DNA of 64,000 nucleotides, taken from NCBI GenBank assembly GCA_905250025.1, contig CAJNOJ010000013.1, positions 372,001 through 436,000 of the forward strand, given 5' to 3'. Source of the stretch: Adineta ricciae (Eukaryota > Rotifera > Eurotatoria > Adinetida > Adinetidae). A model generated the notes under the pieces. It saw only the letters and a program-made list of their open reading frames with translations, made no database searches and was not told the origin of the DNA. The translations under genes were made by a program, and so were the position numbers. This document shows positions 1 to 64,000 of this stretch, one piece after another. Positions within the stretch are counted from its first letter, which is position 1; every line of letters begins with the position of its first letter.

Positions 1-1418
1 GGAGTCAATTTTAACCATTCATGATATGACTAGGAAAAATAATCCGCCATCTGATAGTAATTGTCTCACATCCTGCTCTGTGAATCCTGAAAATATAATC
101 TGAAGGAATGAATCGTTTCACGTACATCAGAGTTCATCTACTCAGTTTAGTTCAAATAAGTAACAAGATAACTGTAGGAATATCACAACCAAGGGTTCGA
201 AGTCTCTCTTCCGCGTAAATTGAACTAGTTTTTCTTCTCCTCCTACGTTGCCGACGTTAATCAAGAAGAAACAAGAGATGCTTTCGTCATTCTCTCGTAC
301 AATAGAAGCATAGTGGAATACACATTTGACAGATCGCTTCTCATCGATATAGTTTCATTAATTGTAAATTAATTCTAAGAAAAACACAATCAATTTGAAA
401 GCATTTCATAACTGTACGTTCAAATAATTGGTTTAGCTTAATAAAATATTTACATCGGAAAAAGAAAATGTCAGGTTCACTTATCTGAATTCCAAAACAT
501 ATTGCTCACTGATGCCGTAGAATTGAATTTCTTATTCACACGACTTTTCACGCCTGCATTTTGCTATGTGAGCACTCGTCGTGGACTTTCTTATTGGATT
601 AATTCTTTCATATTTAGTTCGTATCAATACACATTGTATTCACTTCTATCATAACATGCTTGTCATCAAGTACAATCTTTTTCGACATACACGCAGATAT
701 GAAAGCAATGACTATCACATCAATTCGCTGACGGAAATGTCAATTCCTTTTTCTTACTTAGTTTTTTTTATTAAGATTTGTAAAAGAAGAACCTAGAGTG
801 CTCAGAAATAAAGTTAGATGCGTATTTTCATTCCAAACAAAAGATCGACTAAATGCATGCTTACAAAAGCACCCAGACGAGGAAGAAAATATGCATTCTT
901 CTCCGTAAAAAAGACCTTGTTCACGTAAGATTAACCTGGTAATTTACGTAGCTCGACTTTTCGTATGCAACACACTCTTTGTCATTCTATCGATCGGCAT
1001 TTTTCTCGTTAAAAATTTTCCCGATAGGTGTATATGACACGATCGTCTCAATTCATTTCCTTTTTGCACAGTTTTAACAGTAACTCGATCTAATGAACAG
1101 CTGAGATGCGTATTTATTAGCATCCGACATCATGCGATAGAACCGAGATATCAGTCGATTATTCTTTTAATTTCAACTAAGCATCTCGTGAATGGAAACT
1201 TTGTCACTTGACTGACAGGAATCGGGGAGAGAAAATCTTTTCTCTCTTTCTCTCTCTCTCTATTCTGTCGTCTTTATTTTTTCCGGTATTGTAAGAATAC
1301 TATATATTCTGTGTTTCTTTCTCTTTTATCTTTCTCGCTGGGAAACCCACTTTCCTTCTTTCTGTCGATGTAACGCTTGTTTTATAATTCAATACTTAGA
1401 TCATTTGATGACCATTAG
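1..1418. other. Intergenic, no gene seen
   Basis: I see no convincing coding exon on either strand. Open frames here are short and AT-driven. A pyrimidine run of TC repeats lies near 1236-1262, about 160 bases before the GPCR start, and could belong to its promoter or 5' leader. Confidence 0.6.
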
Positions 1419-2723
1419 ATGGCTCTTGCTATCACAACAACTGATTCGATTTGTGTGATCTTATTCATTCTCGGTTTCATTGGCAATATTCTCGGACTTG
1501 TCGTATTTTCTTCTCGGCGCTTTCGTTGCTGTTCAACTTACGCGATTCTGTCATTAACTTCATTTTCTATTAATATCTTGTTTATTATACGTTACTCACT
1601 ACTGCTCCATTCGACTACACGACGATGGTTGTCGGAACATCTGGTTAGTTCGCATTGGTTGCCATGTAAAATCTTTCGTTTATCGTCGTCATTCCGAGTG
1701 ATTTCAGCATGGGTGACAGTCTTTTGGGTGATTGAACGATTTGTCTATGTCACGTCACGTTTAAACCTGATTGATCGTCATGTGAAATGTCATTTAATTA
1801 AAAAATATAAATTTTTATGGATGATTATTGTCATTTTAATTATGGTTATTATTGTAACTGGCCCAACTGTGATCTTTTTTTCACTAAATTTAACAAAGTA
1901 CAGCAGACCTATTTTTCATCCTCTATTTCATGTTCTTTCATCATTTGCTTTTAGGTTCAATGGAACACACACGACAATACAATGTACATTTGATGCGCAA
2001 CATACTTCAGACAATTGGCAAAATTATTTCGTCGAACTATCATTTGGACTTAATTATCATACCATTCGCTGCTTATTTTCCGAATTAATTCCGTCTCTCC
2101 TAGTTGCATTGTTTAACATCGGAATTATAACGTGTATTCTATGTACTTCTGCACATGTCAAACGACGACAACAATACAATCATCCGAATCAATTATCTGC
2201 TACCATCGGTACTGCTTCAACTATCAAAGTTGCGGGTTCAGCTCCGATACATTTATCCGACCGTAATCCGACCTTTCATCGGCAGTGTTCATTAAAAGGA
2301 TCGACACAAACTATGTCAGCAAATGTACCCTTTGGAAAAATGTCTTGGATGAATATTGTTTTAATACTGCATTCATTATTGTTTTTTCTTTCGTCGTGCG
2401 TTGGTTCGCTTGTGTTTTTTTCCACATTCGATATTGTCTTATCGCATTGGATCAGCGTGATCATTCTCGCAACTAGTTCGCTGAACTTCTATGTATATTG
2501 TCTTAGCGGTCAGCAATTTCGACGTGAACTCGTGCGCATAGCCAAACATTACACGAGACACGTACAGAAATTTTGCCGACGAAAATGCTACTCATCCGCT
2601 CGTCGTTCGTCTCCAACACAAAATATCTGTCAGGCTATTTATATAGCTAAACAACGAACATCTCCTCTCTCGCCATATGTGAAACCTTATCCTATTCGAC
2701 AAAACAGAAAACAACTTGAATGA
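1419..2723 (+). CDS. Rhodopsin-class G-protein-coupled receptor, peptide-receptor type
   Basis: This is one uninterrupted 434-residue frame with seven hydrophobic segments. TM1 carries the family GN motif (FIGNILG). TM3 starts at a cysteine (PCKIF) and ends in ERF, the equivalent of D/ERY. TM7 ends LNFYVYCLSGQQFR, which resembles the NFYLYCLTG..FR end common in neuropeptide (FMRFamide- or myosuppressin-like) receptors and replaces NPxxY. The C-terminal tail is basic and Ser/Thr-rich. The expected role is ligand-activated G-protein signalling at the plasma membrane; the ligand cannot be told. The ATG is the first Met of the frame and follows an AG dinucleotide. Single-exon receptors of this kind are abundant in rotifers. 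Membership of class A is seen directly; the peptide-receptor subtype is inferred. Confidence 0.85.
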   Translation: MALAITTTDSICVILFILGFIGNILGLVVFSSRRFRCCSTYAILSLTSFSINILFIIRYSLLLHSTTRRWLSEHLVSSHWLPCKIFRLSSSFRVISAWVTVFWVIERFVYVTSRLNLIDRHVKCHLIKKYKFLWMIIVILIMVIIVTGPTVIFFSLNLTKYSRPIFHPLFHVLSSFAFRFNGTHTTIQCTFDAQHTSDNWQNYFVELSFGLNYHTIRCLFSELIPSLLVALFNIGIITCILCTSAHVKRRQQYNHPNQLSATIGTASTIKVAGSAPIHLSDRNPTFHRQCSLKGSTQTMSANVPFGKMSWMNIVLILHSLLFFLSSCVGSLVFFSTFDIVLSHWISVIILATSSLNFYVYCLSGQQFRRELVRIAKHYTRHVQKFCRRKCYSSARRSSPTQNICQAIYIAKQRTSPLSPYVKPYPIRQNRKQLE

Positions 2724-4929
2724 TTAGATTACATTGATTTAAAAAAAAAAAACTTCGAAAATCCTCTTCATTGTGTCATTGAGTTTATTCATGTGAATAC
2801 AACAGCAAAGATAGTATTTCCATAAATTAACAACAAAACAAAAGGCTTCTCCTTGTTAGGGGCTTCGGCACTTACTCGTATGAATAGTGATGTAAATGAA
2901 ATGTGCTTGTATAGGTCTACTTATTTCAAAAAGAGTGCCAAGGGCTATTAAAAGAATTAAAGAAGTACGAGAAGGAAACAAAACACAAGGAATGCAAAAG
3001 ATAACTATCTGTTGCGAATCCGATTATAGCTTAGAAACAATCAATAATTTCGGTCATTTTATTTACGTGCTGTATTGGAAAGAGGAAGTTCAATTACATG
3101 CGTTCTAGTTATCAGTAAGATGAGCAGTTGACATGTTCATGGCTTCACATTAAGAAAACCTTCTTGCGGAAAACAAAATATGTGCTAGTTAATTGAGTTG
3201 TTTTTCTTTAGCAGTTTCTATGAAAATTTCCTCACCATAAAGGGCAACGTTATCGTTAAATTTTACATGATATTTTCTTGTTAAACCCTTCTACGTTAAT
3301 TTGCGAGTATAAAAATAGTTCATTCGAAGATTTACTAATGAATTGAAAGTTCACACTTGACATGTGAACTTTTTGTCCTTCATTCGACATTTCGATAAAT
3401 TGTTCTAAACTAATTATGCAGCATTTCCTTCCCGTCATTCTCCTTTCTCATATTTCGTTGTTTAGCTTGTACAAGGCATGATTTATTTTTATCATTCGAA
3501 TTGATTTATTCAAATGAGAAAATAGCTTTCGATGAGTTCAATGAAATAAACAATCTTTGTCTCCATTAACATTGCTTGACATTAATTAGATTATAACTCT
3601 ATTACAACTATTGTCTGCCTCGACAACGTCGAATGTATTTTCGTCTAAATATATTGACATAATAGAATACCACTATGAACGATTACAGATTCTCTTCAAC
3701 TAAGATACGCCAGTTCATCGAGTAGGAAGACGCGGCGTGATGTCTTAAATGAACACCGACGATGACCCTGTTTCGTTTTTCGAACGAGTTTTTGAAATTT
3801 GAAAGTTGCCGGTGAAAAATTCTATGCTAGACAAAGTCTTTCATAAAAGTATCTTTTGCTCCTTATATCCGCTCCGAGTCAAAATCTGTCTATTTGAAAT
3901 AAAGTACAAAGTTGTCTGCCATGTCGAAGTACCTATCTCATTAAGTATACTTACGAGTTAAATGTATCGTATGAGATGTGTCTCATGTAAATATGCCAAA
4001 CTTTCGTCGGATCATTCTATGACGTGATGTATACGTCATAATTGACGAATAAATAGCATACGTCAATGGAAAACTTTGACAGTGTTATATCTTTAGCTGG
4101 AAATGAGTTGATATATTATTTTCACATATGTAATTTCTTGGAAAATATTTCTAAACACGCACATTTCATGTGGATAGCGATTGTGTTTCGGCAAGTAGTC
4201 AGGACATAGACTTTATGATTTCCGATCAATACGAAGGATGTCGCTCTTGAAAGATAGTCTCTTCGTTTATCATCGACTCAACTAAATGAATTATTGAAGA
4301 ACGTGTGAAGAATATTTTATTAATCTATTTAATGAGGAAATCCAGTCGGTGTGAAAATTCTATCAGATATATAGTTTAGAGAGAAATGCTGTCATCCAGC
4401 AAATGACGAACATCCTACGGTCAGAATGATTCTTTGGTGCATGTCAAAAATTACCATGGTGAACGTGGAATGTTCTTAATGCTATTCAATTTGACACTGA
4501 TTAGTTGTTGTCATAGGAAATATTTCCTCCCGAGCATAAATTTCTTTGTTCGTAACAATGCAAACATCCATTAGAGTTTGTAAAGTACATGTTTTCGATC
4601 GGATTCAAATAACTTTCGGCAGCAAGGGCAAGTAGTCTGATTTCAAATTACGGTAGCTTTTTAACGAGTTGTGAATATTATACTTCAATTGAATTAACAT
4701 GTCAATCTACCTATTATATCCATATTTTAAAAATATGATGCAAGAATCAATTGATGATTGTTCTTTTCCTTTCATTTATTATTAAAAATACCATCTGGAT
4801 AATTTTCGCAGCTAACGAGTAACCTTTGGATAACAATAATAGGGTAAACAAATCGTGCATTAACATATGGAATATTAATATCGATACGTACAACACGTTA
4901 TCTACGTCCGTACCGATTCATCCTGATAG
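2724..4929. other. Intergenic, no gene seen
   Basis: About 2.2 kb of AT-rich sequence starting with a run of A at 2741-2752 just after the GPCR stop. Small open frames occur but none shows domain-like composition or plausible splice partners. The 5' part of the next gene may extend into the right end (near 4850-4930). Confidence 0.55.
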
Positions 4930-6219
4930 TATGCTTTCTCACAGGCTCAATCGTCCTTACATCTCATCTTTTGTCGCCGTTACGAATCAAATCAGCATTG
5001 GTTCGATCACATAGTTTAACTTATCGAATAGATAAACGTTTTCATGTGCTTCATCAACATTTCCATCATGTCAACTTTTCAATGCTACTCCAACGATCAT
5101 CTTCAGATCAGACGCCATCGATCACTTATCAATGTCGAGAGTCATGTGGTGGATGTATATATTTTTATTCGCGGATGTGGTTTTGAATGGGGATTATTAA
5201 CTTTTAGAATCTATTTTAGGGGGTGATCGATTACGTGGTATAACATCAACGTTTATGTTGGCGATTCTTACCCAACGACGATTCTACATTGACATGCCTT
5301 ATCCGTGTAATTTAACAAGATTTTTACAACCGAATCTGTACGATTGGCGACCGATTATATTGGGGTAAAGATTTTGTATCTCATTTGAAAAATAAAAAAA
5401 TTGTTCTCAAATAGATCAAATCGTAGTCAACTCTTGATTAAAACTACTCGAAGTAGTCAAATAGCAAGTGTGATTTACGAAAAGATATCTTCATCGAATT
5501 TCGTTGATGATTGGTCAATTTATGATGATATCTACATTGCAACAAATAGTGATTATATCCGAGCGGCGCTAAGAAATAAGCGAATTCAACATGTAGTTCG
5601 GTTGTTGAACTTTTCATCCGATGAATTAACACAAGATCGTGTGTTTCCACTCCTTTACGAGATTCTCTTTCGGCCAACTAATGCTGTTCTCAATTCAGTT
5701 GATCAATTATTATCCAATTTACAATCAGATACTTTCTCGTCAAAAAGATTGATATGTTTACATATTCGTATGGGAAAAAACCCAACAATCATTCATGACG
5801 AAAGACGCTCGTATCGCGATACAATGGTCGAAGATATTCTACATTTTACAGAAACGAATCTTACCATAAATGATCAATCAATAGTTTTCGTTACAAGTGA
5901 TTCTCTGGAGGTGAATAGATATATTTCGAACAGATACGGTAGTAATCACACAGTGTCTATTCCTGGTCCGATTATACATATCGATCGTTTATCACCATCT
6001 TATACGTACAAGGAACAGTGCGACGGTTTTCAGAAAGTTATTTCAGATTTTTATGTTTTGGGAGAGTGTGATGCGCTAATTATGTCACGAAGTGGTTTCA
6101 GTGAATGGGGTAGTCGACGGCGAGATCTTTCTCATCAATTCAATCATCTCTATCAGTATTGTCGAGGTGTTTACCAGGTTACTGGACACCGATGGAAGAG
6201 GCCATTTCATGTTTGCTAG
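4930..6219 (+). CDS. Fucosyltransferase-like type II membrane protein (5' end unresolved)
   Basis: Three exons are readable. Exon one ends near 5151 after CRESCG; exon two (about 5220-5344) encodes GDRLRGITSTFMLA then FYIDMP and DW; exon three runs from about 5397 to the TAG at 6217. The joins are in frame. Downstream motifs are LHIRMGKN, VFVTSD and DFYVLGECDALIMSRSGFSEWG. The G(L)GDRxxG start, the HIR motif and the late [DE]C-D-ALIMSRSGFS stretch are typical of O-/alpha-fucosyltransferase-like GT-B enzymes that use GDP-fucose in the secretory pathway. A hydrophobic stretch (RFILIVCFLTGSIVL) in the same frame near 4914-4960 could be the membrane anchor, but no ATG precedes it before a stop at 4845, so the first exon is missing or the start is elsewhere. 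AATAAA lies at 6221 and 6257. The exact sugar specificity is not determinable. Confidence 0.62.
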
Positions 6220-6495
6220 GAATAAAAGGACTTCTCTGTTTCAATTGAAGATCTTGAATAAATTATATTATCTGTGAACGACATAAGCGACTGCCACTAC
6301 TATAACACAACTATTTTCCCGTTGCACAGCATACTTGCTTGCGTTCTTTTGCTAGTGAGCTATGTTCGGCATGGTGGAAGGAATGACGTGTGTATATAAT
6401 TTTTTAAATTTAATGCTGAGATGAAATAAATGTGATGCGAAGAAAAGAACAGATCTCTGTGTAACAGAAAAAAGAGTGTAGAAAAAAAATGCATT

Positions 6496-8724
6496 TTATG
6501 CAACGATAACATAAGTGGCTGCTGTAGCCACACCGCAATTGTTATTCTTTCGTGCCATTAAGACGTAGCCATCATTACCCCAATAAGTTGACCATGAGTT
6601 CTTGACCAACCAATAATCTTGACCGTTTAATGTTCCATAACCAACAGCTAAGACGGCATGATCTAAGTTTTCGAGTTTGCTACCTAAAACAAGGCGGCAG
6701 AATGATCATTACGAATAAAAAAATGATCGAATGTCATTACCGCAGTCTGGTTCATAGTAAACTAGAAATAAAAGACGAAATAAATTGTAATACAGAATTA
6801 ACAAACAAACTCTTACCTCCGCTTGCGTAGAATACAAAACTTTTATGAGCAGCATCGATGGCTATTTTCAAAAAAGACCTTGTAGTTCATGATTGAAGTA
6901 GAATTTTCCATTACATACCAACAGAAACGGGTCCTTTCTTAGCAATTGCGATTTTCAATGCTTCTTCACTTTCTGCCGTAACATTCACATAGCCAAGAAT
7001 TTTCGCGCCTTTTGTAGCGATATCATGGTGACAGAAGCTGTCTTCTTGTAAATACGGTCCATAGGAGTCTTCGTATGCAATACCACCATGTTTCATGATG
7101 AACTGATAGGCACGAAAGTCTTCACCACCATCACAGCCGTTATTTCCAAAACCCCATGAGCAATCAACTAAATCTACAAATGAGACACGCAGAACAGAAT
7201 AATTCGATATGGGTTTATATGTAAGTGTAATCTATTCGCACCTTGTTCGGACAAACGAATCGAGGAACCATGCTATTCGAAATGAGAAGAAGAAAAAATG
7301 TTAAAGGGATCATTCATAGAATGATAGATTACTTTCACGAAATAAGCACCTTCGATAACACCTGTTGTACCAAAAGTCCAACATGAACCGCAGATACCTT
7401 GATCTTTAACTGGTGTAACTGCTCCCATGATACGCCAATCGATCGATTCCGGTAGAGCTTCGTTACTACTTGTCAATTCTTCGACTGGAAATGGAAGACC
7501 ACCGTTATAACCTTTTGTATGTTGACGACCACGAAGTACGCGCAATTCTTCATCCTAAAATACGAATTAATCATGACCGAAGAAGTTCATTCGATATCTG
7601 AATTGCTCCCTTACAGTTCGATCAGCAAATTTGTTTAGTTTCATTTTGTATGAAAGTCCTGCACGATTTTTTGCATTGACGTATCGATTATTGTGTCGAA
7701 AGACTTTCAAACGGTGACGATGTTCATGTTCATCGTTATATCGATAGCTATGTTTTCTTTTAAACTGTTCAAACGACGACTCCAATTCGTCTTCACCATG
7801 ACGATTGATATATTCACTCATCGGATTAAAAAGAACACGTGGCGATGTGTGTTCATTGTCCGAATCCGGAAAGGGTATACATTTCAGTTCATCAGTGAAA
7901 TGGAAGAGACTTTCATCAATAGGTTCTTCATCATAATTATAATAATCAATGGTATATTTATCGAAATGTGAACCAATTAATGTGTCATAGCCAAACATTT
8001 CATAGTGAACTGGATGTTTCGTTTCGGCGTTGATATAATATGTATATGTCGATCGTTTATCACCCACCTGATCGATGCTTTGATACATCTGACATTTGAT
8101 TCCGCGCCATTCCGATGGACCTAGATCCTACATCGAGAACAGAGAGACATGACCCGAATAAGTCATTGAGCAAGATCTAACTTCAAATGAGTTGATATCA
8201 GGAACAGTGTGTTGAACGTCGACTGATCCTTCTGCCGAACCATTGGATTGAAAACAAGTGAGTTGATTGAGAACTTCTTCAGCTACCAAAATAGAAGAGA
8301 ATAAAAGAAACTAGATCCACTTCGATGATTATCACTCACTTGAGATGGGTACAATCTTGTAATTAGCTCCGAAATCTTGATCACTTTTGCCTTTGCGTTG
8401 AAGAGTCTTCGCTGCACCTGTACATGAACATCTAACATTATACACAAGTAAGAGTCAATCAAGAATCTACAAACCACCGTAATAGTCAATGCGTGAAAAA
8501 CCTAATGTCACATCAATCCACGATTCAAATGGTTCACTGATCTCTGCATAGGGCAATTGGATAACACCGCTAACATGATATCTGGATGGTAGACCGCTTT
8601 CGGAAAAAGATTTTCCATCGAGTGAAGCAATCACCGATAAAACTAAATAATCGCAAGATGCCTTTTTCAGCACGAATCAATGCTGACATTTACCTATCGT
8701 GAGCAAACCAGGTACTTTTCGCAT
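6496..8724 (-). CDS. Papain-family cysteine protease, 26/29-kDa (cathepsin-like) type
   Basis: Ten exons join in frame: 8724-8694, 8642-8475, 8417-8340, 8282-8182, 8127-7615, 7554-7333, 7272-7242, 7173-6919, 6861-6817, 6683-6496, giving 543 residues. The product has a signal peptide (VPGLLTIVLSVIA), an N-terminal beta-rich domain as in the insect 26/29-kDa protease, an I29-like propeptide with a KLNKFADRT motif, and a C1A peptidase domain. The catalytic Cys is in [12 protein letters not shown], the His in [11 protein letters not shown], the Asn in [10 protein letters not shown], and RLSEQDLVDCSW is conserved. The length matches the family (about 550). Likely a lysosomal or secreted digestive endopeptidase. 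An acceptor-like TCTAG sits 9 bases before the ATG. The many tiny exons (31 to 513 bases) with introns of 50-70 bases are typical of the window. Confidence 0.93.
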
Positions 8725-9001
8725 TTCTTTAATCTAGAAGATATGAAAATATTCAAGCCATTTGGATCGCTACATCCAGCACTTCAGTTTAGATCATTTT
8801 ACGAAGTTCGAAATCTTGTACGTATTCAGGTATGCCAGCACATGATCAACTATGCATATCAATATCGGTAAAAACAAACAATGAAACAGGATTAAAATGA
8901 CAGATTATTTCTGTGTTTTTAGTTAGTTCATATTTTTCATGAAACAGACACTGAACGATCGAACATAGAGCAACAATACACAAAAAATGAAAAGAATAAA
9001 G

Positions 9002-11848
9002 TTAACGCCTTGACGATTTATGTTGATGACGATGATCAGGTGAACGGGAGCGTTTTTCACGATGTCTACTTTCTTCTTTCCGATTTTCTTTACGACGATC
9101 TGGAGAACGAGATCGTTTATCACGTTGACGACTTTCATCCTTTCGAAGATCACGCTCACCGCGGCGGTCACGATTGTCACGTTCACGACGGGAAACAGGT
9201 GGCGGTGATGGGGAAGATGAAGATGATGACGGCGATGACGACGACGACGAACCGGATCTTGATGAAGAACTTGACGAGGACGATGATTCACCTAAAGAAT
9301 GATTCCCAAAAGTATGTCTACAGCTCGAAGTAAATTTCTTATTCTCTCTAGATCTACACACCAACTCATGAATCCGAAACAACGATTTTCGCTTTTATTA
9401 ATTTCTAAGTTTACATACTTTTTTTCTTTTGCCTTTTATGTTTATCGGCTTTTCCCTTCTTTGATTTATCTTGTGCCATTTGAAGCTCACGAAGCCGAGC
9501 TTGTATGCGATGACTATCTTTATAATCTTCTTCGTCTTCTTCTTTCGCTTCCTTTTTGATTGACACCGGAGGCGGAGGAGGTGGCGCTGCTACTGCTGCT
9601 GGTGTAGGATTGTTGTGCAAGAATTCTCGCAATTCGTCTCTACAGAAAAAAGACAGAGTTATCTTCATAAGACGAAACGAAAATAATCATAGAAACTTAC
9701 GTCAGCCCGCCAAGACCAATTGACGTGAAGAAATTGATTGAAAAGCGAGTATTCTTTGGATTATCTCGCGGAAAAATGCCTTCGAAATACTCAGTCAATG
9801 TCCTAAAATATCATCAACATTAATCAGTGAACTTCTCCAAGACAATCGCTTACGGATCCGTCAAACGATTGTTGAGTTTCGTTAATCCAAGAAACTCCGC
9901 TAATTCTAAGAATAAGTTCTTGATATATACACGCGATGACGAAGTCGTATCTTCTTCCGTTAATCGAATGCAACGAAGCACCTACAACGTCAGAACGTCA
10001 ACACACGAAACAAACGTCAAAATGAATACATACGCCCCACGAAATGGCATCTGTCACGAGCAGATGGGCGAAGAACTTGGCCACATTTCGCAGTTTCACA
10101 TTTTCCAAACGATGAACGATCTCGTATTGATCTTGAAACACTTTCTCGAAACATTCAATGTATTCTTTCTTCAGCAGACAAAAACGTTGACCAAGTAGAC
10201 CAAAAAATCGTTCATATGTTCGCTGTTGTGCACAACTGTCAAGGATCATCTGGCACAACTCCATCTGAAAATCACAGTCAAATATCCTTCACAAATAAAC
10301 ATTCACTCTATATACCTCTTGGCCGGGACGTAGATTCATTTTCAACAGCTTATGAGCACATTCTTCAGCTCCAATACTTGACTGAATGGTCAAGTAGATC
10401 GTACGACGAAGTGTAACCAGATTTGTCTCTGTCTGATCAAGAATCGTTTGTTTGTCTTCTACACGATTAAGTGAACAAGTTCAGATTGATCGCAACGAAT
10501 CAAAGTTATGCTTACTTTCTGCTTCATTCGTTTGTTCTTCTTCGTCAGCATCTTCATTCTTATCGTCATCTTCATCGCTACTACCTGACGAGCTGGATCC
10601 ATCATCATCGTCACTCTCTTCATCCAGAATAGTCTTTCGAATCTCTTTGTATTTATTTTCGCTTTCTTCATATTGTTCGTCATATTTAAACACATCTAAA
10701 TTCACAGCAGACATTTCAACAAATGATCGAAGTTGCTGTCGACACTTACCAAGTACAGTCTCAGGTTCACATGGATCATCCAACGTTAGCATGTGAGTGT
10801 ATTGATCATTTTCATCGACAAGATCGAGACCGGGTTGAATGGCTGGATTGGCTTTGAATTGATCTTTTCGTACAGCAAACAGAACTTCGATCATATACTG
10901 TGTTCGTTTGTCCAACGATGATTCGTGCAGTAGGTTTCTCAATGTTGAAAACACCGAGTCCAATCCCCGTGGACTGACTTGAGAGAGCTTTTGTCCACAT
11001 TCTTTGATGAAGCCAATGGCTAGTTCGACACTATCATCCGAAGGATTCTCGAGCAAAAGGACAAGCATTTGCAGTGCCACGATTTCATGCAACTATAAAA
11101 GTAAAGGCGGTCGAGTAAAGGATCGTGGACACGATGAAATACATACGACATTCTGATTGACGAGATGTGCGATGAATCGAGTTGTTGCCAAACAGTGAGT
11201 TTTGTCATTTCGTTGATATGTTCGACGAAAAGATGAAATAAGACGTTTGACAACGAGTTCGCCGATCTGAGGGAACTTTGTGTTGATAACTGAAACCAAT
11301 GCTGCATACACATGTGTATAGAATGGAGAAGCGATTTGTGCTTGGATGACACCACGTGCAAGTAGACCACGACCACGAACGATATTGTCTTTGAAGAGTT
11401 CACGAATGATCAATGGTAAGTTGGATATGTTGACTTTGTTGACTCGGCCATTGATGGTTTTCTTCAAAGCTTCCCATGCCAGTCGTTGGTACTCAGGTGA
11501 GGATTTGTCCGTGAGAGAAGCCTGGAAGCAAAGTGGAAATGATTGCGTCAAAGATTTAAAAGAAATGGATGATCATACTTGTAAAAGACGAAGTTTTGCT
11601 GGTGGCATATAAAGACCACCAGTACGTGGAGGAATAGCAGTTGTTGAAGTCGGCTTAGATGCTGGCTTTGGATTCGTTTCATCTTTTCGGTTTTCGTCTT
11701 GATTACTGTCGGGCTCAGATTCCGATGATGAAGTGGGTGTTCGACGAGATCGTTTGGCGTATCGATCGTTTGCTGGAGAATCTGATGGTGATCGATGACG
11801 TGATGAAATCGATGAACCAGAAACACGGGTAACTTCTGATTTCAACAT
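9002..11848 (-). CDS. Pre-mRNA-splicing factor CWC22 (nucampholin)
   Basis: Nine exons join in frame: 11848-11579, 11521-11147, 11092-10516, 10458-10316, 10264-10034, 9981-9854, 9802-9701, 9639-9419, 9291-9002, giving 778 residues. Family landmarks are [16 protein letters not shown], then a MIF4G domain ([45 protein letters not shown]), [11 protein letters not shown], an acidic linker ([20 protein letters not shown]), an MA3 domain ([16 protein letters not shown], then [19 protein letters not shown]), and an Arg-Ser-rich tail with SRSPDRR repeats. CWC22 escorts eIF4A3 to the spliceosome and is needed for exon-junction-complex loading; it acts in the nucleus. The start is the first Met after an acceptor-like TCTTCAG two bases upstream. 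It runs divergently from the CCDC74-like gene and same-strand with the protease. Confidence 0.95.
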
Positions 11849-12760
11849 TACTGAAGAGGAAATGATCCGATTGTAATGTTCGTTTACAATATGTATGTAT
11901 ATCTCTATCGATGGACGTAATTTCAGCTATTTCTTCTGTTTCTTTCATTGTGTTCAGCACCAATCGGAATCTGAAGGGACATAAACCGTGATGGAACAAT
12001 AGTTGTCGCTCGTAGTCGATGTTGAGGACTACATGAAAAACACTAGTTGTCAATAAACAGTGAGAATCGGATTACACACGTATTTGACGAACGAGATCAT
12101 TGTAAGCCATTGAAATAAGAACTCCACGAACTGTTTATCGTTTACTGACAGTAGCCTTATCACATTCCTCGTCTGTTTTAATCAGAGATGTGTTCGGTGT
12201 ACATTGTTCTCTGAGGAAAATCTTATTGTGCGTATAAAATAAACTTGAAGAACGGAGCACATTTTTTGAGAGGATAATATTTTCATTTCGAATTCTTTAT
12301 TTTGATATACCATTTTTTAACGACTTCAGAATACTTCACACATTTACCAAAACATTAATAGTTAAGGGGAGAACTTTGTAGGTTTTCAGATGCACATCAA
12401 ATTCAACCACGACAAAGCTTCTGAAAACATAGATTGAACTTCTTCAAAATATTTTCTTGTTTTGATTCAATATTTGCACAAGAATCGCTTAGTCTTTGAT
12501 CATTTTGTAGTCGGGAAAAACTCAGATCGTATGACTGCAGACCATTTCTCGCTTCTCACCATGGAATGCATCATATATTCACTGGGCTTTATATAATTGT
12601 TTCGATGACATAGCGACATCTTTACATTCGTATAATCTCCGTGATTTCCATGACATAAAGAACAGTTCATGGTTGTTCTGTCATTTAATTTACTTTTTAT
12701 TTCATTTGTTTACTCTAGAATTGACTTCATTTTATTGATATTTCAATAAAGTATCGCCAA
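11849..12760. other. Divergent intergenic region
   Basis: About 0.9 kb between the CWC22 and CCDC74-like starts. It must hold both promoters; I see no clear TATA box and no coding exon. An AATAAA at 12745-12750 lies on the plus strand immediately before the CCDC74-like ATG and is probably coincidental. Confidence 0.45.
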
Positions 12761-14493
12761 ATGATTCGACAATCTCTTGTCGATGAGCGCATATCAGATC
12801 TTCATCATCATACGCTTCAGTCATCTAAAGGTAGTGATGGTGACATGTCGAAAGCTGCATCTCGTCGATTACCACCGCCGCCTGCATCTCGTTTAGTTAT
12901 TAAAAAAAACGCATCCTTGATACCAACAGGCACCCAGCCAACTGCCAATACGACGCTGACAACATCTTCACCGGCACCACCGATTGATCCGCGTTCGCGT
13001 ATAGAATTACTCGAAAGAAATCTTCGCTATGTTCAACAACAACATGAAATAACTCTTGTTGATCTGCATAATGAAATCAGTAAACTTCAACAAGAGAACC
13101 GAGGTACGAGTTTAGATGAAAGAAAGCGTATATTTGTTGTACAGCGTTCAAAACTTTGTAGAGCTTCATTTCCGTATGGCAAATATTCGTGTACCGTCAG
13201 GATCGGATGATAAGCAGAGAAAAACGGAAGTTCAACCGAGTATTAATGAATTAGCTAATCTAACACAAAATGAACCAGTTCTTGGTAAGATAATCATACG
13301 AATTGGAAGAAACAACTCATTATATTTCGTGAATAGAAAAACGTTTACAAGAAGTACAACGTGTTCATTTCGAACAGCAAATTAACGAACTTCGAACACA
13401 ATTGATTGAAACTGAACAAAAAAATGAATATTTAATGCGTCGAATCGATGAAATGAATAAAACAACATTAGGTCAAACACCGCAAAGAATTGCATCTGGT
13501 GTACCAGTATTATTACCAGATCCCAAGTAATTTCTGCACTGCAGGAATTGTTGTAAAAAGGCTTTCTCTTCTTGTTTTCAAGCATAACTTCGGACAATAC
13601 AATCAAATCGGAGCAAACACAAATGTCGGAAACTGATCATCAACGGCTCCTTGAACTGTCATATGAAAAACAAAGATTCTACATACGAGAAGTACTTTCT
13701 TCATCATTCTTTTTCGAACAGATCTCGTTGAATCAATATAATTGATTTAGATTGCGAGACTACGAGCTGTATTACGTGAATTAATTCATGCTGAACGGTT
13801 AAGTTCAACATCAAAAATACTTGTTCGTGATTGTCTAGCATCGACTAGTATTAGTGAAAGTTCCACAGCAGATCCAACTGAAGTATCTCATGCGAATGAA
13901 AATCATTCACGATACATAAATTCATCATCGACAACTGATAAATCTGCTGGATATCGTCAGTATGTATCTCTCATTTTTTCAACCGTTTAATTTCATTCTA
14001 ATATATAATGACTAAACTTATTATACATAAACAGTGAATTACCACTTCGGCGTGTTAATCTTTCACCATCTCACATTGTGACACCAAGGTATTGATGCAC
14101 CTAAGCCTATCCTTGTAATCTTTTTCTCTTTGCTCCTTGTATTCAAACGACATATATCGGTATCTCTTCGCTTTGAACATTAATCATATAAACTGTTGAG
14201 TTTTAATCAAAATTTTCTCATTATTTTCAGATCAAACGGTCAACGTCGTTCGTCTGAACATCGTTTAGTTCTCCCTCCAATTACATCAGGTAGATATCGA
14301 AAGATCGACTTGATTTTCATGTGAGTTGCTACCTTACATAGATAAAGCTGGTGGTAATGGTGCAGTAGACAATTTCTTGAATTCTGAACTACAGCAAGCG
14401 ACATACAAGTTTGGTGAAACACCAATTGCAAGACGAGGCCGACGTACTCAGGAATTGCAAAGAACACGATTAGCAAGAAATTTTTACCATTGA
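12761..14493 (+). CDS. CCDC74/CCDC92-like coiled-coil protein
   Basis: Eight exons join in frame: 12761-13103, 13162-13284, 13337-13526, 13583-13691, 13751-13959, 14035-14088, 14231-14289, 14342-14493, giving 412 residues. Residues of about 85-120 form a coiled coil (IELLERNLRYVQQQHEITL, then DLHNEISKLQQENRELHFRM) that strongly resembles the N-terminal coiled coil of CCDC74/CCDC92. A second coiled coil follows (QEVQRVHFEQQINELRTQL). The basic C-terminus (SSEHRLVLPPI, then RRGRRTQELQRTRLARNFYH) matches the pattern of the CCDC74 C-terminal domain. CCDC74/92 proteins are linked to cilia, centrioles and spindle poles; the same role here is inferred. The N-terminus has a PPPP-containing low-complexity stretch. 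The first ATG of the frame is used. Confidence 0.75.
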
Positions 14494-15296
14494 TAATATC
14501 TGTTTATAGATCAAGTCTTCTTCTTCTTCTCTTGTTGTTTTTCTTGTTTCACTATGATTATACCTTCTGGTGATAATGACAAAATACTATTTAAATATAC
14601 ATATACATATATGTTGGCGTCCAATGTGAGATTCAGGCCAATCTAAGATCCGCCTAGGCGAAAGTGGAATTCCACATTGGACTAGTCCAAAGTCGGATTA
14701 CTGCTATTTCACAGCGTAAAACTCAATTTACTTCACAAATTGATATGGCCCATAGGTAAGAGTAAGAGTATGAGCGACGCCGAGGTTTTCCTGTCGATTG
14801 CCGACTTCAAAATGAAAATCTGAATTGTCGAAAAAGTTTTATTCAAGTTTTAGTAAAAAACTAGAACTTTTTAGTAAAAGTCACGTAGTAATCGGAAATC
14901 GGCCTCAATTTTCATTTTGAAGTCGGCAATCGACAGGAAAACCTCGGCGTCGCTCATACTCTTACTCTTACCTATGGGCCATATCAATTTGTGAAGTAAA
15001 TTGAGTTTTACGCTGTGAAATAGCAGTAATCCGACTTTGGACTAGTCCAATGTGGAATTCCACTTTCGCCTAGGCGGATCTTAGATTGGCCTGAATCTCA
15101 CATTGGACGCCAACATATACATACAATTTTGCAATGGTGATATTCACGCTATTTGCTGATCTTATATTTAAGAGTAGTTGATAAGTTTATTGAACGAATA
15201 ATGTGGAAGAAAACATGCACACGAGAATAAACTAATATAGAGAAAGAAAACGAACTAAATAGGTTACATGTATATATAGAGTCAACTAAAGATGAA
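14494..15296. other. Intergenic region between CCDC74-like and AIG1-like A
   Basis: Apart from the foldback element the region is AT-rich, with a TTC repeat at about 14519-14531 and TA/CA alternation (TATACATATACATATA) where the element inserted. No gene seen. The two flanking genes converge on it. Confidence 0.6.
14612..15115. mobile_element. Foldback (MITE-like) element with perfect 208-bp inverted arms
   Basis: The left arm (14612-14819) and right arm (14908-15115) are reverse complements with no mismatch that I could find, separated by an 88-bp unique centre. The ends read TGTTGGCGTCC...GGACGCCAACA. Flanks are TA-rich (ACATATA on the left, TATACATA on the right), so the target duplication may be TA or TATA but cannot be fixed. 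No transposase frame is present, so it is non-autonomous. Its G+C is higher than the flanks. I do not recognise the family. Confidence 0.85.
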
Positions 15297-18200
15297 CTAA
15301 ATGTCTTTTTGTTTGATAGTGGCTAGAAGAGCAGTTGATTCGATGATTAATTCTTTCGGTATATCATTGATGTGCGTTGCATCACTATTTGTTCGTATAC
15401 GTATCTGTTGTTGAATATTATCGTAGGCTTGTTTCAGTTCTGCAACTGTTTTATGTGTATGTTCGTTTAGTTTTGTTTCATATACTGCAGGATAATCTTT
15501 TGTTAATTGGTGACAATTAGCACCAGTACAGCGACGTTCTAACTCTTGATAAATAGAAAACAATTGAGCATTCTTATTCGATGATTTTGCATCGTTGTAT
15601 AATGTTAATAAACGCGTGATAGTCGCATTGGCCAAGGTATTTGAGTTCATTGTATCATCATCACTGACTGTATTCGATACTGGCGCTATATTGATCATGG
15701 TGTAGTCGTCTTTGCTCGACGCAGATGGTGTTATTATTGCAAAAGAGGCATCATTTGTACAGGTTGACGGTGGTGAAAGGAATGTAAATGGTGAGCCGGT
15801 CGCAGATCGATCTGATGGAATCGTTGTCGGTATTGGCATTGTAGAAGTGGATGGTAACGAGAAAGTTGATGATGGTGGAGCTGGTGGCAACAATGGTGGT
15901 AGTGGTGATGTTATTGAGGATTGTGCAACAGCAGCACTATTATTGTTAACAATGTCAGTATGAAATCCTATGAAAGTATTATGAAAAGTGAACCATGTAA
16001 TCAGTTGAGTTCTGTTACGAGCTTACCATTAGAACCCGTAAGTAACAATGATGATTGCGCAGACACAGGTGATATTGGTGTCGATGGTGTCGGCGTTGAA
16101 ACAAATGCTGTTTGCGGAGAGTTCGTTTGGACATTTATATCAGCACTATTCGTCGCTTGAATTGGTTTAAATAGAGTACCGGCAGGTATGGTTGCTTCGC
16201 CTGGATGATGACCAACAGGTATAGGGTAGTAGCCCATGAGTGTTTGAGGAATAGGTGTAGACGTTTTCATCATCATCATTGTTGAAGACACGTGATCTGG
16301 TGGACGTTCAAAGGAGCCTTCATTTGCATAGTTCCCATCACGATTCTGTCCTTGTTGTTGTTGTTGCTGTTGATTTTTTTGTGCAATAAGTGTGTACAGA
16401 GCGGCAATTTCCAACAGAAGATCATTGGGTACACGAACAATATTCAGTATATCAGGTTCAGTCATATTGGAAATACGTTGTTGGAGTTGTAAATATAGAT
16501 GACTTAATGTGGGTGCATCTTGTGAACTATAGAGTTGAGTATAACGGGCAAATGTTCCGATATCAGTTGATGAAACGAGTGGACCTGTTGATTTACCTTG
16601 TGAACGGCGGTTCAGTTCAATCAAAATTGCACTTGATTTTCGTGTATCTTTACAATCATTATACCGTTGAACGAGATCCATGGTTGTCAACGAAGCATAC
16701 TGTTGTTGCAAAGAATTGTTATTATTACTCGTAGTGTTAGATACTGACGGTTGTCGCCGTTTTCGACGATCATGTATGGAGCTAACTTCATCATCGTGAT
16801 TGTTGCTCTGATTAGTATGCCGATGTGAACGTGACGATGTTGATGGTCTTTCTCTCGCATATCTATCATCATTATCATCGTCGTCACCATCGCCACGATC
16901 ACGATCACTATCAGGATTTTCATCGTCATCATCATCATCATCTTCGTCGTCAAAATCTTTGCCAGGTATTGTCGGTAGTGGTTTTTTGGGTTTATTCAGC
17001 TTTGTAATTAAATCAAGCACACTTGTATTCAAATTGGGTGTGTTGTCTGACAGTGTTGAAGGTGATATAGATGAATTGGCATTTGATGCGATGCTCGTTG
17101 TTGTTGCGGATCGAAATGGTTTCGATGTATATGTATCAACAAGACGCATGGGTGGTAGAGTTTGTTTAGCCACTTGATCTGCTTCAAGTTGTCGACAAAA
17201 TTCGCTTAAGCTACGAATGAAGTCTTCGGCTTGTTGTTTCGCTTCGATATTTCTTAACATTACTGCTTCGGCTTTCAATTGATCAATCAATGCATGCAAT
17301 TCTTGTGCTAAATTGAATCCACTACATATACGTCTCAGCTCAGCACATTTATGTTTGATTTCTTCGAGTTTTTGTTGCAATGCACGTTCCAGCATTTTCT
17401 TCGCTTCTTGTGTTGTAGTAATTCGCGACTGAAAATCGTTTGTATTTTTTGTCGCTGAATCATATTTAGCTTTGATATCATGAAGAACATCTTGCAATTT
17501 TTGTTGTTTCACTTTCATTGTTTTCCGTGCATGATAATGTTCAGTATATAAACAGTGTGATGGACAGATATAACACTGACCTTCCGCCGACATTGCCCAA
17601 CATCGTTGAAATATTCGATTGCCATGTGTAGTTGTTTCATGCAGACCACATTTATCATGACAAACATGATCACATTTCCGGCAAACGGCTAGAAAAATGA
17701 AGACAATCAAATGATTTACTTGAAATGAATCGATTTACTTGAATGATATTTAGCATCAACTAATTCTTTTGTTTCAACGACTCGTTCACGCGTATAATCT
17801 TTGTAGGTAACTTCTTCTGTTTTATATTGTTTGAGTGCATGTTCAAATGCTGCCAATTCATCTTGCATTTTTTGTATTTGAGAAACTTCTAAGCGAGCTT
17901 CGTGCATTAGTGCTTTGATCGCATTGCGTATATCTTTCATATCTTTGAATGCACCAACAGACTTGGTTTTGAATGTGTCAATTGTTTCCATCATTCGCTT
18001 TAATTCATCCATCGAAGCATCCCAATCGAATTGCAACGCATCGAGTGCTGCTTGATCCCATGCATTGGGATCCTGTGAGAAGGCCGAGTTTTGCATATAG
18101 TACGGATAAACTGTACCGTGTAACTGAAGCGACGAGATATTGAAGTTCGCTTCATGTCGTTTGGCATTCGTCAAGACAACAATCACATTATCCATGACAA

Positions 18201-18867
18201 CATCAGGTAGATTACCGCGAAGACGCGCGATGACATTTCGAAGATTCAATGTAAGACGACCTGTTGTACCATTAACAACAATAATAACAGCTGAGAGACC
18301 ACCCAGAGATTCGACCTAGAATACACGAAAAAAAAGGAAAGAAATTGGATATTCAAGGAAAGGGGTGTGACATACGCCATCGATAATTTTGTTCATATTC
18401 TGATTATCTTGTTCTGCTCCTCGTGTGTCCGACAGACCTGGTGTATCAAGGAAGAGATATTGTCGTTGAGCAGGACTTGCTGTATCGACAAAAATATATT
18501 GGTTGCACATATCCGTTTTCGATTGTGTTGTATCACGAACATTGTTCTCACAATGAGCAAATTGTTCAGTAATAACTGTACGATATTTTGATGGAATGGC
18601 CACTTTGATATTTTGTAATGATCCGCCACGGAAATAGTTTGTTAAATAGTTAATGAATGTTGATTTGCCACTGCCTGTTTCGCCAATAACTAAAACTTTC
18701 GCGATATTCGACGTATCTAAAGAAAGATGACGTGTATTTGTATTCTCATTTGAGTTCGTTGTTGTCGTGGTATTTTGATGATTGCCGCCGACACCAAGAC
18801 GATTCATAGCATCGGACAATGAATCTTTGATATGGTGTGCAGCTGCCACGAGGGGATTGCTTGCCAT
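15297..18867 (-). CDS. AIG1/GIMAP-like GTPase with Cys/His cluster, coiled coil and duplicated tail domain (paralogue A)
   Basis: Four exons join in frame: 18867-18376, 18315-17739, 17688-16027, 15967-15297, giving 1133 residues from MASNPLV. The GTPase domain has a P-loop (VIGETGSGKST, residues about 61-70) and a G3 motif DTPGLSD (141-147), with VIVVLTNAK in the G4 position, as in AIG1/septin-like NTPases. Residues about 359-409 hold a Cys/His-rich cluster (CRKCDHVCHDKC, then CWAMSAEGQCYICPSHC and HYH) that probably binds zinc. A coiled coil follows to about 530, then a disordered region with an Asp/Glu run and poly-Gln. A tail domain of about 105 residues occurs twice, at about 691-795 (ending VPNDLLLEIAALYTLI) and 1026-1131 (ending IPKELIIESTALLATI). 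An in-frame ATG at 18969 would add a hydrophobic segment; I prefer 18867 because an acceptor-like TTTTAG lies between them at 18899. Function is unknown; GIMAP relatives act on membranes in immunity. Confidence 0.82.
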
Positions 18868-18968
18868 TAAAGTTTCGTCGGAAAATTCAATCAAATATCT
18901 AAAATATACGATCATAGCATAAAGGATGAAGACAAGAACAATAAAACTAAAGAAGATATGTATAGTCA

Positions 18969-21283
18969 TTAAGAATATTTTGTAGAATTTTGTAAGCAAA
19001 GTGTCACAGCAGCTAAATGTAATAATTTGTCTACGGGCACAGAGAGTATTTCAAATGGATCTTGATCAGTCAATTGTTGTACATCGGATTGAAGTTGCGC
19101 ATGCAAACGTACTAGTTCATCTAATTGTAATAAACGTGCGGAGGAATAGTATTCACATAGAACTAAGAGTTGACCAGGTGATAGATAACCAATGGATGTG
19201 CCACCACAACGGCGATTTAACTCTTTAGCAATCAATTTGCATTCTTCCGTTGATTCGCGACTTAAATTAAGCAGACGTTCAGTTGGATATTCCGAATATT
19301 TACGTGTTTTATTCGAATCTGATGTTTGTTGTTGAGCAGGTTGCAGCCGATGAATGATTTCACGCGTATTCATAATGGGTAACTTCTTCTTTCGCTGTTC
19401 TTCATCATCGACTAATGAAATATCGTTCATGGCATTTAGTGAACTATGTGAACCATTGAAAAGGCGATTGACTTGGACAATCAAAGATGAAGTAGGTGAA
19501 GAATCGATTTGAATTAAATCTTCATTCTGCTAAACAAAAGATAAGTGCCCACTCTTGTGGAAAAGGAAACACTGAACTTACAGATGGTGATATCGTTTGC
19601 ATTTGAGATGTTTTCGATGATTGTCTAGTGCTAGTATTATTATTATTATTATTATTATTGATTGTTTTTCGTTTAGCAGGCGTTGGAGGTGATATTGGAA
19701 TAGGTGATGACGGTTGTTCAATAACAGATATTAAAGACTCATCATATTGCAGTTCATCAGCGAGCTTTTCAAGTTTTTCAATGAATTTCGTTGCTTTTCT
19801 CGTTACCGTGGGTGATCGTAGTGAACTAATATCGTTTTTGAGGAAATTTACGAATATGCACAGTTCTTCAGCCACGTTAAAACCTTGACAGTTACTTCGG
19901 ACACGTAAACATCCTTCCCGTACTTTATAAAATTGATCCTGTAACGCTTCTTCAATCATTCGTTTCGTTTCTTGAACCGTTTCACATTTTGTTTCACACG
20001 CTGCTTTATCTTTTCGAGCCTCGGCGTATTTGCTTGCAACAGATGATATGGCGAGTTTCAAGGTCCTTGGAACGTTTTTAATCAGTCGACGATCATGATA
20101 ATGCAGATCATAGGAACATTTACCAGCACAAACTGTACATCGGCCGTTGACAATAACAGTGCATCGTCGGAAAACACGTTCACCGACATGAGTGGTTTCT
20201 GTCAATGAACATCGTTCGTGACAAACAGTATTACATTTTAAACATATCGTATTATGATACGATGTGACGGTTATTTCGTTAACCTAAGCGATCCTTTCCA
20301 GCAGCATGTTTACAAATATCTGTGTTACCTGTATTGATTTTGTTGATCGATCAGTTGTTGATGCATATTTTTCAATATTGGCTGAATAAATATGTGATGC
20401 TTGTTCCAATGCAGCCAATTCATCTTCGATATGTTGTAACTCCATAATCATTAAACGGCTTTCATGCAGAACACTTCGTATAGCATTTCGATCGTCGTCC
20501 ATAGCTTCTAACGCATCCGTTGAAACAGGTGTTAATGTTAATAAAGTTTTCACAAAGTCATTCATGGTCTTCATCGATATATTCCAATCGCGTTGCAAAA
20601 TCTCTCGTGTTTGTGGCGACCACATTTGCCCATCGGAGGAAAACGCTGAATTCTGCATATGAAATACCGGAGCGTGATTCAGCAATTTGACTGAACCAAA
20701 ATTGACCGTATGTGCAGCACAATTAGTCAATATAACAAGAACATTCGTATAGAGAACGTCAGGTATTCGATCGCGAAACCGTTCGAGAACATTTCGTATG
20801 TTGATTGTCAAACGTGCTTGTGTACCGTTCAGAACAAGTACCAGAGCAGTCAGATGTTGCAATGATTGAATACATTCGAAGATTCGATCAACATTTTCAT
20901 TATCAGACAAGTATCCCCCAGTATCGTTAATACCAGGTGTATCGAAGAAATTGAAATGAACTTGTTCAACCACGAATGTATACTTTGTGCATCGACTAGT
21001 TTTACTGCGTGTCGAATCTTCTAGCGCATTCTCATGATGTTGGGGCATGAGAGAAGACATGTTTGCTTTGAGAAATCTTGTAGGTATGGCAACTTTCAGA
21101 TTTGTTAGCGAACCATTGTAAAATAGATTAGTTAAATAATTGATAAATGTTGATTTACCTACGAAATGATTTTCGAAAATGCAACTGATGATCGTGTCCT
21201 AAAGACTTCTCAATCCTACCAGTGCCCGTTTCTCCAATGATGACCACATTGATTTCCGGCGAAGAATGGCTTGCAACAGCCAT
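18969..21283 (-). CDS. AIG1/GIMAP-like GTPase with Cys/His cluster, coiled coil and single tail domain (paralogue B)
   Basis: Four exons join in frame: 21283-21220, 21158-20329, 20283-19582, 19529-18969, giving 718 residues. It is a shorter tandem paralogue of A. The P-loop GETGTGKST (about 17-25) is cut by an intron after the second Thr-Gly; G3 is DTPGIND; the G4 region is VLVILTNCA. The Cys/His cluster (CLKCNTVCHERC, then CTVCAGKC and HYH) matches that of A. A coiled coil, a poly-Asn run (about 8 Asn, AAT/ATT repeat) and one copy of the tail domain (from about 615: TERLLNLS, KELNRRCGG, then ILSVPVDKLLHLAAVTL) complete the protein. It lies directly upstream of A on the same strand; its TAA shares a base with an in-frame ATG of A. 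The start is the only Met before the P-loop. Confidence 0.82.
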
Positions 21284-22404
21284 AATTCATTCAATCGTAA
21301 GAGTGCTGGTCTTCTATCAATCACTCGAAAGGTCGAAAGTGAACTCGGTATTTCTTTTATACTTTTTAAACAAACGAATCGAAAAAGAAAATGACAGACC
21401 AACCCCTTGATTATGCCATCAAAGAGAAAGAGGAAAAAATGAATAAATGATTGAAGCTGTTATTCGGGTGAATAAAAGGGACGATGGAAGAAACTGTTTT
21501 ATGAGTTCCATGACCCCGGTGATGCGTGCATGGACAAATATCCAAGGACGCGTACTTTTAGATGAAAAAAAAACGCATTAAAACTGATTCAGATGTACAT
21601 ATATAAATGGTAATTGCACTGTGAGGGAGAGAGAGAGAAATGGAACATTTGACCTTCAAATGAGTAGTCTTATACGTCACATTTGATTTGACCATATCAA
21701 ATCTCATTGGAATGAATTCTTTTTCTTTGTCATATATTTACTTTTGAACTAGAAATCTTTTTCTGATATAGAAATCATACTTCCACTTCCCGGTATAGAA
21801 AGTGGTAGGCATAACTTACATTGGCTTCAATCAAAACAAAATAAATCAAGCGTACTGATTCCATAGCATCAATTCGTGTTAAATGACAGAAAAAGAAGTC
21901 ATGAGATTACGGTCAGCGAACAGGTCTTCTATTTGGACAATCTTTCAAAGAATATTGCATAAGTCTGGCATAAAAAGGAGAGAGTGTGTGTGTGCATGTC
22001 ATATCTTCCGATGAAATAGAAGCATAGGTCACCACAAATTGCCTCTTGATGTTCTTGAGATTCAATAGTGTAATTTCTTCTGGATACTGACATTCAAAAC
22101 AAATATCACGCATAAGAGTTTATAATAACTGAGTGACGATTCGTATTCACAATGAATAGAATGTTGTAATTTATTCATATTTGATAGATGAATTCTTCTC
22201 TTAGAACAAGAATGATTTCACAAAGAATTTATCTGACACGTGAGAAGCAAAGACAAAGTACAAGTATGGAATGATTTATCAGTCACTGCAAGAAGCAATT
22301 CTCTCCACGAATGAACAAACTAAGTTAAATATATACAAAACTAACCGAACTTTCATCTACGAATAAAAAAAAGAAGGAAAACAAACAAATTATAGTTTTA
22401 ATTA
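21284..22404. other. Intergenic, no gene seen
   Basis: About 1.1 kb between AIG1-like B start and the DIPK1 stop. A GA run (GAGAGAGAGA) lies near 21623-21636 and a GT run near 21983-21994. Short frames such as 21913-22113 on the minus strand look random. Confidence 0.5.
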
Positions 22405-23810
22405 TTAAAATAAATTGGATGTAATATTTGCAGATCGTAATTCTCCATCGAGCATCACTTGCATTATACGAAGTAAACGAGGCGATGCTTCGATTTTCAG
22501 ATCTCGTGCACGTTTATAACGACCAAGTGGTGATGCACATTTATGAACATAGGATAAGAGAACATCATGTAATCGGGATGGAATTGTTTCTGGTTTGAGC
22601 AATTTAACTAAGACTTTTTCACATAGAACTTGTAAATTATTATTAATACGACGATTTGTGTGACACCGACGCGTGCGCTTATCACAATAACCTGAGCAGT
22701 CGAAAAATGAACAATCCGAATGTCGACGACATTTCTCTGGAGGATATAATGGAATCAAACCATTGAAGTAGGCCATGTCTAAGTCGAGCAATTTGATGTT
22801 ACCACCTGCACTCACACCAAAATTCGATAATTCTAAAGAGAAGAAAATGAAAATTGACAATTTTGGAACGATAAACTACTTACGTAAATCGCATAGATGA
22901 AGTGGTGCATGTAATTCTTGTTCGAAACTATCAACAAGTTGTAACAACCGATTGGCTAACCAAGCTTTCGGTATCCATGTATCTGCTTCTAGTTGTTCTT
23001 CTATCTGAGGGTGATTTAACGGTGTTAGGTGTTCAGTTAAATACGTATGGCCACACCATCCAAGAATTTTCGGCATTAATTCATGTTTCGAACGATAATA
23101 ATGCGAAAGTAAAAATTCATGCTGGGTCATCAGTGAATAGAGTGTATTGAGTTCGGTGGTTAATGACAGAGCAAGATTTTGTTCGTAATAATCATTATAT
23201 TTCACGACAACCTCATCGAAATTCTCTAGTAAAATAACGGAATTTTCAATACGATCATGGCGAAACAATCGTCGAATTAATTTTTCGTGCGTCAAATTTG
23301 TCAACGCATTACCCATATGAGTTGTCAATGTTGAATTGATAATATCATAAAATCTGAAAAGACTCGATGGTATTGACACGATCGGTTCATTGAATAAAAC
23401 ATCCGTATTTTCACGATCGAAATAACGACGCGAAGATTTCAGCACCACATAGGATGACGCATTTGTTGACATTAATAGAACGATTTTCGATGAGGATAAA
23501 GATAAACATTGTGCTAATGTTATTGTAGAATTAGCATTGCACAATGCGGAACATTGACTGCCTGTCACTTGACCAAGCGAGTATAATTCACACTTCGAAT
23601 AGTAGAAGATGATGATTTTCGATGAGAGTGAAAATAACTTACAAGATTATCGATAATCTTCTGTGCTTCATGCATATCACATTGCCCGATATCTTGATGA
23701 ACAAGTTCCTGTGAGTCATTGAAGTATTTAAAACAAACAACTGCGATGAAGAGGACTAGAATTGCTAGCACTAGTCCCAAAACTCGATCCCAATGAACGA
23801 TAATCTTCAT
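22405..23810 (-). CDS. DIPK1/FAM69-type divergent protein kinase, type II membrane protein
   Basis: Three exons: 23810 to about 23639, about 23567-22884, and 22832-22405, giving about 427 residues, the normal length of DIPK1A/B/C (about 420-430). A short cytosolic N-terminus precedes one membrane segment (LGLVLAILVLFIAVVCF, residues about 11-27), then a Cys-rich start of the lumenal domain (SQCSALC). Kinase-like landmarks are VILLENFDEVVVKYN, PKILGWCGHTY, HAPLHLCDLQLSNFGV, LLDLDMAYF, and a late Cys cluster (KCRRHSDCSFFDCSGYCD) followed by NNNLQVLC. The family sits in the ER/Golgi and is classed as atypical kinases. The exon 1-2 junction is the weakest: the best donor GTAAGT is out of frame, so a second GT four bases on is used here. 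Its ATG directly follows TATTCTAG, 53 bases after the OTUD6 stop. Confidence 0.88.
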
Positions 23811-23863
23811 CTAGAATATAAAACGAAACAAAATATTTTTTATTTAATCTTCACTTTTTCAAT

Positions 23864-24758
23864 CTATTCATCATGTTTTTCTCCTGTCTCAATCGTACTA
23901 TTATAATGTTCACCATTCGCATACAGATATCGATGATACGTAATAATAATGGGTGATCTCGATGATGAATGATTAATTCGAATCGGCTGGTTTCCACCTC
24001 CTTGAATGACTTCGATTGGTCTTTGTAAAATGATTGCACACACTTGCAATTCAATCTGTCCACCCCAAACGTTTTCTTTCGAGAGTTTGTCACAATAAAC
24101 ATCATAATCTGTATCAATAAATGGTTCGTATTCTTCTCGATGTTCACGCAGATATTTCGCAACTGTTTCACGTAGTTGCCTCACAGAGAAGTCTGATGTT
24201 TGATCAACTATTGATGCGAATAGACAATTACCATCTGAAGGTATCGAGCGAAGCTCAAGACCAAGCTTAGACAGTTGTTCATCGATCGATGCAGATTCAT
24301 TCCGACAACGAATGAAGTCAGGTTGATTGTCATAATCGATCACCTCTAGATTGGCATCAGCTTCCGCCTGACGTTTTTCTTTATTCGCGAATCGACGAGC
24401 TTTACGTGACACGTGTTGTTTTTCTTCATTCTAAGAAAACGCGATAGATTTGATTACGATCTCAATAGCGACAAACTTCGACAGGTGTTGCTTGTGCTGA
24501 TGGATGATTCTCATCGGATTGATTGGGGATTGCAGTATTATTTGATTCAGTTGTTGCATTTTCGTCGAAATGTTGCCATCGTTTGCCAAACTCTTCTTCT
24601 AGAGCTTTGATTTCACCATCGACTTTTTTCTTTCGTGCTTTGTCATTTTTATTAACGGATTTTTTCAGTTGCTGAATAGTTGCCTGCAATTCTCGCCGCT
24701 CGCGACGGTGCCGAGATGATTCATCTTCGAAATTCTCCGAAGGATTTTGTTCAGCCAT
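23864..24758 (-). CDS. OTU-domain deubiquitinase, OTUD6 type
   Basis: Two exons join in frame: 24758-24477 and 24430-23864, giving 282 residues, close to OTUD6A/B (about 290). The N-terminal half is a charged coiled coil (RRERRELQATIQQLKKSV, then KKKVDGEIKALEEEF and SRKARRFANKEKRQAEAD) as in OTUD6B. The OTU domain has the catalytic Asp-Gly-Asn-Cys block (IPSDGNCLFASI), VAKYLREHREEYEPF, WGGQIELQVCA, and the catalytic His in YANGEHYNS. It removes ubiquitin from substrates; OTUD6B is tied to translation initiation and proteasome assembly. It lies upstream of DIPK1 on the same strand with only 53 bases between, and diverges from the glycosyltransferase gene on its other side. Confidence 0.93.
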
Positions 24759-25584
24759 CAATGAACGATCTCAATGCAATAAACGAACAATGAAGAACGA
24801 ACTGCTGACATATATATGCATGTGTGTAAATGTAAAAGTTGAAAGAAATCATGATTGGTGAACGAAATCACAACCAATAGAAATAGCTCTGTCGATAGAG
24901 GTTCTATAGTCTGAAGACTTAGATTCTATCGATGAAATTTAGTTAAAGAACTGAATTTCGTTGTGTTAAATTGAAATTATCTGAGATTTAAGCCAGCTAA
25001 TGAGTCCTTTTCGAGCGAAAGACAAAACACATATCATGACAACTCTACTTACCCTCACGTTCATCAGATCACGAATTTAGACTTGAACTAAATTCTAGTG
25101 CATCAAAAACCGTTTTATCTAAATCTTGCTATGAGTATGGAGAAACATATCCTGATTTGTTGAAACTGAGTCGATCCGTAGAGATTGATGAGGTGGAATT
25201 CAGAACGATGGAAACTGCATCACATCAAAGAAATATGTCTGAATCAGCTGACTTCGAATATGGAATTTTTCTCGTATCAAATTCTTCTGCAAACGTCACA
25301 CAGAAAGTATTTCTTCTTTTACGTTCAGACCAAAAATTAATTCATACGTATCAAATATCAATTCTGTATTAATGATGAAACAAACGGCATTTTTCTCTAC
25401 ACACCTCAAACGATAACAATTTATTTCGGTCTTTTTTTCTCGGTTTTTTGAATCCGTCCGTTTCGATGTCATCTATTACCTCCATTGTTGTCAAAATAGG
25501 AATTATATCGATATTCTTGCACAAGATGTATGCTACAGTTGAAAGAAAATATCGCGAAAAACATCTTTCACAGATGAACTACAA
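24759..25584. other. Divergent intergenic region
   Basis: About 0.8 kb between the OTUD6 start and the glycosyltransferase start, holding both promoters. No coding exon is supported; an open frame at 25157-25372 lacks splice or domain support. An acceptor-like TTTCACAG lies at 25566-25573, just before the next gene. Confidence 0.45.
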
Positions 25585-27254
25585 ATGGTTTCAAAATTCA
25601 GTTACAACTCTCTACGTTGTTTGATTATGCTAGCTAAGAAAATCGTTTATTGTCTGTTGAAATGTATCCACGAATCATTTGTATTCTACTGGAAGTACTT
25701 CATTAAATTCAGGAAAAAGAGTAAGAATATCAATATGTGTTTTTCTCCTTCTTTATCAAAATCTTCTTTTGAACGCGATTGTGTTTTCGTTTGCTTGTCT
25801 AAAAGTTCCACCAGAACAAACTTAATATTGATCTATCTTTGCCATTCATTTGCTTTGTTTAATTCAATTGCGGCCTTTCTTTATGTCCCTAGACTATTTG
25901 CATTTATTACTCGATCGCAACTAGCATTCTCTACAAACTTCTTCCTTTTCTTTTCTTTTTCGAAACATGTATCTCTCGTTTTCTTCCTTCAATTCATTCA
26001 TAGAAGCAAACAGAACCACAACATCTAGTCCTAACACTTTAATCGTTTTAATCGATCAATATTTGTCGTCGATGGGTATGTTGAGTTGTTGAAAAAATAA
26101 AAAACAATCGTTTTCTATCTACGCAGGTACGAAGTGCATCCGCTGCATCTGGATATTCGTCATACTAGTCCTGCTATGCTTTTTGATACTATTCTACATG
26201 ACACAAACTCAGTACTTCAATGATCTCCCACTCTTAAACGATCATTTCTATCCTGCAGATTTTTCATCTCTATACGAAAACCTCGTTTTATTATCGTGTT
26301 CATCCCATTCCTATACGTTATCCTATTGTTATTATCTACCATATATTGCTTTGGCTTGGCGTCGAATCGGTTATGAGCCTGTCGTATTTCTTGTCGGTCG
26401 AAAAGAAGCTTTCTTACAAATGCCATTAATACATACATTAAATGTTGATTTCAAAATTACATACCATTTCGTTGACGTCGATCCACCACGCTCAATATCT
26501 GCTAGTCAGATAGTCCGTTTATTCGGCGGTTTCCTCTCCTATAACTATAATACGACAAAAGATTTGTTTATTCTCATCGCTGATGTCGATTTACTGCCGA
26601 TAACTCGACGTCGTTTTGAGATTTTTACCAACCGAACAAATTATATTCTTGCTGTCAATGCATATTGTTGTTTAAAGGAACGATTTTCGTATGCAAATTT
26701 TTCAAATATTCACTATTATCCGATGTCTTATGTTGGTATGAGAAAAGATCTTTGGCAAATGGTTTTCCGACCAACAAAGCGTTGCTCATCTGAACAAAAC
26801 CTAACAGTAGATATGATTGAATGCTATTTAAAGGAATACATGAATATTACCTTGCCCAAATATGTCGTTAAAGGATCGAAGAAATGGGATCTCGATCAGA
26901 AGTTACTCAGGTAATTTTTATTTTGAGAAAAAAAGAGAAAAGCAAAATCTTCTTCTTTTTAGTCTACTATTGGCGCGTGCGAAATATTCCTACGGCACAC
27001 ATATCGACAGGCGAGATTTAGGTTATCGATTAGATGCAAACGAAAATTTTCTCTCGTCAGAAATGAATTCCATTCTATTCTATGACGACATTCATTTACC
27101 AAATAAGAATGTTAAAGTTTTATTCAGTGAGCGCACATGGCCAATATTAAAACGAATCTTTTCGCGATTATTCAATAACAAAACAATGCAATTACTTTCG
27201 CAGTATCATCATCAAACAACAGCCATGCTTCGGCTTAATGGGACAAACAGATGA
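25585..27254 (+). CDS. Putative type II membrane glycosyltransferase (GT-A-like, DVD motif)
   Basis: Three exons join in frame: 25585-25720, 26127-26910, 26963-27254, giving 403 residues (an in-frame Met 14 codons on, at 25627, is an alternative start). A strong membrane segment (CIWIFVILVLLCFLILFY, about residues 51-68) follows a short basic N-terminus. The lumenal part has WRRIGYEPVVFLVG, then a DLFILIADVDLLPI stretch: a hydrophobic strand ending in Asp-Val-Asp at about 198-200, as the metal-binding DxD of GT-A enzymes. N-glycosylation sequons are present. I do not recognise the exact family or sugar. The first intron (406 bases) is long for this window. AATAAA is at 27447. It diverges from OTUD6. 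Confidence 0.7.
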
Positions 27255-28581
27255 TAATCTATTTGATAGCTGTGCAATGAACTGTCAAGTCAGATAGTAC
27301 AGAACACTAACATCTATAAAATGGTCGCTACATACTGATGTGGAGATTCTAGTTTATAGACAGATCCTGTCAATCACTTCGAATACTAATAAGTATACAT
27401 CAGAAATACGGAGAAAGTCAATGCGTAAGATATTTTTCTATATTCGAATAAACAGTTGTTTGTTATTTGTTCATTGAACATGAAGACAAGTCGAATTCAA
27501 TCGTCGATGTCTGGCGAACGTGAAGCATAGGAAAGAATATATAAATAGTATTCTGATGAGAAACTTTATACTAATAACTCGTTTTATCGTAGATGAAAGA
27601 CAGATTCTACCGCAAGCAGTCTCATGAACATCGATAATTTTATCTAATGTCGCATGGCTTTAATTCAATTGTTTCGATGATTCGCGAGAGAATTGATTTC
27701 TGCATTTTGCGTAGAGTCTCAATCAAGCGGATAATAATACTACAATCATTTCTCAAGTTTTCTTCATCATTAGTGACATTTCCATCTAAAGTACATTTTG
27801 TCGCGTCTAATTTTAAATTCTATCGCAGTATTCGCGGATCGGCAGTCATTTTATCCTACTAAAGCGTCAGAATAGTCTAATAGCATGATTTATTCACTAA
27901 AGAGCTCAAAGCACTATGATTAACCCATTCACCAAGATGTAACACACCGGTGAGTCCCATATCGTTGTAAAAAAACTGAATCGGGATGAATGGATTAATC
28001 ATACATCTAAGGACTCTTTTTTGCTGATATATCATCCGTCGAAGAATATAAAAGCAGGCTGCTTTTGAAAAGAAACGTCGTAGGCAGCGTGCTGATAGCA
28101 TGTAAAACTTGAAGTAAAGTGTGAAGCAACCTCTTCAAAAGTCGCCGCCTTTTTCCACGATACAAACAACATTTGCAAGCAAAATGGAAGTTTACTCGAC
28201 TGGTTTTCCAGAAACTCTTCAGTATGTGACAATATAGACATTTTGTATTCGAGATACAATTGAATTATGAAACTGAAATTTCTCGATAAATTGAATTTTG
28301 TCATCAGGTATACATTATATATGAAAATATTTAATAATTTCTTCAAAACATCATTCACTTGTTTGATTAATTTCGAGGGTAAAGTGGATTTATATAATTG
28401 ATGTAATACTCAAGATTATGAAAGATGAATGGAACTAAAGAAAAAAAAGTTTTAATGCTAATGTTCGGGTGACTTCCTTTTTAATATTGCTCTAACCTCT
28501 TCTCGTCATTATATAAAAGAAAGGCGTTTTTTGAAAGAATATTTCTCTAGTTTACCAGAATACCTAATGACTCTTTGATGA
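27255..28581. other. Intergenic region with opsin-like promoter
   Basis: After the glycosyltransferase polyadenylation signal (27447-27452) no coding exon is supported for about 1 kb. The right end carries a TATA box and an acceptor-like TTTCTCTAG (ending 28550) before the opsin-like gene. Confidence 0.5.
28510..28519 (+). promoter_or_regulatory. Candidate TATA box of the opsin-like gene
   Basis: TATATAAAAG matches the TATA consensus and lies 62 bases before the ATG at 28582. Confidence 0.5.
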
Positions 28582-29601
28582 ATGTGTCCGTACACCAATG
28601 AAACACTACTCTGGTCGTTTTATCATTCTTTAACTGGCAATCGGATGTCTAAAACAAACTCCTCGTGTTTATCATGGCGTTTAGCAGGCTCAAGCATCCT
28701 TCTCGCGGCTGTAATTTGTTTTACATTAAATATTCGATATTTAACTTGGTATCAACGACAGCCATCTCGTAATCCGTTGATTCTTTCTCTCTTCATTGTA
28801 TCGCTATTAGTCTTACTCGTCAGTGTACCTAGTGTTTCAATACAACTGCTAAGTTGTCGTTATTTTTGTGGTCAGACGATATGTCGCGTCGAAGGTTTCA
28901 CGTCATTTCTATGCGGCTGTTTATGCATGTTAACATATATGGCTTTATCTATAAACCGATGTTTACTGTTCGATCAATTCGATCAACAAGTGTTCTGCCG
29001 CTGTGCAGCAATCCTTTGTTGGACAATAAGTTTCATTTGGACGTTGGTGCCCGTTTTTAATTATCTGTCTTCATACGTTTACGAAGGCTTAGGATTTCAT
29101 TGTAGTATTAATTGGTATGATCAAACACAACTGAACCGTTTTTATATACTTGTATCATTCATTGGAATCTACTTCATTCCATTGATTATTCTTATTAGCG
29201 TTAATCTGATTCTTCAACATCGCGTACGAAACATATATTTTCATCCAGCTTTACATTATCAATGTACGTCAGTAGTCCTGCGAAACGAACATCGTCATTT
29301 ACAGGGACAAACCCGCATACAGATCGAGTCGATTCGTAAAGCAAATGATCGTAAACGCTTGAGAGTCCAATACCGTTTTGCACAAAGTATACTCTATCTC
29401 GTTGGTGCATATCTCTTCGCGTGGACGCCATATTCTATTCTTGCACTTTTACAGATCTTTCATGTGCAATTCATCTTTGAAAATGGTTTCTATGTAACGC
29501 TCAGCGCATTGATTGCGAAATTTTCGGTTATTCTATCGCCAGTAATATATCTGAGCATTATGCGATCTCACCTTTTAAAAAGGATTCTATTTCCGAGGTG
29601 A
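28582..29601 (+). CDS. Opsin-like GPCR with retinal-binding lysine
   Basis: A single-exon 339-residue seven-helix receptor. TM7 reads SALIAKFSVILSPVIY, so Lys313 sits where opsins bind retinal (AKxS...P.IY), 30 residues after the Pro of FAWTPYS in TM6, close to the 29 in bovine rhodopsin. Extracellular loop 2 reads YEGLGFHCSINWYD: Glu168 lies six residues before Cys174, the same spacing as Glu181 and Cys187 of rhodopsin, and Cys101 (ICRVEGF) is the disulfide partner at the start of TM3. Unusual are NRC (125-127) in place of D/ERY and SPVIY in place of NPxxY. The lysine argues for a light- or retinoid-binding protein; the changed motifs make ordinary G-protein coupling uncertain. AATAAA is at 29739. 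The first Met after the leader that keeps this frame is used. Confidence 0.82.
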   Translation: MCPYTNETLLWSFYHSLTGNRMSKTNSSCLSWRLAGSSILLAAVICFTLNIRYLTWYQRQPSRNPLILSLFIVSLLVLLVSVPSVSIQLLSCRYFCGQTICRVEGFTSFLCGCLCMLTYMALSINRCLLFDQFDQQVFCRCAAILCWTISFIWTLVPVFNYLSSYVYEGLGFHCSINWYDQTQLNRFYILVSFIGIYFIPLIILISVNLILQHRVRNIYFHPALHYQCTSVVLRNEHRHLQGQTRIQIESIRKANDRKRLRVQYRFAQSILYLVGAYLFAWTPYSILALLQIFHVQFIFENGFYVTLSALIAKFSVILSPVIYLSIMRSHLLKRILFPR

Positions 29602-30000
29602 AACCGGACAAGAGTTCCACTACACTGTCTTTCTCCAAAGCGTTTTTTGAAAAGTACGCATTCATATTTCCAGATCTTGTTGCATACGTATATATCTGTT
29701 GTTCGTACTAAATGGAATACATTCGATATAATGTTTTAAATAAAAACGAGAAAAAACGCGGAAGTCTTGTGTCTCCTGTGAGAAATTGGTTTGGTTTGGA
29801 TTCTACTCTCGTCTTCAAGTAGATATGCTGAACTAAGTCATAATTAAATTTTATTGTGCACGTTCTGTAAACTCATACCTACCGGATGAGAGGTGTCGGA
29901 ATAGCTTATAAGGAAGCCAGATACGATTGTCTAAAGTCAGCTTCTTTATTCAAAATGGAAATTTGCAGAATTGAAGCAAAGCTATAGTTTCTCATAAGAT
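29602..30000. other. Convergent intergenic region
   Basis: Holds the opsin-like polyadenylation signal (AATAAA 29739-29744) and the 3' end of the SMYD4-like gene arriving from the other strand. Nothing else seen. Confidence 0.5.
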
Positions 30001-31776
30001 CTAATCTTCCGAATGAAATGAATGATAGAAAAAGTTTAAACACTGTTTATATGCTTCTTGTGCATTGTTATAGACCTTTCCTTTGATTTTCTTCTTGTCT
30101 TGCCATTGCCGATCGCATTGATCGATAAAATCTTCATATACGCTCAAATCATCTCTTGTAGGACTTTCTCCTTGAACTAAACGTTGAAAAGCTTCATCGA
30201 ATTCTTTCGATGGTGTCATTCCAGCACCAAGTCCTTCAGGCAATTGATCATAGTTTGGCCATTGGTCAACACACGGCTGGCATTGACATTGAAAACGATA
30301 TTGTTCATGAAGTTTCTTCTGCCGTTCAACTTTTTCCATCATTGCCGATAAACATCCATAATTATCTGTTAATTCAACATTATCGGATGAGATCGAGGCA
30401 AGTAAACGAACCACTACTGTATCACCAATAAAATTCCGTATAACATTTGGATTGCACGAATGATTGAACAGACTCAATGTCGCATAAATTCCTGCGCCTA
30501 TCTCAATGCATGACGATGACAGCGGTGCTGCACGATGGTGAATAAATTCGGATATTTCATGTGCATTACATGGTAACGATTGAAGATGAGATAAAAGCAA
30601 CGAACAAATGTAGACTTGATAATCTAGGTTTTCATAGGCTTGCTGAGCAAATGATGTATTGTTGATCAATGATATTCCAATGAGACACGCTTGTACCGCT
30701 CGATGAAGTAAATCATCGACTGAGCGTCGATGCGAATTCGTTTCGAGTTTTAGTATATTTTCGTAATCATTCCATTCATAGACTTCTTGTTCTTGATTGT
30801 AAGAATGAAGTCCATTGTTAACTGGTTGGTCTTGTTTGAGATAATCTTCGAATTGAAGTTTATGCTTCAATAAATATTGCCAACCTGTTTTGGTTAATAA
30901 ACGTAATGCTAAGAATTGCATTTTGTCGAGACGATCAATTGTTAAACGACATTCGAATGCGTGCCAGACTATGGAACGTTGTAAGCATTCAGATGAACAG
31001 TAAACCGCTCGTGTACATTGTGAACAAACGAAAAGAAGAAGATGCAGTCGACGCAAACACGTATGACAATGAGTTGACCATGCTGATGGTAGTAAAACTG
31101 ATGCGTAGGCTTGTTCGACCAAGATGATAGTACCAGGTTTTAAAGTTGAAGATACATTCGATGATACGACATGTCGACCACGATCGGATGCATATTTTAT
31201 ATCAGCGTGAGAAGTTAAACTTGAATAATTTGCATTATATGTTTGATTCGATTTCAATTCGGTGAGTTCATTTTCCAATTGGGTATGTTTATCACGGTTC
31301 GACTCGGCTTCTTCGGATTGATGTTTTAAACATTGATATAAGCGTTGTTCAAGACGTTGTCGTCGAGTATCATCTTCTTCATTGGATGATAGGAAATCTA
31401 AGGCATGATGAACATCTTGCAATGCTAGCTGGTAATGTTTGAGATTCGACAATACTGCTGAACGATTTCCTAGAGCAAGTGAAAGTTCACGAGAATAGGG
31501 TGGAGCGTAGCGAATAGCTTGATTATAAAGTAATAGAGCAAGTTGATCGTTGTGTGATGCATAGGCTGCATTGCCTTTCTCTCGGTATTCGTTCGATGTT
31601 TTGATGCATTTGGAATCGGTTGTTCGTTCATCTAATAATAGTGGTAAGGATTTTTGAAGATGAGAAACAAAATCAGACGATGAGAGAAGTTGTTTTATGC
31701 GGGTATAATCATTTGTACACGAAGCAAATGCTTCCCGATCAATTATATTCGATGTAACATCTACCAACGACAGCAT
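30001..31776 (-). CDS. SMYD4-like SET and MYND domain protein
   Basis: One uninterrupted 591-residue frame. Residues about 60-150 form TPR-like helices (YREKGNAAYASHNDQLALLL, then ALGNRSAVLSNLKHYQLALQ) before a split SET domain (SDRGRHVVSSNVSSTLKPGT) that carries an inserted MYND zinc finger (CHTCLRRLHLLLFVCSQC, then AVYCSSEC and WHAFEC). The SET core shows SLFNHSCNPNVIRNF and NYGC, and a post-SET zinc site CQCQPC. The TPR-SET-MYND order is that of SMYD4, a lysine methyltransferase family involved in heart and muscle development. It is shorter than vertebrate SMYD4 (about 800), lacking the C-terminal helical region. The Asn-His-Ser-Cys motif for AdoMet binding is intact. An acceptor-like TTTTTACAG lies about 20 bases before the ATG. 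It diverges from CLYBL. Confidence 0.88.
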   Translation of the reverse strand: MLSLVDVTSNIIDREAFASCTNDYTRIKQLLSSSDFVSHLQKSLPLLLDERTTDSKCIKTSNEYREKGNAAYASHNDQLALLLYNQAIRYAPPYSRELSLALGNRSAVLSNLKHYQLALQDVHHALDFLSSNEEDDTRRQRLEQRLYQCLKHQSEEAESNRDKHTQLENELTELKSNQTYNANYSSLTSHADIKYASDRGRHVVSSNVSSTLKPGTIILVEQAYASVLLPSAWSTHCHTCLRRLHLLLFVCSQCTRAVYCSSECLQRSIVWHAFECRLTIDRLDKMQFLALRLLTKTGWQYLLKHKLQFEDYLKQDQPVNNGLHSYNQEQEVYEWNDYENILKLETNSHRRSVDDLLHRAVQACLIGISLINNTSFAQQAYENLDYQVYICSLLLSHLQSLPCNAHEISEFIHHRAAPLSSSCIEIGAGIYATLSLFNHSCNPNVIRNFIGDTVVVRLLASISSDNVELTDNYGCLSAMMEKVERQKKLHEQYRFQCQCQPCVDQWPNYDQLPEGLGAGMTPSKEFDEAFQRLVQGESPTRDDLSVYEDFIDQCDRQWQDKKKIKGKVYNNAQEAYKQCLNFFYHSFHSED

Positions 31777-32401
31777 ATCGTTTTTACTCTGTTACTGTAA
31801 AAATAATCTAAGAGGTCAGACGCTGCGCTAGCCATAAAACAAAAAGAGAAATATTTTCGTTCTTCTTCTTTTTACTCGCCATACTTGTGGCTTACCAGTG
31901 GTACAAGAGGTACGATATTTACTTTGGTTTGTGTTAATATTCTCTTCCTTCTGTGTGTCTCTCTCTCTCACTATGCGTGTGCGTATATTTGTATAAGAGT
32001 CGTTTGGCTGACCAACGAGCAGAATGACTTATGCATAGGTGATCATTGGCTGATAATCTCTGTCTAAGAAAAAAAATGAGATGTTTAGAAAAGTCTTAGC
32101 AGTTACATTTACATTCTTTCCAACCAGAGCCTTCGATTCGATCTTGGCAGGCAGTGAAGTTATGAGAATTCGAAACGACAGAGGTCACTCAGTCGCATAA
32201 AATTCAAAGTTAACAAAATGATCATTCAAATGGTGACTAGCCAAAATAGTATATCGTTTCACCATCAGATCTTGTTCTGCTTATCTGTTTACATATAAAC
32301 CTTTTGCATCGACATACGATTGGCCAGTTAATTCTTACCAATACATTCATCAGAAGCTTGAATACTCAACTCAAACATCGTGTTCCAATCGATCGGAAAA
32401 T
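31777..32401. other. Divergent intergenic region
   Basis: About 0.6 kb between the SMYD4-like and CLYBL starts, with a pyrimidine-rich TC run near 31955-31970. No coding exon is supported. Confidence 0.45.
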
Positions 32402-33389
32402 ATGGCTGCTTCTGCTATACGGCAAGCAGGAACATACTTTGGCCGATGTTTACCGCGCCGTGCAGTCTTAACTGTACCTTCGAGTGATTGGAAGAAGTTA
32501 ACTAAACTTCCAACATTTACCAATACCGATTGTGTGGTGCTCGATCTAGAAGATGGTGTAGCTGAAAGTGCCAAACAACTAGGACGTGAAAATATTTTCC
32601 GGTATTTAAATGAATCAACATCGAACTTCAATCGAGAAATATGTGTGCGAATCAATGCTGTGACGTCAAGTCATATTAACGATGATGTTAAGCTTATCAA
32701 AGACTTGTCAACATCAGTTGATTGTCTGTTTGTACCTAAAGTTGACTCGGTGGATGATATGAAATGGCTGGCGGATCGTCTTGGCGTACGTATAGACTTC
32801 TAATAGGCCAAGAAAGAGAGTGCAGGATCATTTTTTTCGTATTTGATCGTTCTTTTAGTCCAAATGTCAATACAATTTGGTTTTATACTGCGAAAGTGCG
32901 CGAAGTTTAGTTGATCTTCGTTCGATCCTCACCATTGCATCAAGTCTCTTTTCATTGCAAGGCGTTGTGTTTGGTTCCGATGATTTTTCAGCTGATACTG
33001 GTATCAATGGTCGATATTCACTTGAAGCATCAGAATTAACGTACGCGCGACAGAAGATCGTCACTACTTGTCGTCTATTTGAAAATGCTCAACCGATCGA
33101 TATGGTTTATATTAATTTCAAAGATTTAGACGGACTGAAGAAACAAGCTGAACAAGGTGCCGCGTGGGGTTTCACTGGCAAGCAAGTAATTCATCCTCAA
33201 CAAGTACCTATTGTTCAAGCGGCATTCTCTCCGTCAGAATCGGCTAGAGTCTGGGCCAAGGAGCTAATTGAAGCTTACGACAGACACGAAAAGGAAGAAG
33301 GCAAAGGAGCATTCACTTTCCGTGGGCAAACCATGGTAGATAAACCGTTACTTCGTCGCGCTAGATATATTTTGAATATGGCTCGATGA
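32402..33389 (+). CDS. Citramalyl-CoA lyase, mitochondrial
   Basis: Two exons join in frame: 32402-32785 and 32859-33389, giving 304 residues. It belongs to the HpcH/HpaI aldolase (CitE) family: VLTVPSSDWKKL, TDCVVLDLEDGV, REICVRINAV, CLFVPKVDSVDD, LVLYCESARSLVDLRSI (metal-binding Glu), VVFGSDDFSADTG (metal-binding Asp) and GFTGKQVIHPQQV are all in place. CLYBL splits citramalyl-CoA into acetyl-CoA and pyruvate in mitochondria, clearing a product of the itaconate/C5 pathway that would poison vitamin B12. The Arg-rich, acid-poor N-terminus (AIRQAGTYFGRCLPRR) suits a mitochondrial targeting signal. Human CLYBL is about 340 residues. The first ATG of the frame is used. Confidence 0.93.
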
Positions 33390-33722
33390 ATTACTGACTA
33401 GATATAGATTAGTTATTTTTAGTTTTCTGTCGCATTTTTCATTTTTGCCGATGATGAAGTCAGCATGACTCACTCACTTCTAGGGTGTTATTTTTAATAC
33501 ATATACTTTCGTGTGTGGGGAAAAGTGACTCTATGTTCGTTTTGTATAAAAAAGCGATAACGTAGAAGGGGGATAAATACAGTACCATCGTATGCTTTTC
33601 GTCTTGTACCTCAACTGCAAGTAGTATAAAAGTAGGCGTAGACGATTTGATTCCCTCTCTATTCGTCTCCTTAGGACCTGCTTGATTGTTTGCACACAGC
33701 TTATATCTCAGGTCTTCCATGG
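33390..33722. other. Intergenic region with TATA box
   Basis: Short AT-rich spacer after CLYBL. TATAAAAG at 33625-33632 on the plus strand lies about 90 bases before the ATG of the broken monooxygenase copy and is a likely remnant promoter. Confidence 0.45.
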
Positions 33723-35052
33723 ATGGCCGAGAAACTTCAATCTAGAAAAATTTTACTTTTGTACTTACTAAGTACTCCTGCTGTTATGTCTGCAACCATT
33801 GTCATAGAATTAAGTGCTCATTTCTTCTACTGGCTCGTATTCGACTTTAGTGGTCCTGACCCACAGGGAACAGATACAAAACTCAATGTTCCACCTTAAT
33901 CTTCCTCGTCACCGAACGAATACTACTCGCTCATCATTGGATCAGGCTTTTCCGGTCTCGTTATGGCGATCAAAGTGAAACAACTCGGCACTGGCAATTT
34001 CATAATCGTCGAACGTCATGGACATGTAGGAGGTGAGAGTTCGATCAAATGAGAAAGAAACAAAGCTGTAGTTGGTACAGGTGCAAGTGCCATTCAAGTG
34101 GTGCCCGAAATTCACAAAGCCGGAGTTGAAAAGTTATATGTGTTCCAGCGTACACCAGCCTGGTCCATTCCACGTACAGATGCAGCGGTGAGCAAGAGGA
34201 AGAAAGTGTTCTTCACAACGTTTCCAATATTTCAAAAGCTCCTTCCACTGTTCATCTACAAGCTGAGCGAATCTTTTATATTATCATTTGTGTATCGATG
34301 GCCAATTCGATGTTCCTACCGTGAACTTGTAAAATACAATCTCGATAGTCAAGTGACGAACGTAGAACCACGGAAGAAACTAACACCGATGTGCGAACTT
34401 GGCTGTACGCGAATACTCTTATCCAATGATTGGTACCCAACGCTACAAGAGTCCAAAGTTGAAGATGTTACTAATCATATTCGAGAAGTGAGACCACACT
34501 CCATTGTCACTCGTGATGGCGATGAATATCCAGTCGACGTCATTATCTGGTCAACAGGATTTCAAGTTCAAAACTTTCCATTGCCGATCTATGGAGTCAA
34601 AGGTCGATCACTCGCAGAACAATGGTCACAAACGATGCAGGTATGTAAATGGTTCTGCTCATACCGTTTATTCTTATAAGCCATTTCTTTTTTAGGCATA
34701 CCGAGGTGTCACAGTACCCAACTTTCCCAATCTCTTCTTTCTTCTCGGCCCGAATACTGCTCTCGGTCATACGTTCGTGGTGATTATGATTGAAGCACAG
34801 ATTCAGTATATTGCTGAAGCACTGTTATATATGGCTGAAAACAAAAGGCAAACATTAGAAGTGAAACAGAAGGTCCATGATGACTTCAATCGAAAACTAC
34901 AATTAAAACTGAAGAATACAGTATGGCAAAGTGGTGGATGTCACTCGTGGTATCAAGATGCGAAAGGTAACAACACGACGCTCTGGCCAGGTTTCACGTG
35001 GGTGTATATACTGCTAATGAAGAAATTCGATTCACAGAATTATATTTTGTAG
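33723..35052 (+). pseudogene. Broken copy of the Baeyer-Villiger-type monooxygenase
   Basis: This copy aligns with the intact gene at 35506-37210 but is disabled three ways. A TAA at 33897-33899 replaces the Lys codon after LNVPP. About 225 bases of the equivalent of 35819-36043 are missing after the first dinucleotide motif (HGHVGG). A further 148 bases (equivalent of 36081-36228) are missing, which shifts the frame and removes the FxGxxxHxxxW signature. The N-terminal membrane segment, first GxGxxG (GSGFSG), second GxGxxS (VVGTGASA) and the whole C-terminal exon (34696-35052, ending NYIL) remain readable. The intron at 34640-34695 is intact. Parts between 34150 and 34480 differ strongly from the intact gene while the 3' third is almost identical. 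Confidence 0.88.
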
Positions 35053-35505
35053 CCATTGCGCATTTTTTGTATTAATTTATGTGGGACACCTTTTCTCTTC
35101 TTTTTTTTCAAAAACAAAACAGTATTTAAAAGCCATTGCTTTTTCCTACAGCATGGGCGCAACACCAGGAACTGTCTGCTAGCTTCTAAACGGAAAGATA
35201 TACAGGAAATATAATTTGATTCTGGTTGAGTACAACGTTTGAGTTATTTCGTATGTCGCTAAACTCTGAGTAATAACTTTTTATCAACTTTGTACCGTTG
35301 CTCGGTCGGCAAACGAACGACAAAGTACGACACCTTTGTTTTTCTTTTCATCATTGACGTTTGCATACGGACGTACGAAGCGAACGAAGAGTCATATCGA
35401 TAAGCAAATATAAATGCTTTTCTTGCCACATTTTCTTTCATTCGTTGTTTTTTTTATCATCGTCAGTTATGATATAGTTGCAAATCTTTTACTTTTGTAT
35501 TTCAG
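35053..35505. other. Spacer between tandem monooxygenase copies
   Basis: About 450 AT-rich bases. TATAAAT at 35409-35415 may serve the intact gene, and TTTTGTATTTCAG ends directly before its ATG, an acceptor-like context. No exon seen. Confidence 0.45.
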
Positions 35506-37210
35506 ATGGAAAACAAATCCCTCACCATATTTCGCGCATTATCGTCACTCCTTCTGACATACTTGACGACGTGTATCACCGTGCTCATCGGTTTTATCGG
35601 TCATTTCTTCTACTGGCTTGTATTCGACCTCTGTGGCCTTGATCAACAGCGAACAGATAGAAAACTCAATGTTCCGCCTAAATCTTCTTCATCACCGAAC
35701 GAATACTACTCGCTCATTATTGGATCAGGCTTTTCCGGTCTCGGTATGGCGATCAAATTGAAACAACTCGGCACAGACAATTTCACCATCATCGAACGCC
35801 ATGGACATGTAGGAGGTACTTGGTATGCAAACAAGTATCCAGGCTGCGCATGTGATGTGCCCTCCAACCTCTACTCATTCTCCTTCGAACCCAATCCAAA
35901 CTGGTCTTATTTCTTTAGTCGACAGCCTGAAATAGGCGAATACCTCGAACAGTGTGCAAAAAAATACGATATTAGTCGACATGTGCAGTTCCACACCACA
36001 GTGACAGAAATGCGATGGTTAGAGGACAGACAGCTGTGGGAAGTGACTGTTCGCTCGAATGACAAAGAAACGAAGCTGTATGCAAAAACAGTTTTTGCTG
36101 GTTATGGACCGTTATCCATTGCTGCATTTCCAAATGATATAAAAGGCATTGACACATTCGAAGGTGAAATGTGCCACACGGCCGAATGGAATAAAAATAT
36201 CGAACTTAAAAACAAACGCGTAGCTGTAGTTGGTACAGGTGCAAGCGCTATTCAAGTGGTACCCGAAATTCACAAAGCCGGAGTGGAAAAGTTATATGTG
36301 TTCCAGCGTACACCAGCTTGGGTCATTCCTCGTGCTGATCGAAAAGTATCTGACTTTGAAAAACGATTATTCGCGAGATTTCCAATCATTCAAAAGTTTG
36401 TCCGTGCATTAATCTATTGGATTCGTGAATCGACTGCCTTGTCGTTTGCTTACCGTCTTCCCACACGATTTTTATATCAAACTGTCGTCAATATTCATCT
36501 TAAACGACAAATTAAAGATGAAGTATTGAGAAAAAAACTGACACCATCATTTGATTTAGGCTGTAAGCGAGTTTTAATTACCAACGATTGGTATCCAACA
36601 TTACAACAACCGAATGTCCAACTTATCACCAATCGTATTCAAGAAGTGAAGCCCCACTCTATTGTCACTCGTGATGGCGACGAGTATCCAGTCGACGTCA
36701 TTATCTGGTCAACAGGATTTCAAGTTCAAAACTTTCCATTGCCGATCTATGGAGTCAAAGGTCGATCGCTCGCAGAACAATGGTCACAAACGATGCAAGT
36801 ATGTAAATGGTTCTGCTCATTCCGTTTATTCTTATAAGCCATTTCCTTTTTAGGCATACCGAGGTGTCACAGTACCCAACTTTCCCAATCTCTTCTTTCT
36901 TCTCGGCCCTAATACTGGTCTCGGTCATAATTCAGTAGTCGTTATGATCGAAGCGCAAATTCAATATATTGCCGAAGCACTGTTATATATGGCTGAAAAC
37001 AAAAAGCAAACATTAGAAGTGAAACAGAAAGTCCATGATGACTTCAATCGAAAACTACAATTAAAATTGAAGAATACAGTATGGCAAAGTGGTGGATGTC
37101 ACTCGTGGTATCAAGATGCGAAGGGTAACAACACGACGATCTGGCCAGATTTCACGTGGATGTACATTTTGCTGATGAAGAAATTCGATTCTGTGAACTA
37201 TGTGTACTAG
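35506..37210 (+). CDS. Flavin-dependent monooxygenase, Baeyer-Villiger type
   Basis: Two exons join in frame: 35506-36798 and 36854-37210, giving 549 residues. A hydrophobic N-terminal segment (LLLTYLTTCITVLIGFIGHF) anchors it in a membrane. The first Rossmann motif is IIGSGFSGLGMAIKL (FAD), followed by GGTWYANKYPGCACDVPS, the Baeyer-Villiger fingerprint FxGxxxHxxxW as FEGEMCHTAEW, the second Rossmann motif VVGTGASAIQ (NADPH), and the late WSTGFQVQNFPLPIYG and FFLLGPNTGLGHNS. Such enzymes insert oxygen next to ketones or oxidise N/S atoms using NADPH and O2. The substrate is unknown. Enzymes of this class are common in bacteria and fungi and scarce in animals, so acquisition by transfer is plausible; the 55-base intron shows it is settled in a eukaryotic genome. 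AATAAA is at 37315. Confidence 0.9.
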
Positions 37211-38177
37211 CGATGTTCAGTGTATTCTTTTATGTTCTACAAAGCAATCTAGCAAGCTGTTGTGTTGAATTCTTTTTTTACACTTTTTCATGTTTCGTTT
37301 TTGATATTTTGGCAAATAAAGGTTCTTGTTGTATTTGGTTTTTAATTTTCGAAATCAGTATTAGTCTCACTATCGTTCGACTACATCTTTTCAATGTTAA
37401 TAATATTCGAGAACTACTGACAGATTTACGGAAGGTGATTGACATTAATTTGTATGATAAAGGATAGACTGGGTAAGTCTATACAATGAAAATATGTTTC
37501 ATTTAATTAAGTTAGGGAAAATATGATATATTTTGGTAGGAAAATAAATATAATTATATGCAGTCAACAATAAAGATATGTCTTTCAGTAAAGATAAACA
37601 CAAAGATGACATGTATAGTATGAGGAAAAGGCAAAAAACAAAGCCATAATCAATTGATGAAAGAGGAGATAGATATTGCAGATAGAATAATAAACAACTG
37701 TTGATACTGTGAAAATAGAATATGTCAATGAAGAGTAATGATGATCCATCATTATTTAAATGCGGATAAACAACTTCATGGCGACAAGTAATATTCCAAG
37801 ATTCATATCTTATTTTCTCTTGTCGTTTATTGAGGAAGTGCTTCAGTAATGGTGATGTCAAAACAGACATCTTCGTTTATATCTTAGTGTGTTGAATGCA
37901 TACTCGAGAGTATGATATGATCATCTTTCATTAGGAATGATAAGTAATAACTGAGAATTTGATTAAAAAATCTACTCAAGTCACTGGTCGTTACTAATTG
38001 AACTAAACATTCGTGATTATATTGATAAGAAAAGAACATGACGAATCGCATGTACGTGTGTTGTTTGAATAAAAAAAGTTCTCAAAATCTATCTTTATTT
38101 TTGTGAACAACAATAAAGAATAAAACAACTGACGAACAATGATACATTGAGAAGAAAAATACCCTTTTCCTTTTTCC
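37211..38177. other. Convergent intergenic region
   Basis: About 1 kb of very AT-rich sequence with the monooxygenase polyadenylation signal (37315-37320). A 123-codon minus-strand frame at 37499-37870 is mostly Leu/Ile/Phe/Tyr-rich and has no start context or splice partner; I do not call it. Confidence 0.5.
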
Positions 38178-40185
38178 CTACATATCAAATGTAGTTCTCG
38201 ATGTTCGTTTAAGAAGACGTTTTCTAGCAAGATGTGTTTGAAGAGCACTCATCGGGGCACCTGTTGGGTGACGATTGGATTTGAGCCGAGGCCAGGATGA
38301 AACTCGTCGAAGTTGCAGATTGGGTGTTATTGCTGGCGGGATGAAACTGTTACTTACTATGCTTGGTCTCATGCCAGCGATCAGAGCTTGTGAATGTTCT
38401 GTTAAATACAGTGGATCTTGACGAGATGACGAGAGAATTCGTCGGAAAAATCGTCGGAAAAGATATCGCCGTCTTCGATATGGAATAGGATCGGTTTCTT
38501 TTGGTTCATTTGGATTCGAGCGAAGAACTGGTTGCCGTTGTCGATATTGAATTAAGCGCCATTGACGATAAGCATCGACAATCCATGATGCAGTTGCCTC
38601 ACGATTATCTCGTGGATCAGATGTGGGTAACTCGAGATATAATGATTGACCGCCGCGATTACGTTCAGCTTCTTTCGCATCGAGTATATCAACTTGCTTG
38701 AGCCAATAATCTAGATCGAATTTGGCTGCTGATAAACGTGGATTGCGTACACTAGTTGTTGATGGACGACATAGACGTGAACGAGCTTTCCATATCAAAT
38801 ATAATACAACAAGTAATAACATACCTAAAAAGAGTGCATTCGAGTAGAGTTTGTCATATGAAACTGGAGAATTTGATCTATTGATTGATGCATTAGACTA
38901 ACATTAACAAGTTTTGTGTTTCAAAAACATTAATCAATGTTGAAATACTCATAAATCGAATCGACTTCGTTTTTTTCTCAGCTTTGCGATAGTTGACTTC
39001 ATGTTATTAATGATCATTCTAATGGTTCTCGCTCTTATTATTCAAAGTAACCTGTTAGCCAATCATCAACACTTTTCTTCTATTCCTGCCTTTCTCTCAT
39101 ACCAGATACGTTTTCTTCGTCAGAAACTTCGTTCATTGTCATATCATCGAACTCGTCTTCTTTTGTTTCAAATCTCAGGCGATTGCCTCCTTTGACATTC
39201 GACGTATTTATACATTAGCCCTATTATCGCTCTAAGAATATTCTTTTTCTCCTCATCTTAAGTGGCACTTATCATGAAATAAAGCTCTATCTATTTAGAT
39301 CAACTGACGCGTAACTTCGTTGCAAACAGATATACAAACGGTGTTTTCTCTTCAAACAAGAAAAGACATTAACAAGATCTGTCAGCCGACGATTTCTCTT
39401 CCTCCTTTCGCATATGAAGTAGTTAATTTTCTTAATTAATTTCATAACAGAATACAATTCTACCAAGAAGGACGGTAAACATCGAGTTTCATTCAAGTAT
39501 ATCCTAAGTGTTTTCTTTTAATTTCATGTAAGAACATCGGAGAAAAAGTTGAGTTGGTTACGTTTTTAAAACATCGAACATGTTGAGCGATAGAAAGATG
39601 TCTCATATCGTTTCCGGTCGTCATTGGTAATAATTCTCTTTTATTTCTAATCGAGAGGATTTGGTTGGAGGATGTTTTTCTTCCTTTTCCCTTCTTTTTA
39701 TCTTAAAAGGTTAAGTCTCATATTGTCGTGCAAGAAAAAAATCATTCATACATCGATGAATCCGTGCAATCGTCTGCTAGAAATAATAATGATAAAATGA
39801 GTGTCATTTTTTTCTCTCGTGCGCTCTCCTTTCTTTCTTCATTTTTTCTTTCCCACAATATAAATTACATACCGCCAAGAATAGCTGCTGTCTTGATTCC
39901 TGTCTTAGCCGAATAGGAGTCCTCGGATGAAATTTGTTGCTGTGGAGTCGATAGAGTAGACGGAGAGAAAGAGACAGTTAGATTTGTAATGTTCACGAAG
40001 ATGAGCGAAGTTGTACTAGTGGCGACGCTCGTATTCGCCGTACTTTTCGTTCGAGTCTTCTTTGTTCGTAATGAAATTTGTTGTTGTTGTTTATCAATGT
40101 CTGATCGATGATAAACAGATGATGTTGAAATAATATTTTGTGGACGTACAGTTGATAAATTGATGACATGATTCCGAGATAGCAT
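38178..40185 (-). CDS. Single-pass membrane protein, Ser/Thr-rich outside, Arg-rich inside; unknown function
   Basis: Two exons, 40185-39873 and 38824-38178, join in frame to 319 residues across a 1048-base intron. The join creates a continuous membrane segment (TAAILGG from exon one, then MLLLVVLYLIW from exon two), which is the best argument for the model. The N-terminal part is Ser/Thr/Asn-rich with sequons (NIT, NLT) and lacks a signal peptide. The C-terminal part is strongly basic (RRRRYLFRRFFRRI; RKRLLKRTSRT) with SSWPRLKSNRHP. An in-frame stop lies seven codons before the ATG. An alternative model extends exon two upstream without exon one (from about 38896, reading SNASINRSNSPVS). I recognise no family. 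Confidence 0.55.
39001..39195 (+). CDS. Candidate small secreted peptide nested in an opposite-strand intron
   Basis: A 64-codon frame starting ATG with a clear signal-peptide-like start (MLLMIILMVLALIIQSNLLA) followed by a basic hydrophobic remainder (NHQHFSSIPAFLSYQIRFLR and further). AATAAA lies at 39278, 80 bases after the stop. It sits wholly inside the intron of the minus-strand membrane protein. No dibasic processing site with Gly is obvious and no family is recognised, so it may be chance. Confidence 0.3.
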   Translation: MLLMIILMVLALIIQSNLLANHQHFSSIPAFLSYQIRFLRQKLRSLSYHRTRLLLFQISGDCLL

Positions 40186-40375
40186 TGTTGGCAGCGGTGT
40201 TCGTCATTGCTATTTCTAGTAATGTTCGTCTAGATTGCCACTGCTGCCACTCACATTCATCATCTATCCGAAGACGCATCGAGTAAAGGGTGTGCCTGCA
40301 ATAGTCATACGCTAGCAAATCTAAAAACAAAATAATCAAGAAAGAATGAAAAAAAAAAAACGGAAAAAAATTGCG

Positions 40376-40396
40376 AGAAAGAAAGAAAGAAAGAAG
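40376..40396. repeat. GAAA microsatellite
   Basis: About five tandem GAAA units within a longer purine-rich tract. Confidence 0.7.
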
Positions 40397-42164
40397 ATAC
40401 TTTCATTTCATTAGTTCGAGTGAAAGAAAGGAAATGAGGAAAGTCAAACTCGATTTATATTATTGATGGTAACTATAAAATAACTATGTTGTTAGTAAAA
40501 TCTTTCAAGCAAGCAGAATGAAAACATAGTGAACTAATATGATCGATGAAAAACAACAGTGAAGGAAAAATGCGAGGTAGACGGCATTATTAATGTTCTC
40601 CGTTTTTTTCCTCATTCTCTCTTCCTCTCTCTCTGTCTCTATTTCTCGTTGTATGTGTCTTTTTCCTTCCACCTTCTCGATGTGTTTGATCTACCTTGCA
40701 ATAGAAATATATACATAATCACAAACGCTTCAAGGCCTCCCGCACTAATTTCACTTCGAACTATTTTTCCTCTTGCTATATTCTCTCTAAACAAGCAATC
40801 TCGATGACAGAGAATGCCGTCGTACTACTAATATGGCAAAATAAGAAATAAAATCAGATGCGTATTTATTCTCAAACTTAATATGCAAGAGTGTTGTCTT
40901 TTCTCATTTGAGTAACATATCTTGGTAACTAATTGCATATAAATAAAGTTTACTTTCTACTCAATTTCAAAACAATCGTTTCGACTAAAGAATACATTAA
41001 TATGCATAATGAGAAAAATCGATGATATCATTATAAGAATAATAACAATCGTAATGATGAAAAAAGAAACATTCAGTAGGATCATAAACAACAATAGTCT
41101 CATGAATAACAACGATAAATGTCAAGCCAGCTGTCTACATGTATCTTTTGGATATAGACGTTAATAATGTTGAAGCAAAAATGTGATTCCCTCATCCTAG
41201 TTGATTTTCTCGAAGAATATTGGAGTACGCAAAGACCAGAAGGTGCCAGTCGTTGTGTTACCAATGTTAGGGAAGCAAAACTTATATTCGCACGCGCATA
41301 CACAAGAAGATAGCTAGTCAACATTGATGTTGCCGCCGTTGCTATCGTCTGTCTTCTTTTTCTTCTTTTTCCTAACTATCTCGGATCACTGAAAGATGAC
41401 GAGAAGCGAAAATGATCGTTCTCATGCTGTTCTTTCTTTTCTGTTCTGTGTTAAGTTAGATGTCGTCGAGCATTGCATGTGTGTTGCCGGATGAAAAGCG
41501 ATCTCCTGGCAATTAGACGCGCGTGCATGCACGTTCGCTCGCTTGCGCTCACCATGTACGATCTTCACGCACTGTATGCATTCGATTCTTTTGAGTTGAG
41601 ATGGCAAAGCGAGAAAAGATGTTGAGAAACAAACGACACAAAAATAAGAACGAATGGGTGCTAATCGTATTGCACTAACATACATCCATATACATACATA
41701 TGAAACCGGAAAAAACACAATTGACAACCGGGTGGATCTTCCGTTGAGTTGTCAGTAGAATTCTTTCTCAACAATAGTTGTCAATGCAAATAAATCGATG
41801 GAAACAAAGAGTGTTATTCTTTTCAGGAAAATATTTTCATTGAATAGTTTTTATCGTATTAGAATAAGTTGAAAACGTCTCTTCACAATACCGTATTTAT
41901 TATTCTTTTTATATACCAGTAGTTCGGTTCTTATTCATCACGTATAAATATATATTTACAAATAATTTATTATTGATTACAAAAAAGTGCAGCGATGATC
42001 ACGCTTACCCGCAGAGTACATCATCATGCGGAGGCTTGAAATCTTGTACAGGTAAACAGCATGTTTCTTTCACTGGATCAATGACTCATCATTTTACTCA
42101 TTTTCTTATACCATGATAGAAAAGTTAAAAAGTACATGGTGTCACAATGAAGGTGATATATGTG

Positions 42165-42172
42165 TATATAAA
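42165..42172 (+). promoter_or_regulatory. Candidate TATA box of the family-2 glycosyltransferase
   Basis: TATATAAA lies 46 bases before the ATG at 42211, a spacing that suits a short leader. Confidence 0.45.
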
Positions 42173-42210
42173 CGGAGGAAGAATTCCATAAAAGAATAAT
42201 TTCACATATC

Positions 42211-43930
42211 ATGCCTCCCCATGGAAGTACCCTAAAATCTACTTATAGCTACCAGAATGCAGGATATCAATTGAATAAAACAGAGTTCAGACGAGCAATT
42301 TCGTGCAATGATTATCATACAGTATCCACAGAAGAATTACCATCATCAACATCCAAAATATCAAATAATGACACTGTCATATGCATTCCTGAATCTACAG
42401 TCGCAATCAATCATCATGAGATAAAAAATGGACGACAGCGTCTCCGTTGGAATTTAGTTTTTAATATACTTGTATGGATAATTTGTCCGTTACCGTTCTG
42501 GCTTCCGTTTGTTTCCAATCAACTCGCTATTCATGTTTTACCTTGCATACAATGTTTTTTCGTATTCATCTGGCTTGTCATTAGTGTTCTTGCTGGACGC
42601 AATGCATTTCGACTCTTTCGGTTAGTTAATCCAATTTGTTTCTTCTTCTTCTTCTTCTCTATTTCGACATTCTAGCCATCGACATAATGATTATTCTGCG
42701 TTGTTAACTGCCGATGAAAGAAATACGATTCAGCATGTGGTTGTGATTAGTTGTTACAAAGAGCCGTTAGACTTAATCAAACGAAGTGTTGATACTCTTG
42801 CAGCACAAACTGTAGTTAACCGAATAACGATGGTTATTTCGTTCGAAGAACGTACTCCAGATGTTCACATGAAATGTCAAACATTACAAACTCATTATGC
42901 ACAAGTCGGTTTTCAAAATCTTATTTTTACAATCCATCCGTATGGACTAGCAAATGAAATTCCAGGTAAATGTTCCAATGCAAATTATGCTCTACGTACA
43001 GTTGTCGAACAATTAAAACTGCTGGAAAAGAATGGCGACCATATTCTCATTACAACATGCGATGCCGATTCACAATTTCATCGACAATATATAGCTGCAC
43101 TGACATATCAGTATACGAAAGCACATTATCCAGCATTGACAACACTCTATCAGCCACCGTTGTTTTACAACTGGAATCTAGATGGTTTGTCATTTTTTAC
43201 GCGTGTCACTGGAATCCTTCGAAGTACATTAATGTTAGGTGCATTGATACCATTTTCGATAAATACAATGAGTATTTTCTCTTTTTCGTTATCGTTGGCT
43301 AAAGCAGGAAACTTTGTGCATCCTGCTTACCAGATGGATGACATCATATGTTTGATACGATGGATGGGTGTGACAGGCCGTCGTCTTTCCATTGAAATGG
43401 TGTTGACGCCTGTCTTGAGTGGTCCTACATGTGGTCGTACGATTGAATACGAATTCATGGAATGGGCAAGACAAGCACGACGATGGACGATTGGTGCAGC
43501 TGAAGTCTTTCATTATTTCATGGTGAAATCTCGACGTATTCCATTACTGACGTCAGTTTCATGGTCGGTAACTTTTCTCATTTATTACGGTATATTACTC
43601 TGTTCAAGTGGTCTCTATAGTCTAACATCTTTTCTCGCAACATTAGTTCTTCTTGAAGAAATTCCCAGTTATATTCTCTATGCGATGTATGCACTCGCTA
43701 CAATTCAATTCATGGCATTTTTAATTGCTTTTATTATCGATGCATTTATTCCTCGATTGTTAAACGTTAATGAATGTATATTTTTTCTTCGAAATCTTTT
43801 CCATTTCTGTATGACACCGTTCGTGTTAGTTGCTTACTCACTAGTCGAATTTTATGCTTTACATGAAGTGATGATACGTGGTAAAAAAGTTTGTAAACAC
43901 GGAGCGTCGAATAAAAATACATTGAATTAA
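42211..43930 (+). CDS. Membrane glycosyltransferase family 2, processive polysaccharide-synthase type
   Basis: Two exons join in frame: 42211-42620 and 42676-43930, giving 554 residues. After a soluble N-terminus come two membrane segments (NLVFNILVWIICPLPFWLPF and a second ending VISVLAG). The catalytic domain starts VVVISCYKEPLDLIKRSVDT and shows the processive GT2 pattern: DAD (in TTCDADSQF), DD (in YQMDDII) and Q-x-x-R-W (EWARQARRWTIG). At least three further membrane helices follow (FLIYYGILLCSSGLYSL, the stretch near MYALATIQFMAFLIAFIIDA, and FCMTPFVLVAYSLVEFYAL). This is the layout of cellulose/hyaluronan/chitin synthases, so it probably polymerises a sugar across the plasma membrane, but I cannot name the polymer. 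It ends four bases from the convergent cupin gene. Confidence 0.82.
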
Positions 43931-43934
43931 ATTT

Positions 43935-44684
43935 TTATAAATTTCGTGTTGTATATTCATCATATTCTGTTTGATACCCGAGTAGATGTCCGATGAAAGA
44001 GCCAGTTTTAATAAACAGTTTCGAGAAAAATAACGGAAGAAACACCGGATAGGTTTCAATATTTTCAATAAAAACAAATGCTTGCCAGATGTTTAAGGCA
44101 TTATCACGGCGAGAGCCCACTATATTTTCGAATGATTCGGCTCGTAAACCACGAGTTCTATATGCTGGTTCAATCCGAACAATTAACACTAGATCTTCTT
44201 TATTATCATTCATCCAGAATGTATGAGAAACCAACGGACGGATGACAATCGGCACCGGACACGTATGAACATCGCAGGAATAGTTTTTCGTGTCAAGTCG
44301 ATAAGATAAATGGCCTTGAAGAAGGACAAAAGTCTCCATTTGGTACGGATGAACATGTACGTATGGAGTGCACGGACGTTTTAATGGTGGGATGTTAAGA
44401 TTGCCGCAAAGCCCATGTTTGTAAACGGTATGCTTAAATTCAAAATAACCATCTTGATTTTGTGCCGATCGGTTATAGAACTGATATCCATCAGTAATGT
44501 TCTCTTTGGAAGATGAGATTATATGCGAACCTCTCGTTTGGCTTCGATATGTCTGAAAATGCGGCACTATTATACACAAGGGACAAGAAAATGAAATATA
44601 CATTACTTTCGAGATTCGAGAACGGTGATTTCCAATCCAAACAGCGAGACAAACTATGATAATATATTTTATCAATCGCCTCAT
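43935..44684 (-). CDS. Secretory-pathway cupin-domain protein
   Basis: An N-terminal hydrophobic segment (LIKYIIIVCLAVWIG) is followed by a soluble part with N-glycosylation sequons and a cupin-like core: CTPYVHVHPYQMETFVLLQG (His-x-His...Glu metal-site pattern), GHLSYRLD, then VPIVIRPLVSHTFWM with the second-motif His. The frame is open through 250 codons, but 44553-44606 (54 bases, GTAATG...TTTTCAG) is an in-frame intron of the usual size here; removing it gives 231 residues. I favour the spliced form. Cupins may bind sugars or metals, or act as dioxygenases or isomerases; the role is open. It converges on the GT2 gene four bases away, so their 3' ends must overlap. Confidence 0.65.
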   Translation of the reverse strand: MRRLIKYIIIVCLAVWIGNHRSRISKVMYISFSCPLCIIVPHFQTYRSQTRGSHIISSSKENITDGYQFYNRSAQNQDGYFEFKHTVYKHGLCGNLNIPPLKRPCTPYVHVHPYQMETFVLLQGHLSYRLDTKNYSCDVHTCPVPIVIRPLVSHTFWMNDNKEDLVLIVRIEPAYRTRGLRAESFENIVGSRRDNALNIWQAFVFIENIETYPVFLPLFFSKLFIKTGSFIGHLLGYQTEYDEYTTRNL

Positions 44685-45181
44685 TCTATTGGCTTCGAAC
44701 GAATCCTAACAGGACAAATAACATAAAAAGCAGTGTCATACATAGTATAAAAGTGATAAAATAGAGCAATATTGAAATTTCGTCATCGCTGTCTTATATG
44801 CGACAACTGAAAACGTGTGAAATATTTCATATCTTAGCATCAGAGAAGAACGAACGAAAACGAATCAAGTCATGCTATTTCATATTAATCGTACGAGCAC
44901 TATGTATATTGACGTACGTACATGGAAGCGAATCAAAATACCTATATTTTGTTTTTGCTATTCTTCTGCACAGATTGGTTGCATCATGAATCGGCACATA
45001 GACATCTCTCCTTGAAAAATAACAACAAAACACATTTATTATCTCCATGTATTACTTTCAAAACTAAACATGTCCACGGTATACAATGTCATCGCCGACA
45101 GTAATTTTGCAAAAATAACGTTTTTACATAAGTAGTTACCAGATAAGAAAGAAATTTAATTACTTTTTTTTATAGATACAA
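44685..45181. other. Intergenic, no gene seen
   Basis: About 0.5 kb between two minus-strand genes. GTATAAAAG at about 44745 is on the plus strand with no convincing gene after it. Confidence 0.45.
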
Positions 45182-46814
45182 TTAACGAAATAGACTGTAG
45201 ATATGCATTTTAGTGGCGATCCGTTTATTTTTTTGTGTCGGAACTGTATAAACTAGTTCACCGTTCGATGTTATATCAATACCTCGGATGCCATTTATTT
45301 CCGGTAAACGATAAAGTATCTCCGGTGGATTAAGACTGATATCTATAATAACGACTTCACGTAATTCATTGATAGAAACTTTCGAAGCATAAACAATCAT
45401 AACTAAATGTTCGTGTTTTGGTACTAAGCGAACTTCTTCGATACGTGATGTTTCGAGACTATCGAGATATTTCACAAAATCGAGTGTGATAGTTATAACT
45501 TGATCGTTAACAAACAGTAATAGGCGATCTAGTGTGATTGTATTAATATCATGTACAGCGACACGATCTTTATCGTCCGTGGAAATACCAATCGGTGCTG
45601 GTACAGCATTCGATATTGGATTTGTAAGATCGTATTCGTCAAAAACTATCACTTCTTTCATGGAATGATCAACAGGAAGTCGATAACATTTTCGTTGTGT
45701 ATGACTACATGCCCAAATTTGATTTTTCGAATGGCAGATACTTCGAATCATCATAACTGGATCGCATGGAAATGGTAGACGTAAAAGAATTCCACCATGA
45801 TGTGTGTGTAATGTTAACGTTTGTGTCGAGGGTTCGTATGCAACTAAATAATCTTCTGTTACTGTAAATGCTGATATGACACGCAAAGTAGCCAAATGAA
45901 AATGTTCGATTAATAGCGGCTGTCGACGTAAATTTCGTGAATAAGAAAATATGCGTACTTCACCTTCGGTATCACATAGAAATATTCGTTTATCAATCGA
46001 TGCAACAACCCATTGTGGAACGATATCAACGTCGTTGCTATAGAGACGATGCATAGAAAAAGTTTCATTCTCAGGAGATGATGTTGACGGCAATGCGAGA
46101 ATTTTCTTATAAGAATTTTTAGTAAATCGTGAACTAGGTGGCCCACTGATAGTTTGATCGTTTAATGGTATAGACCGAAGCTATGTATTATGCGATTCAC
46201 AGAACATAAATTCATGAAGATAGTGAATGGTTCACTCACTGGTTTCAGTTGTTGTGCTATTTTATTCAAAACACGATCAATGTCGTCAACCATATCATTC
46301 ATTTGTTGAATATCGAGATTCATCGAGTTCTTTGGTAGACTACATGACAAATTATTTGTAGGCGGAATGGACGAACGAATGGCAACTTTACTTCTTTGAC
46401 TGTTGTTGAGACTGAGTTGAATGAATATTCTTTTGAATTTTGTTTAATTCATTCGTCGATCTAGCAAACGTTTCGAACAAAATTCATCATTTTCATCGGA
46501 ACAATTTCACTTACTGTTTAATATCTTGTTGAATATGATGAAGATGTTCGAGAAGATGCTGCCGTTGTTCTTGAAATTCGCTTGTAATTGTCACGTAAGC
46601 TTGTTTAAAATCATCGACAGCTGTTTTAGCAATAACCGACGAACGTGATAACTCGTCATACAAAGCATCTAATGAAGAGAATATGATTTAATCAGCTAGT
46701 GTTGTGTGACTTACTAGTCCGTCGTTGAAGCGTACGGAAACGTGCTTGTGCTTGACGTTGTTCACGTGTGTTTAAAGATTGATTAGTGTTGATACTTATT
46801 CGTGATGTCGCCAT
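45182..46814 (-). CDS. Coiled-coil protein with C-terminal propeller-like domain, unknown function
   Basis: Five exons join in frame: 46814-46715, 46668-46515, 46460-46392, 46339-46240, 46180-45182, giving 473 residues. The first 140 or so residues are helical and charged (REQRQAQARFRTLQRR, EFQEQRQHLLEHLHHIQQDI, MNDMVDDIDRVLNKIAQQL). The last 300 look like repeated beta-strand blades: ASIDKRIFLCDTEGEVRIFS, VTEDYLVAYEPSTQTLTLHT, KNQIWACSHTQRKCYRLP, and EINGIRGIDITSNGELVYTV, a late blade resembling NHL repeats. This resembles the coiled coil plus NHL/propeller half of TRIM proteins without RING or B-box. The first ATG follows GTCAAG. No catalytic motif seen. Confidence 0.68.
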
Positions 46815-46878
46815 CTTGACTTAAGATTTCTTCTGACGGTTCTTTTTCTATGGTAGCTGAGTTTCAGCATACAACTCT

Positions 46879-46902
46879 CTTTTCTTTCTTTCTTTCTTTC
46901 TT
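46879..46902. repeat. CTTT microsatellite
   Basis: About six tandem TTTC units between two minus-strand genes. Confidence 0.7.
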
Positions 46903-47105
46903 GAAAAAGTAAACAAACGTTAAAATAACAAGTAAAAATACGTTTAGTAGCTGATGGCAAATAATCGACTTCTTCAAATCATTTCTATAATTCTTTTTTT
47001 TTTCGAAAAAAGAAAAAAAGATTTTTAAAGTATGGTTTTTAACGATAAAATTGATTTTCAAAGCAGTTCGTTTCCTTTCAATTCAGTGAATTCATCATTC
47101 GCTTC

Positions 47106-47781
47106 CTATTTTTTTCCTGGTACTAGCATTGTTGTTGTCGTTATTGTCATCGTGTCAGTTGTTGTAGTCATCGATGTTGTTGTCATAGTCATTATCACTG
47201 TTGTGCTAGTTGTTGAAGTAGTTGCTGCTGTTGTTGTCGTAGTCATTGTTGATGTTTGCGTGGTTGTACTGCCTAGCAAGAAATCAAAGAAGTATATACT
47301 CCGATAGAGTTAACAGTAGATATTTTACTTGCTGGACAAGCTTTTCCAATATAGAACGAAAAATCAGCACAGAAACAACTGAAATGATGAATCTCGCCGT
47401 CTTGACCACTTGATGTGGAACCTAAGATTTCAGAACAGAAATTATCTGGACCACCGCAAATGTTGTTTCGTTCGCAGATACCTGTGAAAAAACTTCACGA
47501 TAGAAAACCTATTAAATCATTCTCGAAAAGATCATACGGCAAGGTTTGTCGATAGTATATCGTTGATCAGGACAAGTACAAGCCACATGACCATTATTGA
47601 GTGGAAAGCACTTGTATCCGTTTTCGACAACGAATTCATCTCGGAGTTGACATGCATTACAACCTAGTATACGAAAAGTTCAATCAAACGATACTCTTGC
47701 GAGAAGAAATGTACCGGATGCAGCGTAACTAACTGCACAATTTGTCGCGAGTGTAGCGATGATAAAAATAAAGACGAGCAT
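47106..47781 (-). CDS. Secreted Cys-rich protein with Thr-rich mucin-like tail
   Basis: Four exons join in frame: 47781-47715, 47663-47538, 47481-47329, 47272-47106, giving 170 residues. A signal peptide (MLVFIFIIATLATNCAVSYA) precedes about 95 residues with some 13 cysteines in EGF-like spacing (CNACQLRDEF, CFPLNNGHVACTCPDQRY, CERNNICGGPDNFCSEIL, FSCFCADFSFYIGKACPAS). The last exon is almost pure Thr with Ser/Met (TTTTQTSTMTTTTTAATT type), expected to be densely O-glycosylated, and ends LVPGKK. A surface, gland or extracellular-matrix role is likely but inferred. The stretch also creates a long Val-rich open frame on the plus strand that is not a gene. Confidence 0.7.
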
Positions 47782-48210
47782 ATTGTTTTTCCGCGTGTTT
47801 GAGTTAAAATGAATGATGATCGATCGAAGAGTATCATAATAATTTCTCCGAACAAACCATCTGGTCGAATTCTCGTCAGATAACGACTTTATCACTACAT
47901 ACAATGAGTCATAAGGAGTCGCAAATGCTTCTAGAATGTACATCGAATCGTTGTGGCATATTGTCTCATATTAGACATAAAATAAAATACTTTTCGACAT
48001 TCGGGTGTCTCATATGGATATAACTATCATCAAAATCTTCTATTTGGACCATATATCTATTGATATATAAATACGAAGTCGTATCAGTTACATTCAAAAT
48101 CGAAAATTCTGTATTTTTTTGTCACAAATAACACTAGTGTAGATTGAATTTTTATAGAGAAAAAAGCACAATATGATGACAGTCGAACATAAATACAACG
48201 AAAATTTTTG
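47782..48210. other. Intergenic, no gene seen
   Basis: About 0.4 kb of AT-rich sequence with TATATAAATA near 48064-48072; no exon supported. Confidence 0.45.
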
Positions 48211-49427
48211 TCATGGTGATGATGAACTGGTAGAATGTGACGATGATGATATTCCTAACACCGATCTTGTTATTAATCCAAGTTCCCAGATTTTAATATC
48301 AATAATTTGATCTGATGCCGGTAAGACTGGTTTCACTGAAGAGAACCAAGATGGAAAATGTATGGGCAAACGTGGATTTCGTAAAAGAAAATCATAGAAC
48401 CATTCGCATGTTATATTTTTTGGTGATAACTGATGAGAAAAGTTATCCATAACGATTTCACTCGCACGATGACGTGCTATTTGCTCAGCCACTGTTAGTG
48501 TTACATCTGCTGGTAGTTGAATCATAAGCTCATTGGCTAAAGATTTTTCTTCAGTGCGTGTCAATGGTGGTAAACCTAAGTGAATCGATTCGGTTATTTT
48601 TGGTATCGAAATGTTGTATGATGAAGGATCTGAACTATTTGGTCTTAGAAATTCATCATTTCTCGAACTAATTCGATCTACATTTGGATGCTAGAATAGA
48701 TCAAAATATGGGTTTGGTTTTTATGGTACATCGAAAGTGGAAGATTTTCTACATACCGATTGAGTTTTCATTTGTTGTAATTCGTGAGCATAGGATTCAG
48801 ATTGAGAGTCACAATTTATTGAAAAATATGTAAATTCTAGTTCAGAAGCATTTCTTAGTTCTTTGTTGTAATTTTCCGTTTTCGCCAGTTTTAACTAAAG
48901 AAAGCAAATCGACATTTTCAAATATATTCTTTCAAACCTACTTCATCTGTATCCAACATTTCAATGGAATTATCTTCTTCATACATACAATCTTCCTTAT
49001 TTTCGGAGTTATGGTATCCATTTGAAGGATGATAGTGTGGATGGTTGACTGGCTGCTTCAATGACAGTTGTGGTTTCGATTTTGTGTATGGCCGTTTGAA
49101 TTTATGTACTTTATAGAAGTGCTTCTGACATAAAGATGAACGAAATGCCAGATTTCGGCATTCGTAATCATCAGAAGCTTCACATAATGCTCGCCATTGT
49201 TTACCGTCAAATTTAAAACGTACACCATTCGCATTGACTCGGACGGTATTTTTCAACGGGTGTACATGTGTTAATGGATGCTGTTGCTGCTGCTTACTGA
49301 TCCAGAGAAGATCCGGTGGTGGTGAATGTTTTCCTAACTGACTGGATGATGATAATGAAGAAGAAGGCGAGGTCGATGCTGTCGATACGCGAATATGTTT
49401 GGTCGATTCGTTTGCAGTTTGATTCAT
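48211..49427 (-). CDS. Uncharacterised protein with short Cys-Cys-Cys-His motif
   Basis: Three exons join in frame: 49427-48942, 48894-48757, 48690-48211, giving 367 residues. After a Ser-rich start, residues of about 60-120 read VRFKFDGKQWRALCEASDDY, then ECRNLAFRSSLCQKHFYKVH and a basic FKRPYTKSK stretch. The Trp-Arg-x-Leu-Cys...Cys...Leu-Cys-x-x-His arrangement looks like a single small zinc site followed by a basic patch, as in some DNA-binding proteins, but no named family is clear to me. The C-terminal exon has a helical ADVTLTVAEQIARHRASEIV and ends in a Ser run. Likely nuclear by composition; this is inference. Confidence 0.65.
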
Positions 49428-52400
49428 TCTTTATTAAAGCAACACAATGTTATGAGAGCTCGAACAAAAAATATGTGAAGAACGAAGCAAAACAAGAGAA
49501 GAGAATTTTCAGGAACTCTTTCGCTGTGAAAGTAACTTTTAATCAAAATACTTTCTGTTTGTTTTAGTTTTAGAATTTTAGGAACATTAGAAAACGATCG
49601 TCTTCCAGTATCTTAAAGTAGCGAGATGTTCATCCACTTCATTTCACTCCGTCATACTTCAGAACTATCTTTAGATCGTTTTCCGCTCACCCTGTCATCA
49701 AAGTCATGCGTGATAAGAGTGCCACATTGGTGTCATCCTACATAGACGCATCACGAAGAGAGATCTCAATACTCTAATGAAGTAGATCGTTTGTTTTTTT
49801 GCAGAAGACATTCACGTTGAATGATGTTAAATAGGTACTTCTGTCAGACATATTTTTGATAGCTTCCAAATGAATACATACATTTTGAAGGTAAGTTTGA
49901 AAGACTCGTCTTTGTGCTTCATCTTTCTCTCGAACAATTATCAGATTTTTATTCTGACTTTTTTCCTAAGTGCTTTTATTTGCTCACCGTTGCATATTGA
50001 ATATATGCCGTTGATAAATAAATAAACCGGTTGTTTCTTCTTAATTTTGGAGAACTTTACGTATGTAAATAGAGGTTTTGAAAATATTCTGTAACAGAAA
50101 ACGTTATTCTAAATAAAATACAAATCAAATGAACGAGACAATAAAAATTATCTGTGACCTGTTGTCCGACACTTTCACAAAAAAGACACGGACATTTTAC
50201 TTTGTCATCATACTTTCCTCATGCTATTACACTTCAAATCTCTATCACTACCAACATTTAGAAAAATTTCTGAATTTTCCTCGCTTCCTTACAGTTCCTA
50301 TTTGCACTTAAATCTATAAAAAGTGCTGCCGTTATTTCATTATAGTAATACTCAGCTAATAGCGTTTTTAGTACTTATATTCTCGGTCGTACGAGCGTTT
50401 TTTCTTCGGAAAATCTTAGGTTGAGAGAGTGCGGACATTTCGAAGAGGATCGAAAACAGAGGTAGATTATCGATTCTCTTAGTTGGAAAGACTCTTTTCA
50501 ATTTCGAACAGTCAAGTCATCAGAGAAAAGGAAGGCTGAATGTCCGATTTTTGTTTGTCACGCTAAAAGTGCATTGATAAATATTGTTAAGCAAGGTAAA
50601 TAAAACAAACAACTGTTTCAGGTGGAAAGTTCGACCGACGAAAAGAAAAGAAAAATCTTTATTTTAGTTGCCAAAGAAACATACTTTTTTAAAAAAGAGG
50701 TCATGTACGATTGTGCAAACAGTCTGTTTTTAACTGATTCAAAGGAACGGGAGAAACCTTGAATGTCTTATAGTCAGAGAGAAGAATTCATGAAGAAAAG
50801 ATTCTCTGTCTTATAAACTATAAAGATTGGTTAGTAAGTGTGTCGAGAAATAAACGATGAATTATTATTCTACCTAGGGAAAATTAACCTACATTATAAT
50901 GCGATGATTCATTATGCATTACCGCGCTTTCTTGTGCCCTACATATGATTATGCACTGATCTCCAAGCGAAATATTTTCAAATGATGACGAATATTCACT
51001 ATATTCTCCAAAAGAGAACAAAATTATCAGTTTGTTACAGTTTTTAAATGAAACAACTTCATAAAAATTGGATGTGCATCACATTGTTTCAAATATCAGT
51101 ACATAAAATGAGTTTTTTTTTGTCCTTGTTATTCTATGTCATTAACACTGGAAACAATCTTGTGCGACATACTTCAAAAACTTTCTATTTCTTGTTTAGT
51201 GAGACGCCTAAATTGCCATTAACAATATTCTCCTAACTTATATAAAATCATACTTTTTTACATGATGGATTTTAATTAACACAATGTCGATAAGAGATAT
51301 TTGAAAATGGAGAATACGATTTTGTCGTAAGAATAATATCGATGCTAGTATAATATTTGCATAAAACATGAGAACAATCGAAGGGGAAAACAGGCACTTG
51401 TTAGTGACATGCCATCTCAATCGGATATTTTCAACATCAATCATTTTCAAATTCATTTATTGATTATAACGACTCGAATGTTAAATTTTCATGAGTGAGT
51501 TGTGCAGTCATAGGACAAGTGTGAATATTTTCTCTTTTGGCTGTGTATTACAACAATTGAAAAAGATCGAGCAAAGTAGACAGATTGACTGTTGAAAAAC
51601 GATGTTTATTGAAACAAGTTGGCTTTTGCTGTAATCATCTATTCTAGAGCATTTTCTAAATAACAGATTTGTAGCTGATCTGATTCATGCATAAAAACCG
51701 ACAAAATATGCTATGGGAGTAAAAAGCTGAAAGCGAACTTAAATTGTTAGCAGAAGAGAAAACACATTTCAAAGTCGATTTAATACCGGAAATTGTACTC
51801 CTTCGTTGAGTTCGATCGGATGAATGAATGGCATTCATCTTCTATTTGAAGAAATGAAAGAGCTTTAAATAAATGTAATAGACATAAATACGATATCGGT
51901 TTCGACGAAGGTTCATTTATAGTCACTCGACAAATCTGAAGAAAATGACTCTATGTTTATAAAAATGAGTTTTTCCCCTGCCTGGTGGATTGACGTTACC
52001 AATCAAATGGTGGTTAACTAAAGTTTTACTCAATGGTTGTTATAGATTTGATACGTTGAATGAAATCTGCTACTAATAGGTTATGCTCAGGTGAATTGAT
52101 CTCACGTTACAATACGAGGAAATACACTAGCACATTATTATAAAAGAAAATCTCCTACGCTTGAAGTATTCTAAATAGATATAGAAAGATTAAGAAACTA
52201 GCGTTGTTCATATAAACGACAGAGCCGTGCGTCATCGTCAATCGTCAAGACTGTTTGTTTTTATTCTTGCGATTTATTTTCCCTCCAACCCCTATGGTCC
52301 TACAGGGACAGTTCTTCTCTACTAACATCGAATGTGATATGTTTTAAAAAAGGAGATATATGAAAGGACAGAGAAACAAAACCGTATATATAAATAGATA

Positions 52401-52791
52401 GGGCACTATGACATACAATAGAGAGAACGAGATAAAGATTAGCATGTGCTAAGGAGTAGGAGAAAGACATGACCAGTTCAATTCATCTTGAGTTTTGGTC
52501 CTTAAAAGGCTTCGAAAAAATCGGCTAAGCGCCTGATCTCTTCATTGCTGACTATGATAATAGAATCCGCTGAGCTATGGTTTAATATCCATTCCATCGC
52601 AGGACTGATTACGTCAACATGTTGGACAAAACGGATGGATCGTCTCAAATAACAATAATCGTCAAGATCTCTCGAACAATACTTGTGATCCTTCTTTTTT
52701 TCGTCGCGCATTGAAAGAAATTTGTAATATTCATGAAGAAATCATGTCTTTTTTTCAGATTTAACTACGCACGTACAAAAAACCGAGTTAA
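49428..52791. other. Intergenic, about 3.4 kb, no supported gene
   Basis: AT-rich throughout. A 69-codon minus-strand frame (52502-52711) starts 80 bases from the MetE-like ATG but has no family or splice support. The sequence TTTTTTTCAG ending at 52758 is a strong acceptor-like site 33 bases before the MetE-like ATG. Confidence 0.5.
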
Positions 52792-54103
52792 ATGGCATTC
52801 AGAACAACTGCCAATTTTAATAATGCTCCTAAACCATGGGTAAGAGTTTTCCGCTTCCTCAAGTTGAAGTGACATTGACAGAAGATGATGTTATAGATAA
52901 CGATTCCAACTGAACTCATTGGCTCCATACCACGAATCACAGCATTATTAGAAGGTCAACAAGCATACAAAGCTGGTCGTATAAGTAAAAATCAACTGGA
53001 CGTTCTACAAGATAAAGCAGTTCGACAAACAATTGCTGAATTAGAAAAAACCGGGCCAGGACAGATAACTGACGGTGAACAAGCTAAACCATCTTTTCTC
53101 ATCTATCCGTACGTATTATCTCGTCATTGAAAATGAACATTGACAAAACAGCCTGAGATTCATTTCTAGAATCGCTCCATTATATCCTTCCGAATATACT
53201 TTCGATGATATGATTGATTGTTTTACAATCATATTCTCTGATGGACACCAACGTACATTACCACGATTGACAAAAGCTCCATTTCGATATGGAAAATACG
53301 CTGTAGATTATGTCCGTAAAGCTCAACAGTATACATGTCGACCAATCAAGCAAGCTGTTATCTCTCCCTCAGCTCTGTCGAATGTTTATCCTCGCCCAAC
53401 GATACCAGGCTATACCCGTGAACAGTTTCTCGACGATTTAGTCAACGAAGTGGAGAAAGATATTCGCCTATGTTTAGAAGCTGGTGTGGATAAAGTCCAA
53501 ATGGATTTTACTGAAGCTCGTTTGTCTCTTAAAATAGATCCATCGGGAAAACTATTAAGAAATTTCGTGCAATTGAACAATCGTGTTTTAGACCGATTTG
53601 CCGATAATCCTGAGTACTACAACAAAATTGGTATTCATATTTGTCCAGGTAAATCAAATAACTTTCAGATATAAATCGATCCGTTTGTTTCGTGCATAGG
53701 AGGCGATCGAGATTCTCATCATTCATTAGATATTGATTACACATTGGTTTTACCGTTGATTTTCGATTTACATGTCAAGCATTTTTATGTATCCTTAGCA
53801 TCCGAACGTGATCGAAAGAAAGTTTTGACAATGATTCGAGAATATATTCAACCAGATCATCGTATTTTCATCGGCGTTATCGATCCGATAGATGCGCGAG
53901 TTGAGAACGCTGAACAAGTATGCGATCGAATACTGGAAGCTGCTCGATTCATAAACATTGAGCAATTAGGAACGACGGATGATTGTGGCTATGCACCGTT
54001 TTCGGATGATGAATCAACAACACGAGCCAAATGCTACGATAAAATACGAGCTCGGGTTGATGGAACTCGGATGGCTGAACGAATATTAAATACACGGAAA
54101 TAA
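52792..54103 (+). CDS. Cobalamin-independent methionine synthase-like protein (MetE C-terminal domain)
   Basis: Four exons join in frame: 52792-52839, 52897-53108, 53170-53648, 53700-54103, giving 380 residues. It starts ITIPTELIGSIPRITALLEG, then KAVRQTIAELEKTGPGQITD, AGVDKVQMDFTEARLSLK, IGIHICPGGDRDSHHS, FIGVIDPIDARVENAEQV and LGTTDDCGYAPFSDD. The His and Cys of HIC and the Cys of DDCG correspond to zinc ligands that activate homocysteine in MetE. The length matches short single-barrel MetE-like proteins of bacteria and archaea, not the 750-residue plant/fungal enzyme. Animals normally use cobalamin-dependent MTR, so foreign origin is plausible. Whether it makes methionine or another methylthio product is open. 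AATAAA is at 54136. Start: first Met after the acceptor-like site at 52758. Confidence 0.88.
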
Positions 54104-56690
54104 TTGTCTCCGCTCTATTTGTAAAAAGTTTCCTCAATAAACCTAGAACACAATTAAATATCATTCATCAATCCGTAGATAAACTCGAAAGTTTTTTTTT
54201 CATAAAGCTTACTACGGCTTAAATCAAACGAAACATTTTCCAGGGCGTGGATGATAGAAAACAATCTACGTCTTTTGTGATAATGAGCAGAATGGCAACT
54301 TTGACCTGACGCAAACAATCCTCACGGGAATCCTGTTTACTACGATTTTTGACATAACTGATGTGCAAAGATATTAGCAGTAATTTCGAAATTGTCTCTT
54401 CTTTTGAATATATCTCCCAAGCAGAAGATATCCAGCACCACTTTCCTGTTCGATACTTTTCTTTTAGTGTGTTCGACTGAAAGCATTCGCAAATGTACCT
54501 GATTCAATATTGCTAATTAGTGTAAATATTTCTTTGTAAGGATGACAAATATCATATTTCCTTTACTTTTTACGCACGAGCTTCTGTAGTACAACTAAGA
54601 AACTTGTTCTACACTTATTTTATATCGATCACCTTCGTTGTCAAACATCTGTATTGGCATTCTAATATGCTTGTCAAAAAGCAATAGAAACTCACTAACA
54701 TTTTCTCGTTTCCTCTCTCTGAAAAACAGAGATTTGATATGAGCATTCTCTAGAGGCATTAACAATAGACTTTTCATTAAGATTTCAAAAAGAAACGATG
54801 CGACATCGAAGTTTGACTACAGGTACAATCAGACAACTTATTGCTACCAATCAGATAAGTGAATAAAATAACATATCTAAATCAAACTTCTTCTATAATA
54901 CTCATTTAATCAAGGATAATCTTTGTTAATGAAGCTCATTTCTTTACTCATGTTTTTGCAATCTACAGGTAACGGTCTGATTTATTTTTACTTTGCCTGA
55001 ACGTTTTACCCACAATAAAGTACTTCGACTACGATTTACGCTTGTTTTTCTGTCAAAAATAAATCCTTATTAGAAACGTCAATACGAATATGATTCAAAC
55101 AGTTTACGTCATTAAAGAATTAAAAGATTTGAATGATGCTATTAAGCCCACGATAAAAGCATAGAATCAACGCAACTAAGTTCGCCAATAACTACAGTTA
55201 CGGACCATTATTGTCTTCATACAATCAGTGATGTTAAACTGTACAAAATACAAAGAATGAAAGTATTAGTTGAGAATCTTCGACACTTTTTTCTCGTAAA
55301 TCTAACATTCCCCCCACATGCGGTACTTATTAGACAATCCAAGTTCACTGATTTTCAAGAAATACTAATTTTAATTGAATGAAGCAGCTTAGGTGAAGGT
55401 CTTGAACGTAAATCTGTTCTTCTGTTGCCGAGATGACATTTTGTCATTTGAAAGAAGTTGATTAATTGTCATTAGTTTAATGTCGTATTCGTTGGCATTT
55501 CTTCTTTCACTGTAATCGAATGATTTAATTAAAATAGAAGAAGAAAAAAAGAAAAAGACGACTTTCCATTTCGTATGTCAGGCTCATATCCGTCATTAAT
55601 CATCGATTGATTTTGCTCGTTCACTCGGAAATATCAACATTCGTTAATAAGGAGAAACTTCCGGTATGTTAAACAGACGTTGCGTGATCTTTATACAATG
55701 ATTTTTAAATGTCAATAGATTTCATTGATATTTCAAAAAATAACTATAGATATTAATATGAACCTAGGCCGTTGTATTATGCGTACATATGCCTCATAGA
55801 GTATCTTGTCTGATTGTTTACAGTTTGTATGGAAATAGAAATTCGATTTGAATAATCAATACAATTATAGTCACAATAGATTTCACACACAATTTCCTTG
55901 CGAACAATGATTATTGATAGAAAAGAAGGAAAATCTCTACGGAATAAGCAATGAACTTCTTTTTTTTTTGTTGTTTTCATTTCTTTGTCTTCGGGAAAAT
56001 ATTCGTTGCAATCGAACAAATCGTTTTTTTTTTTTTATGACATAATCTTCATGGTTGATGTCAAGCACTAGAATGCATCTTTTTATGATCTCAGTTCAAA
56101 CTGAAAATGACTTTACGTAAGACGATTATCTTCAAAGGCGGATGAGTGAAATTTCGAACGAGCACAAGCAACACATTGTGATATTTACCTGAAAAAAATT
56201 TTTAATAAATGAGTATAATGGAACATCTTTCTCCTTCTCATTTCTTCTAATGACTGCACGTTGTATACACGAGAGGGAAAAGATGCTTCTAGATAGTAAG
56301 TAAATATAATTTATTATAAGAACGTCAAGTACGATTTAATTTTAAATGAAAGATGCGTCGACGTCACATCCGAATCGTGGTAACTTTTGAATTACAGTAG
56401 CCAGCTGTTGTAGACCTTTTTGACTAATTTTTCTTTCAGTCGTCATGATTTTGAAAGTACGGAGGAGGTTTTAAGCGTACAGCTTCCTCAAAATGATCTA
56501 CGAGTTTCTATTAGAATATTCTACATAAAATCAACTTTCTCTCAAGATGAGCTCATCATTTTTTATTACATTCACTGACGTGTAAAAAGACTGTTCCTTA
56601 GTCGTCTTCTACAAATATTAAGTTAATCTTTCATCAAGCGAGAACGCTCTCAAACTTTTGACTACTACACTTTTAGATAAAGTTTATACT
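54104..56690. other. Intergenic, about 2.6 kb, no gene seen
   Basis: AT-rich, with A and T homopolymer runs near 55536-55550, 55957-55970 and 56025-56036. The MetE-like polyadenylation signal is at 54136. An acceptor-like CACTTTTAG ends at 56676, 14 bases before the neuropeptide ATG. Confidence 0.5.
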
Positions 56691-57114
56691 ATGAGTTGCA
56701 AAACGACCATTGCCTATCTCCTGTTGATGATTGTTTTTTTTAACTTCGCTCAAGCAATCTTATCCAATGTGCCACGTGAGTTGACGATCATTTCGTCTCG
56801 GAACATTCACGTTTTTTCTTTCCGCGTTTTTAGCACCACCAACACGACCAGACTACTTCAAAACCAAAGAAGAATTGAGACGTTATTTACAAAAAGTATG
56901 TAACAGACAGCTGTCGATCTCTGCGTACATTGTTTTATGTTTTTCGTAGCTCCATGAATATCATCTTATTCTCGGACGATGGCGAAGTCGACGCGGCGAA
57001 AACGAGTATCCACAACCATTCGATGAGAGGATCGACACGAAGAATTATGATTTCATAACGAATGAATCACTTCAACGATTACGATTTCAACCTGAAAATG
57101 CATTTCCACATTGA
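56691..57114 (+). CDS. Neuropeptide F/Y-like precursor
   Basis: Three small exons join in frame: 56691-56775, 56834-56895, 56950-57114, giving 103 residues. A signal peptide (MSCKTTIAYLLLMIVFF, then NFAQA) precedes ILSNVPPPTRPDYFKTKEE, continuing LRRYLQKLHEYHLILGRW. The Pro-rich start, RPxxF, ELRRYLxxLxxY and the following GR fit the neuropeptide F/Y pattern of molluscs, flatworms and insects. After GRW comes RSRRG, so the usual RPRFGKR amidation end is not present; cleavage at the Arg-Arg would leave a peptide ending in RWRS. A 46-residue C-terminal flanking peptide follows, as in other NPF precursors. The intron inside the peptide (between QK and LHEY) matches the conserved intron position style of NPY-family genes. 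AATAAA is at 57218. The coding region is too fragmented to show as a long frame. Confidence 0.75.
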
Positions 57115-58741
57115 AATTATCAGTTGATATGCCTCGAAGTACATCAACGTACTCTAATGTATGCCACAAATTTTTATTTCAAATGTTTAATAGATTCTAT
57201 TTATTCGTTCGATCATCAATAAATAAACTAATCCGATGCATGTTGTTGAATCTATTCGACTATTGCCACTTTATTAGACATGTGAGGAACATGTTCAGAC
57301 ATTACTCTGCTTTTCAATGATGATACGAATCGAAATGCGATTCAAAGATAAGGGTATACTGATTGAATCAAGTCCACCGTCAGGATATGTAATTCTTATA
57401 AGATAGTCTAGTCTTCGAGATTATCGCAATCAATCAAACGGATAAATAGAGTCAATGTCTTCATCTTGTGAGATTCAACCATAAGTTCCTTCGACTAAAG
57501 TCTAATATCGTGAATGCGGAAGTTACTTACAGACATCAATACATTTATAACCATGTTTGTCTTAGATTGCTTTAATATTCGTTTATATTTAGTTCAGACA
57601 ATGAGTTCTGGTAATTTACGCATATAATGATATACAACCTAACATGATAACCTGAATCTTTTTTCTTTTCAAATATATTTTTTGTTGAGCTCATCAGAAT
57701 GAAAATATTAAATACGCAAATTCTGTTTAATTAGTGTTTGTGGTATTTACACTGTTGGAGGATACAGATCTTCCAGATAAATGCAACCAACGAAGAAGCA
57801 CAATGTGATATGTATTCAAATGTTCCATTTCTTTTTTGCGAATCAACTGTTTAGTTTGATTTCGAATCGAATATACAACGTATTTACGAATTGAAATTCA
57901 AACCATGAGTTTATTTGAATATGAGATAATCGAAGGAAAATAAAAATGTTTTCTATACTTCTTTGTTGTTTATTGAAATGTCCTCATTCATTTTTATCAA
58001 ATATTTCGGTTAGGAAACTTCCCTTTGCGTCAACAAACTTCTGCCATAATCATTTTGAATCAATTAACAAGCAGATGTCACACTAGATGTCAAGTTCGTT
58101 CAACGAAATACATAAACACACACTTAGAATCTCTAGACAGGTTTTCAAGAAACGATCTTTGAGAATATATGCATAATGTCATGAGAGAAGGTCTGACCTT
58201 TCGTTATTCAGCTGTTAGGAAAAGCAAAATTAACATAGATCAAACCTTCTACTCATATCCGCACTGTGTCAACTATTGAATACAATAAAGCTAGAGGACG
58301 ATAAAAGTGTTGTCTGGGTAACCTCGTTCTTCCTACTGCGGCACTGCTGCAGATGGGATAAATAATAATTAACTTCAGACTAGCATATTCACATAGTTCT
58401 TCATTTAGCTGTTCCAAGTCGAGTTAGGTAACATCGACAAATTTTTGTCTTTCATAGAATTATCATTGATTATATGTTGTGACTGACAAATGACGCCTAT
58501 CGTTCTCTAATTACGAACTAAAAAATTGAAAGCGAGTATCCATAATTTATGATTCCTGACAAAAACGGCTACATGTTTATCTAAAGGAAATAAACTCACT
58601 CTGGCAGCGATATATTTGCCGAAATTATAGCTTATAATTAATCAGATATCTGTTCGGAAACTTTCTCGATTTGTTGCTCAATGTTTTTCTTTTTGTTAGA
58701 AAAATATTATTCCCTTTAAGTCGTGTTTATTGTTTTTATAG

Positions 58742-58852
58742 GAACGTCACCCTATCACACAACAGACTCTTGATGAATTTCGTCTTCAAGATCGAATATC
58801 ATTTGGATTAATGACGATATTGCATATGTATAGAAAGAAAATATTTGCTTAA
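58742..58852 (+). CDS. Possible terminal coding exon without identified partners
   Basis: TGTTTTTATAG directly precedes a 36-codon open stretch ending in TAA: ERHPITQQTLDEFRLQD then RISFGLMTILHMYRKKIFA. Its composition is protein-like (no AT-driven bias), but no upstream exon was found within 1.5 kb and no family is recognised. Confidence 0.25.
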   Translation, partial: ERHPITQQTLDEFRLQDRISFGLMTILHMYRKKIFA

Positions 58853-59938
58853 GTACATAAAGAAAGAACTAGACATTCATACAATTGAATAATTCTATGA
58901 AAATCCAAAGCATAGATCATCGCCAGTTTGCATGTGTTTGCTTACTTCTGTTTTATTCATTTGATGTTTGACACAATCAATATGGGTTTGAAATGAAACC
59001 GATTGGTGAACTGTGAAGGAAAATTTGTATGGTAATGTCCAAGTATGAGTTGGTTAGATAACTACTCCTCATAATCGTTTCGTTCTGAAATAATTTGTCA
59101 TATTGACATATCTTCTCAATATCTGTTATTGTCATTGTGCATTGAAGCATATATCGACGAACTAATCATGATTTCGAGGACAGAACAGATGCAATTGCCA
59201 TTCAATTCGAAATAATTTGACAGTGATGTATTGTCTTTGCGTTCGTTTTGTTCTTTATCATCATTGCATCTAAATTGACAAATGATTCAATCATTCTCTC
59301 CTTATTTTCCCAAAACGAACATCGGTTGGACAATGATTGACAAACAAGTTTCTCCTCGTTGCTCTTTATCAAATATGAATTGAAACTTAATGAAGACAAT
59401 AGCAGTCATTTAGTAGTTAGTCTCGAATTAATCTTCAAGACAATAGATCTGATGTCTGCACGCAATGTCCAGGAGACGCACACACTTCATCTTTTGATTA
59501 TGTTGAACAAATTTACTCCGTTATTATCTTCACCTCTCACAATCGATATGACTCAGTGACCGATTGATTAGCATTGGACGTCAATCTTTTATCCTTGTCT
59601 GTGGCATTGTTATGTCAATAATGTCCAATAATCATCGCAAGATTGTCTCTATCCATGTTGCATGTCTCACGAGATTTAGTCAATGATAATGATAATGATG
59701 ATTGTTTTGTTTTACAAATTGAATAAAGATTTCAGGCCAATGAGAAAAAAAGTGATGAATGATGAAGACATGAAACGCGTCAGGTCTCCGAAGATATAGA
59801 GAGAAGATCGATCGCAAAATAGTTTCTTTGGGCTTTCTTTTTCAATTCTCAATTGAACCATGACAATGTCTGGAAATAACGTTGAAAAAGATTACGTCAT
59901 CATCATCATCATCAAGATCGATAGTACTTGAGAGATAG

Positions 59939-60011
59939 GAAGAAAGGAGTGAAGGAGAAAAAAAAGAACATGAAGAAGAAAGAGAAAAAGAAAGAAAAGA
60001 AGAAGAAGAAC
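59939..60011. repeat. Purine-rich GA/GAAA tract
   Basis: Irregular GAAGAA and GAAAAAGAAA units, about 73 bases, almost purely purine on the plus strand. Confidence 0.6.
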
Positions 60012-60796
60012 AGTAATGTTGTCTTATTCTCATGTTCGCACTCCTTTTCTAATTGAACATGCATACAACTCTCTCCATAACTATCAACAAACAAGTTAAA
60101 ATGAAGAAAAAAGGAGAAGATTGACATATCCGACAATTCTGATATCCTATCTACATCATCATCTTTCTCTTCTGCAGTAATAACAACATCAACCATCCTC
60201 GGGGTGTATACGCACAGTGAGTATAAATCGAATATCTCGATCTGTCCACATAGATATGAATAAGATACTACTTCTCGATATCATTTGCTTTGATTTCATC
60301 ATTGTCTACTCTTCTCTTTCTTGTTCTATTATTACATGTGAGTGCGTGTAACAGCCGTGTTCAGCTGGTGTCATTTTCTTATTGTTTGTTGAATTGAACA
60401 GACTGACCGAACATGACAATAGATGACATCGAAGAGTGAATCTTAAAGATAAGAAAGTTTTCCTTCGAGAGCAAATACATCAGATTTGTTTTATTGATTA
60501 AATCGATTTCTGATGGCAACATAGATCGTAATCAGATGGAAATTGGCTCGATTAATTGAACTTTTCAACTAAATCGTCATTATCATCGTCATCGAGCGAC
60601 AATAGCAAGCAATGGAACTAATGAAATTTTCTTAGCTTTTTCTTTTGACATAGCTCAGAGAATAGAGCATGTTCAACGGAAATCATTGATTCGTAGAAGA
60701 TTTTCATTCGTTTTTTTCTTGTCTCGCGCGCAGATCATATTAAGTGATGATATCGAGTATGTTATTTTTTTAACTTGTTAGTCATCCAAAATAGAT

Positions 60797-61017
60797 ATTG
60801 TAGTCGTGACTGAACTTGAAAACGATTAGTGACTAGTCAGAAGAACCATTCATGAATACAATATGAGAGAAAATAGAACGAAACATAAGAAGTTCAATTG
60901 CTTTTGTTTTGACTACTGAATCAATTGAATGAGCGTGTGTCGAGGTAATCTTCTCGTTAAAACGATCGATTGCATCATCATCGTCGTCGTGTGCTTCGAA
61001 CGTAGTCATTATTAGTG
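60797..61017 (+). repeat. Direct duplication of 221 bases, copy 1 (assembly join)
   Basis: Starts ATTGTAGTCGTGACTG and ends ATTAGTG. It is repeated without visible change at 61019-61239, with a single N at 61018 between the copies. Confidence 0.9.
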
Positions 61018-61018
61018 N

Positions 61019-61239
61019 ATTGTAGTCGTGACTGAACTTGAAAACGATTAGTGACTAGTCAGAAGAACCATTCATGAATACAATATGAGAGAAAATAGAA
61101 CGAAACATAAGAAGTTCAATTGCTTTTGTTTTGACTACTGAATCAATTGAATGAGCGTGTGTCGAGGTAATCTTCTCGTTAAAACGATCGATTGCATCAT
61201 CATCGTCGTCGTGTGCTTCGAACGTAGTCATTATTAGTG
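61019..61239 (+). repeat. Direct duplication of 221 bases, copy 2 (assembly join)
   Basis: Identical in what I can compare to 60797-61017. The lone N between them suggests that two overlapping contigs were placed end to end. Confidence 0.9.
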
Positions 61240-61898
61240 CGACTGCTGCCACTGTTGCTTCTGTTTCTGATTGAGAAGGGAGGAGACTAGTAATAGACTT
61301 GTCATCTTCTTTTACATGCACGCATGTACGAGATGAGCTTGATTGAATATCGACATTAGACGGAGTTTAAATACAGTAAGACTAATTACTTCACATGTAT
61401 GTCGACATTCAACAGACAAAATGAAAGTCAGCTGTTCGAATTGAGATATCTTTTCAGTATAATTCAATGGAATTAGAAGTGTATAAACTCTTTTCCTCTG
61501 ACGGAATTGAACGACAGGTATCTGAAGCATGGACCGAGTAAACGAACATAAACGTTAATGATAGATTGTGTTAGGAGCGGAGAGAAGATAAGTAGACAAC
61601 GAAGCGACAGTTTGTAACATCATCGAGAATAAAATTGTCATCAACACATTTCTTCGGCGACAAGTAATGGTACAAAATAGTTTAATCGAATATACATCAA
61701 AAGAAAATGGATGAATAAAGAGAGCAAGTGCGCGAGTTTCTAATTGAACTGGTCATCATGCTATTGTGTTGAAAGTCTCAGCTCAATATGAATTATGAAA
61801 ACGTTCTTGCTTACGTACATTGCACACCGTCCTTTCCCTCTTCCGTAAGAGTACGGCAATTATATATTAATGTGAATAGTCAATAAAAGAAAAGAATA
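61240..61898. other. Intergenic, no gene seen
   Basis: Between the two duplications. Frames of 72-88 codons on the minus strand overlap the duplication and look random. Confidence 0.5.
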
Positions 61899-62105
61899 CA
61901 ACACGACGAAGAACAAGACAGTTTGCCTGTTCGTTGTTGACCCTCGGTGAGAATTTTAAATCTCTGAAGGCATTGCTTTATGCCCATAGATTCAATTCAA
62001 ACGACTCAACAAACGGTTAGAAGATGTTATTGATTAATATTTCATTTCTATCAGTATTTGTTCGTTCTCTCGTTAGTCTTACAATGATGATTATTATTCA
62101 TAGAT
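61899..62105 (+). repeat. Direct duplication of 207 bases, copy 1 (assembly gap)
   Basis: Starts CAACACGACGAAGAAC and ends TTCATAGAT. Repeated without visible change at 62120-62326 after 14 N (62106-62119). Confidence 0.9.
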
Positions 62106-62119
62106 NNNNNNNNNNNNNN

Positions 62120-62326
62120 CAACACGACGAAGAACAAGACAGTTTGCCTGTTCGTTGTTGACCCTCGGTGAGAATTTTAAATCTCTGAAGGCATTGCTTT
62201 ATGCCCATAGATTCAATTCAAACGACTCAACAAACGGTTAGAAGATGTTATTGATTAATATTTCATTTCTATCAGTATTTGTTCGTTCTCTCGTTAGTCT
62301 TACAATGATGATTATTATTCATAGAT
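62120..62326 (+). repeat. Direct duplication of 207 bases, copy 2 (assembly gap)
   Basis: Same sequence as 61899-62105 on the far side of a 14-N gap. Confidence 0.9.
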
Positions 62327-63828
62327 GTTTCAAGTGACCAGAAAGAATGAAATAGTAAAAAAAGGGAAAGAGAGAAAGCGAGCGAGTAAGTGAAAGAAAC
62401 AGAATGAAGTATAACATGTTGGATCGATTGACCTCCTTCTTCTTTTCTTCATCTTCATCTTCTTCTTTATCGTCTTCTTCAAGCTTGAGGTAAATGTGTT
62501 GCTAAATGCTGAGAATAATGAACAGATCGTTGCATATTGAATTGAAGTAAGTCAAATGCTTAAAGTTACCAATGATATCATCGCTCATTATCCTTGCGTA
62601 GATAAGTGAGAAAGAAAACTAGTATCCATTTTGACAAGGACACCGACTTGACTATGACGGGCAGACAGCGCACGGGAAAACGCTTGCCCTTTTCTTTTTC
62701 GTCTATTTTTTTACATATTTAATGTATTTGATTACACTTTTAACATTGCAAATACGCAAAGAACACTAACGAAAGATAAACAAGTTCGAACTCCTTTTTC
62801 TTTCGCTATCAGTTTGTGGATTGATCGGATCGATGCGACACACAACTGAACATCTGTCAGTGCTGACTGCTCAAGTATTTGTTTATTTTGGTTTTCATAG
62901 TCTATAAAGACGAGAATAGTCAGCAAGTAAACGAGGGCAGGTGATCGCCTCTAACATCATCTCTCGCCAAGACGTAGAAAGTGGAGTTCTTTTTCATTAA
63001 GCGAAGAATAAGTGCGCTCGTACGGATTCCATTATCATCATGATCATATCGACGTAAGGTATTGCATGGATAAACATAAAACACTTTATATATTGTGTAC
63101 GAGATATTTGTATGTGCAGTTGTAAGATGGCAGTTAGGCCTGAAGTCAATTTGCTTGAATGACAATGAACGGTGCATTAATGGGAAGGGCGTCGGGTGCA
63201 ATTACACGAAAGCAGATATGAGAAATGATGCTCATATTGGCGGCATCTTATTTTATGATGAGAGAGAAGAAGAGAGAGAGAGGGGAGGGAAAAAATTGAT
63301 TAAAACTGTGCGAGTATTCGTAGGTCATATTGAGACAAATAAGTGTACATCGTAACAACATCGTCATCTCCTTCTCTTGATCCTATTCTTGACAACTTTT
63401 TTTTAATCAAACTAGAGATTTATACATGGGATAAGAGAATATCTTTTGAAGAAATCTCGTACAGTTAATACTTATTGATTCATTTTACTTTTGTTCGCAA
63501 TGAAAATCGAAAGAAGAAGACAAGTGACAGACCCTTCAGACCACAAGGCATACGATCAAATGTTTTTAATTGTCACGACATCATTTCTTCTCTATCAATG
63601 CTAACGTTTTCCTCCTGAAGAGTTCTGTCTCATATTACGCCTGCCTCGACTTGCTTGTTGTCAATAAAGTCAAATATGTCATTTCCTCGAGAACGTAATG
63701 ATCATTTCTACAGCAACTTCTCGTTCTCTGACATTCAATCCGCGTCCATCGAAGAATCTAACTCAATCATTTCGTTTGTTTTAGAATGATATGATTCAAT
63801 TGAACATTTCTTCTCTGTTCATCATGCC
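62327..63828. other. Intergenic, no supported gene
   Basis: About 1.5 kb, with purine tracts (near 62355-62380 and 63258-63285, GAGAGAAGAAGAGAGAGAG type) and a TTC-rich tract near 62435-62480. No exon supported. Confidence 0.5.
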
Positions 63829-64000
63829 ATGCCTTCATTTATCATTATTCTCTTCGCATTGCTGATGTTCTTTTGTTGTTGTTGCGATTGTCAACAACAA
63901 GATGATCGATATCTTATCCGTACAAAAGAAAAGCTACCTGTACAAACTGAAGTAGTCAATCTTCGACGATTGTTTTTGCCGAAAAATTTCACCGACAACA
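63829..64000 (+). CDS. 5' part of a membrane or secreted protein, cut by the window edge
   Basis: An ATG opens MPSFIIILFALLMFFCCCCD, a hydrophobic Cys-rich start that could be a signal peptide or anchor, followed by a polar stretch with DDRYLIRTKEKLPVQTEVV and RRLFLPKNFTDN. The frame stays open to the last base. Function cannot be told from 57 residues. Confidence 0.45.
   Translation, partial: MPSFIIILFALLMFFCCCCDCQQQDDRYLIRTKEKLPVQTEVVNLRRLFLPKNFTDN

Follow-up and report, generated by a model that had tools for sequence, protein, structure and literature searches.

A neuropeptide F-family gene of Adineta ricciae with an altered C-terminus lacking the amide-donor glycine

Results

Structure of the gene and its predicted precursor

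The window, i.e. the whole stretch of DNA analysed in this study, comprises 64,000 nucleotides (positions 372001-436000 of contig C13) of a 130-Mb genome consisting of 1033 contigs. A neuropeptide F (NPF)-like gene composed of three exons was confirmed on its forward strand at positions 56691-57114. The exons (85, 62 and 165 bp) keep the reading frame intact across both joins, and the two introns (58 and 54 bp) are of the GT-AG type, in phases 1 and 0. The features of the locus are as follows (other loci are named after their contigs):

56691..56775, + strand: exon 1, with the start codon, the signal peptide and the first residues of the peptide
56776..56833, + strand: intron 1, 58 bp, GT-AG, phase 1 (same phase in C1, C28, C16 and C392)
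56834..56895, + strand: exon 2, encoding PPPPTRPDYFKTKEELRRYLQK, the PP-fold part (Pfam Hormone_3, residues 28-59)
56896..56949, + strand: intron 2, 54 bp, GT-AG, phase 0 (same phase in C1, C28, C16 and C392)
56950..57114, + strand: exon 3, with the C-terminal half of the peptide, the cleavage site, the C-flanking peptide and the stop codon
56974..56994, + strand: GRWRSRR, the non-canonical end plus dibasic site, without the amide-donor Gly (GRWRVRR in C1)
56995..57111, + strand: C-flanking peptide of 39 residues, retaining a degenerate trace of an EF-hand-like loop (intact-looking in C28 and C1)
57218..57227, + strand: two AATAAA hexamers that overlap and resemble poly(A) signals, approximately 105 bp past the stop codon (direct reading of the sequence)

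The predicted product has 103 residues (MSCKTTIAYLLLMIVFFNFAQA / ILSNVPPPPTRPDYFKTKEELRRYLQKLHEYHLILGRWRS / RR / GENEY...FPH), arranged as a signal peptide, a peptide placed directly after it, a basic cleavage site and a C-flanking peptide. The signal peptide, judged by eye, has a hydrophobic core and a predicted cut after AQA (residue 22). The mature peptide carries PPPPTRP..F..KEELRRYLQKLHEY, which is followed by the GRWRSRR end.

Elsewhere in the window (53144-54103, + strand), two neighbouring ORFs resemble cobalamin-independent methionine synthase, of which the second alone has a Pfam match (PF01717, 22.4 bits with a cutoff of 21); these may have been acquired horizontally. A scan for bacterial promoters and terminators, uninformative in an animal, gave 4 promoter-like sites (3.2 expected) and 0 terminators.

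Relationship to the NPY/NPF family

The window protein matched the Pfam profile Hormone_3 (NPY/NPF) with 31 bits (E-value 2.7e-7), 2.3 bits above the cutoff of 28.7, and its peptide is identical to scallop NPF at 17 of 32 residues (scallop sequence from PMC5996578). When the gene was scored exon by exon, in the genome-wide Hormone_3 scan, the match was weak (E-value 0.065). A PDB sequence search with a profile of nine family peptides retrieved structures of PP, PYY and Moniezia NPF (best E-value 1.5e-4), while the whole window precursor alone gave nothing significant (best E-value 0.22, for an OmpA-family chain; Moniezia NPF, 1.3). The exon model, the Hormone_3 score and the scallop identity support the NPF/NPY plan proposed in the first-pass annotation. 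Judging by this score, this identity and an ohnologue on contig C1 with a like end (see below), the family resemblance exceeds chance.

The closest parallel in plan is the scallop/spiralian NPF (...NEYYSIVGRPRF-amide, PMC5996578), which is likewise a peptide of approximately 40 residues lying straight after the signal peptide. Both share the pattern PP.RP..F....LR.YL..L.EY.. I.GR.R, the basic cleavage site and the C-flanking peptide. In contrast to the spiralian RPRF-G-KR, the window and C1 genes end in RWR[S/V]-RR, without Phe or Gly, and thus no amide is predicted. The PP and PYY matches extend the likeness to the vertebrate NPY/PYY/PP peptides; these, unlike the window peptide, have an amidated RxRY end, which is required for Y1R signalling (PMC8844075).

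An NPF hormone is recognised by R-x-R-F/Y at its C-terminus with Gly and one or more basic residues behind it, which yields an amide; the window gene does not have this end. On the sequence evidence, it belongs to the NPF family by descent and not by the amidated RxRF/Y end that defines the hormone. Two statements of the first-pass annotation hold in this respect: Gly is missing before the dibasic site of the window gene (GRWRSRRG), and amidation as in known NPFs is not predicted. The C1 copy ends in GRWRVRRH.

Four classes of NPF-type loci

Protein searches with three members and the Hormone_3 scan agreed on 11 NPF-type loci (the first 14 of the 18 matches listed in the scan correspond to these loci), which were grouped into four classes. 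These are: (a) C67, C31 and C214, ending in ARPR|FGKR, with a phase 2 intron in the Arg codon; (b) C28, C16 and C392, ending in GRPRFGR, with introns in phases 1 and 0; (c) the window gene and C1, ending in GRWR[S/V]RR, with introns in phases 1 and 0; and (d) C80, C163 and C110, ending in K[V/I]KLVRR, whose coding part has no introns and which arose by retrocopy or by intron loss. As read from their ends, classes a and b are amidatable and classes c and d are not; the two kinds coexist in one genome. Hormone_3 scores were 32.7 for C1, 51.6 for C28, and 25.3 and 25.4, i.e. below the cutoff, for class d. Two further weak Hormone_3 matches, C50:318305-318379 and C33:514364-514438, cover the same profile positions (E-values 0.135 and 0.294) and perhaps represent a fifth NPY-like pair.

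Class b has the same exon plan and intron phases as the window gene, and the two have approximately 61% of their mature peptide in common. Unlike the window gene, classes a and b terminate in RPRF-G-R or RPRF-G-KR. In the NPY family, an intron typically splits the Arg codon that precedes the final Phe/Tyr; it is present in C67, C31 and C214 (phase 2, RPR|F) and has no counterpart in the window gene or in the canonical class b.

C31/C214, C16/C392 and C80/C163 share 91-94% identity across most of their approximately 3-kb loci and look like allelic pairs. Over 38 codons, dS between alleles was 0.117 (C16/C392) and 0.127 (C80/C163); published Ks values between homologues are 0.14 for Adineta ricciae and 0.05 for A. 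vaga (PMC5916493).

A FastTree phylogeny built from nine of the 11 mature peptides (the near-duplicates C392 and C214 were omitted) joined classes c and d with a support of 0.857, class c itself receiving 0.792. Since the peptides are short and the d branch is long, a single loss of Gly for both classes is only weakly favoured.

Ohnologous copy on C1 and origin of the altered end

The C1 copy has the same exon plan and intron phases as the window gene. Synteny was examined by ORF matching between a C13 block (the window plus 20 kb) and a C1 block of 80 kb. This revealed 77 ORF matches, all 77 in the same orientation (identities of 29-92%), with a rank correlation of 0.996 across 61 best hits. 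The C13 block matched those of C28, C16 and C392 at the NPF gene only (3 of 80 rows), and C28 and C16/C392 are mutually collinear. From the collinear block, the window gene and C1 are identified as ohnologues; ohnology of C80/C110 and C67/C31 would follow from their divergence alone. The change of the class c end would have arisen prior to the split of the two copies. As tetraploidy is older than the bdelloid families (PMC5916493), this end should predate it.

At the codon level, the class b end GRP RF G R and the class c end GRW R[S/V] R R align without gaps. Both class c copies have Arg (CGA) where class b has the amide-donor Gly (GGC or GGT), which turns a Gly-Arg amidation site into an Arg-Arg cleavage site. 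In addition, Phe (TTT or TTC) corresponds to Ser (AGT) or Val (GTT), and Pro to Trp.

Selection on class c

Identity between the window and C1 proteins is uneven: 17 of 19 in the last 19 residues of the mature part, 11/19 in the preceding 19, 9/26 in the signal region and 10/26 in the aligned C-flank. The last 19 residues are more conserved than the signal region (Fisher's test, p = 0.0003) and the C-flank (p = 0.0007); the comparison with the preceding 19, i.e. of the C-terminal with the N-terminal half, is non-significant (p = 0.062). Across the 38 codons of the mature part, pS was 0.50 and pN 0.18 (p = 0.0023), and across the last 19 codons 0.45 and 0.09 (p = 0.0059). The corresponding dN/dS values are 0.25 and approximately 0.14, while ohnologous comparisons gave 0.03 for class b and 0.04-0.06 for class d. 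Constraint on class c thus appears looser than on b and d, as its mature dN/dS lies above theirs. In a substitution-only neutral simulation (20,000 runs), the frame stayed open in 237 of 20,000 single lineages, and 17 of the 19 C-terminal residues were kept in none.

The last predicted residue differs between the ohnologues (Ser in the window, Val in C1), whereas it is invariably Phe in the amidatable NPFs, and therefore the exact class c end is perhaps not under strict selection.

C-flanking peptide

An EF-hand-like, putatively calcium-binding loop was recognised in the C-flanks of C28 (DVNGDNSIAPDEF; 153492-153653, reverse strand) and C1 (DINHDHIITKSEF), where it looks intact; it is weaker in C392 and a remnant in the window copy. 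EF-hand_6 was matched with E-values of 6.2e-5 (C28) and 5e-4 (C1), each below the curated cutoff, and was not listed for the C392 or window proteins. A PDB search with a profile of five C-flanks gave a best E-value of 0.019, with mostly EF-hand chains among the 25 matches listed. A snail gene combining neuropeptides with an EF-hand region has been described (Bogdanov 1998). As a conserved function, an EF-hand C-flank was rejected for the window copy, in which the loop is broken.

Discussion

Possible processing and action

The reading that we prefer, and regard as probable though far from certain, is that the window gene is an NPF paralogue under maintenance whose product, a secreted, non-amidated peptide of approximately 40 residues with a free-acid end, works through a changed receptor or has a modulatory role. 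The precursors of the window and C1 genes would enter the secretory pathway and be cut after Arg-Arg, within R-S-R-R in the window and R-V-R-R in C1; the furin motif accommodates both. A carboxypeptidase would then remove the two Arg residues, leaving a free carboxyl group on a peptide that ends in ...ILGRWRS (or ...ILGRWRV), as opposed to ...IIGRPRF-amide. Amidating-type domains are present in the genome, with 24 matches to the PF01082 copper monooxygenase (peptidyl-glycine) domain (best 147.6 bits), a family that also includes other enzymes.

Such a peptide would retain the two Arg residues gripped by NPY-family receptors and would lose the aromatic amide activating the Y1 receptor. In human Y1R, R33 and R35 of NPY are key contacts, non-amidated NPY does not signal, and acid-ended peptide ligands of receptors occupy basic pockets (PMC8844075). 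With both Arg residues kept and the aromatic amide lost, a changed receptor or the tuning of the response to amidated NPF appears most likely. The altered yet conserved NPF end suggests a differently ended signal and not a dying gene.

The same features also fit a free-acid NPF that binds the NPF receptor by its two Arg residues without activating it (an antagonist or decoy): R33-x-R35 is retained, the activating aromatic amide is lost, and Y1R is not activated by non-amidated NPY (PMC8844075). However, class d is conserved (18 of 19 residues of the C-terminal half are identical between C80 and C110) despite having lost RxR. The other form of this explanation is that the precursor serves some purpose outside hormone signalling; a function of the C-flank is unlikely, because the C-flank and the signal peptide are the least conserved parts and the window copy has a broken EF-hand-like loop. 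In either form, the peptide would be kept for a role that dispenses with receptor activation, and this explanation is considered unlikely.

Alternatively, the window gene could be a decaying NPF copy on its way to becoming a pseudogene, one of the two options (a divergent or a decaying ligand) left by the first-pass annotation. The loss of the end most characteristic of the family, the looser constraint in comparison with classes b and d, and the degenerate EF-hand-like loop of the window copy are consistent with this. On the other hand, the frames are open and the splice sites intact in both ohnologues, which share the altered end and 17 of 19 C-terminal residues; pS far exceeds pN, and this degree of C-terminal identity never arose in the neutral simulation. 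Simple decay is therefore disfavoured and judged improbable, and of the two options a divergent ligand under maintenance is favoured.

Another explanation is based on the Pro-to-Trp change after Gly-Arg, which might open a new amidation site one step upstream: a cut at ILGR, in front of Trp, would yield a shorter peptide, ...EYHLIL-amide or ...EYHSIL-amide. Pro at P1' is expected to block cutting, and indeed the GR of class b precedes Pro (GRPRFGR) where both class c copies have Trp. Monobasic cleavage, however, requires position P4, P6 or P8 to be basic, and only a His, at P6, is available there. Moreover, the conservation of RWR[S/V]RR would have no reason, and we regard this explanation as highly improbable.

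Finally, the end could be an artefact of sequencing or assembly, or a standard RPRFGKR end could be supplied by an exon that was overlooked. This is hardly conceivable even though a single assembly was used: the independent C1 copy, differing synonymously, has the same end (contradicting the error that the first-pass annotation had named as a possible refutation), and at 54001-61000 the strand of the gene contains neither an RxRF-Gly-basic motif nor a phase-2 acceptor that would match, the sole motif match being RFGK at 59317 on the opposite strand.

Significance

A broader and more tentative proposal, which is possible but rather doubtful, is that NPF was split into amidated and free-acid hormones in bdelloids before their genome duplication. 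Classes c and d would have lost Gly in a common ancestor and been kept as acid ligands with a co-evolved receptor, probably one with a basic pocket. NPY-family hormones are recognised by, and work through, their amidated RxRF/Y end. If the proposal is true, there would be a branch of this family in which amidation was switched off through one Gly-to-Arg step. The change of GR into RR in class c illustrates how amidation can be lost. Conserved amide-less paralogues beside amidated NPFs in one animal offer a natural experiment on whether an acid-ended NPF signals, blocks or uses another receptor. A comparable situation is known from Platynereis, where WI peptides accompany the MIPs/Wamides (PMC3890597): there, too, an amide-less paralogue occurs beside an amidated family in the same animal, although that peptide family is unrelated to NPF.

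Searches confined to open-access papers revealed no account of rotifer NPY-family paralogues that lack the amide, and no such case from the NPY family was seen. Gnathiferan neuropeptides are little sampled, and a 2021 survey gives only few proneuropeptides from three Rotaria species (PMC8557429); the NPFs of classes c and d may thus fill a gap.

As a separate observation, a search with the bdelloid spliced leader gave matches at 41 places, each with one mismatch (at the first base), and 0 for the reversed control. In line with the first-pass annotation, these matches, the short introns, the diverged collinear duplicate blocks and the near-identical third copies jointly point to a bdelloid rotifer. 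The spliced-leader sites are located on C2, C6, C8, C43, C77, C79, C99 and C146, many of them in head-to-head pairs approximately 150 bp apart.
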